Positions 1 to 48,396 of a stretch of 48,396 nt of DNA are shown here, piece after piece (positions within the stretch are counted from its first letter, which is position 1; every line of letters begins with the position of its first letter). The position numbers and the translations under genes were made by a program. The stretch is from an uncultured Bacteroidota bacterium. Lineage in GTDB: Bacteria > Bacteroidota > Bacteroidia > Chitinophagales > Chitinophagaceae. The stretch is taken from positions 1-48,396 of the forward strand of contig CAIRTW010000191.1 of assembly GCA_903881585.1 (NCBI GenBank), given 5' to 3'. Under the pieces are notes generated by a model. It did not search any database and had not been told where the DNA came from. It was given only the letters and a program-made list of their open reading frames with translations.

Positions 1-90
1 AACTATTGCCTGTATTGACTTATGCCTTATTTTATTTATGCACACCAAATGTGGAAAAACCCACCTGACATTTAGTTTTTAAACAAAATA

Positions 91-124
91 AGAGGGTGCC
101 CTTTTGAGACACCCTCTTTTTTTA
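91..124 (+). terminator. Rho-independent terminator upstream of the toxin-antitoxin pair
   Basis: The 8-bp arms AGAGGGTG (91-98) and CACCCTCT (110-117) are perfectly complementary and are followed by a run of T. It probably ends a transcript entering from outside the window and insulates the following pair. Confidence 0.8.
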
Positions 125-158
125 TGCCCCTGATCAGAGTTTTTCCTACCTTTACTAC

Positions 159-392
159 ATGATTCGCTCATTAATAACACCACAAACTAACGACCTTCAT
201 ATTGCACTTCCCGATGATTATGTTGGGAGGAAAGTGGAAGTTTTGGTGTTTACTTATGATGAGCCTAAGGATACTCCCAACGTTACTCCAGGCATAATGG
301 CCCGGTTCTGGGGTGTGGTTTCTGAACAGACTACAGAAATTATGCACAAACACATCGCGCAAAGCAGGGCGGAATGGGAAAGAGATATCTGA
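159..392 (+). CDS. Putative VapB-like antitoxin of a type II toxin-antitoxin pair
   Basis: A 77-aa protein. The N-terminal half (LHIALPDDYVGRKVEVLVF, about residues 13-31) resembles the short DNA-binding or dimerising strand region of small antitoxins that precede PIN toxins in Bacteroidota. The acidic/basic C-terminal helix (residues 55-77, ending SRAEWERDI) is where toxin neutralisation would occur. The call rests mainly on context: the last 19 nt overlap the start of the PIN-domain gene at 374, the translational coupling usual for these modules. A TACCTTTA box at 147-154, close to the -7 consensus TAnnTTTG, lies only 4 nt before the ATG, so the mRNA may be almost leaderless. A distant antitoxin family other than VapB is possible. 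Confidence 0.65.
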   Translation: MIRSLITPQTNDLHIALPDDYVGRKVEVLVFTYDEPKDTPNVTPGIMARFWGVVSEQTTEIMHKHIAQSRAEWERDI

Positions 393-757
393 TCGACTCC
401 AATGCTGTAGTTGATTTCCTCGGGGGAAAACTTCCTGAAAAAGGAAAGCAATTGATGCTGAAGATATATCCCGAGATCTCAATAATTACGCGCATCGAAA
501 TTCTTAGTAAAAAAGACATTGCAGAACCGGAGATGCTCAAATACAAAGCTTTTGTCGATGCTTCACTAATCTATTCTGAGATCAATAATGAAATTGCAGT
601 ACAAACCATCAACATCCGTAAAAAGCAGGGCTTAAAAACGCCTGATGCAATAATAGCGGCTACGGCTCTTGTTAATAAGTTAACCCTGATTTCAAGGAAC
701 GAAAAAGACTTCTCAAAAATTCACAGGCTGGATGTAATAAATCCGTGGAAAATCTAG
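374..757 (+). CDS. PIN-domain ribonuclease toxin (VapC-like)
   Basis: A 127-aa PIN-domain protein, the usual toxin length. The acidic residues expected to bind Mg2+ are in place: D8 in YLIDSNAVVDFL, E42 in ITRIEIL, D91 in LKTPDAIIAATA and D112 in NEKDF. VapC proteins of this kind cleave tRNA or rRNA when free of antitoxin; the target here cannot be read from sequence. The start overlaps the upstream antitoxin by 19 nt, so the two are co-translated. No damage to the active site is visible, so the toxin is probably functional. Confidence 0.85.
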   Translation: MGKRYLIDSNAVVDFLGGKLPEKGKQLMLKIYPEISIITRIEILSKKDIAEPEMLKYKAFVDASLIYSEINNEIAVQTINIRKKQGLKTPDAIIAATALVNKLTLISRNEKDFSKIHRLDVINPWKI

Positions 758-810
758 ACAACCACAACGTAATTATTTGATAAACTATTGCACCGAAAAA
801 TAATCAATAA

Positions 811-1119
811 ATGAGCAAACTCGGCACCAAAAACAATCCCGCAATAATTAAGATCGGTCCCAATTCTAAACAGGAAGAAATTATAGGCATGATGGCCCGG
901 TATGGCATTCAATACATTGCAGGCTTAGAGAATGAAGAAAATCTTGACGATCTGCGTGGGCTGATCTCGAAGGAAGACTTTAATAACATCGCAGACCCTG
1001 ATGCACTTTCTACTAAAGTACAGCTAGGGGTACAGAGTTTGCTGGCGAAAAAAACAAGCCGGAGCGCGCCATGCCCATGCGGGAGCGGAAAACAATATAA
1101 GAGGTGTTGCGGCAAATAG
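811..1119 (+). CDS. SEC-C motif zinc-binding protein (PBPRA1643-like)
   Basis: A 102-aa protein ending in a SEC-C zinc-binding motif, CPCGSGKQYKRCCGK (residues 88-102), with ligands C88, C90, C99 and C100. The N-terminal part (KLGTKNNPAIIKI, then RYGIQYIAGLENEENLDDL) matches what I recall of the short PBPRA1643 family of SWIM/SEC-C proteins. SEC-C is best known from the SecA C-terminus, where it binds SecB and ribosomes, but these stand-alone proteins have no established role. It lies 53 bp after the toxin gene and may be transcribed separately. Confidence 0.8.
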   Translation: MSKLGTKNNPAIIKIGPNSKQEEIIGMMARYGIQYIAGLENEENLDDLRGLISKEDFNNIADPDALSTKVQLGVQSLLAKKTSRSAPCPCGSGKQYKRCCGK

Positions 1120-1191
1120 AACGTATAAACAGGCAGATAAGTGGAGTGAATAAATGAGTACTTTGTGGTACAATAACCAAACCTTTCATGT

Positions 1192-2949
1192 ATGCACCTT
1201 ACACATGAACAAATTGCTATCATCCAAAGCCGTGGTGATATTAAGATCAATGCCGTTGCGGGCTCAGGCAAAACTACAACACTCATAGAATATGCAAAAG
1301 CGCGCCAGGGGAAGGGCCGGATACTATATATTGCGTTCAATAAATCCGTAAAATTAGAGGCGCAGAAGAAGTTTGCAGAAAAGGGTTTGGATCATGTAAG
1401 AGTCGAAACGGCACACTCGCTGGCGTATAATTATATTGTAAAATGGTCGGCATACAAAGTAAAAAAAGAGGGTGGGTATAAAACCACGGAAATAGCAGAG
1501 ATACTGGGGCTGAACAGCAGCCAGCAAAAACATGCCGAGTTTGTGCTGGCGAACCACATCAATAAATTCATTACTTATTTCTGCAACAGCAATAAAGAAA
1601 AGGTGCAGGAACTGAATTATGAAGATGTGGTTTTTGATTATGAAGCTAAGAAATTCGCCAAAAATTTCAAAGATGTAATACTCAAACAGACCCGTCGTTT
1701 CCTGGCCAAAATGGACCAGGGAGAAATAGATATTACCCACGATTTTTACCTGAAAAAATTTCACTTGCAGCGGGTTCAGCTGCCATATGATTTCATTCTT
1801 TTTGATGAAGGGCAGGATGCATCAGAAGCTATGCTGGCTGTGTTCCTGGCTCAAAAAGCCACAAAGGTGATAGTAGGCGATACGCACCAGCAGATATACT
1901 TATGGAGGTATGCGGTCAACTCCCTCGAAAATGCCGATTATCCCACTTTTCATCTGAGCAGCAGCTTCCGCTTCAATAATGAGATCGCATCACTGGCGGC
2001 GGGCATACTAAAATGGAAAAAACTTTATGGGCAACACGCGAAAGTAATAATAAATGGGTATGGCGATAATGATGCCGTGGTTAGCCGGGCGGTGTTGGCA
2101 AGAACAAATACCGCTTTACTGATAAAAGCCATAGAGCTGCTTATTGAAAAGAAGGAGATCACTAAGCTGTACTTTGAAGGCAGGTTTGAAAGTTATACCT
2201 ATGCAGATGAAGGTGCATCGATCTATGATGTGCTCAACCTGCATCTTAATAAAAAGCGCCTGATAAATGATAAGCTGATAGCCTCTATGCAAAATATGCA
2301 GGACTTGGAAGAGTACATCGAAAAAACGGAAGATGCACAGTTGGCGCTGATTGTAGAGGTGGTGAAGAAATACGCAGGTAAACTGCCTGAGTACATAAAG
2401 GCCATAAAAGAGCATCACATTTAAAAAGACGATAAGCATCATGCAGAGATGATCTTTTCCACCGTACACCGCTGCAAAGGAATGGAGTATGATGAAGTGA
2501 CACTTACTAATGACTTTATTACAGAGGTGAAGATAAAGGAGCTGATAGAAAAAGTTGGGATCAAAAAACTGAATATACCCAAACTGTCTGAAGAGGTTAA
2601 CCTGCTTTATGTAGCAGTAACGCGCACAAAGAATTTGCTTAATATTCCCGCTGAGTTGCTGCCAAAATCCAGCGTCAATGCCATAATAAGCATACCTGAT
2701 ATGGAGGAGGAAGAAGATGAGGATGAACCTGTACCTTCAAAAAAATATTTCTTTGAAGAAGTAAGAAAAACAACAGCCAATGCCTACATGCCATGGACAA
2801 ATGAAGAGGACGAAGAGTTGACCAGGTTATACTGCGAAGGCAGCTCAGTAAAAGAGATAGCAAAGCAATTGCATAGGGGAACCGGCGCGATAGAATCACG
2901 GATAAAAAAACTGGAGCTAAAAGATATATATACTCCCGAAAATAAATAA
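1192..2949 (+). pseudogene. UvrD/Rep-type superfamily I helicase interrupted by one in-frame TAA
   Basis: Two open stretches in the same frame, 1192-2424 (410 aa) and 2449-2949, are separated only by TAA at 2422-2424. Reading through gives a continuous helicase of about 585 residues. The first part has Walker A AGSGKT (residues 23-28), the DEGQD motif II (about 205-209), the VGDTHQQIY motif III (about 228-236) and the SSSFRFNNEIA motif IV. The second part has motif V (STVHRCKGMEYD) and motif VI (LYVAVTRTK). Its tail after an acidic linker, PWTNEEDEELTRLYCEG onward, looks like a small helix-turn-helix. Neither piece alone carries a complete ATPase site, so without readthrough the enzyme should be inactive. 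The frame beyond the stop shows no decay, which points to a very recent mutation or a sequencing error. Confidence 0.8.
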
Positions 2950-2993
2950 GAAGATTGAAGTAATATCAAATAGCCGGGGAGTCGGATACTCTT

Positions 2994-3200
2994 CTACCGC
3001 TCCACCGCCGCACTTACCACCGCTCCAGTAGCCTGCACCTTCGGATCAAACTCCGCCACCAGCTTGCCATTCTCATCGATCAGGTACTTCTGAAAATCCC
3101 ATTTTAGCGGCAGCACAAAGGCTGTAAGTGGTATATTCGGTGAGCGGATAAAGTTCGCCAGTCCCTTCGCCAGCGGCATGTATCTGCTGAAGCTCAGCAA
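2994..3200 (-). pseudogene. C-terminal remnant of a glutathione peroxidase
   Basis: Only the last third of a glutathione peroxidase-like protein is recognisable: KWDFQKYLIDENGKLVAEF (a variant of the family's WNFxKFLID block, which carries the Trp of the catalytic tetrad) followed by DPKVQATG. The N-terminal block with the catalytic Cys/Sec and the central Gln is absent. On this strand the region upstream runs into a stop at about 3255 and then into a terminator. The only in-frame starts are a TTG at 3200 and a later ATG. The residues before the WDF block do not resemble the family well. I read this as a deletion remnant, not an expressed gene. Confidence 0.6.
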
Positions 3201-3267
3201 CGGAACCGAACAAAAAGTGCTCCATTTCGTACTGGAATAAGCATGATCTTTTTAGATTAAATCACTA

Positions 3268-3297
3268 GGGTCGGTGGAAATACCGGCCCTTTTTTTT
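3268..3297 (+). terminator. Rho-independent terminator
   Basis: Arms GGGTCGGT (3268-3275) and ACCGGCCC (3282-3289, one internal T·G pair) enclose a 6-nt loop and are followed by eight T. It faces the + strand just before the DUF1697 gene. Confidence 0.8.
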
Positions 3298-3340
3298 GGT
3301 GTTCCTCACATGCAATAAATTTTTCGCTAGCTTTATCTCA

Positions 3341-3868
3341 ATGACACGCTACGCCACATTCCTCCGCGCCATTAATGTTGGTGGCCGCACCATAAAAATG
3401 GACGAGCTAAAAAAGCTCCTTGCCATGCCGGGCTTTAAGAACATCACTTCTTATATACAGAGCGGTAACCTCGCATTCGATCATGCCGAAACAAATCCGG
3501 GGGTGCTCATTGCCAAAATAGAAGCAAAACTGCTCAAGGCCCTCGGTTACGAAGTGAAGACATTTCTGAAAACCCGGCCCGAACTGGAAACAGTAATAAA
3601 GAATAACCCCTTCAAAGATCACCCGGAAGATATGGCCCTTCACGTCAGCTTTCTCTCCGGTGTCCCTTCAGCAGATGCAACAGCACAAATGCTCGCCTTC
3701 CAAAATGACTTTGAGCAATTCCGCTTCATCGGTTCCGAAGCCTATATACTTGTAAAAAAGGGAGCCTACGGCGAAACGAAATTCTCCAATACCTTCCTCG
3801 AGAAAAAACTGAAGCTCCACGCCACCACCCGCAACTGGGCCACCGTCAATAAAATGCTCGATCTATAG
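3341..3868 (+). CDS. DUF1697 family protein
   Basis: A 175-aa protein starting MTRYATFLRAINVGGRTIKM, the characteristic N-terminus of DUF1697 (YATFLRAINVGG, then SYIQSGNLAF). The length is normal for the family, whose function is unknown. An in-frame ATG exists upstream at 3296, but those 15 residues lie in the terminator tail and are not conserved in the family, so I chose 3341. A TAGCTTTA box (3328-3335) sits 5 nt before this ATG and resembles the -7 element, suggesting a nearly leaderless mRNA. Confidence 0.9.
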   Translation: MTRYATFLRAINVGGRTIKMDELKKLLAMPGFKNITSYIQSGNLAFDHAETNPGVLIAKIEAKLLKALGYEVKTFLKTRPELETVIKNNPFKDHPEDMALHVSFLSGVPSADATAQMLAFQNDFEQFRFIGSEAYILVKKGAYGETKFSNTFLEKKLKLHATTRNWATVNKMLDL

Positions 3869-3971
3869 AATATCACACCAGCCACCTAAAAACGTAGAAG
3901 GTACACTGCACCGCACCCGTTTACCCGCGACTATCTAATAATTACTATCTACTAATTACTACTTACTCGCA

Positions 3972-4013
<42 letters not shown>

Positions 4014-4016
4014 GAC

Positions 4017-4493
4017 TCAGATATGAATCTCCACCACATACCAAATAGCATCCGTAGTATAAGTGGATAAGGACAGTTGGAAAGGGCCATTAGAATAATG
4101 ATATACTTGCGCCTGCGCACCGTTTATTGTCTTTACCTCGTCATTCACTAATTTGAATCCCATTGCCCCTAATTTCGATTTCACATCGAGGTAGTACTTT
4201 TTGTCCGTCGTCGAAAACTCAATTTTGCACTTTGCGTTTGGCACCTGGTAGCGGGTTATCACATTTATCGTCCCATCCGCCGATTTCTTATCGCTGTGGT
4301 ATATTTTCAGCACCTGGGTAGAGGTTTTACTCTGTACCGTATAGTCCTTCTCCATCACATAGGTATCAAAATCGCTCGAGTTTTTCCCGGTGAGTTTTTC
4401 AAGCTCCACAAGCGGAAAATTGTATTGGGCATGGCACACAAGGGGAGCGCAAAAGCTCAAAGTCAAAGCCAGGAGAATAACAGTTGCTTTCAT
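4017..4493 (-). CDS. Small secreted protein of unknown function
   Basis: A 158-aa protein starting at MKATVILLAL. A typical signal peptide follows, with a hydrophobic core to about residue 16 and probable cleavage after CHA before QYNF. An ATG 39 nt further upstream would place 13 polar residues before the signal, so the shorter start is preferred. The mature part (about 137 residues) is rich in beta-prone stretches and lysine (TSTQVLKIYHSDKKS, CKIEFSTTDKKYYLDVKSK, AQVYHYSNGPFQLSLST). I do not recognise a family. It is transcribed divergently from the giant surface protein at 4738. Confidence 0.75.
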   Translation of the reverse strand: MKATVILLALTLSFCAPLVCHAQYNFPLVELEKLTGKNSSDFDTYVMEKDYTVQSKTSTQVLKIYHSDKKSADGTINVITRYQVPNAKCKIEFSTTDKKYYLDVKSKLGAMGFKLVNDEVKTINGAQAQVYHYSNGPFQLSLSTYTTDAIWYVVEIHI

Positions 4494-4737
4494 TTTTATC
4501 AGGTTAAAATCTATTTGCATGGCACAAACCATGCATATTGAAAATTGTTACAAAAACGGAATGTACAACAATCTGCGAAATTCCGGGGCATTTGAGTGGC
4601 GTAAAATTGCGTTAACCGGGGCATAACAAAAAAACAGGCCGTCAATAACTTTTTTAAACGCTACGAAGACTATATTGCAAGTCCATATTTATTAATTACG
4701 CCTAAAATATCCCCCAAACACACTAAAAAACAGGTTT

Positions 4738-7700
4738 ATGCACAACAAATTTACATCCCGGCTGAAACGAATGACCGGCTATTGCGCGATGGCGCTGACC
4801 TCGCTTGCCATGGCTGGAAATAAAGCGCTGGCAACATCAACTTTTAATTACACCGGGGGCATTCAGAGCTACATCGTGCCCGGTGGAACAACCTCATTGA
4901 ATATCAGTGTCTCCGGTGCTGCCGGTGGTAATGCTGATGGCGGCCTGGGAGCTAATGGCGGAACTACGACCGCTATACTTGCAGTAACTCCAGGACAGAC
5001 CATCTACGTGTTCGTGGGTGGAAAGGGCAATAATTCCGGTGACCTCGGTGGCGGAACAACTTTTGGCTATAATGGCGGCGGTTCGTTAGGCGGCGGTACT
5101 GCACCATTTGGTGCAGGCGGCGGCGGCGCTTCCGATATACGTGTTGGTGGTACAGACCTCTACAGCCGGGTACTGGTTGCGGGCGGCGGCGGCGGTGCGG
5201 GTTTTAGCACACCTGCAGGTGGCGGCCTTGGCGGCGGTCTTGTTGCAGTTGCAGGCCTTTCCAGCTTCACAGCAGCTGGCGGCGGTAATACCACGCTCGC
5301 AGTTGGCGGCGCTGGCGAAATTGGCGCTACTACTACCGGCAACAGCGGTTCATTTGGTGTCGGTGGCGATATAGATGCTACCGGTGTCAGCGGCGGCGGC
5401 GGCGGCGGCTACTTCGCTGGCGGCGCAGGCAGCACCGATGGTGCAGGCGGCGGCGGCGGCGGTTCGTCTTTTGCTGGCCCATCAGCCTCTTCCCCTGTTT
5501 TTACTCAGGGCGATCATTCGGGCAATGGCGTGGTTACAATAACTCCTATTGTTTCTACTCACTCGCCTGTATTTACTCATGGCGTTACACAAACACTCGT
5601 AGTTTGCCAGAATTCAGCAGCAACTCCGATCAACTCCCTGCTACAGATCAACGATTACGATATTGGCAACACAGAAACATGGAGCGTTGTATCTGCTCCT
5701 TCTAACGGTTCTGTAGGCGTTGGCCCAGCAGCTACTTCTATTGGCGGCAATTTAACTCCATATGGTTTTTCTTATACCCCGGCTCCTGGGGCCAACGGCG
5801 CAGATGCTTTCACGATCCAGGTTTATGACGGCACTTTCACTACTACTACTACCATCAACGTATTGATCAATTCTATTGACCCGATCGTTGGTGCTGCTTC
5901 TGTTTGCCTCGGCTCTTCTGTTGCCCTCGGTAATGCTATCAGCGGCGGCGTTTGGTCCAGCAATATTCCAAGTGTGGCTTCTGTAAGCACTGTTGGCGTT
6001 GTTACTGGAAAAGTTGCAAGCACTGCAACAATTTCTTATAATAATCCTTCAGGTTGCGCTGCTACTTTCATAATTACAGTTACTCCTAATCCTCCGGGCA
6101 TTTCTGGCAACAGCAATCTGTGCGTAGGCAGTTCCACTACTTATTCTGAGATAGCTACCGGTGGCATTTGGTCTACTGGCAGCGGAAACATTATTCTTGA
6201 TGGTTCTGGCAATGTTACTGCAACGTCTGCTGGTATTGCTACAATTTCGTATTCATTCCCTAGCGGTTGTTATGCACAGCGTAATATTAATGTGTCTTCG
6301 CTTCCTGCGGCTATCACTGGTCCTTCAGTGGTTTGTTTAGGCGCTTCTGTTTACCTGAGCGATCCTACAACCGGCGGAGTAAGCTGGAAAAGTAATGATA
6401 CTTCTATTGCAAAAGCTACCAATGCTGGTGTTATCACAGGTGGTCATTCTACTGGTGTTACAACAATTACTTACACGGTTGCTTCTGGTTGTTCTATTAC
6501 AACCCCTATGACAACACTTGCTAATCCTCCTTCTATCACCGGCAATGCACCTGTTTGCGCGGGTTCTTCTTTTGTTCTTGCCGATCCTTCAGGTGCAGGC
6601 TCATGGAGCAGCGCCAATAATGCTGTTGCAACTGCCGGTACCGATGGTACTATTACTGCAATCGCTGGCGGAACTGCCACTATTTACTACACCGATGGTA
6701 ACGGCTGTAAGACCAGTGTTGTTGCTACTATCAATGCTATTTCTCCTATTACAGGTTCTCTCGCTACTTGCGTTGGCGCTACAACTACTCTTGGTGACGC
6801 TTCTCCTAGCGGAACATGGCTTAGCGTAACTCCGGGCGTAGCTACAATAGGCGCTACAGGAACAGTTACCTGTGTTAGTGCTGGTACTACAACTATATCT
6901 TATAGCATACCATCAGGTTGTGTGCGCACAGCTACAGTTACTGTCGCTGCCGGCCTTCCTGCTATCACTGGTAATGCTTCAGTTTGCCAGAGTTTTACCA
7001 GCGCACTTACTGATGCTGCAACCGGCGGTACCTGGACCAGCAGCTTGCCTGCTACAGTTTCCGTTAATGCTTATGGTGGCATCACTGCAGTTAACGTAGG
7101 TACTGCAACGATCACTTACACCACTTCGGCTTGCAAAGCCACTCAGGTTGTGACCGTTAACGCTAATCCTTCTAATATCGCTGGTCCGTCTAAGGTATGT
7201 ACCACCTACGCTATCACACTTAGCGATCTCGTTGGCAGCGGTGTATGGACAGGCACTAACGCTGCAGGTTCTATTGATGCAGCAGGAAATGTTACTGGCC
7301 TTACCGCTGGTACTATGATAGCTACTTACACAATACCGGCTAGTGGCTGTTTCAAAAACTACACGGTGACTGTCAACAACACACCTACTCCGATAGGTGG
7401 TACGCTCACAGTATGCACAGGCAAGATTACATTCTTAAATGACGCTACTAACCCGGGTCTCTCCTGGAGCAGCAGTACTACTGCAGTAGCTACTATCACT
7501 GCTTCTGGTGCTGCTACTGGCGTTGCCGCTGGTACTTCTACTATTACATATTCACTGAATACAGGTTGCTATATAACAGCGGTTCTTAATGTTAACGCAT
7601 CTCCTGCTAACCCTGCTGCTATATCAGGCCCGTCTTCGGTGTCTCATGGCGGTCCGGGCGTAACTTTGACTGATGCTACAGGCGGTGGCACATGGACAAG

Positions 7701-8331
7701 CGCTAATCCTGCTATCCTCTCTGTTGATGCTCTTGGTCATGTAACAGCCCTGGTTTCTGCTGGCAGCACTACCATCAACTACATTATTACCAGCGGCGCT
7801 GGCTGTACTTCTTTCGTAAGCAAAACGATCAGCACAAGCCCTGCACCTCCTACCCATGGCGGAACAACCACTACTACGGTTGGTTCTCAGGTAAGCATCC
7901 AGGACGAAGCAATTGGCGGCGAGTGGATGAGCAGCGATAACAATGTAGCCACTATCGATGGCAATGGTGTTGTAACTGCTGTATCAGCAGGCAGCGCGAT
8001 CATCACGCACACTTCGGCAGACAGCGATGGCGAGCCAGCTACTACTTTAACACACGTTATTGTAAATGCTTCCGCTATCGAAGCAGGTTTATTCCCTAAT
8101 CCTAACAAGGGCGCATTTGCGGTAAAAGGCACATTGGGCACTACTAAGGATGTGGCTGTAACCTTCGAGATCAGCAATGCACTCGGCCAGGTTGTTTACA
8201 CTAATAACACAATTGCAACAGGCGGCATTATCAACGGCCAGATTTCAATGAGCGCTTTTGCAAGCGGCATGTATTTGCTGAACATCAAGAGCGGCAACGA
8301 AACCAAAGCCATTCATTTTGTTGTTGAATAA
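4738..8331 (+). CDS. Giant T9SS-secreted surface protein with glycine-rich domain and ten Ig-like repeats
   Basis: 1197 aa. Residues 1-33 form a long signal peptide (basic KRMTGY, then a hydrophobic run ending at ALA). Residues 35-270 are a glycine-rich region (TGGIQSYIVPGGTTSLNIS, GGGGASDIRVGG) like the Gly-rich domain family also found beside animal ALK/LTK kinases. A cadherin-like segment follows (about 280-378). About ten bacterial Ig-like (BIG2-type) repeats of ~72 residues then run to about 1110, each opening ITGxxxVCxGSS and carrying a GGxWSS turn. The C-terminus (about 1116-1197) is a T9SS type A sorting domain: LFPNPNKGAF, ALGQVVY, ASGMYLLNI. This predicts export by T9SS and release or attachment at the cell surface; an adhesive role is an inference. 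It is monocistronic with a strong terminator behind it. Confidence 0.92.
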   Translation: MHNKFTSRLKRMTGYCAMALTSLAMAGNKALATSTFNYTGGIQSYIVPGGTTSLNISVSGAAGGNADGGLGANGGTTTAILAVTPGQTIYVFVGGKGNNSGDLGGGTTFGYNGGGSLGGGTAPFGAGGGGASDIRVGGTDLYSRVLVAGGGGGAGFSTPAGGGLGGGLVAVAGLSSFTAAGGGNTTLAVGGAGEIGATTTGNSGSFGVGGDIDATGVSGGGGGGYFAGGAGSTDGAGGGGGGSSFAGPSASSPVFTQGDHSGNGVVTITPIVSTHSPVFTHGVTQTLVVCQNSAATPINSLLQINDYDIGNTETWSVVSAPSNGSVGVGPAATSIGGNLTPYGFSYTPAPGANGADAFTIQVYDGTFTTTTTINVLINSIDPIVGAASVCLGSSVALGNAISGGVWSSNIPSVASVSTVGVVTGKVASTATISYNNPSGCAATFIITVTPNPPGISGNSNLCVGSSTTYSEIATGGIWSTGSGNIILDGSGNVTATSAGIATISYSFPSGCYAQRNINVSSLPAAITGPSVVCLGASVYLSDPTTGGVSWKSNDTSIAKATNAGVITGGHSTGVTTITYTVASGCSITTPMTTLANPPSITGNAPVCAGSSFVLADPSGAGSWSSANNAVATAGTDGTITAIAGGTATIYYTDGNGCKTSVVATINAISPITGSLATCVGATTTLGDASPSGTWLSVTPGVATIGATGTVTCVSAGTTTISYSIPSGCVRTATVTVAAGLPAITGNASVCQSFTSALTDAATGGTWTSSLPATVSVNAYGGITAVNVGTATITYTTSACKATQVVTVNANPSNIAGPSKVCTTYAITLSDLVGSGVWTGTNAAGSIDAAGNVTGLTAGTMIATYTIPASGCFKNYTVTVNNTPTPIGGTLTVCTGKITFLNDATNPGLSWSSSTTAVATITASGAATGVAAGTSTITYSLNTGCYITAVLNVNASPANPAAISGPSSVSHGGPGVTLTDATGGGTWTSANPAILSVDALGHVTALVSAGSTTINYIITSGAGCTSFVSKTISTSPAPPTHGGTTTTTVGSQVSIQDEAIGGEWMSSDNNVATIDGNGVVTAVSAGSAIITHTSADSDGEPATTLTHVIVNASAIEAGLFPNPNKGAFAVKGTLGTTKDVAVTFEISNALGQVVYTNNTIATGGIINGQISMSAFASGMYLLNIKSGNETKAIHFVVE

Positions 8332-8352
8332 TTGATACATCACTAAAAAAAC

Positions 8353-8386
8353 AAAAAGGGCTGGTGGAAACACCAGCCCTTTTTGT
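8353..8386 (+). terminator. Terminator of the giant surface-protein gene
   Basis: Perfect 14-bp arms AAAAAGGGCTGGTG (8353-8366) and CACCAGCCCTTTTT (8371-8384) enclose a GAAA tetraloop. The A/T flanks could make it bidirectional. Confidence 0.9.
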
Positions 8387-8506
8387 ATTAAATTGACATT
8401 TTTGTGAGCTTTGAATAAGCCTGTTAAATGGTGTGTAGGACGAATTGCATCTTCAGTTTTTTTAAAATAATTTCCTTTATTGATTGACGACAGATGAACT
8501 GAAATT

Positions 8507-8751
8507 CAGCATATGATGGCACCTTTTTATGCCGTAGATGCGAAACCCGAAAGTTTATTGGGAGACATGCAGCTAAACCGCTTGATAGGCTAAATAGCAG
8601 CAATGGTAGGCAGAAAACCAGTGCCATATTGGTGATTAGCGAACTGCGCTAACAGAGTAGAGCTATGTTTTGGCCGGCGGAGCCTTTGGCCAAAACTCGC
8701 ATTTCTTTTTGTTACTTTTTCTTTGGCGAAGCAAAGAAAAAGTAAGGTAAT
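8507..8751. repeat. yidC-flanking structured repeat, copy A
   Basis: This ~245-bp non-coding element recurs in diverged form at 11092-11361, on the other side of yidC and in the same orientation. Shared blocks include GCTAAACCGCTTGAT, ATGGTAGGCAGAAAAC, GATTAGCGAACTGCG, AACAGAGTAGAGCTAT and GGCGGAGCCTTT. It holds two hairpins. The first has arms GTTTTGGCC (8667-8675) and GGCCAAAAC (8688-8696) around the loop GGCGGAGCCTTT. The second has perfect 14-bp arms TTACTTTTTCTTTG (8712-8725) and CAAAGAAAAAGTAA (8732-8745). The rest of the 605-bp gap before yidC holds no gene I can support. The element could be a non-autonomous mobile repeat or a structured RNA. Confidence 0.8.
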
Positions 8752-8908
8752 AAGGGCTGCGATATATAAGACTGTAGCCGCAAGTGGTAAACTGGGCGCG
8801 ATAAATATGTAATAGGCGAATAGGTCAACACCACCCAAACATCGGTCATTAATAGGCGAAAATCACCGTTAATTAATCATTACCCCGGCACAATAACCCT
8901 AAATACGC

Positions 8909-8916
8909 TACCTTTG
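8909..8916 (+). promoter_or_regulatory. Putative -7 element of the yidC promoter
   Basis: TACCTTTG matches the Bacteroidota -7 consensus TAnnTTTG exactly and ends 19 nt before the yidC ATG. No clear -33 TTTG is visible about 20 nt upstream. Confidence 0.55.
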
Positions 8917-8935
8917 CACACATTTTTAACCTTTC

Positions 8936-10792
8936 ATGGATCGTAATCAACTTACAGGTTTTGCTCTTTTAGCCGCGCTGCTCATCGGATATTTCTTTTA
9001 TAATTCCCACGAGCAAAAGGTAATGACCGAGCGGAACAGGGCAGACTCTACTGCTCATGCACTTGCAAATCCCCGCCCGAAAATAGACAGCAGCCTCACC
9101 GTAAAAGCCGAAACAGCCCCGGCTGCCAACGACTCCGCGGCCGAAGCCCTCAGGAAAAGCCAGCCACCTGCTTACAATGGCACTAAAGAAATAGTGACGC
9201 TGCAGAACAAGAAACTGGCAATTCAGTTTTCAAGTAAAGGCGCATATCCTGTATCGGCAAACATTCTGCAATACAAAACTTACGATCAGAAACCACTTTA
9301 CCTGTTCAATGGGGATGGCAATTTCCTTGCCGCCACCTTGCCTTTCGACAATGGCCGCTCCACTGCTGATCTCTACTTTGCCCCGGTAATGAAGGACGAG
9401 CCAAACGGCGACAAAACCGTGGACTTTGTCGCAGACCTCGGCAGCGGAAAACGCGTTAACATCCGGTACACCCTCCCTGCAGATGACTATATGATGCGCT
9501 GCACCATATCGCTGGCCGGAATGCCCGCCGCAGCCATTCCCATCACCCTGCAGACCAAGGGCCTGAAGACCGAAAAAGACATTGCTTATGAGCGTGGTGG
9601 CGGTTCTGTTACTCAGGTCTATTACAAAAACAAGAACGGCGATGGTGACTACTTCTCCCTCCGTCCGGAAGAAAAGACACAGCACGACGACGGCACCTGC
9701 AACTGGGTAGGCTTCCGCAAACAATACTTCAGCACAGCCCTTATCTCCGATGATGGCTTTAGCCGCATGGACTTAAAGTTCGCAGCCAAAACCGATTCCA
9801 GTAAAGCCGATTCCAACGTAGTGGCGCAGTACCAGGCAAAGATGGAACTGCCGCTCAGGGCTGGTGGTAATGAGCAAACGGCATCACTGAAATGGTACAT
9901 AGGCCCAAACGATTTCCACACCTTACAGTCTTATAAGATCGGGCTGGAAGACATGGTGCCCCTCGGCTACGGTATCATGGCATTTGTCAAGTACATCAAC
10001 AGATACGCCCTCATACCCATCTTTTACTTCCTGGCCAGCTTCATCAGCAATTATGCCATTATCATTATGCTGATGACCATATTTATCAGGCTCATTCTGT
10101 CGTTCTTCACTTACAAGAGCTACCTCTCCAGCGCCAAAATGCGCGTACTGAAACCAGAGCTCGATGCTCTTCGCGCAAAGATCGGCGACGACCAGCAGAA
10201 ATTCAGCATGGAGCAGATGAAGCTCTACAAATCTGCCGGCGTGAACCCGCTCGGCGGTTGCCTGCCCATGGTGTTCCAGTTGCCCATACTGCTCTCTATG
10301 TACTATATGTTCCCGTCGTTCATAGAGTTCAGGCAGCAGCATTTCCTCTGGTGCAATGACCTCTCTACCTACGATAGCGTAGCCAACTTCGGCTTCACCA
10401 TACCATTCTATGGCGATCACCTTAGCCTCTTTACATTGCTCATGACTGCATCCAGCCTCTTCCTGGCTATCTACAACCGCAACATGACCCCGCAGGACCC
10501 TAATAACCCTATGATGAAGTACATGCCCTTCATCTTCCCCATTATCCTTATGGGCGTCTTTAACAAGATGGCTGCGGCACTTACTTTTTACTACACCTTC
10601 AGCAACTTATTGAGTATTGCCCAGCAATTCATCATCCAGAAATACTTCATAGATGAAAAGGCCATCCATGCCCAGCTGCAGGAAAACAAAAACAAACCCG
10701 TGACCCAATCAAAATGGTCGCAACGGCTCGAAGAAATGCAAAAACTCCAGGCCGAGCGTGCCAAAACCCCGCCAAGGATCAACAAGAAATAG
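8936..10792 (+). CDS. yidC: Membrane protein insertase YidC
   Basis: 618 aa, the normal Bacteroidota length. The protein integrates and folds inner-membrane proteins, alone or with SecYEG. An N-terminal membrane anchor (LTGFALLAALLIGYFFYN, residues 6-23) is followed by the large periplasmic beta domain (about 80-345). The conserved Oxa1/YidC core has transmembrane segments from about residue 360: ALIPIFYFLASFISNYAII, the amphipathic KMRVLKPELDALRAK coupling helix, GGCLPMVFQLPILLSMYYM, and MKYMPFIFPIILMGVFNKM with the following segment. A basic C-terminal tail (RLEEMQKLQAERAKTPPRINKK) fits ribosome contact. It is monocistronic here, without the rnpA/rpmH neighbours seen in other phyla. Both flanks carry copies of the same structured repeat. 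Confidence 0.97.
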   Translation: MDRNQLTGFALLAALLIGYFFYNSHEQKVMTERNRADSTAHALANPRPKIDSSLTVKAETAPAANDSAAEALRKSQPPAYNGTKEIVTLQNKKLAIQFSSKGAYPVSANILQYKTYDQKPLYLFNGDGNFLAATLPFDNGRSTADLYFAPVMKDEPNGDKTVDFVADLGSGKRVNIRYTLPADDYMMRCTISLAGMPAAAIPITLQTKGLKTEKDIAYERGGGSVTQVYYKNKNGDGDYFSLRPEEKTQHDDGTCNWVGFRKQYFSTALISDDGFSRMDLKFAAKTDSSKADSNVVAQYQAKMELPLRAGGNEQTASLKWYIGPNDFHTLQSYKIGLEDMVPLGYGIMAFVKYINRYALIPIFYFLASFISNYAIIIMLMTIFIRLILSFFTYKSYLSSAKMRVLKPELDALRAKIGDDQQKFSMEQMKLYKSAGVNPLGGCLPMVFQLPILLSMYYMFPSFIEFRQQHFLWCNDLSTYDSVANFGFTIPFYGDHLSLFTLLMTASSLFLAIYNRNMTPQDPNNPMMKYMPFIFPIILMGVFNKMAAALTFYYTFSNLLSIAQQFIIQKYFIDEKAIHAQLQENKNKPVTQSKWSQRLEEMQKLQAERAKTPPRINKK

Positions 10793-10862
10793 AACAGGGG
10801 CTAGGGTATATTAAGCATTGTCATACCGGTGGGAGGCATCTATACTTGCGATGTGGGCATTA

Positions 10863-10980
10863 TGCCAATTCGACAACTAAAGTTGGCAAGCCGGAAAGGC
10901 TTGAATGTGAATAGCCCCGGGCACAGCCAGGGGGTCTGCAATGTCCTATTAGCCAACCCGGGAAGGGTTAAGTGTGAGAG
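10863..10980. repeat. Multi-hairpin intergenic element downstream of yidC
   Basis: A chain of short inverted repeats: TGCCAA/TTGGCA (10863-10888, with CAACT/AGTTG inside), AAGCC/GGCTT (10888-10902), an imperfect CCCC...GGGG hairpin (10915-10933) and AACCC/GGGTT (10955-10969). Short linkers of similar form (TGAATGTGAATAG, TTAAGTGTGAGAG) separate them. The layout resembles dispersed GC-rich hairpin arrays seen between genes in Bacteroidota. No coding potential is convincing in 10793-11478. The first hairpins may also end yidC transcription, though no clean T-run follows. Confidence 0.6.
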
Positions 10981-11091
10981 ATGCACACGATAGCTGTATG
11001 ATTGCCGTTACTTGGTTCATCCCACCACATCGTTATACCAAATAGACTTTGAAAACACACTATAATATAGATGATAGCAGCGATAAAGCAC

Positions 11092-11361
11092 AGCCCATGA
11101 TGGCGCCTTTTTCCGCCGTAGAAACGAAAGACTAAAGCTTATGAAGAGTACATCTGCTAAACCGCTTGATGCAGCTAATCGGGAGCGATGGTAGGCAGAA
11201 AACTAGCGCCATATAGCTGATTAGCGAACTGCGGTAACAGAGTAGAGCTATTTTTTTTCCGGCGGAGCCTTTGAAAAAAAATCGCCTTTTTCTTTGTTAC
11301 TTTCTTGGCGCCTGTCCCGATTGTTTATATCGGGAGCGAAGCAAAAAGAAAGTAAGGTAAT
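11092..11361. repeat. yidC-flanking structured repeat, copy B
   Basis: This is the second copy of the element at 8507-8751, same orientation, about 270 bp. The first hairpin keeps the loop GGCGGAGCCTTT, but its arms are now ATTTTTTTTC (11250-11259) and GAAAAAAAAT (11273-11282): different bases, still fully paired. The second hairpin has arms TTACTTTCTT (11297-11306) and AAGAAAGTAA (11346-11355), again changed on both sides relative to copy A. Its loop contains an extra ~28-bp palindromic insert (TCCCGAT 11315-11321, ATCGGGA 11329-11335) that copy A lacks. Confidence 0.8.
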
Positions 11362-11478
11362 GAGAGCAGAATATGAGGGATTCTTTTAGTGTGTTATTAA
11401 TGTCTTCTATACAATAGCCGTTGTTCTTAGCGAAACATCGCAGCGCGTTAGGGGGACTAAACGGTATAAGAGGAAATT

Positions 11479-12300
11479 ATGACCGGAATTTTAGCGCAAT
11501 TAGTTGCAGTAACTACTTATGGTAATAACTACCTGGCTTACGACTATCTGCCTGCCGGTTTTTACCCTGAAAATTCTACGTTCCGGTTTTGTAATAAAGT
11601 GGATTTTGTTGAGTTTCACAAGCCGCTGTTTTCAAAAAACTTTAAAGAGTCAATTGTTGCGCCAGCCCCACCTGAATGGTTTAAATATCTGAAGAAAGAT
11701 GGGTGTACAAAGCTTCGTTTATTTTTTCAGGGCAAAAACGATCAAACAGGAACTAAGGAATACAAGCTCGCCGGCATGGTGGGCGGAGGTGGTACGTGGT
11801 ATATAGAAGCTGTTCATAAAGGATATTCAAACTTTTGGTCTAGTCGCTGGCAGGTTCACGATCCCAGGGCGGCCGATCAGAAAATATGGGTGGTGAATTA
11901 TGGCCGGACAAGTTCGCGGCAAAAAACGCTCAACATACAAGTAGAGCAGGGCAGGGTAAGAGAAAAGTTATATAATACGCTCAGAGAGTTGACTGAGTTT
12001 GCAACTAAACAGAACCTGGAAAGCTGGGGCAAGCAATTTGAAAGCGCCATCGCCGTTTTGGATAGTGACCAGCCAAACGAACAATACTACCACAAGGATC
12101 TTATACCGTTGAACAACTATTCTATTGATGCCAGGCAAATCTTGTTCGCCGCCGGTCAGGCATGGGTGTTCGGTGGAATGGGTTCATGGAATGATCTTGG
12201 CTTTAGCAACCAAGAAGATAATGATCTTTATGAACGGCTGTCGGCCCAACTCTATTATACCATAATAGAGGCAGTTATTTCAGCGGTCAATTCTTACTGA
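11479..12300 (+). CDS. Hypothetical protein (orphan)
   Basis: A 273-aa protein with no family I recognise. It has no signal peptide or membrane segment. The sequence is rich in aromatic residues (FWSSRWQV, KIWVVNYG, GTWYIEAVH) and has a predicted helical C-terminal half (REKLYNTLRELTEFATKQ to the end). The AGAGGAAATT just before the ATG is a plausible ribosome-binding site, stronger than at most genes here. It stands alone between structured repeat copy B and the fhs terminator, which would fit either a recently acquired cargo gene or a lineage-specific gene. Codon use looks ordinary on reading. Confidence 0.75.
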   Translation: MTGILAQLVAVTTYGNNYLAYDYLPAGFYPENSTFRFCNKVDFVEFHKPLFSKNFKESIVAPAPPEWFKYLKKDGCTKLRLFFQGKNDQTGTKEYKLAGMVGGGGTWYIEAVHKGYSNFWSSRWQVHDPRAADQKIWVVNYGRTSSRQKTLNIQVEQGRVREKLYNTLRELTEFATKQNLESWGKQFESAIAVLDSDQPNEQYYHKDLIPLNNYSIDARQILFAAGQAWVFGGMGSWNDLGFSNQEDNDLYERLSAQLYYTIIEAVISAVNSY

Positions 12301-12311
12301 AGGAGCAACAA

Positions 12312-12337
12312 AAAAACCGTCCATAAGAACGGTTTTT
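12312..12337. terminator. Bidirectional terminator between convergent genes
   Basis: Arms AAAAACCGT (12312-12320) and ACGGTTTTT (12329-12337) are perfect, with A-rich and T-rich flanks. It can end the orphan gene (+) and possibly fhs (-). The 142 bp between it and the fhs stop contain an imperfect GCCGCCGTAGC/GCGAAGGAGGC inverted repeat. Confidence 0.8.
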
Positions 12338-12486
12338 CACTTAAAAAATGTTGAAACAATTTTGCTCAATCAGGCGAGAAAGCAGACCATAGCACACTGC
12401 TAAATCCGTGACTCCCTTTGTGCCGCCGCCGTAGCTTCAGCGAAGGAGGCAGAGGGAGGGGGTGAGCAGGGGTGAGCAGTCGTGTT

Positions 12487-14178
12487 TTAACTCAACCCCT
12501 CAATATTCCCATCTACTAGCTTGATGTGCATAGCCTGCGGGTCTTTTGGCAAGCCCGGCATACGCATGATCTCACCGGCCACGGCAACAATAAACCCAGC
12601 GCCGGCATTGATCACCAGGTCGCGGATGTTGATGGTAAAGTCAACAGGTGCGTTTATTTTCTTTTCATCGTCAGTGAATGAATACTGTGTTTTGGCAATA
12701 CATACGGGCAGGTGGCCCCAGCCGTTTGCTTCAAACTGTTTCAGCTTAGCGAAGGCAGCGCCGTTATACACGACTTCTTTGGCGCGGTATATCTTGGTAG
12801 CTATTTTCTCGATCTTGGTTTTGATGTGGTCTTCAAGATCGTAGGTGAAGTTGATGTCTTTGGATGGGTTGTTCTCTATAACGTTGATCACCTTTTGCGC
12901 GAGGTCGGCAGCGCCTTCGCCGCCCTTGGTGAAGCCGTTGTTGATAGCAAATACAACACCTTCTTTTTCGCAGAAGTGTGTGAGGAATTCGATCTCTTCA
13001 GTAGTATCGTGTTTGAATTTGTTGAAGGATACCACCACACTCTGGCCGAAGTTCTTCATGTTCTGCACATGGCGTTGCAGATTAGGGATGCCGGCAATAA
13101 GGGCTTCCATGTTTGGCTTGTTAATGTCGGTTGCAGGTACCCCGCCATGCAGTTTCAGCGCGCCAGAGGTCACCACAATCACGGTCGCTTTAGGCCTCAG
13201 GCCGGAGAGGCGGCACTTGATGTCAAGGAACTTCTCAGCGCCCAGGTCACTGCCGAATCCTGATTCTGTCACCACATAGTCGCAGCAGCTAAGGGCCATC
13301 TTGGTGGCCAGCACGGTATTGCAGCCGTGGGCTATATTAGCGAATGGGCCACCGTGTACAAAGGCAGTTGTTTGTTCTGTAGTCTGTACGAGGTTTGGCA
13401 ACAGCGCATCTTTAAGCAATACCGTGATGGCCTCGGCTACGCCCAGGTCTTTTACGGTAAACGGCTTTTTCTCTACGGTGTAGCCAAGAACAATGCGCTC
13501 TATCCGTGCCTGCAGGTCCGGCACATCTGTAGCCAGACAAAACAGCGCCATGATCTCAGATGCCGGGGTAATGTCGAAGCCGGCTTCAGTGGGTATGCCA
13601 TTAGCGCTGCCGCCTAGGCCGGTCACTATGCTGCGCAGCGAGCGGTCGTTCACATCAGCCACTCGGCGCCATACTATACGGTACAGGGCTTTTGGTGTAT
13701 GTCTGTTCTGGTATTGGTAGTTGTCCAGCAGTGCGGCTATCATGTTGTTGGCACAGGTAATAGCGTGGAAGTCACCGGTGAAATGGAGATTGATATCTTC
13801 CATGGGCAGCACCTGTGAGTAGCCACCACCCGCAGCGCCCCCCTTCATGCCGAAGCATGGGCCGAGGCTGGGCTCGCGGAGTGCCACAGCAGCTTTCTTG
13901 CCCACATGGTTGAGGCCCAACGAGAGTGCTACACTGGTTACGGTTTTGCCTACACCAGCCTTATTGGGCGTGATAGCGGTGATGAGTATGAGGTTGCTTT
14001 TTTTGATCTTTTCTTCACTGATATAGGATAGCGGCACCTTGGCCTTATACTTGCCATACGGAATGATATCTTCCGGGTCGATCCCAATGTTTTCGGCGAT
14101 CTGCCAAATTGGTTTTAATTCCGCATTGCGCGATATTTCAATATCTGAAGGGAATGGTTTGGTTACTGTATCGGACAT
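12487..14178 (-). CDS. fhs: Formate-tetrahydrofolate ligase
   Basis: 563 aa, the normal length. The enzyme makes 10-formyl-tetrahydrofolate from formate, THF and ATP, feeding purine and formyl-Met synthesis. The nucleotide-binding loop [19 protein letters not shown] (about residues 71-89) and the family block [20 protein letters not shown] (about 100-119) are intact. So are [13 protein letters not shown] and the later [16 protein letters not shown] and [13 protein letters not shown] blocks. It is a single cytosolic gene with its own upstream region and no folD next to it. Nothing looks damaged. Confidence 0.97.
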
Positions 14179-14363
14179 GGCTGTTTTTTTTAGACTTTAA
14201 ATATAAACAAGTTCCTGAGTATTTATATAGAACGGTATGTCAAAACATTCATTTTCACCAAAGCAAAAAGTAAACGGCAGGAATACGTGAATATTGAAAG
14301 TTCGGTTAAAATACGGTTGTCCAGGCCGATATTTCCTTATTATCGGTAACTTACAGACTTATA

Positions 14364-15650
14364 ATGAACATGAGCAAGATTAGATACAAGTCATTTGTGT
14401 TAGCTGCATTTTGCATGGCTTTTAGTGTTTCCACATTTGCTGCAAAGATATTTATACCTATGGATGCCGAGGGGCAGGCCAACCACCTGAAGGCATATGG
14501 CGTGGCTTATGCAGCGCTGAAGGATGGTATAGGTATAGACTGGCTGCTTAACTATAAAGGCGGCAGCTTCGGGATGGACGACATAGAGAGCGTGGAGCGG
14601 ATGTGCAAGCTGCGGGGGGTAACTTTTGAAGTGATCAGCAATGCGCAATACGATGGCATACTCAACGAAATAAACAATCCTGACTTTAACGGGGACATCA
14701 TAAAACTGGAAAAACCACCTAAAGTAGCTGTATATACCCCACCCGGAAAAGAGCCATGGGATGATGCCGTAACGCTGGTGCTTACTTATGCCGAGATACC
14801 ATTTGAGAAGGTATATGATGACGAGGTGCTGGCGGATGGTCTTTCCAAGTATGACTGGCTGCATCTGCACCACGAAGATTTTACAGGACAGTATGGTAAG
14901 TTTTACGCACAGTTTCACAATGCGCCGTGGTACATAAAAGACCAGAAAGATGCCGAGGCGCTGGCTGCAAATCACGGCTATAAGAAGGTGTCTCAACTGA
15001 AACTGGCCGTGGCAAAGAAGATACGCGATTTTGTGGCAGGTGGCGGCTACATGTTTGCCATGTGCTCTGCAACCGATTCTTATGATATTGCGCTTGCCGC
15101 AGAAGGTGTGGACATCTGCTCTGAAATGTATGACGGCGACCCGCAGGACCCCAACGCACAGCAGAAGCTCGACTTTTCAAAATGCCTGGCTTTTAAAGAC
15201 TTTACGCTGGTGAAAGACCCAATGCATTATGAATACTCGAGCATAGACAATACTGAGCCACGCATACCACTGGTGCAAAAAAATGTGGACTATTTTACAT
15301 TATTTACGTTTTCCGCCAAGTTCGATCCAATACCGGCTATGCTTTGCCAGGACCATACTACTACCATAAAAGGCTTTATGGGACAAACTACCTCTTTTCG
15401 TAAGGAGGTGCTGAAATCAAGTGTGCTGGTAATGGGCGACTATAAACCGGTCAATGAAGCGCGTTACATACATGGAGAATACGGCAAGGGTACCTGGACT
15501 TTTTACGGTGGCCACGATCCTGAGGATTACCAGCATATGGTCTACGACCCACCAACAGACCTAAGCCTGCACCCCAACTCACCGGGCTACAGGCTTATAT
15601 TGAACAACGTATTGTTTCCAGCGGCAAAGAAGAAGCCCAGAAAGACCTAG
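14364..15650 (+). CDS. Secreted glutamine-amidotransferase-like protein (often labelled asparagine synthetase B)
   Basis: 428 aa with a signal peptide (SFVLAAFCMAFSVSTFAA, cleavage near residue 27). The body looks like a class I glutaminase-like or DJ-1-type Rossmann domain: an APYT-like strand KVAVYTPPGKEPWDDAV, the WLHLHHEDF block, and a turn GGGYMFAMCSATDSYDIALA (about 228-247) whose Cys sits where a nucleophile elbow would be. A late HGEYGKGTWTFYGGHDPEDYQH could supply a histidine. Similar Bacteroidota proteins are, as far as I recall, named asparagine synthetase B in databases, but no synthetase ATP-binding domain is present and export makes that role unlikely. The substrate is unknown. 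Confidence 0.7.
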   Translation: MNMSKIRYKSFVLAAFCMAFSVSTFAAKIFIPMDAEGQANHLKAYGVAYAALKDGIGIDWLLNYKGGSFGMDDIESVERMCKLRGVTFEVISNAQYDGILNEINNPDFNGDIIKLEKPPKVAVYTPPGKEPWDDAVTLVLTYAEIPFEKVYDDEVLADGLSKYDWLHLHHEDFTGQYGKFYAQFHNAPWYIKDQKDAEALAANHGYKKVSQLKLAVAKKIRDFVAGGGYMFAMCSATDSYDIALAAEGVDICSEMYDGDPQDPNAQQKLDFSKCLAFKDFTLVKDPMHYEYSSIDNTEPRIPLVQKNVDYFTLFTFSAKFDPIPAMLCQDHTTTIKGFMGQTTSFRKEVLKSSVLVMGDYKPVNEARYIHGEYGKGTWTFYGGHDPEDYQHMVYDPPTDLSLHPNSPGYRLILNNVLFPAAKKKPRKT

Positions 15651-15659
15651 AAGCCAGAG

Positions 15660-15833
15660 CTATTTGTCTTTAACTTTTTCCTGTTCTTCGTCATCGGTCC
15701 CCATTATGCTTTTTAAAGCATTTTCAAGGTCTGCATCTGTTTCACCGCCTGATAATGGGAATTCAGTTTTGAGCTTTTCGGCCAGTTCTTCATCTTCATT
15801 GTCTATTGCCTTCTTTTCATCTGGATTTGCCAT
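15660..15833 (-). CDS. Small acidic hypothetical protein (57 aa)
   Basis: A 57-codon frame starting MANPDEKKAIDNEDEELAEK and ending DDEEQEKVKDK, very charged and probably helical, with no hydrophobic segment. It fills the 280 bp between two + strand genes and is convergent with the upstream one (stop 10 bp past the neighbour's stop). Its composition is that of a real soluble peptide, whereas the opposite-strand frame reads as Ser/Phe-rich shadow. No family is recognised. Confidence 0.6.
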   Translation of the reverse strand: MANPDEKKAIDNEDEELAEKLKTEFPLSGGETDADLENALKSIMGTDDEEQEKVKDK

Positions 15834-15929
15834 AATACCTGTTTTGATAATAACTATACTAAAACTGTGCCTTGGTGTAGCGTTACTTTACTAAAAAAGG
15901 TATTTTTATATGAAGTAAAACATCATGAA

Positions 15930-16430
15930 ATGCCTAAAGAGTCGACTGAACTGTTGAAGTTTCTAACACCCTTTTCCGATGAAGTGAGGGTCACCGCTTT
16001 ATGGCTTCGCGATTTTGTTTGGGACCTATACCCGCAGAGCAATGAGCTGATATATGATAATTACAATGCGCTTGCCTTCGGGTTCTCGTTGACCGATACT
16101 GCGGGGGATGCTTTTTGCAGCATTGCCGTATTTAGTAAGTGGGTGAATTTCGGCTTCAACCGCGGTTCTGAAATCGATGATACGGATAAGATATTGATAG
16201 GAAATGGTAGCTTGTACCGGTACCTCAAAGTGGCCGATACAAAAGCCTTTCCGGTGAAAGCAATAAAAAAACTGCTGCAACTGGCTTATGTGAATGCCCA
16301 GGCCCGGTTGAAGGATGGCAAGAAAACGACAAAAGGCGAGACAATACTAAAGATGCAGCTACAGAAAAAGCGGCGGCCCGGCCCTGACATTGATCTGGTA
16401 AAGGTTGTCAACGTTCCTAAACGGAAATAA
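15930..16430 (+). CDS. DUF1801 domain protein
   Basis: A 166-aa protein starting MPKESTELLKFLTPFSDEVR. The pattern of an early helix, LWLRDFVWDLYPQSNELIYDNYNALAFGFSLT and IAVFSKWVNFGFNRG matches DUF1801-type proteins of the YdhG/frataxin-like fold, which have no settled biochemical role. A basic C-terminal tail (KMQLQKKRRPGPDIDL) is present. An upstream ATG at 15867 would add 21 hydrophobic, non-family residues, so the internal start is used. Confidence 0.75.
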   Translation: MPKESTELLKFLTPFSDEVRVTALWLRDFVWDLYPQSNELIYDNYNALAFGFSLTDTAGDAFCSIAVFSKWVNFGFNRGSEIDDTDKILIGNGSLYRYLKVADTKAFPVKAIKKLLQLAYVNAQARLKDGKKTTKGETILKMQLQKKRRPGPDIDLVKVVNVPKRK

Positions 16431-16432
16431 AT

Positions 16433-16440
16433 TAAATTTG
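16433..16440 (+). promoter_or_regulatory. Putative -7 element of the DUF983 gene
   Basis: TAAATTTG fits TAnnTTTG and ends 7 nt before the ATG at 16448, so the transcript would have essentially no leader. Confidence 0.45.
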
Positions 16441-16447
16441 CAGACAA

Positions 16448-16855
16448 ATGGCTTCTTCCGCTCCAAAACCGTCTTTGCTTCCTGCCTTGTTCTCAATGAA
16501 ATGCCCCAGCTGCAGGAAAAGTACTGTGTTTATCAATAAAAGCATATTCCCGCTTGGTAAGTGCCTTGCTATGAAAGACGAGTGTGAGGTATGCGGACAA
16601 AGAATGAAATCGGAGAGCAATAATGGAGGAGGTATCAATTATGCGCTTACTATGATGCTCTTTTTCCTGAACCTGCTTTGGTACTGGCCTGTTTTTGGCT
16701 TGTCCTATAAAGACAATAGTGTGTTCTATTTTCTTGGTGTGAGCGTAACTGTTGTGGTGCTAGCCCAGCCTTACCTTATGCGGCTTTCAAGGATGCTGTA
16801 CCTGTATATGTACACAGCTTTTGGCCATTCCAGGAGGGTGAATACAGGGGATTAA
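16448..16855 (+). CDS. DUF983 family membrane protein
   Basis: A 135-aa protein. An N-terminal zinc-ribbon-like pair, CPSC (residues 19-22) and CEVC (about 46-49), is followed by two hydrophobic segments (ALTMMLFFLNLLWYWPVFGL, VFYFLGVSVTVVVLAQPYLM), the arrangement of DUF983. The GGGINYALT junction is also typical. Function is unknown. It follows the DUF1801 gene by 17 bp but has its own promoter-like element. Confidence 0.85.
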   Translation: MASSAPKPSLLPALFSMKCPSCRKSTVFINKSIFPLGKCLAMKDECEVCGQRMKSESNNGGGINYALTMMLFFLNLLWYWPVFGLSYKDNSVFYFLGVSVTVVVLAQPYLMRLSRMLYLYMYTAFGHSRRVNTGD

Positions 16856-16872
16856 GGAACCCGGAAGTCATA

Positions 16873-16900
16873 AAAAAAGCGAGGATACCCCCGCTTTTTT
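16873..16900. terminator. Terminator between DUF983 gene and S46 peptidase gene
   Basis: Arms AAAAAAGCG (16873-16881) and CGCTTTTTT (16892-16900). It lies between convergent genes and has A/T tails on both sides, so it may serve both. Confidence 0.8.
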
Positions 16901-16917
16901 ATGCACCCGCAGCCAGA

Positions 16918-19071
16918 TTAATACCTGACATCCATTTCCTTAATCAGGTTGTCGGCATGGCCCATTTTATCTATCAGGAACAGGATAAAACGGATGTCGC
17001 AGACTATTGTTCTTTTATACTTTTTGTCGAAGGCTATGTCTCCGCTCATGGCTTCCCAGTTGCCATCGAATGCAGCACCTATCAGCTCGCCATTGGCATT
17101 CATGACTGGACTGCCAGAGTTACCGCCGGTAATGTCGTTGTTGGTTATAAAGCAGGTATGCAACGAACCATCTTTATCGGCATAGCGGCCATAATCCTTT
17201 GCTTTGTACAGGTCTATAAGTGATTGCGGCGCATCAAATTCATCACTGCCTGGCTTGTATTTGGCTATAAGGCCATCAAGAGTAGTGAAATAATTGCAGT
17301 GTACGCCGTCCTGCGGGTCGTAGCTGAGCACAGAGCCATAAGATATGCGCATGGTAGAGTTAGCATCAGGATAGGATAACTTATCCTTCTGCTGCTCCAT
17401 CAATTCATGTACATACTCCTTACTGAGCTCCGCCCTTTTGGAGCTAAACGCTTCTACTTTGGGCTGGTAGTTTTTAGTATAGTTTGTTACAAAACTGAGC
17501 GCATATTGCACTGCTGCGTCTTTCTTTAATTTACTAAAGGAAGGCGACTTACAAAATTCATTGAAGCTATTGCTATCGGCGAGGAAGGTGTGTGAGAATA
17601 CATAGTCCGTGTATTGGGTATATTGGCCGAGGCTTTTGTCGTCCTTATCTTTTATGATCTTGCTGGCATAAATATCGGGCAATTGATCTTTGGCAACATC
17701 CTGGTAAAAAAGGCGCGTCATTTCGGCAAACATTTCTTTATCGGTAGCCAGGTCATAAGTCTTTAAGGTTGCGCTATAGCCACTCTTAGCTATCCTGATG
17801 TACTTTGCCAGGGAATCGTCTGCCAGCTTGCCGTCGTTCCTTTCATACGCATCATACAGGGGTTTCATAGCAGTTGCCATCCTCGAAATGGACGGAGCAC
17901 GGAAACACTCGGTGAGGTAGGTAGTATGCTTTGCATATGGGGTGTAATCCTTGTACATAGCGGCAAATTTGCCCATGAGGCCGTCATTCATATTATTGGC
18001 ACGCTCCCATTTGGTAAACTCGGCTTCAGCAGCAGCTTTACTGCTGACCACATCGAGTCTTTTCAGCTGCTCCGTCTGCCCGATAAAGTATTTCCAGTAG
18101 TTGGCAATGCTTGAATAGCTGGAGGTGAGCTGTAAATAAGTAGCCTTATTCATGTCCATATGGCGGCGCATGATGGCAAGGCGCAGGTCGCGGCAGGTGA
18201 CGGTGGCTGGATTAGTTACGTTTATAGCAAGATCAACGCCATACGACACCTCGTACCGGTTTGTGCGGCCAGGGTAACCAAATATCATAGCATAGTCGCC
18301 CTCGTGTTCTCCTTTTGCAGATACAGGCAGGAATTTTCTTGGATGGTAGGGGACATTTTTGTCATTATATGGCTTGGGCTCATTATTCTCATCTGCGTAT
18401 ATACGGAACATGGAGAAGTCGGAAGTATGACGGGGCCACATCCAGTTGTCTGTATCTCCACCAAACTTACCTAACGACTTTGGGGGAGTACCTACCAATC
18501 TTACATCGGTATATCTTTTATAAATAAGCAGGAAAAATTGATTACCATTAAAGTAAGACCTTACATTGGCCACCAATTTACCTCTATTGGATTCCTTGTC
18601 TTCTATCTCTTTCCTTATGTCGTCAAATTTCTTATTGTATTCTTCGCCAGTGGCATTGCCCACCGCTGCTTTCACCTTATCGGTTACGTCTTCCATGCTT
18701 TGCAGGAACAGCGCCGTAACGCCTTGTGCCGGCAGTTCTTCTGTTAGATTATGTGCCCAGAAGCCATTGTCCAGCAGGTCGCGATCTACCGTGCTTAGGT
18801 TGGCTATGGCATCGTAACCACAGTGGTGATTGGTGAGCAGCAAGCCGTTGTCAGAGATCATCTCGGCGGTGCATCCGCCGCCAAACTGAAGAATCGCATC
18901 TTTGAGGCTGCTGTGATTGATACTGTAAAGATCGTCGGCAGTGAGGCGGAGGCCAAGGCGCTGCATCTCTTCATAGTTCTTTCCTATAAGCATAGGTATC
19001 CACATGCCCTCATCTGCACGGGCGCCGAACATCATCACAACTGCAATAAAAAGTAAAAATGATCTCTTCAT
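16918..19071 (-). CDS. S46 family dipeptidyl-peptidase (DPP7/DPP11 type)
   Basis: 717 aa with signal peptide (FLLFIAVVMMFGARA) followed at once by DEGMWIP, the standard S46 mature start. The catalytic triad is visible: His in TNHHCGYD (81-87), Asp in WPRHTSDFSMFRIY (about 220) and Ser652 in NDITGGNSGSPV. The family releases dipeptides from the N-terminus of peptides in the periplasm, supporting amino-acid-based growth. The residue 18 after the catalytic Ser is Gly (FDGNWEAMSGDI); from memory, DPP11 enzymes carry Arg there to accept Asp/Glu at P1, so a DPP7-like preference for hydrophobic P1 is more likely. Length and motifs are intact. Confidence 0.93.
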   Translation of the reverse strand: MKRSFLLFIAVVMMFGARADEGMWIPMLIGKNYEEMQRLGLRLTADDLYSINHSSLKDAILQFGGGCTAEMISDNGLLLTNHHCGYDAIANLSTVDRDLLDNGFWAHNLTEELPAQGVTALFLQSMEDVTDKVKAAVGNATGEEYNKKFDDIRKEIEDKESNRGKLVANVRSYFNGNQFFLLIYKRYTDVRLVGTPPKSLGKFGGDTDNWMWPRHTSDFSMFRIYADENNEPKPYNDKNVPYHPRKFLPVSAKGEHEGDYAMIFGYPGRTNRYEVSYGVDLAINVTNPATVTCRDLRLAIMRRHMDMNKATYLQLTSSYSSIANYWKYFIGQTEQLKRLDVVSSKAAAEAEFTKWERANNMNDGLMGKFAAMYKDYTPYAKHTTYLTECFRAPSISRMATAMKPLYDAYERNDGKLADDSLAKYIRIAKSGYSATLKTYDLATDKEMFAEMTRLFYQDVAKDQLPDIYASKIIKDKDDKSLGQYTQYTDYVFSHTFLADSNSFNEFCKSPSFSKLKKDAAVQYALSFVTNYTKNYQPKVEAFSSKRAELSKEYVHELMEQQKDKLSYPDANSTMRISYGSVLSYDPQDGVHCNYFTTLDGLIAKYKPGSDEFDAPQSLIDLYKAKDYGRYADKDGSLHTCFITNNDITGGNSGSPVMNANGELIGAAFDGNWEAMSGDIAFDKKYKRTIVCDIRFILFLIDKMGHADNLIKEMDVRY

Positions 19072-19152
19072 CTGGAATATGTTTTTTTTAAGGAGGTAAA
19101 AGTAAGGTTACAAATTGGTTTATTGTACTGTAAGCCGGAGATCTTAAATGAA

Positions 19153-19181
19153 ATAGCCCCCGCATTGGCTGCGGGGGCTAT
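19153..19181. terminator. Strong GC-rich hairpin
   Basis: Perfect 12-bp arms ATAGCCCCCGCA (19153-19164) and TGCGGGGGCTAT (19170-19181). It lies downstream of the 19201-19506 gene on the - strand. A clean T-run is missing on that strand, so it may end transcription only weakly. Confidence 0.7.
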
Positions 19182-19200
19182 CATTAAGTTTTAATATTGA

Positions 19201-19506
19201 TTAATACCAGAAATCATGGTACTCATAGCCATGTACATGCTGCCATTCTTTCCTTTCACTCTTCCAGCTTTTCTTATAAGCTTTGCGCTGCTTCCTTGCA
19301 GCTGCGTAGGGCCTGTCCTGCCACATTTTTTTGTGCATTTTGAACTCTTTCCTGTCTGCCTTCCAGTCTTTTCTCCAAGCCCTTGAGCAATGAAAGTCTT
19401 TACACTCTTTTGAGTCTTTTGAGTCTTCTGATTTAGGATCGTGTGCAAAAGCGCTGGTAACGCTCAACATCAGGAAAGCTAAGAAGGTAAGTAGGATGTT
19501 TTTCAT
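19201..19506 (-). CDS. Small secreted Lys/Trp-rich protein
   Basis: 101 aa with a clear signal peptide (MKNILLTFLAFLMLSVTSAFA, then HDPK). The mature part is very basic with repeating charged-aromatic pairs (RAWRKDWKADRKEF, KKMWQDR, KKSWKSERKEW) and ends in an aromatic GYEYHDFWY. Two Cys lie near the mature N-terminus. The likely structure is an amphipathic helix exported to the periplasm or surface. No family is recognised. It shares character, though not clear sequence identity, with the next gene at 19677. Confidence 0.75.
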   Translation of the reverse strand: MKNILLTFLAFLMLSVTSAFAHDPKSEDSKDSKECKDFHCSRAWRKDWKADRKEFKMHKKMWQDRPYAAARKQRKAYKKSWKSERKEWQHVHGYEYHDFWY

Positions 19507-19676
19507 AATTTTTTTAGTGTGTTTGTGGCAGCAAGGTAGAAAAATAATTTCTTATGACATAATAATATTGCAAAAAAGTTAAAAAATATTTTTTGCCCCC
19601 TGGATCTATGCTTACCTTTTAAATAGTAAAGCTAAAAAACCGGGGTAAAAAATATTTTATTGAAGCATAGCCGCCA

Positions 19677-19898
19677 CTACTTGTGCATTTCTTCTTTCAT
19701 ATTGCTTTTGTCTTCCTTTTTTACGGCCTTTTCTTTTTTCTTATCGGCCTTGCGCTCACTGCCATGGTATTCTTTCTTCGCCATTTTGTGCTCTTTCTTT
19801 ACACTTTTATGGTCTTTCTTGTCTGCTTTTGGGCCTTCCTGCGCAAACGCAGCTGAAGTAAAGAACGCTAACATTGCTACTACTAAATACTTTTTCAT
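19677..19898 (-). CDS. Small secreted Lys-rich protein
   Basis: 73 aa with a signal peptide (MKKYLVVAMLAFFTSAAFA, then QEGPK). The mature 54 residues are dominated by Lys and Glu/Asp with spaced His (KKDHKSVKKEHKMAKKEYHG), probably one long charged helix. It sits about 170 bp upstream (on the - strand) of the Lys/Trp-rich gene. Low complexity prevents a family call; metal or polyanion binding is only a guess from composition. Confidence 0.7.
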   Translation of the reverse strand: MKKYLVVAMLAFFTSAAFAQEGPKADKKDHKSVKKEHKMAKKEYHGSERKADKKKEKAVKKEDKSNMKEEMHK

Positions 19899-19993
19899 GA
19901 TATTTTTTTAATGTGAAAACTAATAACTCACGTGAATTTAGCTAAAAATCGTGCCGGGAGGCCGAATGACCAACTGAGCCTGAAATAAAAAAA

Positions 19994-20596
19994 TTACAGG
20001 AAAGAAAATGCCAATTGTATAAGCCCGATAACAAAGCCAAGTACACCGCCTATGATCTCAATAAACTTAAATTCTTTTTTCATCACGGATTGCAATATCT
20101 CTTCCAGCTTATCAGACGAAAAATTAGATACTTTTTCCGTAACCATTTTCTCAATGTCTATTCTTTCGCTGAGTGAGTCGGTGTATTGGTGGATGATCTC
20201 CGGCAGCAGCAGCGCTATTTCTTCCATCATGCCTTCTTTTATTTTCTGCATGGTGCCGTCGCCTACAAACATCGATATGATGGGCATCTTTTCTTTTAGC
20301 TTTACCTGTAGAAAATTGTCGAGATGTTTTTCGATGGTAGGGTTAAGGCCCTTTAGCATTTCCGGGTCCTTTAGCTGTTCTGCGATCTCGCTGAAATGGA
20401 TCAGTTCCTTCGCGACCACGCTGCCGAGTTTCTCTGCCACCTGCCGCTGCCGCTTGGGGAAAATACCTTGTATCGTAATACCCAGGAAACGCACAGGGTT
20501 ACGAGGGTGAAACAACATATAAATAGCGATCCACGTAGTAAACCAACCTGTAAATGCAGCAATAAACGGCTGCAGCCAAAACATTATAGTATTCAT
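19994..20596 (-). CDS. DUF445 family membrane protein
   Basis: 200 aa starting MNTIMFWLQPFIAAFTGWFTTW. The N-terminal membrane segment with WIAIYMLFHPRNPVRFLGI and QGIFPKRQRQVAEKLGSVVA is diagnostic of DUF445. A coiled helical middle and a C-terminal hydrophobic segment (IGGVLGFVIGLIQLAFSFL) follow. It is a short, single-module version of a family often twice this size. The open frame extends far upstream on this strand, but that part overlaps the divergent dehydrogenase gene antisense and is not credible. Function is unknown. Confidence 0.85.
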   Translation of the reverse strand: MNTIMFWLQPFIAAFTGWFTTWIAIYMLFHPRNPVRFLGITIQGIFPKRQRQVAEKLGSVVAKELIHFSEIAEQLKDPEMLKGLNPTIEKHLDNFLQVKLKEKMPIISMFVGDGTMQKIKEGMMEEIALLLPEIIHQYTDSLSERIDIEKMVTEKVSNFSSDKLEEILQSVMKKEFKFIEIIGGVLGFVIGLIQLAFSFL

Positions 20597-20693
20597 ATAT
20601 TGGCGAAAATAGATCAAAAACTGCAAAACCGTAATTTGCAATAATCCATCTGTCGGTTTGATTTTTCTTTTAACTTTAGCAAAACAACACACC

Positions 20694-21542
20694 ATGATAG
20701 CATTTATTGGAACAGGGCTTTTAGGATCGAATTTTACGAAGGCTTTAATTAAAAAGGGGGAGACCGTGCATGTTTGGAACCGCACCGCGGCAAAAGCCAA
20801 AGCGCTGGAAGCAGATGGCGCAAAGGCTTTTGACAATGTTGCAGATGCGGTGAGGGGCGCAAAGCGGATACACCTGACACTAAAGGATGATGCTGCTGTA
20901 AACGAAGTATTGGAAAAAGCCCACTTGGGTTTTGAACCCGACGCTATTATTATAGACCACAGCACAACTTCTGCCGGCGGCGCAGCTGAACGAACAGAAA
21001 TATGGAAAAAACGGGGATACACCTACCTGCACGCGCCCGTGTTTATGGGGCCTGGTAATGCGCTGGAAAGCACGGGAACTATGATGGTATCTGGCGACCA
21101 GGAGGTGATAAGCAAGATAGAGCCGGAACTGGCGAAGATGACGGGTAAGGTGCTCAACTTTGGCATTACCACCAATAAAGCAGCCGGAATAAAGCTCATC
21201 GGCAATCTCTTTCTAATAGCCATGACGGCCGGGCTTGCGGATACGCTGAGCCTTGCTAAAACACTGGGTATATCTATAGATGAGGTGTCACAATTATTTG
21301 GGACATGGAATCCCGGAGCTATGTTGCCGATGCGCCTGAAAAAGATGACCAGCAATACTTTCGATCAGCCGACATGGGAGCTAAACATGGCCCGCAAAGA
21401 TGCCGGACTGATGATACAGGAAGCTCTGCGGGGTGGGGCACCACTGGCGGTTATACCTGCCATAGCCAGTGAAATGGATAAATGGATAGCTAAAGGTTTT
21501 GGAGATAATGACTGGACGGTGATAGCGAAGGATGCGGTGTAG
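20694..21542 (+). CDS. NAD(P)-dependent beta-hydroxyacid dehydrogenase (3-hydroxyisobutyrate dehydrogenase-like)
   Basis: 282 aa starting MIAFIGTGLLGSNFTKALIKKG, a Rossmann dinucleotide-binding loop GTGLLG at residues 6-11. The family signature DHSTTSAGGAAERTEIW (substrate binding) and the catalytic lysine region NKAAGIKLIGNLFLIA follow in order. HVWNRTAAKAKAL after the first beta strand has Asn-Arg, favouring NADP. Likely substrates are 3-hydroxyisobutyrate, succinic-semialdehyde or glyoxylate-type compounds; the sequence does not decide. The internal ATG is chosen because the motif begins there; a TAACTTTA box at 20671-20678 lies 15 nt upstream. Confidence 0.88.
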   Translation: MIAFIGTGLLGSNFTKALIKKGETVHVWNRTAAKAKALEADGAKAFDNVADAVRGAKRIHLTLKDDAAVNEVLEKAHLGFEPDAIIIDHSTTSAGGAAERTEIWKKRGYTYLHAPVFMGPGNALESTGTMMVSGDQEVISKIEPELAKMTGKVLNFGITTNKAAGIKLIGNLFLIAMTAGLADTLSLAKTLGISIDEVSQLFGTWNPGAMLPMRLKKMTSNTFDQPTWELNMARKDAGLMIQEALRGGAPLAVIPAIASEMDKWIAKGFGDNDWTVIAKDAV

Positions 21543-21552
21543 TACTGATCCT

Positions 21553-21619
21553 ACAAGTCTTTCAGACTTGTCATTGTCCTAAATAAGTAGGAGACGTTGC
21601 ACTGCAACGTCTCCTACTT
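21553..21619. repeat. Two adjacent palindromes between convergent genes
   Basis: The first is ACAAGTCT (21553-21560) and AGACTTGT (21564-21571). The second has perfect 17-bp arms AAGTAGGAGACGTTGCA (21585-21601) and TGCAACGTCTCCTACTT (21603-21619) around one base. The core GACGTTGCACTGCAACGTC recurs with one change at 43864-43882. They may end both convergent transcripts, but the recurrence suggests a dispersed repeat. Confidence 0.8.
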
Positions 21620-21639
21620 GAGTTTATATAAGACTGTCG

Positions 21640-23220
21640 CTAATGCATGGCCTCCGCCAGTTCTTCTTTCTTAGGCGGTTTACCGTCTTTTACCATTAGC
21701 ATAAAGGGGATGCATATCAGGAAGAGTATGCCAAGGTATAAGAACACATCCATGTATGACAGCACGGCTACCTGCTTGCCCACCATGTATTCCAGACTTT
21801 GATAGGCTGCTTTAAGGGCCTGGTCGGGCGGTTGGCCGTGTCCGATATTGCTACGCTGAATAGCCTGTACACGCTGCTGTACCACAGGGTTATCATACTG
21901 CATTTTAGAAACGAGGTCATTGCGGTGTACCATGTTTTGGGTAGCCATGAATGTAGTGATAAGCGCCACTCCGAATGAGCCTCCCAGCTGCCGCATCATG
22001 CCCGTAAAGGCCGCACCCTGTCCTATCTGCTGGCCTTTAAGTGTGGACAACGACAGTGCAGTAATGGGTATGAACAGCATACCGAGGCCAAATCCACGCA
22101 GTATCAGCATCCAGAAAAATGCATCCTTGCTGGTATCAGGGGTTAATATATTATATCCCCAGAAGCTATAGAGAAAAAATATGAGCATACCTCCGGCTAC
22201 GAGGTATTGTTTCTTCACTCCTTTCTGCAGCAGCTGACCTATTATGGGCATCATAAACGCCGTAGTGAGGGCGGCAGGTATCATTAGCGCTCCCGCCTGC
22301 TGGGCAGTCCAGCCAAGTATGCTTTGCGTATATAGCGGGATTATGAAAGTAGAGCCATAGAGGCCAAAACCAAGAATAAAGGACAAAATAGTACCCACTC
22401 TCAGGTTGCCGTTTTTCAATACTCTTAGCTCTACTATGGGGTGTTCTGCGGTAAGCTCCCGCCAGATAAAGAAAAAGAATCCCAATACGGTAGTCACAGT
22501 GAGTGCTGTGATCAAGGGGCTTGCGAACCAATCGTCTTCCTGCCCGCGTTCTAATACATATTGCAATGATCCTACAGAAATGGCCAGCAATGCTATACCT
22601 ATCCAGTCCACATCTTTTGCTTTTTTCTTTTCAGCATATTTGGGGCTTCTCACAAATTGCAGCGTGAGTATAGTTGCGATAATACCGATAGGGATATTGA
22701 TATAAAATATGTATGGCCAGGAGAAATGCTCTACAATATATCCACCCAATGGCGGGCCTAATGTAGGGCCTATGATAACGCCCAAGCCGTAGATAGCCTG
22801 TGCCATGCCACGCTTCTCAGGCGGGTAGCTTTCAGTGATTATTGTTTGTGAAGTAACAAGCAAAGCACCCCCTCCCAGTCCCTGGCAGAAACGGAAGAAC
22901 ACAAGCTGCCATATACCATCTGCATTTCCGCAAAGGAAGGAGAATACAGTAAAGATCATTATAGATGCAGCAAAGTAATTCCTTCTTCCAAACTGTGCAG
23001 AGAGCCAGCTGGTCATGGGTACTATGATCACATTACCTATTGCGTAGGCAGTGATCACCCAGCCAATTTCATTGAGGGTTGCGCCCATATTGCCCTTCAT
23101 ATCATTGAGCGCCACGTTCACAATGGTCGTATCCACTATTTCCAGCAGCGCACAAAATATCGCTGTGACCGTTATGATCACACGCCTGGGCCCGTATTCT
23201 ACTAATGATTCGTGTTGCAT
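21640..23220 (-). CDS. DHA2-family MFS drug efflux transporter (EmrB-like)
   Basis: 526 aa with about 14 hydrophobic segments, the DHA2 layout. It has the inner-membrane drug/proton antiporter motifs: IVNVALNDMKGNMGATLNEIGWVITAY near the first helices (the D and N positions of motif D1), the FGRR loop, and GLGVIIGPTLGPPLGGYI, the motif C antiporter signature. It works with the periplasmic adaptor and TolC encoded upstream in the same operon to pump toxic compounds straight outside. It is the last gene of the tetR-tolC-emrA-emrB operon, 64 bp behind the adaptor. Confidence 0.93.
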   Translation of the reverse strand: MQHESLVEYGPRRVIITVTAIFCALLEIVDTTIVNVALNDMKGNMGATLNEIGWVITAYAIGNVIIVPMTSWLSAQFGRRNYFAASIMIFTVFSFLCGNADGIWQLVFFRFCQGLGGGALLVTSQTIITESYPPEKRGMAQAIYGLGVIIGPTLGPPLGGYIVEHFSWPYIFYINIPIGIIATILTLQFVRSPKYAEKKKAKDVDWIGIALLAISVGSLQYVLERGQEDDWFASPLITALTVTTVLGFFFFIWRELTAEHPIVELRVLKNGNLRVGTILSFILGFGLYGSTFIIPLYTQSILGWTAQQAGALMIPAALTTAFMMPIIGQLLQKGVKKQYLVAGGMLIFFLYSFWGYNILTPDTSKDAFFWMLILRGFGLGMLFIPITALSLSTLKGQQIGQGAAFTGMMRQLGGSFGVALITTFMATQNMVHRNDLVSKMQYDNPVVQQRVQAIQRSNIGHGQPPDQALKAAYQSLEYMVGKQVAVLSYMDVFLYLGILFLICIPFMLMVKDGKPPKKEELAEAMH

Positions 23221-23225
23221 ATTAT

Positions 23226-23257
23226 AGTCGTAAGTCGTTAGTCATAAGTCGTAAGTC
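23226..23257. repeat. Heptamer tandem repeat (AGTCGTA)n
   Basis: AGTCGTA, AGTCGTT, AGTCATA, AGTCGTA and a partial AGTC lie in perfect 7-nt register between the adaptor and transporter genes of the efflux operon. The unit length equals that of the unrelated repeat at 3974. Confidence 0.8.
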
Positions 23258-23284
23258 CGCGAGTAACGTTCTTGTTTGAGGCAT

Positions 23285-24448
23285 TTAGTCTAAATGTACA
23301 TCAACATTCACGTTCATGCCGGGGCGCAGGTTTTTTAACAGAGGGTCGTTACCGGTCAGCTCTATTTTCACAGGCAGGCGCTGCACTACTTTCACGAAGT
23401 TGCCCGAGGCGTTGTCTGGCGGCAGCAGTGCAAAACGGGAGCCAGTGGCCGGAGAGAAAGAAGACACTTTTGCTTCAATATCATGGCTGGGCCATGCGTC
23501 AACATGGATGATCACTTTCTGACCCTCGCGCATTTTTTCCAACTGTGTTTCTTTGAAATTGGCTACAACCCATGGATTTGTATCCAGCACCACATTGAAC
23601 AGCGCTTGTCCTGTTGTCAGGAATTGCCCGATCTGCACATTTACTTTAGATATAACGCCATCTTCAGGCGCCACTATCACAGTGTATGAAAGGTTAAGCA
23701 TTACATTGTCAAGATCGGCCTGGCGTTGCTGTATGGTTGCGTTCGCAACGCTGATCTGCTGTGTGGAAGCGTTGCTCTGTGAGTTCGCAGCATTAGTCTG
23801 GCGCGATGCGGCATTTTTCTGGTCGGTAAGCACCTGCAGCTGGCGCTCTGCAGTTTGCTTTGCAGCTTCTGCCTGCTCATACTGCTGCTGGGTGATGGTG
23901 TGGTCTTTTATTAGGTTGGCATAGCGGTCATAATCCTGTGTGGCACGGCGCAGGGTTACTTTAGCCGACTCTATCTGTGCATCAGCGGTCGATACATTTG
24001 CCTCATAGGTTGCAACATTTGCCCTTGACACACTGGTGTTGGCATTCACAACGCTGAGGTTGCTCTTAGCTGCTGCGAGGGCAGCCTGCGCCTGTTCCAG
24101 CTGTATCTCCTCGGTGCGGCTATCCAGGATAACCAGCGTATCGCCTTTCTTTACTTTCTGGTTGTCTTTAACGCGCACTTCGGTCACATAGCCTGAGATG
24201 CGTGGTATCACCGGGCTTATGTTAGCCTCTACCTGTGCATCATCGGTTTCTTCATGGTGCTGTGCGTGGATATACTTGGTAACTCCGAATGTGCCGCCAC
24301 CGAGGACCAATATGATAAGCGCTATCATGAAGCCTTTGCTCGTCTTTTTAGGCGGTTCCGGCTGCTGGTGGTGATGTTTTTTATGGCCTTCGTGTGGCTG
24401 TTGTGGCGCTGTGCTGTTAGTTTCGTTGGTTTCGTTTGTTTGTGACAT
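23285..24448 (-). CDS. HlyD/EmrA-type periplasmic adaptor protein
   Basis: 387 aa. A His-rich cytosolic tail (HEGHKKHHHQQ) precedes one membrane anchor (GFMIALIILVLGGGTFGVTKYI, about 38-59). The lipoyl-type half (VIPRISGYVTEVRVKDNQKVKKGDTLVILD), a long alpha-hairpin rich in Ala/Gln (about 115-245), the second lipoyl half (IVAPEDGVISKVNVQIGQFL) and a beta-barrel domain follow. It links the inner-membrane pump to TolC. The His-rich tail is unusual and could bind metal. Confidence 0.92.
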   Translation of the reverse strand: MSQTNETNETNSTAPQQPHEGHKKHHHQQPEPPKKTSKGFMIALIILVLGGGTFGVTKYIHAQHHEETDDAQVEANISPVIPRISGYVTEVRVKDNQKVKKGDTLVILDSRTEEIQLEQAQAALAAAKSNLSVVNANTSVSRANVATYEANVSTADAQIESAKVTLRRATQDYDRYANLIKDHTITQQQYEQAEAAKQTAERQLQVLTDQKNAASRQTNAANSQSNASTQQISVANATIQQRQADLDNVMLNLSYTVIVAPEDGVISKVNVQIGQFLTTGQALFNVVLDTNPWVVANFKETQLEKMREGQKVIIHVDAWPSHDIEAKVSSFSPATGSRFALLPPDNASGNFVKVVQRLPVKIELTGNDPLLKNLRPGMNVNVDVHLD

Positions 24449-24507
24449 GACTTACTTTTTTATGAATGAGATAAAATTATTTTATAAATTGTTCTTGTTT
24501 TTTGCTT

Positions 24508-25830
24508 TTATTTGATCAGCATTCCTGCCGTTTGTTGTAGTTTTTTATAAGCTACCAGTGCATCTGCTTTCGACAGCAGGCTGCTGAGCTGTGCCTGGAG
24601 CTGCGCAACATCAGCTTCCAGAAGGTCGGTGGTGGTTACCAGGCTGTTGTCGTATTTGTTTTTGGTTATGCGGTAGTTTTCCACGGCCTGTGCCATTGCT
24701 TTATTATAAACATCGATTTTCTTCAGGCTGAGAATATAATTCTGGTAAGACTGTGTGACCTCCAGCCGCACCCTGTCGGACAATATGCTTTCATTGGCTT
24801 GTATCTGGTGAAGCCTTGCATTGGCCTGTGCTACTTTAGCGCCGGTCTTCCACAATGCACCAAAGTTGTATGACAAGCCAAGACCAATATTTAACGCGTC
24901 ATTAATGGTCAATAAGTTTGGAATGTCTGCTGCTATGACGCCACCGGTAATTGCGATACCGGGATAATATTCTCCCTTAGTGGCTTTTATACCAGCAGTG
25001 GCCGCTTTTTCGCGAAAAGAAAGAGACGCAATGTCTTTACGGTTTTGGTGGGCTGTTTCTTCCCACTGCACAAGGCTACCCGGATCGGCTATATGAAAGC
25101 CGGAAGTATCAGGGTTTACCTCGGTGCCCTGGGGCAGGCCGAGCATAAGATTCACATTGGTGTAAGTGATCTGGAGGTCACTCTCTGCTTCCAGCAGCGT
25201 AAGCTCTACGTTGGATTCCTGCAGCTGCACCTTTAAGAGGTCGTTGCGGGCCATCAATCCGTTTTTCTCCAGATTAGAGAAATCCGTTACCCGCTGCTGC
25301 TGCTGTTTCAGGTTCTCTTTTACAAGCCCTACATATTCACGCGCTTTGAAGAGTGCGCTGAATGCACTGGCTGTGTTCATGATCACTTCTTCCTTATCTG
25401 TTTCCACATCGAGCTTTGCCGCCTGCTCCAGGCATTTTGCAGATTCCACACCGTATTTTATGCGCAGGCCGGAAAAAACAGGTAGGGAAGCATTTAATAT
25501 TCCATATGCCGCCTCGTTTACCTTTATAGCAGGGGCGCTGCCGCCAGACCCACTACCGAGCTTTACTTTCAGGTCTACTGTTGGGTTATTGAGTCGCATG
25601 TAGGCCCCTGTTAACTTTGCGTCCGGCAAGTGATTGTTCCACGCCTCTTTTGCAGCGCCTACGGCGTCATCAACCTTCGCATTGTCCACCTTCAACTGTC
25701 CGCTGTTTTTCAGGCTCATTTCTATGGCCTGGTCCAGCGTCAGTGTTTTAGCGTTTTGGGCATTCGCTGCAAATCCTGAAAGGATCGCCAGGGATAAAAT
25801 GCCTGTTTTGAGATATTGTCTATGCTTCAT
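24508..25830 (-). CDS. TolC family outer-membrane efflux protein
   Basis: 440 aa with a signal peptide (ILSLAILSGFAANA, then QNAKTLTLDQAIEMSLKNS). Two internally similar halves of long coiled helices surround the barrel strands (LTGAYMRLNNP and SYNFGALWKTG with AQANARLHQIQANESIL), the trimeric channel architecture. It gives the exit duct for the EmrAB-like pair. Its start codon overlaps the end of the tetR gene by 11 nt, so regulator and channel are translationally coupled. Confidence 0.92.
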   Translation of the reverse strand: MKHRQYLKTGILSLAILSGFAANAQNAKTLTLDQAIEMSLKNSGQLKVDNAKVDDAVGAAKEAWNNHLPDAKLTGAYMRLNNPTVDLKVKLGSGSGGSAPAIKVNEAAYGILNASLPVFSGLRIKYGVESAKCLEQAAKLDVETDKEEVIMNTASAFSALFKAREYVGLVKENLKQQQQRVTDFSNLEKNGLMARNDLLKVQLQESNVELTLLEAESDLQITYTNVNLMLGLPQGTEVNPDTSGFHIADPGSLVQWEETAHQNRKDIASLSFREKAATAGIKATKGEYYPGIAITGGVIAADIPNLLTINDALNIGLGLSYNFGALWKTGAKVAQANARLHQIQANESILSDRVRLEVTQSYQNYILSLKKIDVYNKAMAQAVENYRITKNKYDNSLVTTTDLLEADVAQLQAQLSSLLSKADALVAYKKLQQTAGMLIK

Positions 25831-26449
25831 TTGTGAGTACTACTTTAAATAAGTGTTTTAAATGTGTGCTAAGTTTTTTCCGTATCAAGGTATTAAATTC
25901 TTCACCGTTCATATCCTGTATGTTGCTCACTTCACGGTAATAGCACTGTGAGGTTATCAACTGGCTCATGGTGCCTACAAGGGTGGCCATCATCATCACG
26001 ATATCAATGTTCTTTTTGAATTCTCCGCTTTTTTGTCCACCTACTATCAGCTTCTTTATAGAAGCGAGGTTTCGTTTTTTTAGTGCCAGTATCTGGCTTG
26101 CCAGCCCTGTACCGTTTTCTGTTACCTGCTCGCGGATCATGATCTTGTGAAATGCCTGCTGGCTCACAAATCTTTCCACATAGTCATCGATCAGCACATA
26201 TACTTTTTGAAGGTACTTCACACTTTCGTCCTGTATCAGGTTTTCCACCATCAGGGTCAGCTTATTCGATTTCTGCTCAAATAGCATTTCCATGAGCTTT
26301 TCTTTCGATCCGAAGTAGTAGGAGATCATAGCTACATTTACGCCTGCCTCCTGTGCTATATCCCTGACCGATGTACCGCTAAAGCCATTTTGTGCAAACA
26401 GCTCTTCTGCGGTATCCATTATTGCTAATTGCTTCTCGTTGTATTCCAT
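25820..26449 (-). CDS. TetR/AcrR family transcriptional regulator
   Basis: 209 aa starting MEYNEKQLAIMDTAEELFAQNGFSGTSVRDIAQEAGVNVAMISYYFGSKEKLMEM, a textbook TetR helix-turn-helix (recognition helix about 34-47). The C-terminal half is a variable ligand-binding helical domain. It heads the efflux operon and most likely represses it, with release by a pump substrate. An upstream ATG at 26521 would put translation through the palindromic operator described next, so the shorter start is used. Confidence 0.92.
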   Translation of the reverse strand: MEYNEKQLAIMDTAEELFAQNGFSGTSVRDIAQEAGVNVAMISYYFGSKEKLMEMLFEQKSNKLTLMVENLIQDESVKYLQKVYVLIDDYVERFVSQQAFHKIMIREQVTENGTGLASQILALKKRNLASIKKLIVGGQKSGEFKKNIDIVMMMATLVGTMSQLITSQCYYREVSNIQDMNGEEFNTLIRKKLSTHLKHLFKVVLTNEA

Positions 26450-26490
26450 ACCCACTGTCTTCTCATAATTTTGTACCCTGAAAGACAATG

Positions 26491-26528
26491 CAAAACTAAA
26501 CAACTGTTTAAAATTAAACAAACGTTTG
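26491..26528 (-). promoter_or_regulatory. Promoter with two palindromic operators for the efflux operon
   Basis: Read on the - strand, TTTG (26519-26522) and TAGTTTTG (26491-26498) are separated by 20 nt, an exact fit to the Bacteroidota -33/-7 consensus. Two palindromes overlap these boxes: CAAACGTTTG (26519-26528) covers the -33 box, and TAAACA-AC-TGTTTA (26497-26510) abuts the -7 box. This is the expected arrangement for an autoregulated TetR operon, and the TetR start lies 42 nt downstream. Confidence 0.7.
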
Positions 26529-26629
26529 ATTGAATTTATTTTTATCAGGCTATAAAGAAATCCTATGTCGAGTGGAATTGTATAAAAATCAGGCTGTTTT
26601 ATAGCGTTTTTTATTATTTTTATAGGGAT

Positions 26630-27229
26630 ATGCTGGAGCCGCTATTTAAGGTAATCACGAGCATTAGCCCGATGAGCAATGAGCTGATGGCATCGTTGGA
26701 AGCTTCTTTTGAAATAACAGAAGTGCCAAAGCGCACCCTGCTGCTGGCCGATGGGCAGACAAGCAATTACATCTATGTGGTATTAAAAGGATTGCTGCGG
26801 ATGTACTATGTGAAAGACGGCGAAGAGGTATGTTCCCGATTCATGGACGAGCAATACCTCCTGGCCATGTCCGTAAACAGTTTTTACAGTCGCCAGCCCG
26901 GCTATGAATATATAGAAACGCTGGAGCCCTGTGTGCTTGGCCGCATACATTATGACAAGCTGCAGGCACTATATAATACGTTTATTGAGTTCAACTATAC
27001 GGCAAGAGTGATCACCGAGCGGTTTTATATACGCAGTGAAGAGCGTTTGTTCCTGATCCGCAAGCAGACTGCCGAGGAGCGATACTTATTCTTTTCCAAT
27101 AAGTACCCGGACCTGATGCAAAGAGTGCCATTAAAATACATTGCCACTTATCTTGGCCTTACCCTTGAAACGCTAAGCAGGATAAGAAAGAAATTAAGCG
27201 AGGGCCGTTCACCTAGCCCTGCTGAATAA
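26630..27229 (+). CDS. Crp/Fnr family transcriptional regulator
   Basis: 199 aa. An N-terminal cyclic-nucleotide-binding-like jelly roll (RTLLLADGQTSNYIYVVLKGLLRMYYVKDGEEVCSRF, about 36-75) has no FNR-type cysteine cluster. A dimerisation helix and a C-terminal helix-turn-helix (PLKYIATYLGLTLETLSRIRKKL, about 166-188) follow. The recognition helix has E-T-L-S-R, the same ExxSR pattern that lets E. coli FNR bind TTGAT half sites. The protein ends shortly after this helix. The last 17 nt overlap the end of the convergent GtrA-like gene. Confidence 0.9.
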   Translation: MLEPLFKVITSISPMSNELMASLEASFEITEVPKRTLLLADGQTSNYIYVVLKGLLRMYYVKDGEEVCSRFMDEQYLLAMSVNSFYSRQPGYEYIETLEPCVLGRIHYDKLQALYNTFIEFNYTARVITERFYIRSEERLFLIRKQTAEERYLFFSNKYPDLMQRVPLKYIATYLGLTLETLSRIRKKLSEGRSPSPAE

Positions 27230-27614
27230 AAACCTTTTTTTTCAGGAACAGGCAACTGATGCTCGCAGTAACCAACAAACATACCAGCCATGCGATCATG
27301 TGATCTACAGAAAACATACTGGTAAGCACGAAGTTTATCACAATTCCAATAAGGGCGCTGCCTGAATACATGATGTAGGCCCGTCCGAGACTCTGCCAGT
27401 ATGGAGTGGGGTAGGTAAATGTAAAAGTCCTGTGCAAACTATGCTGGCGTGCTATGCCAATAGCAAACGACAATGACCAGCAAATGGTAGCGCGTGGTTG
27501 CCATGGGACAAGCAGGTATATAATATTGTACGTAAGCAGGCCAATGAGCGCGCCACCAATTGCAACGATGACCATGCGCGTGTTTTGGGAAACACGTAGA
27601 AACCTATTGTGCAC
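27213..27614 (-). CDS. GtrA-like small membrane protein
   Basis: 133 aa with four hydrophobic segments (MVIVAIGGALIGLLTYNIIYLLV, ICWSLSFAIGIARQHSLHRTFTF, YIMYSGSALIGIVINFVLTSMF, AWLVCLLVTASISCLFLKKKVF). The order and the AxxxGxxxQHxxHRxFTF block fit the GtrA family, which is thought to flip polyprenyl-linked sugars or similar lipids. Its start overlaps the end of the upstream phosphatidyltransferase gene by 11 nt, so the two form an operon concerned with membrane lipids. Confidence 0.75.
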   Translation of the reverse strand: MHNRFLRVSQNTRMVIVAIGGALIGLLTYNIIYLLVPWQPRATICWSLSFAIGIARQHSLHRTFTFTYPTPYWQSLGRAYIMYSGSALIGIVINFVLTSMFSVDHMIAWLVCLLVTASISCLFLKKKVFIQQG

Positions 27615-28176
27615 GTTGCCTTATTTTGATTGCCACGCCTATGTGCCTTATGTTATATGTCCACTCACGCAGCACGAATGACATGAAGAGGCCTTCCAAC
27701 TCATTGATAATGCCGATCATTATTGCCAATGGAAAGAATGGCATTGCAACACCAAAGCCCATTATTGCAATTGTTGCGATCAATAATGACACCCCGAAGA
27801 TCTTTGAGCTCACGGCATGATAGCTTGCTCCCCGCTTGAATTTTGCCAAGTCATAGATGTACCGAAGTATTTCGAGGCTCAGTATTGTGTATATACCCCA
27901 CGCATATTGGATATAAATGCCAGGATAAGCAAACCACATACCTGCTAAAACGCCAAGAAAGAAGATCGTATCGGCGATAGTATCCCACTGCCTCAATGAT
28001 GCGGTTTCCACATCCCATTTACGGGCAAGAACGCCGTCATAATAATCGGTTGCCGCAGCTACAGCAAGCAGTATAATATAGGGAGCGCCTAATATCCTGT
28101 AATAGCCAAATGTAATAGTAAACACGGTAAGGAACAGGCGAAAATAGATGAGATACCACGGGAGCCTTTTTAGCAT
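27604..28176 (-). CDS. CDP-alcohol phosphatidyltransferase family protein with variant motif
   Basis: 190 aa, several membrane segments. The CDP-alcohol motif D-x2-D-G-x2-A-R-x8-G-x3-D-x3-D is present as D44, D47, G48, A51, R52, D65 and D69, but the conserved Gly is Leu61. All four metal-binding Asp are kept, so the enzyme could still transfer a phosphatidyl or related group to an alcohol; the acceptor is unknown. A longer start at 28221 would run through a perfect palindrome at 28219-28244, so MLKRLPWYLIYFR is chosen. It is coupled to the GtrA-like gene. Confidence 0.8.
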   Translation of the reverse strand: MLKRLPWYLIYFRLFLTVFTITFGYYRILGAPYIILLAVAAATDYYDGVLARKWDVETASLRQWDTIADTIFFLGVLAGMWFAYPGIYIQYAWGIYTILSLEILRYIYDLAKFKRGASYHAVSSKIFGVSLLIATIAIMGFGVAMPFFPLAIMIGIINELEGLFMSFVLREWTYNIRHIGVAIKIRQRAQ

Positions 28177-28218
28177 TGTTTCTGTTTTATGGATGCAATG
28201 TAGAAAGTTAGTTTCGGG

Positions 28219-28244
28219 CATTATTTGACAAAAGTCAAATAATG
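28219..28244 (-). promoter_or_regulatory. FNR-type palindromic operator upstream of the phosphatidyltransferase gene
   Basis: Perfect 11-bp arms CATTATTTGAC (28219-28229) and GTCAAATAATG (28234-28244) surround AAAA. The core TTGAC-N4-GTCAA has the geometry of an FNR box (TTGAT-N4-ATCAA). It lies 43 bp before the chosen start. The Crp/Fnr gene at 26630 is the obvious candidate binder. Confidence 0.6.
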
Positions 28245-28556
28245 GGGGAGCGTATCATTGGTAGATCGGCCAGTTACTTATGGGCCATATGATACAATTG
28301 TGGCCAATATAAACGCTTATACTCTTAGGAATTTAAAAAACAGTATGTGGGGAATCGAAGTTTTACAGACCAATATTGGGGCTTAAATGCCCCCATATGG
28401 AATTAATCAGCATGAGCAATGCACTGTGAATTGAAATGATGTGTAAGCGAGTGTGAGCGGGCATATGGGTTACTAAAAAGTGTTTCGTGGGAAACATATG
28501 GCACGATTGTTAGCCTATGCTTTCTGTATTTTCAAAAATTTCATAATAAAAACTAC
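28245..28556. other. Intergenic stretch without a supported gene
   Basis: About 310 bp of A/T-rich sequence between divergent genes. It should contain the promoter of the ice-binding gene, but I see no convincing TAnnTTTG box, no RNA gene and no repeat apart from the palindrome at its left end. Confidence 0.5.
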
Positions 28557-31500
28557 ATGGTAACTAAATTACTCAGCGCATTAACGGTCATTAGTCTGTT
28601 CTTAATGCCAAATCTGATATTTGCACAGGCCCCGAATTTAGGTACTGCTGCAAATTTTGTTCTTTTCACCTCTGTTGGCGCCGTTACTAATACAGGTATC
28701 ACCCATCTTACAGGTAATGTAGGTACGAATGCTGGTTCCAGTACCGGTTTCGGGAATGTGAATGGGGTGATGCACGATGGTGATGGTGCCAGTGCCGCTT
28801 GTGCAGCAGATCTGCTGACCGCCTATCACCAACTAAACATTGCGGTGCCAACTTTTTTCCCCGCACCATTACTGGGAGACGGAGACACGCTTGTTGCAGG
28901 GGTATATCATATATCCAGTGCAGCAACATTGGATTCAAACCTTGTACTAAATGCTCAGGGAAACCCCAATGCAGTATTTATCTTCCAGATACAGGGCAGC
29001 CTCTCTACAAATGCAGCCTCCAAGATCAAACTGATCAATGGCGCGGTGGCCTGTAATGTGTTCTGGAAAGTGGAGGGGTTGGTAAGCATGGCTGCGGCAA
29101 CCTTTATGCGCGGCACAATTATAGCCAACAATGCAGCGATAAATATGAGCCCCAACGATACGCTTGAGGGCCGGGCGCTTTCTACGGATGGTGCAGTAAC
29201 AGTAAATGGCATGCTTGCCTATATGCCTATTGGCTGCGGCAGTGCGGTACTTACCGGGCCTACGGCTCCTGTGCTGGCTTCTGTGGGGCCGTTTGGTATT
29301 TTTTCAAGTACAGGCAACGTTACCAATACAGGTACAACGCATGTTGTGGGTGATGTGGGCACGAATGTGGGTTTAACAACCGGCTTCGATTCGGCATTTG
29401 TAACCGGCAGCATTCACCCCATACCCGATGATTCTACAGCAGCAGCAGTCCCTGACCTGACTGTAGTTTATAATTACCTGAACACACTGCCAACGGATAT
29501 TGAGCTATTATATCCGGCACAGTTCGGAAACGACCTGGTGCTTACTCCGCATACTTACCTGATGAGTTCTGCACCAACGTTTACAGGCAATCTTTACCTG
29601 GATGCGGAAGGTGATAACAATGCCGTATTTGTCATTAAGATAAACGGCGCCCTTTCCACAAGCACTTTTTCTAAAGTTATACTGATAAACGGTGCTCAGG
29701 CAAAAAATGTGTATTGGAAAGTGGATGGCGCTGTCGATATAAGCAGCAACTCTCTTTTCAACGGAACTATTGTTGTCAACAATGCAGCTATCAACTTAAG
29801 CCCGGGGAGCACTTTTTCCGGACGGGCATTAACTACTAATGGCGCTATAACTACCAATGGCATTAATATATCGCTGCCGGTAACTGCGCCATGCACGGCC
29901 CCGCCAATTGGCGGTATTGAGTCTGTATGTACCGGCTCAGTAACCACTCTAACCGATTCAACCGGTGGTACCTGGACCAGCAGCAATATTACAGTTGCAA
30001 CAATTGACTCAGCTACCGGGGTAACCGGCGGTGTTACAAGTGGCACCTCTACTATTAGTTATACGTCGACGGCAGGCTGTGTGAGCACTGCGGTAGTTAC
30101 AGTAAACCAATCCCCGCTTGTTATCATAGGCCCCGGCAGTGTATGTGTGGGTTCGACAATCACGCTAACAGACATCATTGGGGGAGGAACATGGACGAGC
30201 AGCAATCCATCATTAGCCACTGCGGGCAGCGGAACCGGAATAGTGACGGGTGTAGCCAATGGCACACCGACCATCACTTATACGACCCCTAACAGTTGTT
30301 TTGCAACAAAAAACATCATCGTAGGCAACTATGCAGGCGTTATTACCGGGCCATCTAACGTATGTATTGGTTCGGTTGCAGTGCTTACAGATACAGTGGC
30401 AGGCGGCACCTGGAGCGGCAGTAATGGCCATGCTCTTGTTGTCGGTAATTCAGTTACAGGCCTTACCGCAGGTATTGATACGGTATCATACACAGTCACA
30501 AATTTGTGCGGCACTGCAACGGCAACGAAAACAGTGACGATAGACAGCACTGCCCATGCTGACAGCATTTCAGGCCCGTCCACAGTATGTGCAGGTTCAT
30601 CCATAACATTAACAGACAGCACTGCCGGCGGAGTGTGGAGCGCAAGCAATACGAACGCTACAGTTTTAGCTGGTACAGTTAGTGGCGTTTCAGCAGGTAT
30701 AGACACCATTCGTTATACGGTTATCAATACGTGCGGGATCGCAACTGCAACTAAGGCAGTGACCATAAATCCATTGCCTGACGAGGGCAGTATCTCCGGT
30801 CCGTCTTCGGTTTGCACGGGTTCAACTATTACATTGACTGATTTTGCACCCGGTGGCACCTGGAGCCGCAGTAATGCGAATGCGGCTGTTATTGGCGGTG
30901 TCGTTACCGGTATTAATGCAGGTGCAGATACTATCCGGTACACAGTCACCAATTCGTGCGGCACAGCAACAGCTAATAAAACAGTTACTGTAAATGCCTC
31001 ACCAAATGCAGGAGTTATTACCGGTCCTTCATCTGTTTGTACAGGTTCAGTCATTACGCTGACGGATGCCGCGGCGGGTGGCGTATGGAGCATGAGCAAT
31101 GCACATGCTGCAGTTGCTGGTGGTATTGTAACGGGTGTAACTTCAGGGATAGATACCGTCAGCTATACAGTAACCAACATTGGTTGCACAGCAACAGCAA
31201 CAAAAGTTATCACTATAGATACAACTGCAAATGCGGGCGTTATCAACGGGCCATCGGCAGTTTGTACCGGTTCTTCGATAATACTGACTGATCTCATCGC
31301 CGGCGGTATATGGAGTGCCAGCAATACAGCAGCCTCGGTTATTGGCGGGGTTACTACAGGCGTTACGACAGGTGTGGACACGATCAGGTATATTGTTACC
31401 AATGTGTGTGGTGCAGATACAGCAACGAAAATTGTAACTGTGAATGCAACCCCGAATGCGGGTGTTATTAATGGCCCTTCGAGTGTATGCGCCGGTTCTG

Positions 31501-34034
31501 CCATTACATTAACGGATGCCGCAGCGGGCGGTGTATGGAGCATGAGCAATGCACATGCAACAGTTGTTGGTGGCGTAGTAACGGGAGTTACCGGTGGAAT
31601 TGATACAGCAATATACACGGTCACCAACATAAGCTGCACATCATCAGCAATGAAAGCGATCACTATAGATACAATTGCAAATGCGGGTGTTATTACAGGT
31701 CCATCGGCCGTATGCACCGGGTCATCTATAACGCTAACCGACTCTGTAGCCGGTGGTACATGGAGCGCCAGCAATGCGGATGCCACTGTTCTTGCCGGAG
31801 TTATTACGGGAGTAACTGCTGGTATTGATACAATTATTTACAAAGTGACGAACACTTGTGGCATTGATTCAGCAACAAAAACCGTCTTCATAAACACAAC
31901 TCTGAACGCCGGCATTATTAACGGCCCTTCAAATGTTTGTGTTGGTTCAACTATAACCTTGACCGATGCGGCAGCGGGTGGCGAGTGGAGTGCAAGCAAT
32001 ACCAGTGCAGCTGTCGTTGACGGAGTTGTTACCGGAATAAATGCCGGAACGGATACAATCATGTACACTGTGATTGGCCTGGCCTGCTCAGCTACGGCTA
32101 CCAAAACAATTACGATAAATGCTTTACCAAATGCAGGTGTTATCAGCGGCCCATCGGCTGTATGCACCGGCTCATCAATAACGCTGACAGACACAGTTGC
32201 CGGCGGTACCTGGAGCGCCAGCAATACGGATGCTACTGTTCTTGCCGGTGTTGTTACGGGAGTAACTGCTGGTGTTGATACAATTATTTACAAAGTGACC
32301 AACGCTTGTGGCATTGATTCAGCAACAAAAACCGTCTTCATAAACACAACTCCGAGCGCCGGCACTATTAACGGCCCTTCAAATGTTTGTGTTGGTTCGA
32401 CTATAACCTTGACCGATGCGGCAGCGGGTGGCGAGTGGAGTGCAAGCAATACCAGTGCAGCTGTCGTTGACGGAGTTGTTACCGGAATAAATGCCGGAAC
32501 GGATACCATCATGTACACAGTAATCGGCCTGGCCTGCTCAGCTACGGCTACCAAAACAATTACCGTAAATTTAATTCCTGATGCCGGAGCTATAACCGGA
32601 GATTCGATCGTCTGTGCAGGTTCATCGATAACATTGACAGACACAACTGCGGGTGGTGCATGGAGCGCAAGCAATGCTAACGCGACAGTTCTTGCCGGTG
32701 TTGTTACGGGAGTTACGGCTGGTATGGATACAATTATTTATACGGTCAACAGTACATGTGGAGCAAGTATTGCGGCTAAAATGGTAATGGTTAACCCAAT
32801 GCCTGATGCTGGTACCATAACAGGAGCTTCCAGCGTTTGTGTCGGCTCATCGGTTACATTTACGGATACTGCTTTTGGTGGCACCTGGAGCGCAAGCAAT
32901 GGCAATGCGTTGGCGCTTGGCAATCTCATCATAGGCGCAGTAGCCGGTACAGATACCATTATCTATACGGTCAGCAATCTTTTCTGTACAGCAATAGCTA
33001 CCAAATCCATTACCGTAAATATGTTGCCGGATGCTGGTAGCATCTACGGAGCATCAGTCGTTTGCTCGGGTTCATCCATTACAATCACAGATACAACTGC
33101 GGGTGGAACCTGGAGCGCTAGTAATACTAATGCTGCACTTACGCCGATAGCTGGCGGGAATAGTGTTATGGGAGTTACACCAGGTATTGACACCATTATA
33201 TACACCTCTGCGAATGCCTGCGGTACGGACACAGCAACAAAAATGATCACAGTAATGGCCGCTCCGGTTGCCCCGGTTATAGCTACACAATCGCCTGCAT
33301 CGGTTTGTTCTGGCACGATGTATCAGAACTTTGGCGCAGCAACTTTACCGCCCACAGGTACTACGTACAGCTGGTCGGTGACCAATGCAGCGATTTGGGC
33401 GCAAGGTTCGGATCACCAGTATGCGCTGGTAAATTTCGATGAACCGGGAACTGCCGTTGTGACATTAGTCGCAAATATTGCTGGTGTCTCGTGCTCCAGC
33501 CAGAGTATGTTTACTGTAACTGTTGGTGCTTCTGTGTCAGCAACTCCTGAAGTGGTCTTCTTCAATAATCACTTTGTTTGTACGCCAGCAAATGAAGATT
33601 CGTATCAGTGGGGTTATGACAACATCGTTACTTTGGATTCTAGTATCCTTGTGGGAGAGATCAACCAGGATTATTTAAACGAGAGTCCCGATGTTGCTCA
33701 TAAGTTTTACTGGGTGATGACATCGCTCAATGGCTGTTCACAAAAGACCTACTATATAACACCTGCAGCTATAACAAATATCAATAGTGATGTTGTTGAT
33801 GTATCTGCGTATCCTAATCCTGCCAATAACCATATCAACCTGGAGATCAGCTCTGTGGTAACCGGGCCGGTGCAGGTGGAAGTGGTGAATATGGTGGGGC
33901 AGAAGATCGCAACGATACAGGCATTGGACAACAAGGCGTCAATAGATGTAGCTGCATATGCTGACGGCGCTTACTTCGTTACCTGTTACCGCAACGGGAT
34001 CAAGATCGGTTCTGCACGGTTTATTAAGAACTAA
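28557..34034 (+). CDS. Giant ice-binding-like (DUF3494) T9SS protein with fifteen Ig-like repeats
   Basis: 1825 aa. Signal peptide (ALTVISLFLMPNLIFA, then QAPNLGTAANFVLF). Two DUF3494 ice-binding-type domains follow (about 24-222 and 243-445). Each has the beta-solenoid hallmarks NTGxTHxxGxVGTN, GNxNAVFxxxIxGxLST, and a final strand pair GTIxxNNAAIxxSP...GRALxTxGAxTxNG. About fifteen Ig-like repeats of 75 residues (about 450-1585) follow, each with GPSxVCxGSxITLTD, AGGxWSASN and TxTCG blocks. Next come a less regular region and a C-terminal T9SS type A sorting domain (AYPNPANNHINLEI, NMVGQKIATI, ADGAYFVTCY). DUF3494 proteins bind ice or inhibit its recrystallisation, though many are untested. 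Long Ig arms could hold the head away from the cell. Repeats 9-10 and 11-12 are near-identical. Confidence 0.93.
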   Translation: MVTKLLSALTVISLFLMPNLIFAQAPNLGTAANFVLFTSVGAVTNTGITHLTGNVGTNAGSSTGFGNVNGVMHDGDGASAACAADLLTAYHQLNIAVPTFFPAPLLGDGDTLVAGVYHISSAATLDSNLVLNAQGNPNAVFIFQIQGSLSTNAASKIKLINGAVACNVFWKVEGLVSMAAATFMRGTIIANNAAINMSPNDTLEGRALSTDGAVTVNGMLAYMPIGCGSAVLTGPTAPVLASVGPFGIFSSTGNVTNTGTTHVVGDVGTNVGLTTGFDSAFVTGSIHPIPDDSTAAAVPDLTVVYNYLNTLPTDIELLYPAQFGNDLVLTPHTYLMSSAPTFTGNLYLDAEGDNNAVFVIKINGALSTSTFSKVILINGAQAKNVYWKVDGAVDISSNSLFNGTIVVNNAAINLSPGSTFSGRALTTNGAITTNGINISLPVTAPCTAPPIGGIESVCTGSVTTLTDSTGGTWTSSNITVATIDSATGVTGGVTSGTSTISYTSTAGCVSTAVVTVNQSPLVIIGPGSVCVGSTITLTDIIGGGTWTSSNPSLATAGSGTGIVTGVANGTPTITYTTPNSCFATKNIIVGNYAGVITGPSNVCIGSVAVLTDTVAGGTWSGSNGHALVVGNSVTGLTAGIDTVSYTVTNLCGTATATKTVTIDSTAHADSISGPSTVCAGSSITLTDSTAGGVWSASNTNATVLAGTVSGVSAGIDTIRYTVINTCGIATATKAVTINPLPDEGSISGPSSVCTGSTITLTDFAPGGTWSRSNANAAVIGGVVTGINAGADTIRYTVTNSCGTATANKTVTVNASPNAGVITGPSSVCTGSVITLTDAAAGGVWSMSNAHAAVAGGIVTGVTSGIDTVSYTVTNIGCTATATKVITIDTTANAGVINGPSAVCTGSSIILTDLIAGGIWSASNTAASVIGGVTTGVTTGVDTIRYIVTNVCGADTATKIVTVNATPNAGVINGPSSVCAGSAITLTDAAAGGVWSMSNAHATVVGGVVTGVTGGIDTAIYTVTNISCTSSAMKAITIDTIANAGVITGPSAVCTGSSITLTDSVAGGTWSASNADATVLAGVITGVTAGIDTIIYKVTNTCGIDSATKTVFINTTLNAGIINGPSNVCVGSTITLTDAAAGGEWSASNTSAAVVDGVVTGINAGTDTIMYTVIGLACSATATKTITINALPNAGVISGPSAVCTGSSITLTDTVAGGTWSASNTDATVLAGVVTGVTAGVDTIIYKVTNACGIDSATKTVFINTTPSAGTINGPSNVCVGSTITLTDAAAGGEWSASNTSAAVVDGVVTGINAGTDTIMYTVIGLACSATATKTITVNLIPDAGAITGDSIVCAGSSITLTDTTAGGAWSASNANATVLAGVVTGVTAGMDTIIYTVNSTCGASIAAKMVMVNPMPDAGTITGASSVCVGSSVTFTDTAFGGTWSASNGNALALGNLIIGAVAGTDTIIYTVSNLFCTAIATKSITVNMLPDAGSIYGASVVCSGSSITITDTTAGGTWSASNTNAALTPIAGGNSVMGVTPGIDTIIYTSANACGTDTATKMITVMAAPVAPVIATQSPASVCSGTMYQNFGAATLPPTGTTYSWSVTNAAIWAQGSDHQYALVNFDEPGTAVVTLVANIAGVSCSSQSMFTVTVGASVSATPEVVFFNNHFVCTPANEDSYQWGYDNIVTLDSSILVGEINQDYLNESPDVAHKFYWVMTSLNGCSQKTYYITPAAITNINSDVVDVSAYPNPANNHINLEISSVVTGPVQVEVVNMVGQKIATIQALDNKASIDVAAYADGAYFVTCYRNGIKIGSARFIKN
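31670..32570 (+). repeat. Recent 450-bp tandem duplication inside the ice-binding gene
   Basis: Two consecutive 450-bp units (each two Ig repeats) are nearly identical at the DNA level, most strikingly 31900-32110 against 32350-32560, where only a handful of bases differ over about 200. Other repeat pairs in the gene are much more diverged. The unit length keeps the frame. Confidence 0.85.
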
Positions 34035-34081
34035 TCCGGCAGTTACCTGAATTCATAAAACTTAACTTTTAAAAAACCAAA

Positions 34082-36052
34082 ATGAAGAAACTTATATTAC
34101 TCCTGGCAGCAGCCTATGGCACTGTTCCGGCAATAGCCCAGGAGTCCCGGCACAATTACCATGCAGATAGCCTTTTATCAAGATGGGTGATCGATGTAAA
34201 CCTTCTCGGAGGCGGAGCCAGCCAAACGTTTACCTCGGCGAATACAAATGCTAACTACCCGAATTCGCTGAATACTAATACGGGCCAGCTGAAATACAGG
34301 AATGGTTATTCCTTTGGCGGAGACGCACAGTTGGGCTTCTTCTTCGGCAAGAAACGCCATTTCGGGATCGGGGCTGGTATAATGTATATGCAGCAGAATG
34401 GAGATGCCATCCTCAACAACTATCATACAGAATATCAGGCTACTGATGGCGCAGGTAACATTTACCGCCAGGTAGTAACAGGCGATGATGTAAGAGAGCA
34501 AGTGATCTCTACAAACATCAATGTACCCCTGGTACTGAAGTACAAAAACCGTTTCTCCAAACATTGGGGCTTTACAGCCGACGCAGGAGCATTGTTCAAC
34601 CTGCAAATGAAGAACGCATATACCACTTATGCCAATTTTGATTATGGGGCTATTTACAAATTTGTTCAGAACGCTGATGGCGGTACAACATCTGTATATG
34701 ACAATGCTCCGGTAGCATCATCAAATGACTGGTTTATCACCAAGGGCGAATTCCTGAAAAACAACCCTAACGGTAATTACCAGGCATATGTTGATGCAAA
34801 ACGTGCGCTCGGCTATAATGTTGGTGATGGTGTGAACCCCGGCACGCGTACAGGCAATACATCTTACACAACGGGCTCGGTAGGGTTTATATTACAGCCG
34901 TCATTCGCCTACTACCTGTCGGATAATGTAGCGCTGAACTTTGGTGTGTATTATATGTTTCAGCCATTTAAGAATAACGCCCAGAGCGGTTACCGCCTCA
35001 CAGATGGCATGGGTACGTACAGTTCCTCAATGAACAATGTTACGGCAAGCGTTAACCAGCAATACGGTATCAATCTTGGTGTTCGTTTCCTTTTTGGGAA
35101 AAAACAAGCGCCGCTGGTTATCACATCTGCCGACCGGTTTGCACCTACGCAATGTGGTTTGTGCGATGGCAGTATCATGCTGCATGGCTTAACCCCTAAC
35201 CAGCCAGTAACAGTTGACTATAGCCTGAATGGTGCGCAGCCAACAGAGTATACTGCAACCGTGCAGCCAGACGGTGCAGTGAAAATAGCTAACTTGTGTG
35301 CAGGGAATTATACAGGTGTTACCGCAAAAATAAAGAGGAAAAAAGCAGCGACTGCTGATATTATGATCGCTGCCCCGGTAATGACGATTTCCAATATAAG
35401 CCCGGTAAACCCTACGGTGAAAGGCACATGCGATGGTTCTGCTACATTCAATGGTCTTTATGCAGGCAAGAATGTTACTGTTAATTTCAACAGGGATGGT
35501 GCAGCGCAACCTGCTTTTGCTGGTGTTGTAAGCGCTAATAATTCAGTAAACCTTACCGGCCTGTGCGAAGGAACATACACGAATATAGTAGCTACCATAG
35601 GCAGCTGCACGGCCAACGGTAAAGATTTTACCTTAACTGCACCCACACCGGTGGAAGCACCAAAGCCATTGCCTGAGACTGATGCTACCACTACTATAAC
35701 GAGGACACGCAACGGCGAGAACATTTCAGCGCCTATACTGTTTGACTTTGACAAATCCACTATTCATAAAAACTCTTATGCAGAGCTGAATGAAGCGGCG
35801 AGGGAAATGAAGAAGGACAAAAAATCGACTATTACCATAGATGCCTATACAGATAAGATAGGCACAAAAGAATACAACCAGGCGTTGTCTGTAAGGCGTG
35901 CTGAAGCTGTAAAAGACTACCTCACTAAAAAGGGCATCAACCCGCACAGGTTGAAAATAAAAGGCTTTGGCGAAAAGTACCCCGTAGCGCCCAACAACAC
36001 TGCAGAGGGCAGGGCTGAAGACAGGCGTGCTACAATGGAAATAAAGAAATAG
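34082..36052 (+). CDS. OmpA-family outer-membrane protein with beta-barrel and SprB-like modules
   Basis: 656 aa. A signal peptide (LILLLAAAYGTVPAIAQ) precedes an outer-membrane beta-barrel (about 35-340: GYSFGGDAQLGFFFGKKRHFGIGAG, YYLSDNVALNFGVYYMF, INLGVRFLFGKK). Two similar ~85-residue modules follow (ADRFAPTQCGLCDGSIMLHGL and NPTVKGTCDGSATFNGL), reminiscent of SprB-type repeats of gliding Bacteroidota. An OmpA C-terminal domain (about 550-656) binds peptidoglycan through TDKIGTKEYNQALSVRRAEAV (conserved Asp and Arg). It starts 48 bp after the ice-binding gene with no terminator between, so the two are probably co-transcribed. An anchoring role for the secreted partner is an inference. Confidence 0.88.
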   Translation: MKKLILLLAAAYGTVPAIAQESRHNYHADSLLSRWVIDVNLLGGGASQTFTSANTNANYPNSLNTNTGQLKYRNGYSFGGDAQLGFFFGKKRHFGIGAGIMYMQQNGDAILNNYHTEYQATDGAGNIYRQVVTGDDVREQVISTNINVPLVLKYKNRFSKHWGFTADAGALFNLQMKNAYTTYANFDYGAIYKFVQNADGGTTSVYDNAPVASSNDWFITKGEFLKNNPNGNYQAYVDAKRALGYNVGDGVNPGTRTGNTSYTTGSVGFILQPSFAYYLSDNVALNFGVYYMFQPFKNNAQSGYRLTDGMGTYSSSMNNVTASVNQQYGINLGVRFLFGKKQAPLVITSADRFAPTQCGLCDGSIMLHGLTPNQPVTVDYSLNGAQPTEYTATVQPDGAVKIANLCAGNYTGVTAKIKRKKAATADIMIAAPVMTISNISPVNPTVKGTCDGSATFNGLYAGKNVTVNFNRDGAAQPAFAGVVSANNSVNLTGLCEGTYTNIVATIGSCTANGKDFTLTAPTPVEAPKPLPETDATTTITRTRNGENISAPILFDFDKSTIHKNSYAELNEAAREMKKDKKSTITIDAYTDKIGTKEYNQALSVRRAEAVKDYLTKKGINPHRLKIKGFGEKYPVAPNNTAEGRAEDRRATMEIKK

Positions 36053-36093
36053 CAGAGAGCAGGAAAGTTGAGCACCAAAACAAAATACAGTAA

Positions 36094-36126
36094 GTAGCCC
36101 CTTGAGCAATCGGGGGCTACATTTTT
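36094..36126 (+). terminator. Terminator of the ice-binding/OmpA operon
   Basis: Perfect arms GTAGCCCC (36094-36101) and GGGGCTAC (36113-36120) are followed by ATTTTTT. Confidence 0.85.
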
Positions 36127-36199
36127 TACTGAAGGTGTTATTGTCCAGCATTCGATCTAAAGAAATATCGCAAAACAAGAATAGAATGAACTTTGGAGA

Positions 36200-37390
36200 C
36201 TATTCCCGTACAACTGAAGGAGCCCGGAAAAATATCAACCCTAACATCATGATGAGGCTGGTAGTGACAACCACAAAAAAAAGTACTCCAACATTGAAAC
36301 TGCTCATCGTTTTTTCTGCAGGGATGTTATAGAAAAGCAGAATGGTGACCAGGCCCCTGGGCATTAAAAAAAGCTCAGGCAATAGATTAGCGCGCAACAC
36401 GAACCGCAGGTATAGAAACCGCACGATGAATAAAATGCCAACGATCAGAGAGCCCAGCAATATAACCTCAGGATTTATCAACAGGGCGGCATTTATTGTG
36501 TAGCCGAACAGAATAAAAAAGAAAGTGCGTATAAGGAAGGATGTTTCCGCAGTAATGGACCGCATCAGGTTCAGAATGTCGTCCATATAAGTCTGCGTGG
36601 CCATGCCGCTGAACTTACCACGAAACAACAACCGGCTGTTATTCATCAGCAGACCAAAGACCAGGATTATCAACAGAGATGGTATCTTGATCAGCTCGCC
36701 AGATGTGTAAACCAACGCCAGAATAGCGAAGATCAAAAAGAATTTAAGGTTTGCTTTTATCCGGGTCAGCATATATATCAGCAGCAAAGAAGCCAATGCA
36801 GAGATAACCACTGCCATCAAAATGTTCCCCGAAAATATCCCGATCGATTTGATACTCAGCATATCGTCCATCAATACATAATTAAAAACCAGGATCCCGA
36901 TAATGTCAGAGATAGATGACTCGTAAATAATGAATTCTTTTTTTAGTTCCGGCAGATGAGCAGTGCTCGGAATAACAATTGCGCTGCTTATCACACTCAT
37001 CGGGACCGCATACAAGAGTGCGAAATGGAGCGGCTCGCCCAGCCAATAATGCAGCAGGTAGGCTATGCTAACGGCGGAAACAAAGAAAACAACGGTAGCA
37101 GAGAGGGAGGAATCCCTGATAAGTTATAGCTTTTTTCTGCTCAGCGTCAGGTCCATAGCCGCTTCGAGTACTATCATAATAAGGCCAATAGCGCCAAGGG
37201 TTCTCACCAGCTTCTCTACGTCTTGCTCCACATATCCGTAATATTTCGATAAATATTTAACACCTATACCCGTGGCTATCAGCAGCAAAACTGCGGGGAT
37301 ACGGGTAACAGAGCTGATCATGTTGAAAATATAGCTGAGAATGACTACACAGCTGAGCAGGATAATAATGATATGGGATGATATATGCAT
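36200..37390 (-). pseudogene. Cation/proton antiporter (CPA family) interrupted by one in-frame TAA
   Basis: A start at 37390 (MHISSHIIIILLSCVVILSY) gives 88 residues ending TLSRKKL before TAA at 37124-37126. The same frame then continues without a break through LIRDSSLSATVVFFVSAVSIAY to the next ATG at 37015 and on to 36200. The joined product (~396 aa) has about 12 membrane segments typical of the Na+/H+ exchanger fold, including MSVISSAIVIPS and the conserved acidic helix ESSISDIIGILVFNYV. The short piece covers only the first helices, so neither half should transport alone. The 3' part could in principle start at 37015 but would lack them. The lack of further decay suggests a recent mutation or a base error. 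Confidence 0.75.
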
Positions 37391-37438
37391 TACGTTGAAA
37401 GTACAAAATAATAAGGAAGTCTACAGATGCACTAAACA

Positions 37439-37468
37439 AAAAAGGAACGACCGAAGCCATTCCTTTTT
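37439..37468. terminator. Terminator downstream of rpoD
   Basis: Arms AAAAAGGAA (37439-37447) and TTCCTTTTT (37460-37468). Placed 23 bp past the rpoD stop on the - strand. Confidence 0.75.
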
Positions 37469-37490
37469 CATTATTTATCCTTTTAACCAA

Positions 37491-38348
37491 TTACCCTAAA
37501 TATACCTTCAGTGCATTGCTGTAGCGGGCCTTTTGCAGGCGCTTGATAGCGCGCTCTTTGATCTGGCGGATACGCTCCTTGGTAAGGTCGTATTTCTCAC
37601 CTATTTCCTCAATGCTTGGCCCTTGGTCGCCTTCCAGTCCGAAGTAGGCTGCAAGTATCTCGGCTTCGCGCTGGCTGAGCGATTTCAGGATGCGGCGTAT
37701 CTCGTTTCGCAGAGAGTCCTTCATCACATCATCATCTGTATCGCTGCTGCCGGGGAGAAGGTCGCCCATGGCTACGTCTTCTGCCTCATGCACGGGGGCA
37801 TCAAGCGAGGTGTGGCGGGTGTTGCTGGTGAATATGTTCGTCACTTCCGTTTCGCTCATATCCAGTATGTCTGCCAGTTCTTCGGTAGAAGGTTCGCGCT
37901 CGTTCTCCTGCTCGAAGGCAATGAACGCTTTGTTGGCCTTGTTGTAAGTACCTATTTTATTCTGTGGCAGACGCACAAGACGGCCCTGCTCGGCAAGCGC
38001 CTGCAGTATCGACTGGCGTATCCACCAAACGGCATAAGATATAAATTTGAAGCCCTTGGTTTCATCAAACCGCTGTGCAGCCTTGATGAGCCCGAGGTTG
38101 CCCTCGTTAATAAGGTCACTGAGCGATAAGCCCTGGTGCTGGTACTGTTTGGCCACAGAAACCACGAAACGGAGATTCGATTTAACTAACTTCTCCAGCG
38201 CACGCTGGTCGCCCATGTGTATCTTCTGGGCGAGGGTAGTCTCTTCCTCAGGCGTTATCATCGAAATTTTGCTGATCTCCTGCAAATACTTTTCAACTGC
38301 CTGCGAATCGCGATTCGTAATCTGGGTAGCAATTTTTAATTGCCTCAT
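37491..38348 (-). CDS. rpoD: Primary RNA polymerase sigma factor (RpoD/SigA)
   Basis: 285 aa, the compact Bacteroidota form without region 1.1. Region 1.2 begins DSQAVEKYLQEISKISMITPEEE. Region 2 has NLRFVVSVAKQY, LIKAAQRFDETKGFKFISYAVWWIRQSI (promoter melting and -10 recognition). Region 3 is QENEREPSTEELADIL, and region 4 ends with EIGEKYDLTKERIRQIKERAIKRLQ for -35 contact. It directs housekeeping transcription at the TTTG/TAnnTTTG promoters found across the window. It is a single gene with its own terminator. Confidence 0.96.
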   Translation of the reverse strand: MRQLKIATQITNRDSQAVEKYLQEISKISMITPEEETTLAQKIHMGDQRALEKLVKSNLRFVVSVAKQYQHQGLSLSDLINEGNLGLIKAAQRFDETKGFKFISYAVWWIRQSILQALAEQGRLVRLPQNKIGTYNKANKAFIAFEQENEREPSTEELADILDMSETEVTNIFTSNTRHTSLDAPVHEAEDVAMGDLLPGSSDTDDDVMKDSLRNEIRRILKSLSQREAEILAAYFGLEGDQGPSIEEIGEKYDLTKERIRQIKERAIKRLQKARYSNALKVYLG

Positions 38349-38622
38349 AGAAAAAACATTATTTTTTAAAAACTATTAATAAAGGCAGGTATTTGTGAAT
38401 TTATTTCTCAAAATGCCTGTACATACATACGCACAAATTACGTTCCACAGTTTGATAAAATCTATTAACAAATTGTAACTCCCCGGTCCTATTTTAATGA
38501 GAAACGCTGTAGTATGTCGTTTCAGGGGTTATGATAATTAATTATACCCCTATAATTTTAAGACGTTCTGCCCTCACTAACGTTTAATGCGCTGCAAAAT
38601 TATACCAATATGCCAAAAATGC
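38349..38622. other. Divergent intergenic region between rpoD and gcdH
   Basis: A/T-rich, no credible gene. It must hold the rpoD promoter, but I found no exact TAnnTTTG on the - strand. An imperfect inverted repeat GGCAGGTATTT / AAATGCCTG (about 38382-38419) lies near the rpoD start and may be regulatory. Confidence 0.45.
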
Positions 38623-38630
38623 TACCTTTG
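38623..38630 (+). promoter_or_regulatory. Putative -7 element of the glutaryl-CoA dehydrogenase gene
   Basis: TACCTTTG, an exact match to TAnnTTTG and identical to the yidC box, ends 31 nt before the ATG. Confidence 0.55.
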
Positions 38631-38661
38631 CGCCACATTTTCACCCCAACTTTAACAAAAT

Positions 38662-39840
38662 ATGGAAAAGGATTTATATCAAGCACCCGATTATTTTCTC
38701 GTAGATGAACTTTTGACAGATGAGCATAAACTGATAAGAGATGCGGTGAGGGCTTACGTTAAGAAAGAAATATCGCCCATAATAGAGGATTATGCCCAAA
38801 AGGCAGAGTTTCCGAAACAGATAATCAAGGGCATGGGAGATTTGGGATGTTTCGGCCCATTTGTTCCCCAGAAATATGGTGGCGCGGGTCTCGACTACAT
38901 TTCTTACGGCATTATGATGCAGGAACTGGAGCGCGGCGATTCGGGTGTCCGGTCAACGGCATCTGTGCAAGGCTCATTGGTGATGTTCCCGATATACAAA
39001 TTCGGCAGTGAGGAGCAGAAAATGAAGTATCTGCCAAAACTGGCAACAGGGGAGTGGATGGGCTGCTTCGGACTGACAGAGCCGGACCATGGCTCTAACC
39101 CAGCCGGTATGCTCACCAATTATAAAGATGCGGGCGACCATGTAATACTGAATGGCTCTAAAATGTGGATATCCAATGCCCCCTTCGCAGATATTGCGGT
39201 GGTGTGGGCAAAGGACGAAGCAGGCGAGATACGCGGCATGGTCGTAGAGCGGGGCATGGAAGGTTTCTCAACTCCCGAAACACACGGCAAATGGTCGCTA
39301 CGGGCATCAGCTACCGGTGAACTGGTGTTTGACAATGTAAAGGTTCCCAAAGAGAATATTTTCCCAACCATTAAAGGACTTAAAGGCCCGCTTACCTGCC
39401 TCTCCAGCGCACGTTACGGCATAGCCTGGGGTGCTCTTGGTTGTGCTATGGATTGTTATGATACTGCGCTGCGCTACGCAAAGCAGCGTGTGCAATTTGG
39501 CAGGCCGATAGCCGGTTTCCAGCTTACACAGAAGAAGCTGGCGGAGATGATCACAGAGATCACCAAGAGCCAACTGCTGAACTGGCGCCTGGGCGTGCTG
39601 CGCAATGAAGACCGCGCCACACCTGCACAAATATCTATGGCAAAACGCAATAGCTGTGACATAGCCCTGAAGGTGAGCCGCGAAGCCCGCCAGATACTGG
39701 GCGGCATGGGCATCACCGGTGAGTTCAGCATTATGCGTCACATGATGAACCTTGAGTCGGTAGTTACTTATGAAGGCACCCATGATATACACCTGCTCAT
39801 TACAGGAATGGATGTGACGGGGTTGAATGCGTTTCAGTAA
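38662..39840 (+). CDS. gcdH: Glutaryl-CoA dehydrogenase-like acyl-CoA dehydrogenase
   Basis: 392 aa with the complete acyl-CoA dehydrogenase fold: N-terminal helical domain, FAD-binding beta domain (GCFGLTEPDHGSNPAGM, then KMWISNAPFADIAVVWAK) and C-terminal helices. Features point to glutaryl-CoA dehydrogenase: the SVQGSLVMFPIYKFGSEEQK block, WSLRASATGELVFDNV, and the catalytic base Glu371 in VTYEGTHDIHLLI at the position used by GCD. It would oxidise and decarboxylate glutaryl-CoA to crotonyl-CoA in lysine/tryptophan breakdown and pass electrons to ETF. No other gene of that pathway is in the window, so the substrate call is from similarity alone. Confidence 0.88.
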   Translation: MEKDLYQAPDYFLVDELLTDEHKLIRDAVRAYVKKEISPIIEDYAQKAEFPKQIIKGMGDLGCFGPFVPQKYGGAGLDYISYGIMMQELERGDSGVRSTASVQGSLVMFPIYKFGSEEQKMKYLPKLATGEWMGCFGLTEPDHGSNPAGMLTNYKDAGDHVILNGSKMWISNAPFADIAVVWAKDEAGEIRGMVVERGMEGFSTPETHGKWSLRASATGELVFDNVKVPKENIFPTIKGLKGPLTCLSSARYGIAWGALGCAMDCYDTALRYAKQRVQFGRPIAGFQLTQKKLAEMITEITKSQLLNWRLGVLRNEDRATPAQISMAKRNSCDIALKVSREARQILGGMGITGEFSIMRHMMNLESVVTYEGTHDIHLLITGMDVTGLNAFQ

Positions 39841-39891
39841 TAGCTTCCAGCGGGGTCAGATCATTCAAATAATTAATCAGATTGAAGAAAT

Positions 39892-40200
39892 ATGTCTACT
39901 GAGAATGCAACATTTAAAGTACGCAACCGTGTTGTGGAAATAAAATGGGTTTCGCAATACTGCGACCACATTTTAGATAATCATATGGTCAGGAGCAAAG
40001 ACCATGATCTTAGATTTTTGCAAATATCCAAACTATTAAAAACGTGCAAATACTTTGAACATGATGCGGGCCGTATATGGTACGGATACAATGAAATAAA
40101 TGATATAAAATATAAGGTTGTTTTCATTTTAACAGTTAAATTTGCAGTAGTAAAAACCTGTTATCGCTATGGTTACGAAAAAGATCGAGAAAAAAGATAA
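39892..40200 (+). CDS. Small hypothetical protein, first of an overlapping pair
   Basis: 102 aa, no signal peptide. The pattern HILDNHMVRSKDHDLRFLQISKLLKTCKYFEHDAGRIWYGY followed by a beta hairpin KYKVVFILTVKFAVVKTCYRYGYE resembles the compact helix-plus-sheet layout of RelE/BrnT/DUF4258-type small toxins, but I cannot assign a family. It overlaps the next gene by 32 nt. If it is a toxin, the next product would be the antitoxin. A lineage-specific pair of another kind is equally possible. Confidence 0.6.
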   Translation: MSTENATFKVRNRVVEIKWVSQYCDHILDNHMVRSKDHDLRFLQISKLLKTCKYFEHDAGRIWYGYNEINDIKYKVVFILTVKFAVVKTCYRYGYEKDREKR

Positions 40201-40390
40201 GTATGCTGATTACCGATACAAGATCGTGACGCCGGAAGAGTTGCGCGAGGCTAAATGGCTGATCGAGCAGGGTGATTATAAGGATATGGACGATTATATT
40301 GACCGTATAACCCGTATTGAGATCAGGGTGATGAAACGTGCTGATGCTGAGAAAAAGAAAAAAAAACATAAGCAGAAGTTTAGTTGTTAA
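40169..40390 (+). CDS. Small charged hypothetical protein, second of an overlapping pair
   Basis: 73 aa: MVTKKIEKKDKYADYRYKIV, TPEELREAKWLIEQGDYKDMDDYIDRITRIEIRVMKRAD and a run of lysines at the C-terminus. Predicted mostly helical and soluble. The 32-nt overlap with the upstream gene implies co-translation, and a clean terminator follows. Antitoxin-like size and charge; family unknown. Confidence 0.6.
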   Translation: MVTKKIEKKDKYADYRYKIVTPEELREAKWLIEQGDYKDMDDYIDRITRIEIRVMKRADAEKKKKKHKQKFSC

Positions 40391-40446
40391 AAAAAGTAAG
40401 GCCGCATAAATAGTCTGTTCATTTTCTCGTCTAGCAGGGTTATTTT

Positions 40447-40476
40447 AAAATCAGTATTTATACTGATTTTTTTTAT
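40447..40476 (+). terminator. Terminator after the overlapping pair
   Basis: Perfect 10-bp arms AAAATCAGTA (40447-40456) and TACTGATTTT (40461-40470) are followed by more T. Confidence 0.85.
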
Positions 40477-40512
40477 AGGAGGTGTTTTGTACTTTACCCA
40501 AAAATTATCTTT

Positions 40513-42396
40513 GTGAAAAAATTATTGCTTGCTGTCCTATTTTTTCCGTTTCTATCGATTGGCCAGATCATCACAACTATAGCGGGCAATGGCACACCGG
40601 TGCACGGTGGAGATGGGGGGCCTGCCACAGCAGCGGGAATCGAAGGTCCGGCGTTTCCGGCCTTTGATATTAATGGAAATCTTTATTTTGCTGAAAATTT
40701 ACATAATACAATCAGCAGAATTTCTACTACTGGTATCATTACCACATATGCCGGAAACACGGTCGCTGGCTATAGTGGAGATGGCGGACCTGCCACTGCC
40801 GCCCAATTGAATAACCCGGTGGCCATAGCTGTTTATGTCAATAGAGTAGCGGCCAAAAGCTACATATATATATCCGATGAGGGCGGCCAGAGGATTCGCA
40901 AAGTTGATGTTATAACGGGCATTATATCCACATTTGCGGGAACCGGGGTGGCAGGCTATAGTGGAGACGGTGGGCCTGCAACTAATGCCAAGATGTTCCA
41001 ACCATTCGGTATCGCGTGTGATACTGTGGGAAATGTTTACTTTGCGGACTATTATAATTACAGGATCCGTAAAATTGACACTTTCGGTATTATTTCCTTA
41101 TTTGCAGGGAACGGCGTGGCAGGATATGCGGGGGATGGGGGACCTGCAACGGCAGCCTCAATTTATCCGGTTGGTATTGCTGTTGATAAACATAACAATG
41201 TGTATTTTGGAGGACCTGAAAATGTAATTCGTAAAATAAATTCAGTTACAGGTATCATTTCAACTATTGCCGGCGTGGGAACCGCAGGTTTTAGCGGCGA
41301 CGGAGGACCAGCCACTGCTGCACAATTGAATCATCCTGAATCTGTGGTTGTGGATCGAGAGGGAAATGTTTACTTGAGCGACAATGACAATCACAGGGTC
41401 CGCAAAATTGATACTGTTGGCACCATAACAACGGCTGCAGGTAATGGTGTTCCCTTTTTTGCTGGCGATAATGGCCCAGCCACTGCCGCGGAACTTTATA
41501 TTCCAGAAGGGATTGCATTGGATGGTTGTGGGAATTTGTATATTGCAGACGATGAAGAAATGCGCATCCGCAAAGTCACTTTTAACCCCGAGGGCATACC
41601 GTCCGTAAGCATATCGGCCGCGCCGGGGGACACTGTGTGCATCGGCACACCTGTTATTTATACTGCCTCTGTCACAGCTAGCAGTACTTTTGAATACCAA
41701 TGGTTTGTAAATGGGATATTAACAAGTTCCACAAGTAGTACATATACTTATACACCTGTAAGTGGCGATTCGATAAGTTGTGTGTTTGTGGGCACGAGTA
41801 CCTGTAGTAACCAAACTTCAATCTGCAGCAGTAATATAATTTACATGCTCATCGACACATTTGTCAACTCTTCCATTTCTTTGAATGCATTTCCAACAGC
41901 CTCGGTTGGAGCAATAGTTACGATTAATGCTGTGGTTGCAAATGCTGGGAGCAGCTATAATATTAAATGGTTTAATAGGGGAGTGTTATTCAATACCACA
42001 TCTATCTCAAGTGTTAACTATATCAAAGCAGCAGGTACAGACAGCATTACAGCCACTATAGTGCCATTGTCATCATGCTATGATAGCAGCATGTCTGCAA
42101 TAGTGACGGTTGCAGCATCTACTACCGGTATTAATATGGTCGTGACCCAACCATCAATATTTCTCTACCCCAATCCCGCCACCACATCCCTCACGATCAC
42201 CTCTGCCGATAAAATTACCCATATAACCATCACCAATCTTTTAGGGCAAACGGTTTACAGTTCTCAGTTTGCAGTCGGCAGCCTGCCTGCCGGACAGGCA
42301 GGTTTGCTGGCCAGCATTGATGTTGCTTCTTTTCCTGCTGGTATGTATTTTGTGAGGGTTAATGATAACGTGGTGAGGAAGTTTGCGAAGGAGTAA
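40513..42396 (+). CDS. NHL-repeat beta-propeller T9SS protein
   Basis: 627 aa with a GTG start and signal peptide (MKKLLLAVLFFPFLSIGQ). Six consecutive NHL-type repeats (about 18-365) follow, each with the block AGxGxxGYxGDGGPATxAxL, GIAxDxxGNVYxxDxxNxRIRKI. Six blades should close one propeller, a protein- or ligand-binding disc. One or two Ig/PKD-like domains follow (about 370-540). The C-terminus is a T9SS type A sorting domain (LYPNPATTSLTI, NLLGQTVYSS, PAGMYFVRV). A TATCTTTG box at 40506-40513 overlaps the start codon and is probably coincidental. The sorting domain contains a 21-bp palindromic insert. Confidence 0.88.
   Translation: MKKLLLAVLFFPFLSIGQIITTIAGNGTPVHGGDGGPATAAGIEGPAFPAFDINGNLYFAENLHNTISRISTTGIITTYAGNTVAGYSGDGGPATAAQLNNPVAIAVYVNRVAAKSYIYISDEGGQRIRKVDVITGIISTFAGTGVAGYSGDGGPATNAKMFQPFGIACDTVGNVYFADYYNYRIRKIDTFGIISLFAGNGVAGYAGDGGPATAASIYPVGIAVDKHNNVYFGGPENVIRKINSVTGIISTIAGVGTAGFSGDGGPATAAQLNHPESVVVDREGNVYLSDNDNHRVRKIDTVGTITTAAGNGVPFFAGDNGPATAAELYIPEGIALDGCGNLYIADDEEMRIRKVTFNPEGIPSVSISAAPGDTVCIGTPVIYTASVTASSTFEYQWFVNGILTSSTSSTYTYTPVSGDSISCVFVGTSTCSNQTSICSSNIIYMLIDTFVNSSISLNAFPTASVGAIVTINAVVANAGSSYNIKWFNRGVLFNTTSISSVNYIKAAGTDSITATIVPLSSCYDSSMSAIVTVAASTTGINMVVTQPSIFLYPNPATTSLTITSADKITHITITNLLGQTVYSSQFAVGSLPAGQAGLLASIDVASFPAGMYFVRVNDNVVRKFAKE
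42282..42302 (+). repeat. Palindromic repeat inside the NHL-protein gene
   Basis: CCTGCCTG (42282-42289) and CAGGCAGG (42295-42302) enclose CCGGA. It codes LPAGQAG between two strands of the sorting domain (VGS-LPAGQAG-LLASID). The family usually has a short turn here, so the palindrome looks inserted in frame. Confidence 0.7.
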
Positions 42397-42402
42397 CGTA
42401 GT

Positions 42403-42446
42403 AGGTGTCCCATCCCGATGGCTATCGGGACAAGTGTGGGACACCT
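42403..42446. repeat. Nested intergenic palindrome
   Basis: Outer arms AGGTGTCCCA (42403-42412) and TGGGACACCT (42437-42446). Inner arms TCCCGAT (42413-42419) and ATCGGGA (42424-42430), with a CAAGTG bulge. The inner unit also occurs at 11315-11335 inside structured repeat copy B. It may end the NHL gene, but no T-run follows. Confidence 0.75.
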
Positions 42447-42503
42447 ATGTATTCATGCCAGTTAATAATAGGTTACCTTCGCGGCAACTTTATTGCGATC
42501 CAT

Positions 42504-43835
42504 ATGACTTTTGATGAATTAAATTTAAGCAGTCCTTTATTAAAAGCATTGGATGACCTCGGTTATAAACATCCTACTACCATCCAGGAGAAAATTTTCT
42601 CGGTTATCATGTCCGGCAGGGATGTGATAGGTATAGCCCAGACCGGCACGGGTAAAACATTTGCCTACCTGCTGCCATGTCTGCGCCAATGGAAGTATGC
42701 AAAGGACAGGGCTCCGCAAATACTGATAATAGTGCCTACCAGGGAACTGGTAAAGCAGGTGGAGGAAGAAGTTAAAAAGCTGAGCACCTATATGACCCTT
42801 GAAGTGGTAGGGGTGTACGGAGGGGTAAATATGAAGCCGCAAACCCTGCGGGTGGAAGAGGGACTGGATGTGCTGGTGGCAACACCGGGCCGTCTGCTGG
42901 ACCTGGCGCTGAATGGCTCGCTGAAATTGAAGCAGATAAAGAAACTGGTGATAGATGAAGTAGATGAAATGCTGAACCTCGGCTTTCGCACGCAGCTGAA
43001 GAATATACTGGATATGCTGCCACCGCAAAGGCAGAACCTGATGTTCTCCGCTACAATGACGGATGATGTTGAGTTACTTATAAATGACTATTTCAAAGGC
43101 CCTGTTACCGTGGAGGCTGCACCTACAGGCACGCCGCTTGATAACATCAACCAGCGGGTGTATTACGTCCCAAACTTTAATACCAAGGTAAACCTGCTTA
43201 CATACCTGCTCAATCACCAGGAAGAAATGAACCGGGTATTGGTCTTCGTTGCCACAAAGCAACTTGCCGACCAGCTATTTGATGAAATAGAGCCTCATTT
43301 TCCGGGTGTTGTGGGGGTGATACATTCCAACAAATCGCAGAACCACCGGTTCAATACTGTAGATCAGTTTCAGCAGGGCAATTACCGATTTATCATAGCT
43401 ACCGATGTTATTGCAAGGGGTATAGATATTGCCGATGTAAGCCACGTTATTAATTTCGATACCCCCGAGGTGCCGGAAGCATACATGCACCGCATAGGCA
43501 GGACCGGCAGGGCTGATAAGACCGGCATCTCAATGGCCTTTGTAACAGAGAAAGAAAAAGAGAGTCTTGAGCGCATAGAAGCCCTGATGAATTATAACGT
43601 GCCTGTAGTGCCGTTGCCGGCCGACCTGGAAATATCATCGGTGCTTACCGAAGACGAAATACCCAAGGTGCGCATGAAAGAGGTGCTCATTCAGCTGCCA
43701 AAGCGCGGCGAAGGCAATCCTGCATTTCACGAAAAATCAGCGAAAAACAAAAAAGTGAATGTAAAGGTCAAGCATTCAGATAAAATGATGAAAAAATACG
43801 GCAAGCCGATCACGAGAGGGCAGAAAAAGAAGTAA
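42504..43835 (+). CDS. DEAD-box-type ATP-dependent RNA helicase (DEVD variant)
   Basis: 443 aa. In order: FDELNLSSPLLKALDDLGYKHPTTIQ (Q motif region), AQTGTGKT (motif I), PTREL (Ia), TPGR (Ib), DEVD in place of DEAD (motif II), SAT (III), then the RecA2 motifs including RGIDIADVSHVINFD (V) and HRIGRTGR (VI). A basic tail (KNKKVNVKVKHSDKMMKKYGKP) likely binds RNA. It remodels RNA in ribosome assembly or mRNA decay; the exact member cannot be named. The ATG at 42405 lies within the nested palindrome and adds non-family residues, so 42504 is used. Confidence 0.93.
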   Translation: MTFDELNLSSPLLKALDDLGYKHPTTIQEKIFSVIMSGRDVIGIAQTGTGKTFAYLLPCLRQWKYAKDRAPQILIIVPTRELVKQVEEEVKKLSTYMTLEVVGVYGGVNMKPQTLRVEEGLDVLVATPGRLLDLALNGSLKLKQIKKLVIDEVDEMLNLGFRTQLKNILDMLPPQRQNLMFSATMTDDVELLINDYFKGPVTVEAAPTGTPLDNINQRVYYVPNFNTKVNLLTYLLNHQEEMNRVLVFVATKQLADQLFDEIEPHFPGVVGVIHSNKSQNHRFNTVDQFQQGNYRFIIATDVIARGIDIADVSHVINFDTPEVPEAYMHRIGRTGRADKTGISMAFVTEKEKESLERIEALMNYNVPVVPLPADLEISSVLTEDEIPKVRMKEVLIQLPKRGEGNPAFHEKSAKNKKVNVKVKHSDKMMKKYGKPITRGQKKK

Positions 43836-43863
43836 GCCGTGTATTAATTTGCCCCGAAGTAAA

Positions 43864-43882
43864 GACGTAGCACTGCAACGTC
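43864..43882. repeat. Diverged copy of the GACGTTGCA palindrome
   Basis: GACGTAGCACTGCAACGTC differs by one base from the core of the long palindrome at 21585-21619. It lies between convergent genes here too. Confidence 0.65.
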
Positions 43883-43926
43883 TCCACCACACAACATGTG
43901 CACGGCATTATAATAAATGATCGAGG

Positions 43927-44343
43927 TCAATCCTTTTTCAGTGATCCGGCATAGCGGCGCAACTGCAACGTACGGGCCCTCACCAGGTCTATACGGCTAT
44001 CCTGGCGCACCATGCACCACCTGTTGCCGGGGCAGTTAAACATATTGTCATAAGACGCAAATTCTGCATCGCGGAAGGCAACCCATGCAGTTTGCGCCTG
44101 TTTAAGCGCTGCCTTGTCTTTAGGCTTCTTTACCGATTTCAAGAGCTTATCATAAGCATGGTCCAGCTCTTTGTTCCACTTGCCATAGGCAATAAAAGCA
44201 CAACCATCTATATTGCCTGAGGAGGTGTCTTTTAAAAGGCAATTCCTGTAGGCAATATCGATCGCATCCTCCGCAACAACCTGGGCGGATGCGCGGCCCA
44301 CCAGCTGCAACAGCAGAAGCAGGAGTAAATATATTTTGGGCAT
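43927..44343 (-). CDS. LprI-type (DUF1311) secreted small protein
   Basis: 138 aa with a signal peptide (IYLLLLLLLQLVGRASA, then QVVAEDAID). The mature part has the LprI pattern: an early Cys, ELDHAYDKLLKSV, AALKQAQTAWVAFRDAEFASYD, then paired Cys (CPGNRWC) and a final helix RIDLVRARTLQLRRY. Named members inhibit lysozyme, but most are uncharacterised. Periplasmic location is expected. The four mature Cys could form two disulfides. Confidence 0.8.
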   Translation of the reverse strand: MPKIYLLLLLLLQLVGRASAQVVAEDAIDIAYRNCLLKDTSSGNIDGCAFIAYGKWNKELDHAYDKLLKSVKKPKDKAALKQAQTAWVAFRDAEFASYDNMFNCPGNRWCMVRQDSRIDLVRARTLQLRRYAGSLKKD

Positions 44344-44382
44344 AGTTCTTTATTTGCAAATCAAATATACTAATAGCATCGT

Positions 44383-45954
44383 TTATTTTCGCTTATAGAT
44401 TTCTGCCCAAACTATACCTTTTTCGATCCTTTTGGCCAGGTAAAAGCCGGTATCGCCCTTGATCTGTAAGTAGCGCTTTTCATCGGGTTCTATATCATCA
44501 AACACGGCGTAATGGGTATTTGAGCCAACCTCCCACTTTACATTTTTGAATGCCTTTTCTGAATGCAGAAATCCTGTTGCCGGATCGGTTAAATGCTGAG
44601 ATTCCATAAACATAGCACCGATCTGCTGGTCTCGGGCTACATTTTTTTCAAAATAGTCTGTCACGCCCTGCTGAACCGTTAGTGCGTCAAAAATGCCGTG
44701 CTCACAGTCGCCGTAGACCTCGTTATGCATATATGCCCGTACGCCAATGCCAAGAACCAACAAAATGACTGGGTAATACAGCCACGTGAAAGACAGTTTG
44801 ATCACTTGCAGATAAAAAACAGAAGTAATGAAAAGCATCGGTATCATAGCTGCCAGTATATACCGGGGCGTAAAGAAGTTCATTGCGGAAAAACACAGAA
44901 AACATAAGATGAACCAGCCGCTCAGCCGTATCAGTTTTCTTTGTTGCGGGCTTGTGCAATATTCGCTGGCAGAATAGGTGTAAATAAAGCACAATGCGGA
45001 CAATATAAACACAATAAAAAAAGGCACGCTGGGTAAAAGCCGCCCGGCGCGGGTATCATCCACGAAATAGTAAATGCAGACAACAGGTAACAATATTGTC
45101 AGCAGTTTCAGTTTTTTTCGTTTGATGGCCGTAATTACGGCAACAGCTGCCAACAGGAGGAAATAGTAGTTTCTCATCTGCGCACAATACAGCGTTTCTA
45201 TACCACACATACGGAAGTTGAACCAGACAATATTCCATTTGTGCTGTATCATGCCATTATGCATCGGGAAGATATACCAGCCCAGCAGGTGCTTCTGTAT
45301 CAGGAAAAAGACAGCGATCAGTACGCAAGGGATCCCTACAGACAGTAGCCTGTAGAGGAGCAATTTCAGTGAAGTACCTTTCTTAAAAGAGCCAGCAATG
45401 GCGTCAATGCCCAAAACAGCCCCCATTACCAGGCCGCTCTCTTTGGTATAAAAAAGCAGGGTGAGGCATAAAGCAGTTAAAAGATATTTCTCTTTTGCGT
45501 AAAAAACAAGGCTTAAAAAGCACCAAAGCGCCACGAGCATTTCAGGCAATAAAATTGATGACTGGATAAAAAACATTTCCTGGACAATAATAAGGGTCAA
45601 CGCCAGCACAGCCACCCGACAGCCGAATATACGCAGTGCCGTTTCATATATTGCGATGAGAAAAAGAACAGAGATCAGCAGGGCAAACGAATGTAATGAA
45701 ACATGCGAAGTGCCAAATATATTCATCCAAATAGCTGCCAGGGCATGAAACAAAAGGGGATGGCCGCGCGACAATTCCGCGTCTATAGCGTTTGGCATCA
45801 GGCTAGGCCCGTGTATATACATAGCCTTTAGCGCCGGTGCGTATGGCCAGCATTCATCCCAATAAAAAGCATAATGCAACTGCGGGATCTTGAGCGCAAC
45901 AAAGATCAGGAGAATGATAAATAAAGGAAGTCTGTCCTTAATATACGTGGGCAT
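44383..45954 (-). CDS. GT-C fold glycosyltransferase (ArnT/PMT-like, family 39 type)
   Basis: 523 aa with about 11-12 membrane segments. The first external loop has FYWDECWPYAPAL (about 30-42), the Asp-Glu site expected for polyprenyl-phosphate-sugar transferases, and ELSRGHPLLFHALAAIWM follows, typical of PMT_2 proteins. The C-terminal ~100 residues form a soluble domain (EKRYLQIKGDTGFYLAKRIEKGIVWAEIYKRK). It likely moves a sugar from a lipid carrier to an envelope acceptor on the periplasmic side. No carrier synthesis genes are next to it. Confidence 0.82.
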   Translation of the reverse strand: MPTYIKDRLPLFIILLIFVALKIPQLHYAFYWDECWPYAPALKAMYIHGPSLMPNAIDAELSRGHPLLFHALAAIWMNIFGTSHVSLHSFALLISVLFLIAIYETALRIFGCRVAVLALTLIIVQEMFFIQSSILLPEMLVALWCFLSLVFYAKEKYLLTALCLTLLFYTKESGLVMGAVLGIDAIAGSFKKGTSLKLLLYRLLSVGIPCVLIAVFFLIQKHLLGWYIFPMHNGMIQHKWNIVWFNFRMCGIETLYCAQMRNYYFLLLAAVAVITAIKRKKLKLLTILLPVVCIYYFVDDTRAGRLLPSVPFFIVFILSALCFIYTYSASEYCTSPQQRKLIRLSGWFILCFLCFSAMNFFTPRYILAAMIPMLFITSVFYLQVIKLSFTWLYYPVILLVLGIGVRAYMHNEVYGDCEHGIFDALTVQQGVTDYFEKNVARDQQIGAMFMESQHLTDPATGFLHSEKAFKNVKWEVGSNTHYAVFDDIEPDEKRYLQIKGDTGFYLAKRIEKGIVWAEIYKRK

Positions 45955-46121
45955 ATTTTGATTTTCTACCAGGAAGCGGGCTTATCAAAGCTATAAACTT
46001 AATACAATATTGCACTCGCGGAGAAAAGAAGATGTAAATACTTAATTTGAAACCGATCGTGATTTGTATCGGGGTGGCGAAAAATCCCCCGATTTTTCAC
46101 ACAGTTATTATTTGCATTTAT

Positions 46122-46152
46122 TGTGCAGTATAACCGTCATGCCTTACTTTTG
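46122..46152 (+). promoter_or_regulatory. Promoter of the M13 peptidase gene
   Basis: TTG (46122-46124) and TACTTTTG (46145-46152) are 20 nt apart, matching the Bacteroidota -33/-7 layout. The ATG follows 24 nt later. Confidence 0.55.
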
Positions 46153-46176
46153 CCGTCTAAAATAAAATCAGATATA

Positions 46177-48228
46177 ATGAATTTAAAACACAGATCCCTT
46201 GTCTCCGTAGCTATTGGGGCAGTTGTATTGGGGATGGCATCATGCCAACCGTCTGGCACAAATTCAGGTGGTAGTGCTATCAAATTGCTGGATGCAGCTA
46301 ATATGGATACGACAGTACATCCCGGCGATAACTTCTTTCAGTATGCCGGTGGCAACTGGTTGAAGAACAATCCAATTCCTGGCAGCGAGACGCGGTGGGG
46401 CAGTTTCAATATCCTCGCGGAAAATAACTACAAAGCATTGCATGGCTTGCTTGATTCTGCAGCAGGCATAAAGAATGCAGCCGCCGGCAGCGCGGTGCAG
46501 AAGGTGGGCGATTTTTACCGCACAGGTATGGATAGCGCCACTATAGATAAGGCAGGTATCACGCCACTTAATGACATTATTGCGCGCATCAATGGCATAA
46601 AAGACGCCAACGGCGTAATGGCGGAAGTGGCGCTGGAACAAACTCAGGGCATCGGACCATTGTACAGCTTTGGTATATCGCCAGATGACAAAAATGTAAC
46701 AAAGGAGATATGCCAGTTCGGGCAGGGTGGCCTCGGTATGCCAGGCCGTGAATATTATTTTGATAAGGATGAGCGCACAGCAAAGATCCGCGAAGCATAT
46801 ACGCAGTACATCCCAAAGATGTTGTCATTAATGGGTGATGCCAATGCTGAGAAGAATGCAGCCGATATCTACAAGCTGGAACTGGCGCTTGCAGGCGCAT
46901 CTATGACGCGCGTGGAAATGCGCGATCCATACAAATTGTATAACAAATATGACATAGCCGGCGCAAACAAGGCAATGCCTGGTACCGACTGGAAAATGAT
47001 ACTCACCGGCCTTAAGGCAGGCAGCACTGACAGTATTATTGTAGGTATGCCAGCATTCTTTACCGAAGTAGCAAAGCAAATGAAGAGCACTTCTGTTGAA
47101 ACCTGGAAGAACTACTTAAAATTTCACCTGGTGAATGATATGGCATCAGAGCTGAGCAGCGGATTCGACTCTACTCACTTCAACTTTTATGGCAAGACCA
47201 TGAATGGCCAGAAAGAGCAGAAACCAAGGTGGAAGCGAATATTGCAGGCAGTGGACGGATCTATAGGTGATCTGCTGGGCCAGCTATATGTGGACAAATA
47301 CTTTAAACCAGAAGCAAAAAAGCGTATGCAGGAGCTGGTGGATAACCTGCAATCTACTTATGCGGAGCGCATACAAAAGCTGGACTGGATGAGCGACAGC
47401 ACTAAGAAAAAAGCGCTGACGAAGCTGAATGCCTTTATGAAAAAAATAGGCTATACCGACAAATGGAGAGACTATAGCGCTATGACAGTAGTGAACAATG
47501 ACTATCTGAAAAATGTACTTGCCGCAGAACAATGGTCCTACAACTATAACCTCAGCAAACTTGGCAAACCGGTTGACCGCACTGAATGGGGCATGACACC
47601 ACCAACAGTAAACGCCTATTACAATCCGGCATTCAACGAGATCGTATTCCCTGCGGGTATCCTCCAGTTCCCATTCTTCGATGAGAGCGCGGATGATGCG
47701 GTGAACTACGGAGGAATAGGTGCCGTAATAGGCCACGAGATGACGCATGGCTTTGACGACCAGGGCCGCCTGTATAATGCTGAGGGTAACCTGAGCAACT
47801 GGTGGAGCCCGGGCGATTCTGCAAATTTTACAACGAAAGCGAAGATTATGGTTGACCAGTTCAACAAAGTGATTGTTATTGATACAAGCCATGCAAATGG
47901 CACCCTAACTGAAGGTGAGAACCTTGCGGACCTGGGTGGTATTAATATCGCTTACGAAGCGTTCAAAAAAACAAAGCAAGGGCAGAGCACTGAAAAAATA
48001 GACGGCTTTACACCAGACCAGCGCTTCTTCCTGAGCTGGGCCCAGGTATGGCGCTCTAATATCCGCCCTGAAGCATTGGCAGCCCGCCTCAAAACTGATC
48101 CGCATTCTCCGGGTGTGCTCCGGTGCAATATGCCGATCAGCAACATGAAAGCATGGTATGATGCCTTCGGTATTAAACCAACCGACAAAATGTACCGTCC
48201 AGAAAATGAAAGGGCGCGGGTTTGGTAA
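46177..48228 (+). CDS. M13 family zinc metallopeptidase lipoprotein (neprilysin/PepO-like)
   Basis: 683 aa. A lipoprotein signal (LVSVAIGAVVLGMASC) has Cys as mature residue 1, followed by a Ser/Gly linker. The N-terminal M13 domain starts DTTVHPGDNFFQYAGGNWLKN. The catalytic domain has VNAYYNPAFNEIVFPAGIL, the zinc motif GHEMTHGFDDQG (about 518-529) and the third ligand Glu in ENLADLGG (about 580). The C-terminal Trp of the family (ERARVW) is present. It should degrade peptides outside the cytoplasm, complementing the S46 dipeptidyl-peptidase. The upstream ATG at 46123 overlaps the promoter, so 46177 is used. Confidence 0.95.
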   Translation: MNLKHRSLVSVAIGAVVLGMASCQPSGTNSGGSAIKLLDAANMDTTVHPGDNFFQYAGGNWLKNNPIPGSETRWGSFNILAENNYKALHGLLDSAAGIKNAAAGSAVQKVGDFYRTGMDSATIDKAGITPLNDIIARINGIKDANGVMAEVALEQTQGIGPLYSFGISPDDKNVTKEICQFGQGGLGMPGREYYFDKDERTAKIREAYTQYIPKMLSLMGDANAEKNAADIYKLELALAGASMTRVEMRDPYKLYNKYDIAGANKAMPGTDWKMILTGLKAGSTDSIIVGMPAFFTEVAKQMKSTSVETWKNYLKFHLVNDMASELSSGFDSTHFNFYGKTMNGQKEQKPRWKRILQAVDGSIGDLLGQLYVDKYFKPEAKKRMQELVDNLQSTYAERIQKLDWMSDSTKKKALTKLNAFMKKIGYTDKWRDYSAMTVVNNDYLKNVLAAEQWSYNYNLSKLGKPVDRTEWGMTPPTVNAYYNPAFNEIVFPAGILQFPFFDESADDAVNYGGIGAVIGHEMTHGFDDQGRLYNAEGNLSNWWSPGDSANFTTKAKIMVDQFNKVIVIDTSHANGTLTEGENLADLGGINIAYEAFKKTKQGQSTEKIDGFTPDQRFFLSWAQVWRSNIRPEALAARLKTDPHSPGVLRCNMPISNMKAWYDAFGIKPTDKMYRPENERARVW

Positions 48229-48262
48229 TTGATTTTCGATTTATCATTATAGTTGTAGAGGC

Positions 48263-48295
48263 CGTCTCAAAAGCAATTTTGAGGCGGTTTTTCTT
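48263..48295 (+). terminator. Terminator of the M13 peptidase gene
   Basis: Arms CCGTCTCAAAA (48263-48273) and TTTTGAGGCGG (48278-48288, one G·U pair) enclose GCAA and are followed by a T-run. Confidence 0.88.
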
Positions 48296-48363
48296 TTTGC
48301 TGTAAAACGAAGTTGTTCTTGGTTGTATTATCTGTTATAGTAGGTAATGAAAGCTGAGGGCTT

Positions 48364-48391
48364 AAAAAGTAGCTTTTTATGCTACTTTTTT
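48364..48391. terminator. Hairpin at the window edge
   Basis: Perfect 10-bp arms AAAAAGTAGC (48364-48373) and GCTACTTTTT (48381-48390). Its gene may lie beyond the window on the opposite strand. Confidence 0.7.
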
Positions 48392-48396
48392 CCTCA

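Follow-up and report, generated by a model that had tools for sequence, protein, structure and literature searches.

Dispersed structured repeats flanking yidC in a Chitinophagaceae genome carry a putative triple-helix pseudoknot

Two similar, hairpin-rich repeats flank yidC in the 48,396-nucleotide stretch of DNA analysed here (the window), from an uncultured member of the Chitinophagaceae, which raises the question whether they are copies of a mobile element, members of a structured RNA family or regulators of the gene between them. A first-pass annotation had offered a choice between a non-autonomous mobile element with a hairpin recognised by a transposase or relaxase and a structured RNA. 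Analysis of the window and of related genomes suggests, with a probability of about two in three, that the repeats are non-autonomous elements mobilized by a DDE transposase, with a structured interior that would end in a triple-helix H-type pseudoknot. The two options are not exclusive: the repeats are better described as mobile and, at the same time, as having an interior whose structure is conserved.

The two copies beside yidC

The positions first assigned to the repeats (8507-8751 and 11092-11361) are as described, except that copy 2 is larger and continues to recognizable ends on both sides (Table 1). The copies are 85% identical over 8589-8718 and 11174-11303, and 75% identical in an 80-nt 5' block. 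As the annotation had stated, the loop of the first hairpin (H1) is constant while its arms differ on both sides between the copies, and the second hairpin has likewise changed on both sides together, a C/G pair having moved in both arms (TTTTTCTTTG/CAAAGAAAAA versus TTTCTT.../AAAAAGAAA); in copy 2 this hairpin is broken up by the inserted palindrome. H1 and the second hairpin, taken together, fold better than dinucleotide shuffles (z = -4.10 and -3.18; 0/200 and 1/200 shuffles equally good). Each copy has one exact occurrence of the H1 loop GGCGGAGCCTTT, and the window has no other; alone the loop proves nothing, because the three occurrences found with two mismatches allowed are at chance level. 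The repeats are nevertheless not a product of chance, since the genome of origin contains 12 matches to the family model.

Table 1. Positions of the two copies in the window and of their structural parts
Feature	Position	Strand	Remarks
Element copy 1, structured interior (P0, H1, putative triple-helix pseudoknot)	8507..8757	+	upstream of yidC; insertion within about 8391-8819
P0 5' strand ATGGCAC, copy 1	8516..8522	+	partner 8621-8627
P0 3' strand GTGCCAT, copy 1	8621..8627	+	
H1 hairpin, copy 1: GTTTTGGCC/GGCCAAAAC arms, GGCGGAGCC+TTT between	8667..8696	+	arms 8667-8675 / 8688-8696
Pseudoknot S1 5' strand TCGC, copy 1	8697..8700	+	partner GCGA 8726-8729
Putative third strand L1 TTTCTTTTT, copy 1	8702..8710	+	matches AAAGAAAAA in parallel
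S2, copy 1: TTACTTTTTCTTTG / CAAAGAAAAAGTAA	8712..8745	+	S1 3' strand inside its loop
Element copy 2, complete	11035..11467	+	ends ATACC...GGTAT
P0 5' strand ATGGCGC, copy 2	11100..11106	+	
P0 3' strand GCGCCAT, copy 2	11206..11212	+	
H1 hairpin, copy 2: TTTTTTTTC/GAAAAAAAA arms	11251..11281	+	arms 11251-11259 / 11273-11281
S1 5' strand TCGCC, copy 2	11282..11286	+	partner GCGA 11336-11339
Putative third strand L1 TTTTTCTTT, copy 2	11287..11295	+	matches AAAAAGAAA in parallel
S2, copy 2	11297..11355	+	loop carries inserted palindrome CCCGATTGTTTATATCGGG (11316-11334)

No Rfam family matches the window at its gathering score, and the best hit at copy 1 (E 0.32) is chance-like; a BTnc060 match in one distant copy (L197) is on the opposite strand and scores far under that family's cut-off, and no known RNA family was found at the element. 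The first-pass annotation, too, had known of no named family with this loop. Sequence and concept searches of open-access papers found no description of the motif.

Covariation and a parallel third strand

Read on the + strand, the interior is predicted to consist of a long-range stem, P0, then H1 with its matched, freely exchanged arms, then a 3' H-type pseudoknot formed by stems S1 and S2. These four stems covary. Double-changed cells number 142 in the genus, against 39 in shuffles, and double-sided changes number 371 at the level of the order, against 108 in shuffles (28/30 pairs). Because the copies are related, permutation counts here and below overstate independence. Further pair types at order level add a weak signal (71 versus 64.1; 15/500 shuffles as high). 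A1 used 33/50 type-A copies, A2 used 54/62 candidates (8 with long inserts omitted) and A3 was fitted to the model. In H1, double changes outnumber one-sided changes by 78 to 2 (genus) and 216 to 0 (order), and G.U occupies 2/481 and 1/460 cells, respectively, a near-absence that is easier to reconcile with DNA-level palindromes or template switching than with an RNA stem. In S2, G.U occupies 20/652 order-level cells. S1 has at least 4 bp in 65/81 genus copies (shuffled mean 52.7, maximum 59), a count that includes three mis-parsed copies (L045, L046 and L111) scored as paired, and in 14/27 order-level copies (shuffled mean 4.9, maximum 11), two of 29 distant copies having been lost.

The first-pass annotation had missed both the putative pseudoknot and a parallel third-strand match. 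The bases 5' of a T-rich tract, which precedes the second hairpin, pair and covary with the loop of that hairpin (S1), and the tract itself changes in parallel register with the A-rich arm in 79 of the 81 parsed genus copies (44 distinct haplotypes; permutation maximum 46) and in 31 of the 33 parsed order-level copies (permutation maximum 26). Parsing covered 81/92 genus copies, the other 11 being cut by contig ends, interrupted by inserts or off pattern, and 33/52 order-level copies, the other 19 being off pattern or having no C in the tract. The genus exceptions are one antiparallel copy (L071) and one with a tract without C (L092_892); the order-level exceptions (L197 and L198) appear by eye to be mis-parsed, yet are counted against the rule. 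Antiparallel pairing of the tract with the right arm, giving two competing hairpins, would be possible where arms are symmetric, but asymmetric arms contradict it: 46 of 48 in the genus are parallel and one antiparallel, and 27 of 29 at order level are parallel and none antiparallel. The energy model favours pairing of the tract with AACAG, a conserved sequence 5' of H1; this pairing was rejected, no covariation being visible by eye.

Both S1 and S2 covary, and there is a parallel match between loop 1 and the S2 purine strand, as in a triple-helix pseudoknot of H type. We infer that the match reflects a real triple helix, in which the T/U-rich loop 1 would lie in the major groove of S2 and form some 8-9 triples of the parallel T(U).A-T(U) and C+.G-C types. 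Such three-way parallel covariation is a rare kind of sequence-only evidence for a triple helix, and is present here in many natural variants.

Dispersal, ends and gene context

A model search of this and related genomes returned a dispersed structured repeat with many copies, covariation, insertion polymorphism and no fixed gene context. Several copies in the genome of origin are 96-99% identical over their common part and have unrelated flanks. Matches occur in 23/35 genomes of the genus, 37/147 sampled from the family, 29/248 sampled from the order and 7/296 in a phylum-level sample; the genus core search gave 97 cores, 92 of them distinct, of which four are without arms and 88 were classed. 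Short, dispersed, near-identical copies in unrelated flanks are characteristic of MITEs, and no transposase was seen inside the copies, although 30/80 cores overlap a mechanically called ORF of at least 90 aa. The interior is conserved while the ends differ between lineages, some copies have other palindromes inserted in the loop, and the putative 3' pseudoknot module is also found in combination with different upstream modules, both in Bacteroidota and at loci of Pasteurella and Burkholderia. One prophage-like region (G128) contains 11 + strand matches; carriage by phages was dismissed, three H1-plus-pseudoknot patterns having given no match among viral contigs.

Where both ends are clear, the repeats resemble MITEs of about 360-440 bp, which would move by the action of a DDE transposase on terminal inverted repeats. 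Clear terminal repeats were seen in some copies only. One genome (G024) has 17 occurrences of GGTGCAWTTCAAATTTTCGC when up to three mismatches are allowed (none in the reversed control); 20-bp terminal inverted repeats lie around five of its copies, the five inverted pairs enclosing 356-383 bp. A locus in the sister genome G003 (L224) has an ISKra4-like transposase (E 7.9e-55) enclosed by a terminal repeat that matches that of G024 at 17 of the first 18 bases. At best, the 8-bp flanks agree at 8/8 positions for this locus, and at 8, 7, 6, 5 and 5 positions of 8 in the five elements of G024 (null: mean 4.3; 1/30 at 7 or more). For the G024 copies, the only ones seen to share a terminal repeat with an autonomous ISKra4-like element, the enzyme would most likely be an ISKra4-family transposase. 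ISKra4 matches occur in G003 and G024 only, among the 23 genus genomes with copies, neither above the curated cut-off; pieces of G024:C449 gave a weak NCBIfam match (E 0.022) and no Pfam family, ISKra4 being found by a later genome search. The L224-type terminal repeat is absent from those of G003's own copies that were read. Short terminal ends are present in window copy 2 and in one copy of G028 (L112), and terminal inverted repeats were not seen by eye in G009, G016, G031 or the other G028 copies examined. TA stands at both ends of copy 2 (11034-11035 and 11467-11468), so that the element proper would be 11036-11466 if TA is a target repeat; no autonomous IS bounded by the ends of copy 2, (A)TACC...GGTA(T), was found.

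That the repeats act as a cis-regulatory RNA, whether for yidC or for genes nearby, is very improbable. Both window copies flank yidC in its own orientation, and in one prophage-like region several copies lie directly upstream of co-oriented ORFs. Against this, six relatives have no element upstream of yidC, and flanking-gene orientations are mixed (11/7/7/5 in 30 classable copies of 80 examined). Copies are dispersed rather than confined to yidC, and the yidC neighbourhood is incidental.

Competing readings and known systems

The structure might instead act as single-stranded DNA, with hairpins formed at the replication fork and an intramolecular pyrimidine triplex read by an HUH (Y1/RAYT-like) or other single-strand enzyme, as REPs are; we regard this as unlikely but worth weighing. 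Exchange of the H1 arms shows almost no G.T intermediates; both loops contain GCGNAGC (GCGGAGC and GCGAAGC), a motif whose DNA mini-hairpins are exceptionally stable; DNA can form stable T.A-T and C+.G-C triplexes; and GTAG (in some copies GCAG) stands directly 5' of H1 in most genus copies, as in REPs. However, no copy was found at 30 Y1-transposase loci (the best match of each of 30 genomes, among about 100 matches listed, with flanks of up to 1.5 kb), where the only profile match, a marginal one, had E 0.4, and no Y1_Tnp match at E<=0.001 was obtained in two genomes with 17 and 8 element matches (G009 and G016, respectively); a cognate Y1 RAYT gene flanked by copies, as in a REPtron, was found in neither set. 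Tolerance of some G.U in S2 and the recurrence of TTAC opposite GTGA in members of three families also speak against single-stranded DNA, and the clearest ends resemble DDE terminal repeats. A RAYT/REP origin was therefore set aside as the main reading on the Y1 evidence, despite the common GTAG. Recognition of the hairpin itself by a transposase or relaxase, as first proposed, finds no support at these loci; the clearest ends are instead terminal inverted repeats shared with one ISKra4-like IS. A plain MITE, with a functionless interior and arms paired only because template switching repairs palindromes, is improbable: it would account for near-perfect arms without G.U, for the terminal repeats in common with an ISKra4-like IS and for the palindromes inserted in the loop, but template switching produces inverted rather than mirror repeats and so leaves both the parallel match of T-rich tract and right arm and the covariation of S1 unexplained. 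The interior is also kept while ends differ between lineages.

Under the preferred reading, a DDE-mobilized element with a structured interior, the fold would be made by the element's RNA and may protect or mark its 3' end, much as ENE triple helices do on eukaryotic transposon RNAs. A broader proposal is tentative, and we would wager somewhat against it: that mobile RNAs form a widespread class in bacteria, present across Bacteroidota and at the Pasteurella and Burkholderia loci, and bear as a 3' module an unusually long triple-helix pseudoknot, exchanged among upstream modules and ends, which serves as an exonuclease-resistant end and a bacterial counterpart of the ENE. If RNA is the active form, the family would be an uncatalogued class of bacterial triple-helix RNA spread by transposition; if DNA, a mobile element selected for intramolecular triplex formation. 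Either way, its natural variants form a mutation series bearing on the rule by which a third strand is recognized, and it exemplifies a mobile element with an interior better conserved than its ends.

Like MITEs of ISKra4-family IS, some copies have a terminal repeat matching that of an ISKra4-like IS, and 8-bp flank matches occur in some, but this relation was seen in the five G024 elements only, other copies having other or no recognizable ends, and by eye the ISKra4-like IS has no counterpart of the structured interior. REP/BIME sequences with RAYT transposases are likewise multi-copy, with a hairpin preceded by GTAG, as in most genus copies; the element exceeds REPs in length about tenfold, is predicted to be pseudoknotted and was not found at the 30 Y1 loci. 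Atypical structures on the flanks of Bacteroidetes subclass 2.6 genes are mentioned in PMC6006769.

The triple-helix H-type pseudoknots share with the element the order S1 5' strand, pyrimidine loop 1, S2 5' strand, S1 3' strand, short loop 3 and S2 3' strand, and the parallel orientation of loop 1 and the S2 purine strand. Telomerase RNA, SAM-II and preQ1-II are major-groove examples; the element differs in its longer S2 (13-14 bp) and longer putative triplex. SAM-V, described in PMC6061858 as a triple-helix pseudoknot of this kind, has the same arrangement. The element is a dispersed repeat with no fixed gene context and with a fold deduced from covariation only. The ENEs of plant and fungal transposon RNAs resemble it in that, within a transposable element, a U-rich third strand lies against an A-rich helix. 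An ENE, however, uses the poly(A) tail of its RNA, is not known to be a pseudoknot and has a eukaryotic host. That of Copia93/Evade is reported in PMC12501189 to support RNA stability and mobility.

Copy number and gene context

The first-pass annotation described two elements flanking yidC with many shared blocks, a constant loop in the first hairpin (H1) and exchanged arms, and all of these are present on re-reading of the sequence (see table). In both elements the region spanning H1 and the second hairpin (stem S2) has a better fold than its dinucleotide-shuffled versions; an Rfam scan of the window returned no family at its cut-off, and at element 1 chance-like matches only. Between a mobile structured repeat with many copies in no fixed gene context and a cis-regulatory RNA confined to the neighbourhood of yidC, the annotation left the choice open. 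The host assembly, fragmented into 376 contigs with several copies at contig ends, contains 14 BLAST matches with element 1 as query, 15 with element 2, and 12 covariance model matches at E<=0.001; matches occur in 23 of 35 genomes of the genus. With 60 further stretches taken from listed places in the genus, 97 cores (92 distinct) were recovered, and regular-expression classing of 88 cores yields 50 of type A, with the long-range stem domain (P0), 19 of type B, with another upstream module, and 19 others. Model R1, a covariance model of the element, finds matches in 37 of 147 genomes of the family (32 of 100 genera), 29 of 248 of the order and 7 of 296 of the phylum, these samples overlapping and the strict filters making the counts lower bounds. 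The many copies found by covariance model in this and related genomes identify a dispersed repeat family.

A BLAST search of six relatives with the yidC-upstream region recovers the flanks and no element, the unaligned gap between flanks being 101 nt in G033 versus 466 in the host genome, and 25 nt in G020 versus 429; an element specific to yidC is therefore rejected, and with it the proposal of a cis-regulatory RNA found only there. Among 80 flanked copies, 30 overlap a mechanical ORF of at least 90 aa. The 30 of 80 classable on both sides have mixed flanking-gene orientations (11 up+/down+, 7 up-/down+, 7 up+/down-, 5 up-/down-), in agreement with the absence of a fixed gene context.

Several neighbouring features were recorded. 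Copies stand in tandem series in L054 (G033:C1), L099 (G031:C15) and L102 (G010:C16), spaced about 424, 212 and 800-930 nt apart. The region of genome G128 was called prophage-like by eye from RecT-, DnaB- and LexA-like ORFs, and several of its element matches lie immediately 5' of ORFs. Downstream of yidC in L152, L154, L155 and L156 is a conserved stretch around ATTAGGGGTAA, flanked by TTTC and GAAATG and followed in three of the four by a terminator-like hairpin; it resembles a small RNA or a structured leader, and by eye the window lacks it downstream of yidC.

Coordinates of elements and associated features
Feature	Sequence	Position	Remarks
Element 1	window	8507-8751	upstream of yidC
Element 2	window	11092-11361	downstream of yidC
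GC-rich repeat-like stretch AATGTGAATAGCCCCGGG...CAGGGGG	window	10820-11030	lies between yidC and element 2; by eye no relation to the element
Palindrome CCTGTCCCGAT..ATCGGGA	window	11316-11334	within pseudoknot loop
Prophage-like region	G128:C3 (L200-L202)	270000-322000	11 pseudoknot-element matches, + strand, overlapped by minus-strand matches
Acido-Lenti-1 RNA match	L187	1253-1297	below threshold (32.2 bits vs 37); about 200 nt from element
Two inverted pseudoknots	L242, Pasteurella multocida	1625-2054	dapF/DUF484 intergenic region
Third-strand hairpin	L243, Burkholderia cepacia plasmid	1496-1643	directly overlaps start of Rfam sRNA Bp1_684

Covarying stems, predicted pseudoknot and putative third strand

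The stems covary at both genus and order level, in statistics that treat copies as independent although they are related. Across 54 cores from the genus, the paired share of cells is 96.3% versus 86.7% when shuffled, with 142 double-changed cells versus 39.3 (0 of 500 shuffles as high). In 52 distinct order-level matches, aligned by fitting to the model, 92.4% pair versus 67.2%, double-sided change affects 28 of 30 pairs (371 double-changed cells versus 107.8), and the signal is lost when the partner strand is slid; further pair types barely exceed shuffles (71 versus 64.1; 15 of 500 as high). H1 stands out: genus copies carry 78 double changes and 2 that are one-sided, and order-level copies 216 and 0, with 30 of 460 order-level cells unpaired and 1 G.U; S2 has 20 G.U among 652 order-level cells (44 of 721 under looser parsing). 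P0 also covaries (GC 28, AU 5 at one pair).

Bases directly 5' of a T-tract preceding the second hairpin pair with its loop, forming stem S1. Most genus copies have TCGCC/GGCGA here; variants elsewhere are TGGCC/GGCCA, TGCCC/GGGCA, CCGCC/GGCGG, TGCCGC/GCGGCA, CTTGAA/TTCAAG or GTGGC/GCCAC. S1 reaches at least 4 bp in 65 of 81 genus copies, 3 of them mis-parsed (2000 shuffles: mean 52.7, maximum 59), and in 14 of 27 order-level copies (mean 4.9, maximum 11). Elements carrying different upstream modules, namely type B and one G128 class, share this predicted pseudoknot unit at their 3' end. With S1 formed, the T-tract would be loop 1 of an H-type pseudoknot, crossing the S2 major groove, where a triple helix would sit.

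The T-tract usually holds one C and has a G 3' of it; the right arm of S2 holds one G. For an arm written A(p)G A(q) and a tract written T(a)C T(b), the parallel match b=q holds in 79 of 81 parsed genus copies (10,000 permutations, kinship ignored: mean 30.8, maximum 46), and a=p as well in 64. Among 48 copies with unequal p and q, b=q in 46, and the antiparallel alternative fits 1. At order level the parallel match holds in 31 of 33 parsed copies (permutation mean 16.5, maximum 26), and asymmetric arms give 27 of 29 parallel and 0 antiparallel. Copies with a broken or shortened left arm (L039_486, L063, L073, L106) still have a tract that matches the right arm. By the Hoogsteen rule, a pyrimidine third strand lies parallel to the purine strand, forming T(U).A-T(U) and C+.G-C triples.

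The tabulated loop palindrome occupies an identical position in many different haplotypes (L031, L036, L039 and L054 among them); a second, CCTGCCTGCCGGCAGGCAGG or near-identical, lies between T-tract and S2 in L033, L054 and L112.

Element ends and probable mobilisation

In the host genome the 5' end ATACCAAATAG is common to four copies and the 3' end GGTAT to three, with unrelated sequence beyond. The ends of element 2 read (A)TACC...GGTA(T), with TA outside; such ends occur in this genome at element copies only (4, control 0), and no autonomous insertion sequence bearing them was found. The same kind of 5' end recurs in one G028 copy and one G020 copy.

Genome G024 contains the 20-mer GGTGCAWTTCAAATTTTCGC (up to 3 mismatches) 17 times versus 0 for the reversed control, and five inverted pairs enclose 356-383 bp, each with a core match. 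Locus L224 of G003 is bounded on either side by terminal repeats GGTGCATTTCAAATCTTC, with a flanking repeat matching 8/8, and encodes a transposase, split over two frames, that matches NCBIfam ISKra4 (E 7.9e-55; 186 bits, curated cut-off 205). Because G024 shares such terminal repeats and retains an ISKra4 fragment beside one of them, the copies framed by these repeats are likely mobilised in trans by an ISKra4-type transposase. This mode is not general across the family, since ISKra4 matches occur in only G003 and G024 among 23 copy-bearing genus genomes and the G003 element copies read lack the repeat. Beyond G024 and the window-type ends, clear terminal repeats were not seen by eye in the G009, G016, G031 and remaining G028 copies read, and a RAYT (REP-associated Y1 transposase) origin is not supported by the 30 Y1 loci and two copy-rich genomes examined. 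In L038 and L110 (G003), element copies contain or adjoin a further MITE-like inverted repeat, GTGACGTTGACGAAATAAATACCAC or relatives of it.

Working form and wider occurrence

The predicted pseudoknot and the occasional G.U in S2 favour RNA as the working form, and the G.U-poor H1 and GCGNAGC loops, which are stable DNA mini-hairpins, favour DNA. The structure may protect 3' ends, aid transposition or bind a host factor.

In four more distantly related Bacteroidota genomes (L265, L266, L267, L269) the pseudoknot unit recurs with no H1 visible, and L266 has CC in the T-tract opposite GG in the arm. Two inverted units also lie close to dapF in a P. multocida record (3 records matched), with S1 and S2 sequences that differ between them. 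Third-strand hairpins with no evident S1 are present too in the two Burkholderia plasmids that were read out of 7 matching records.
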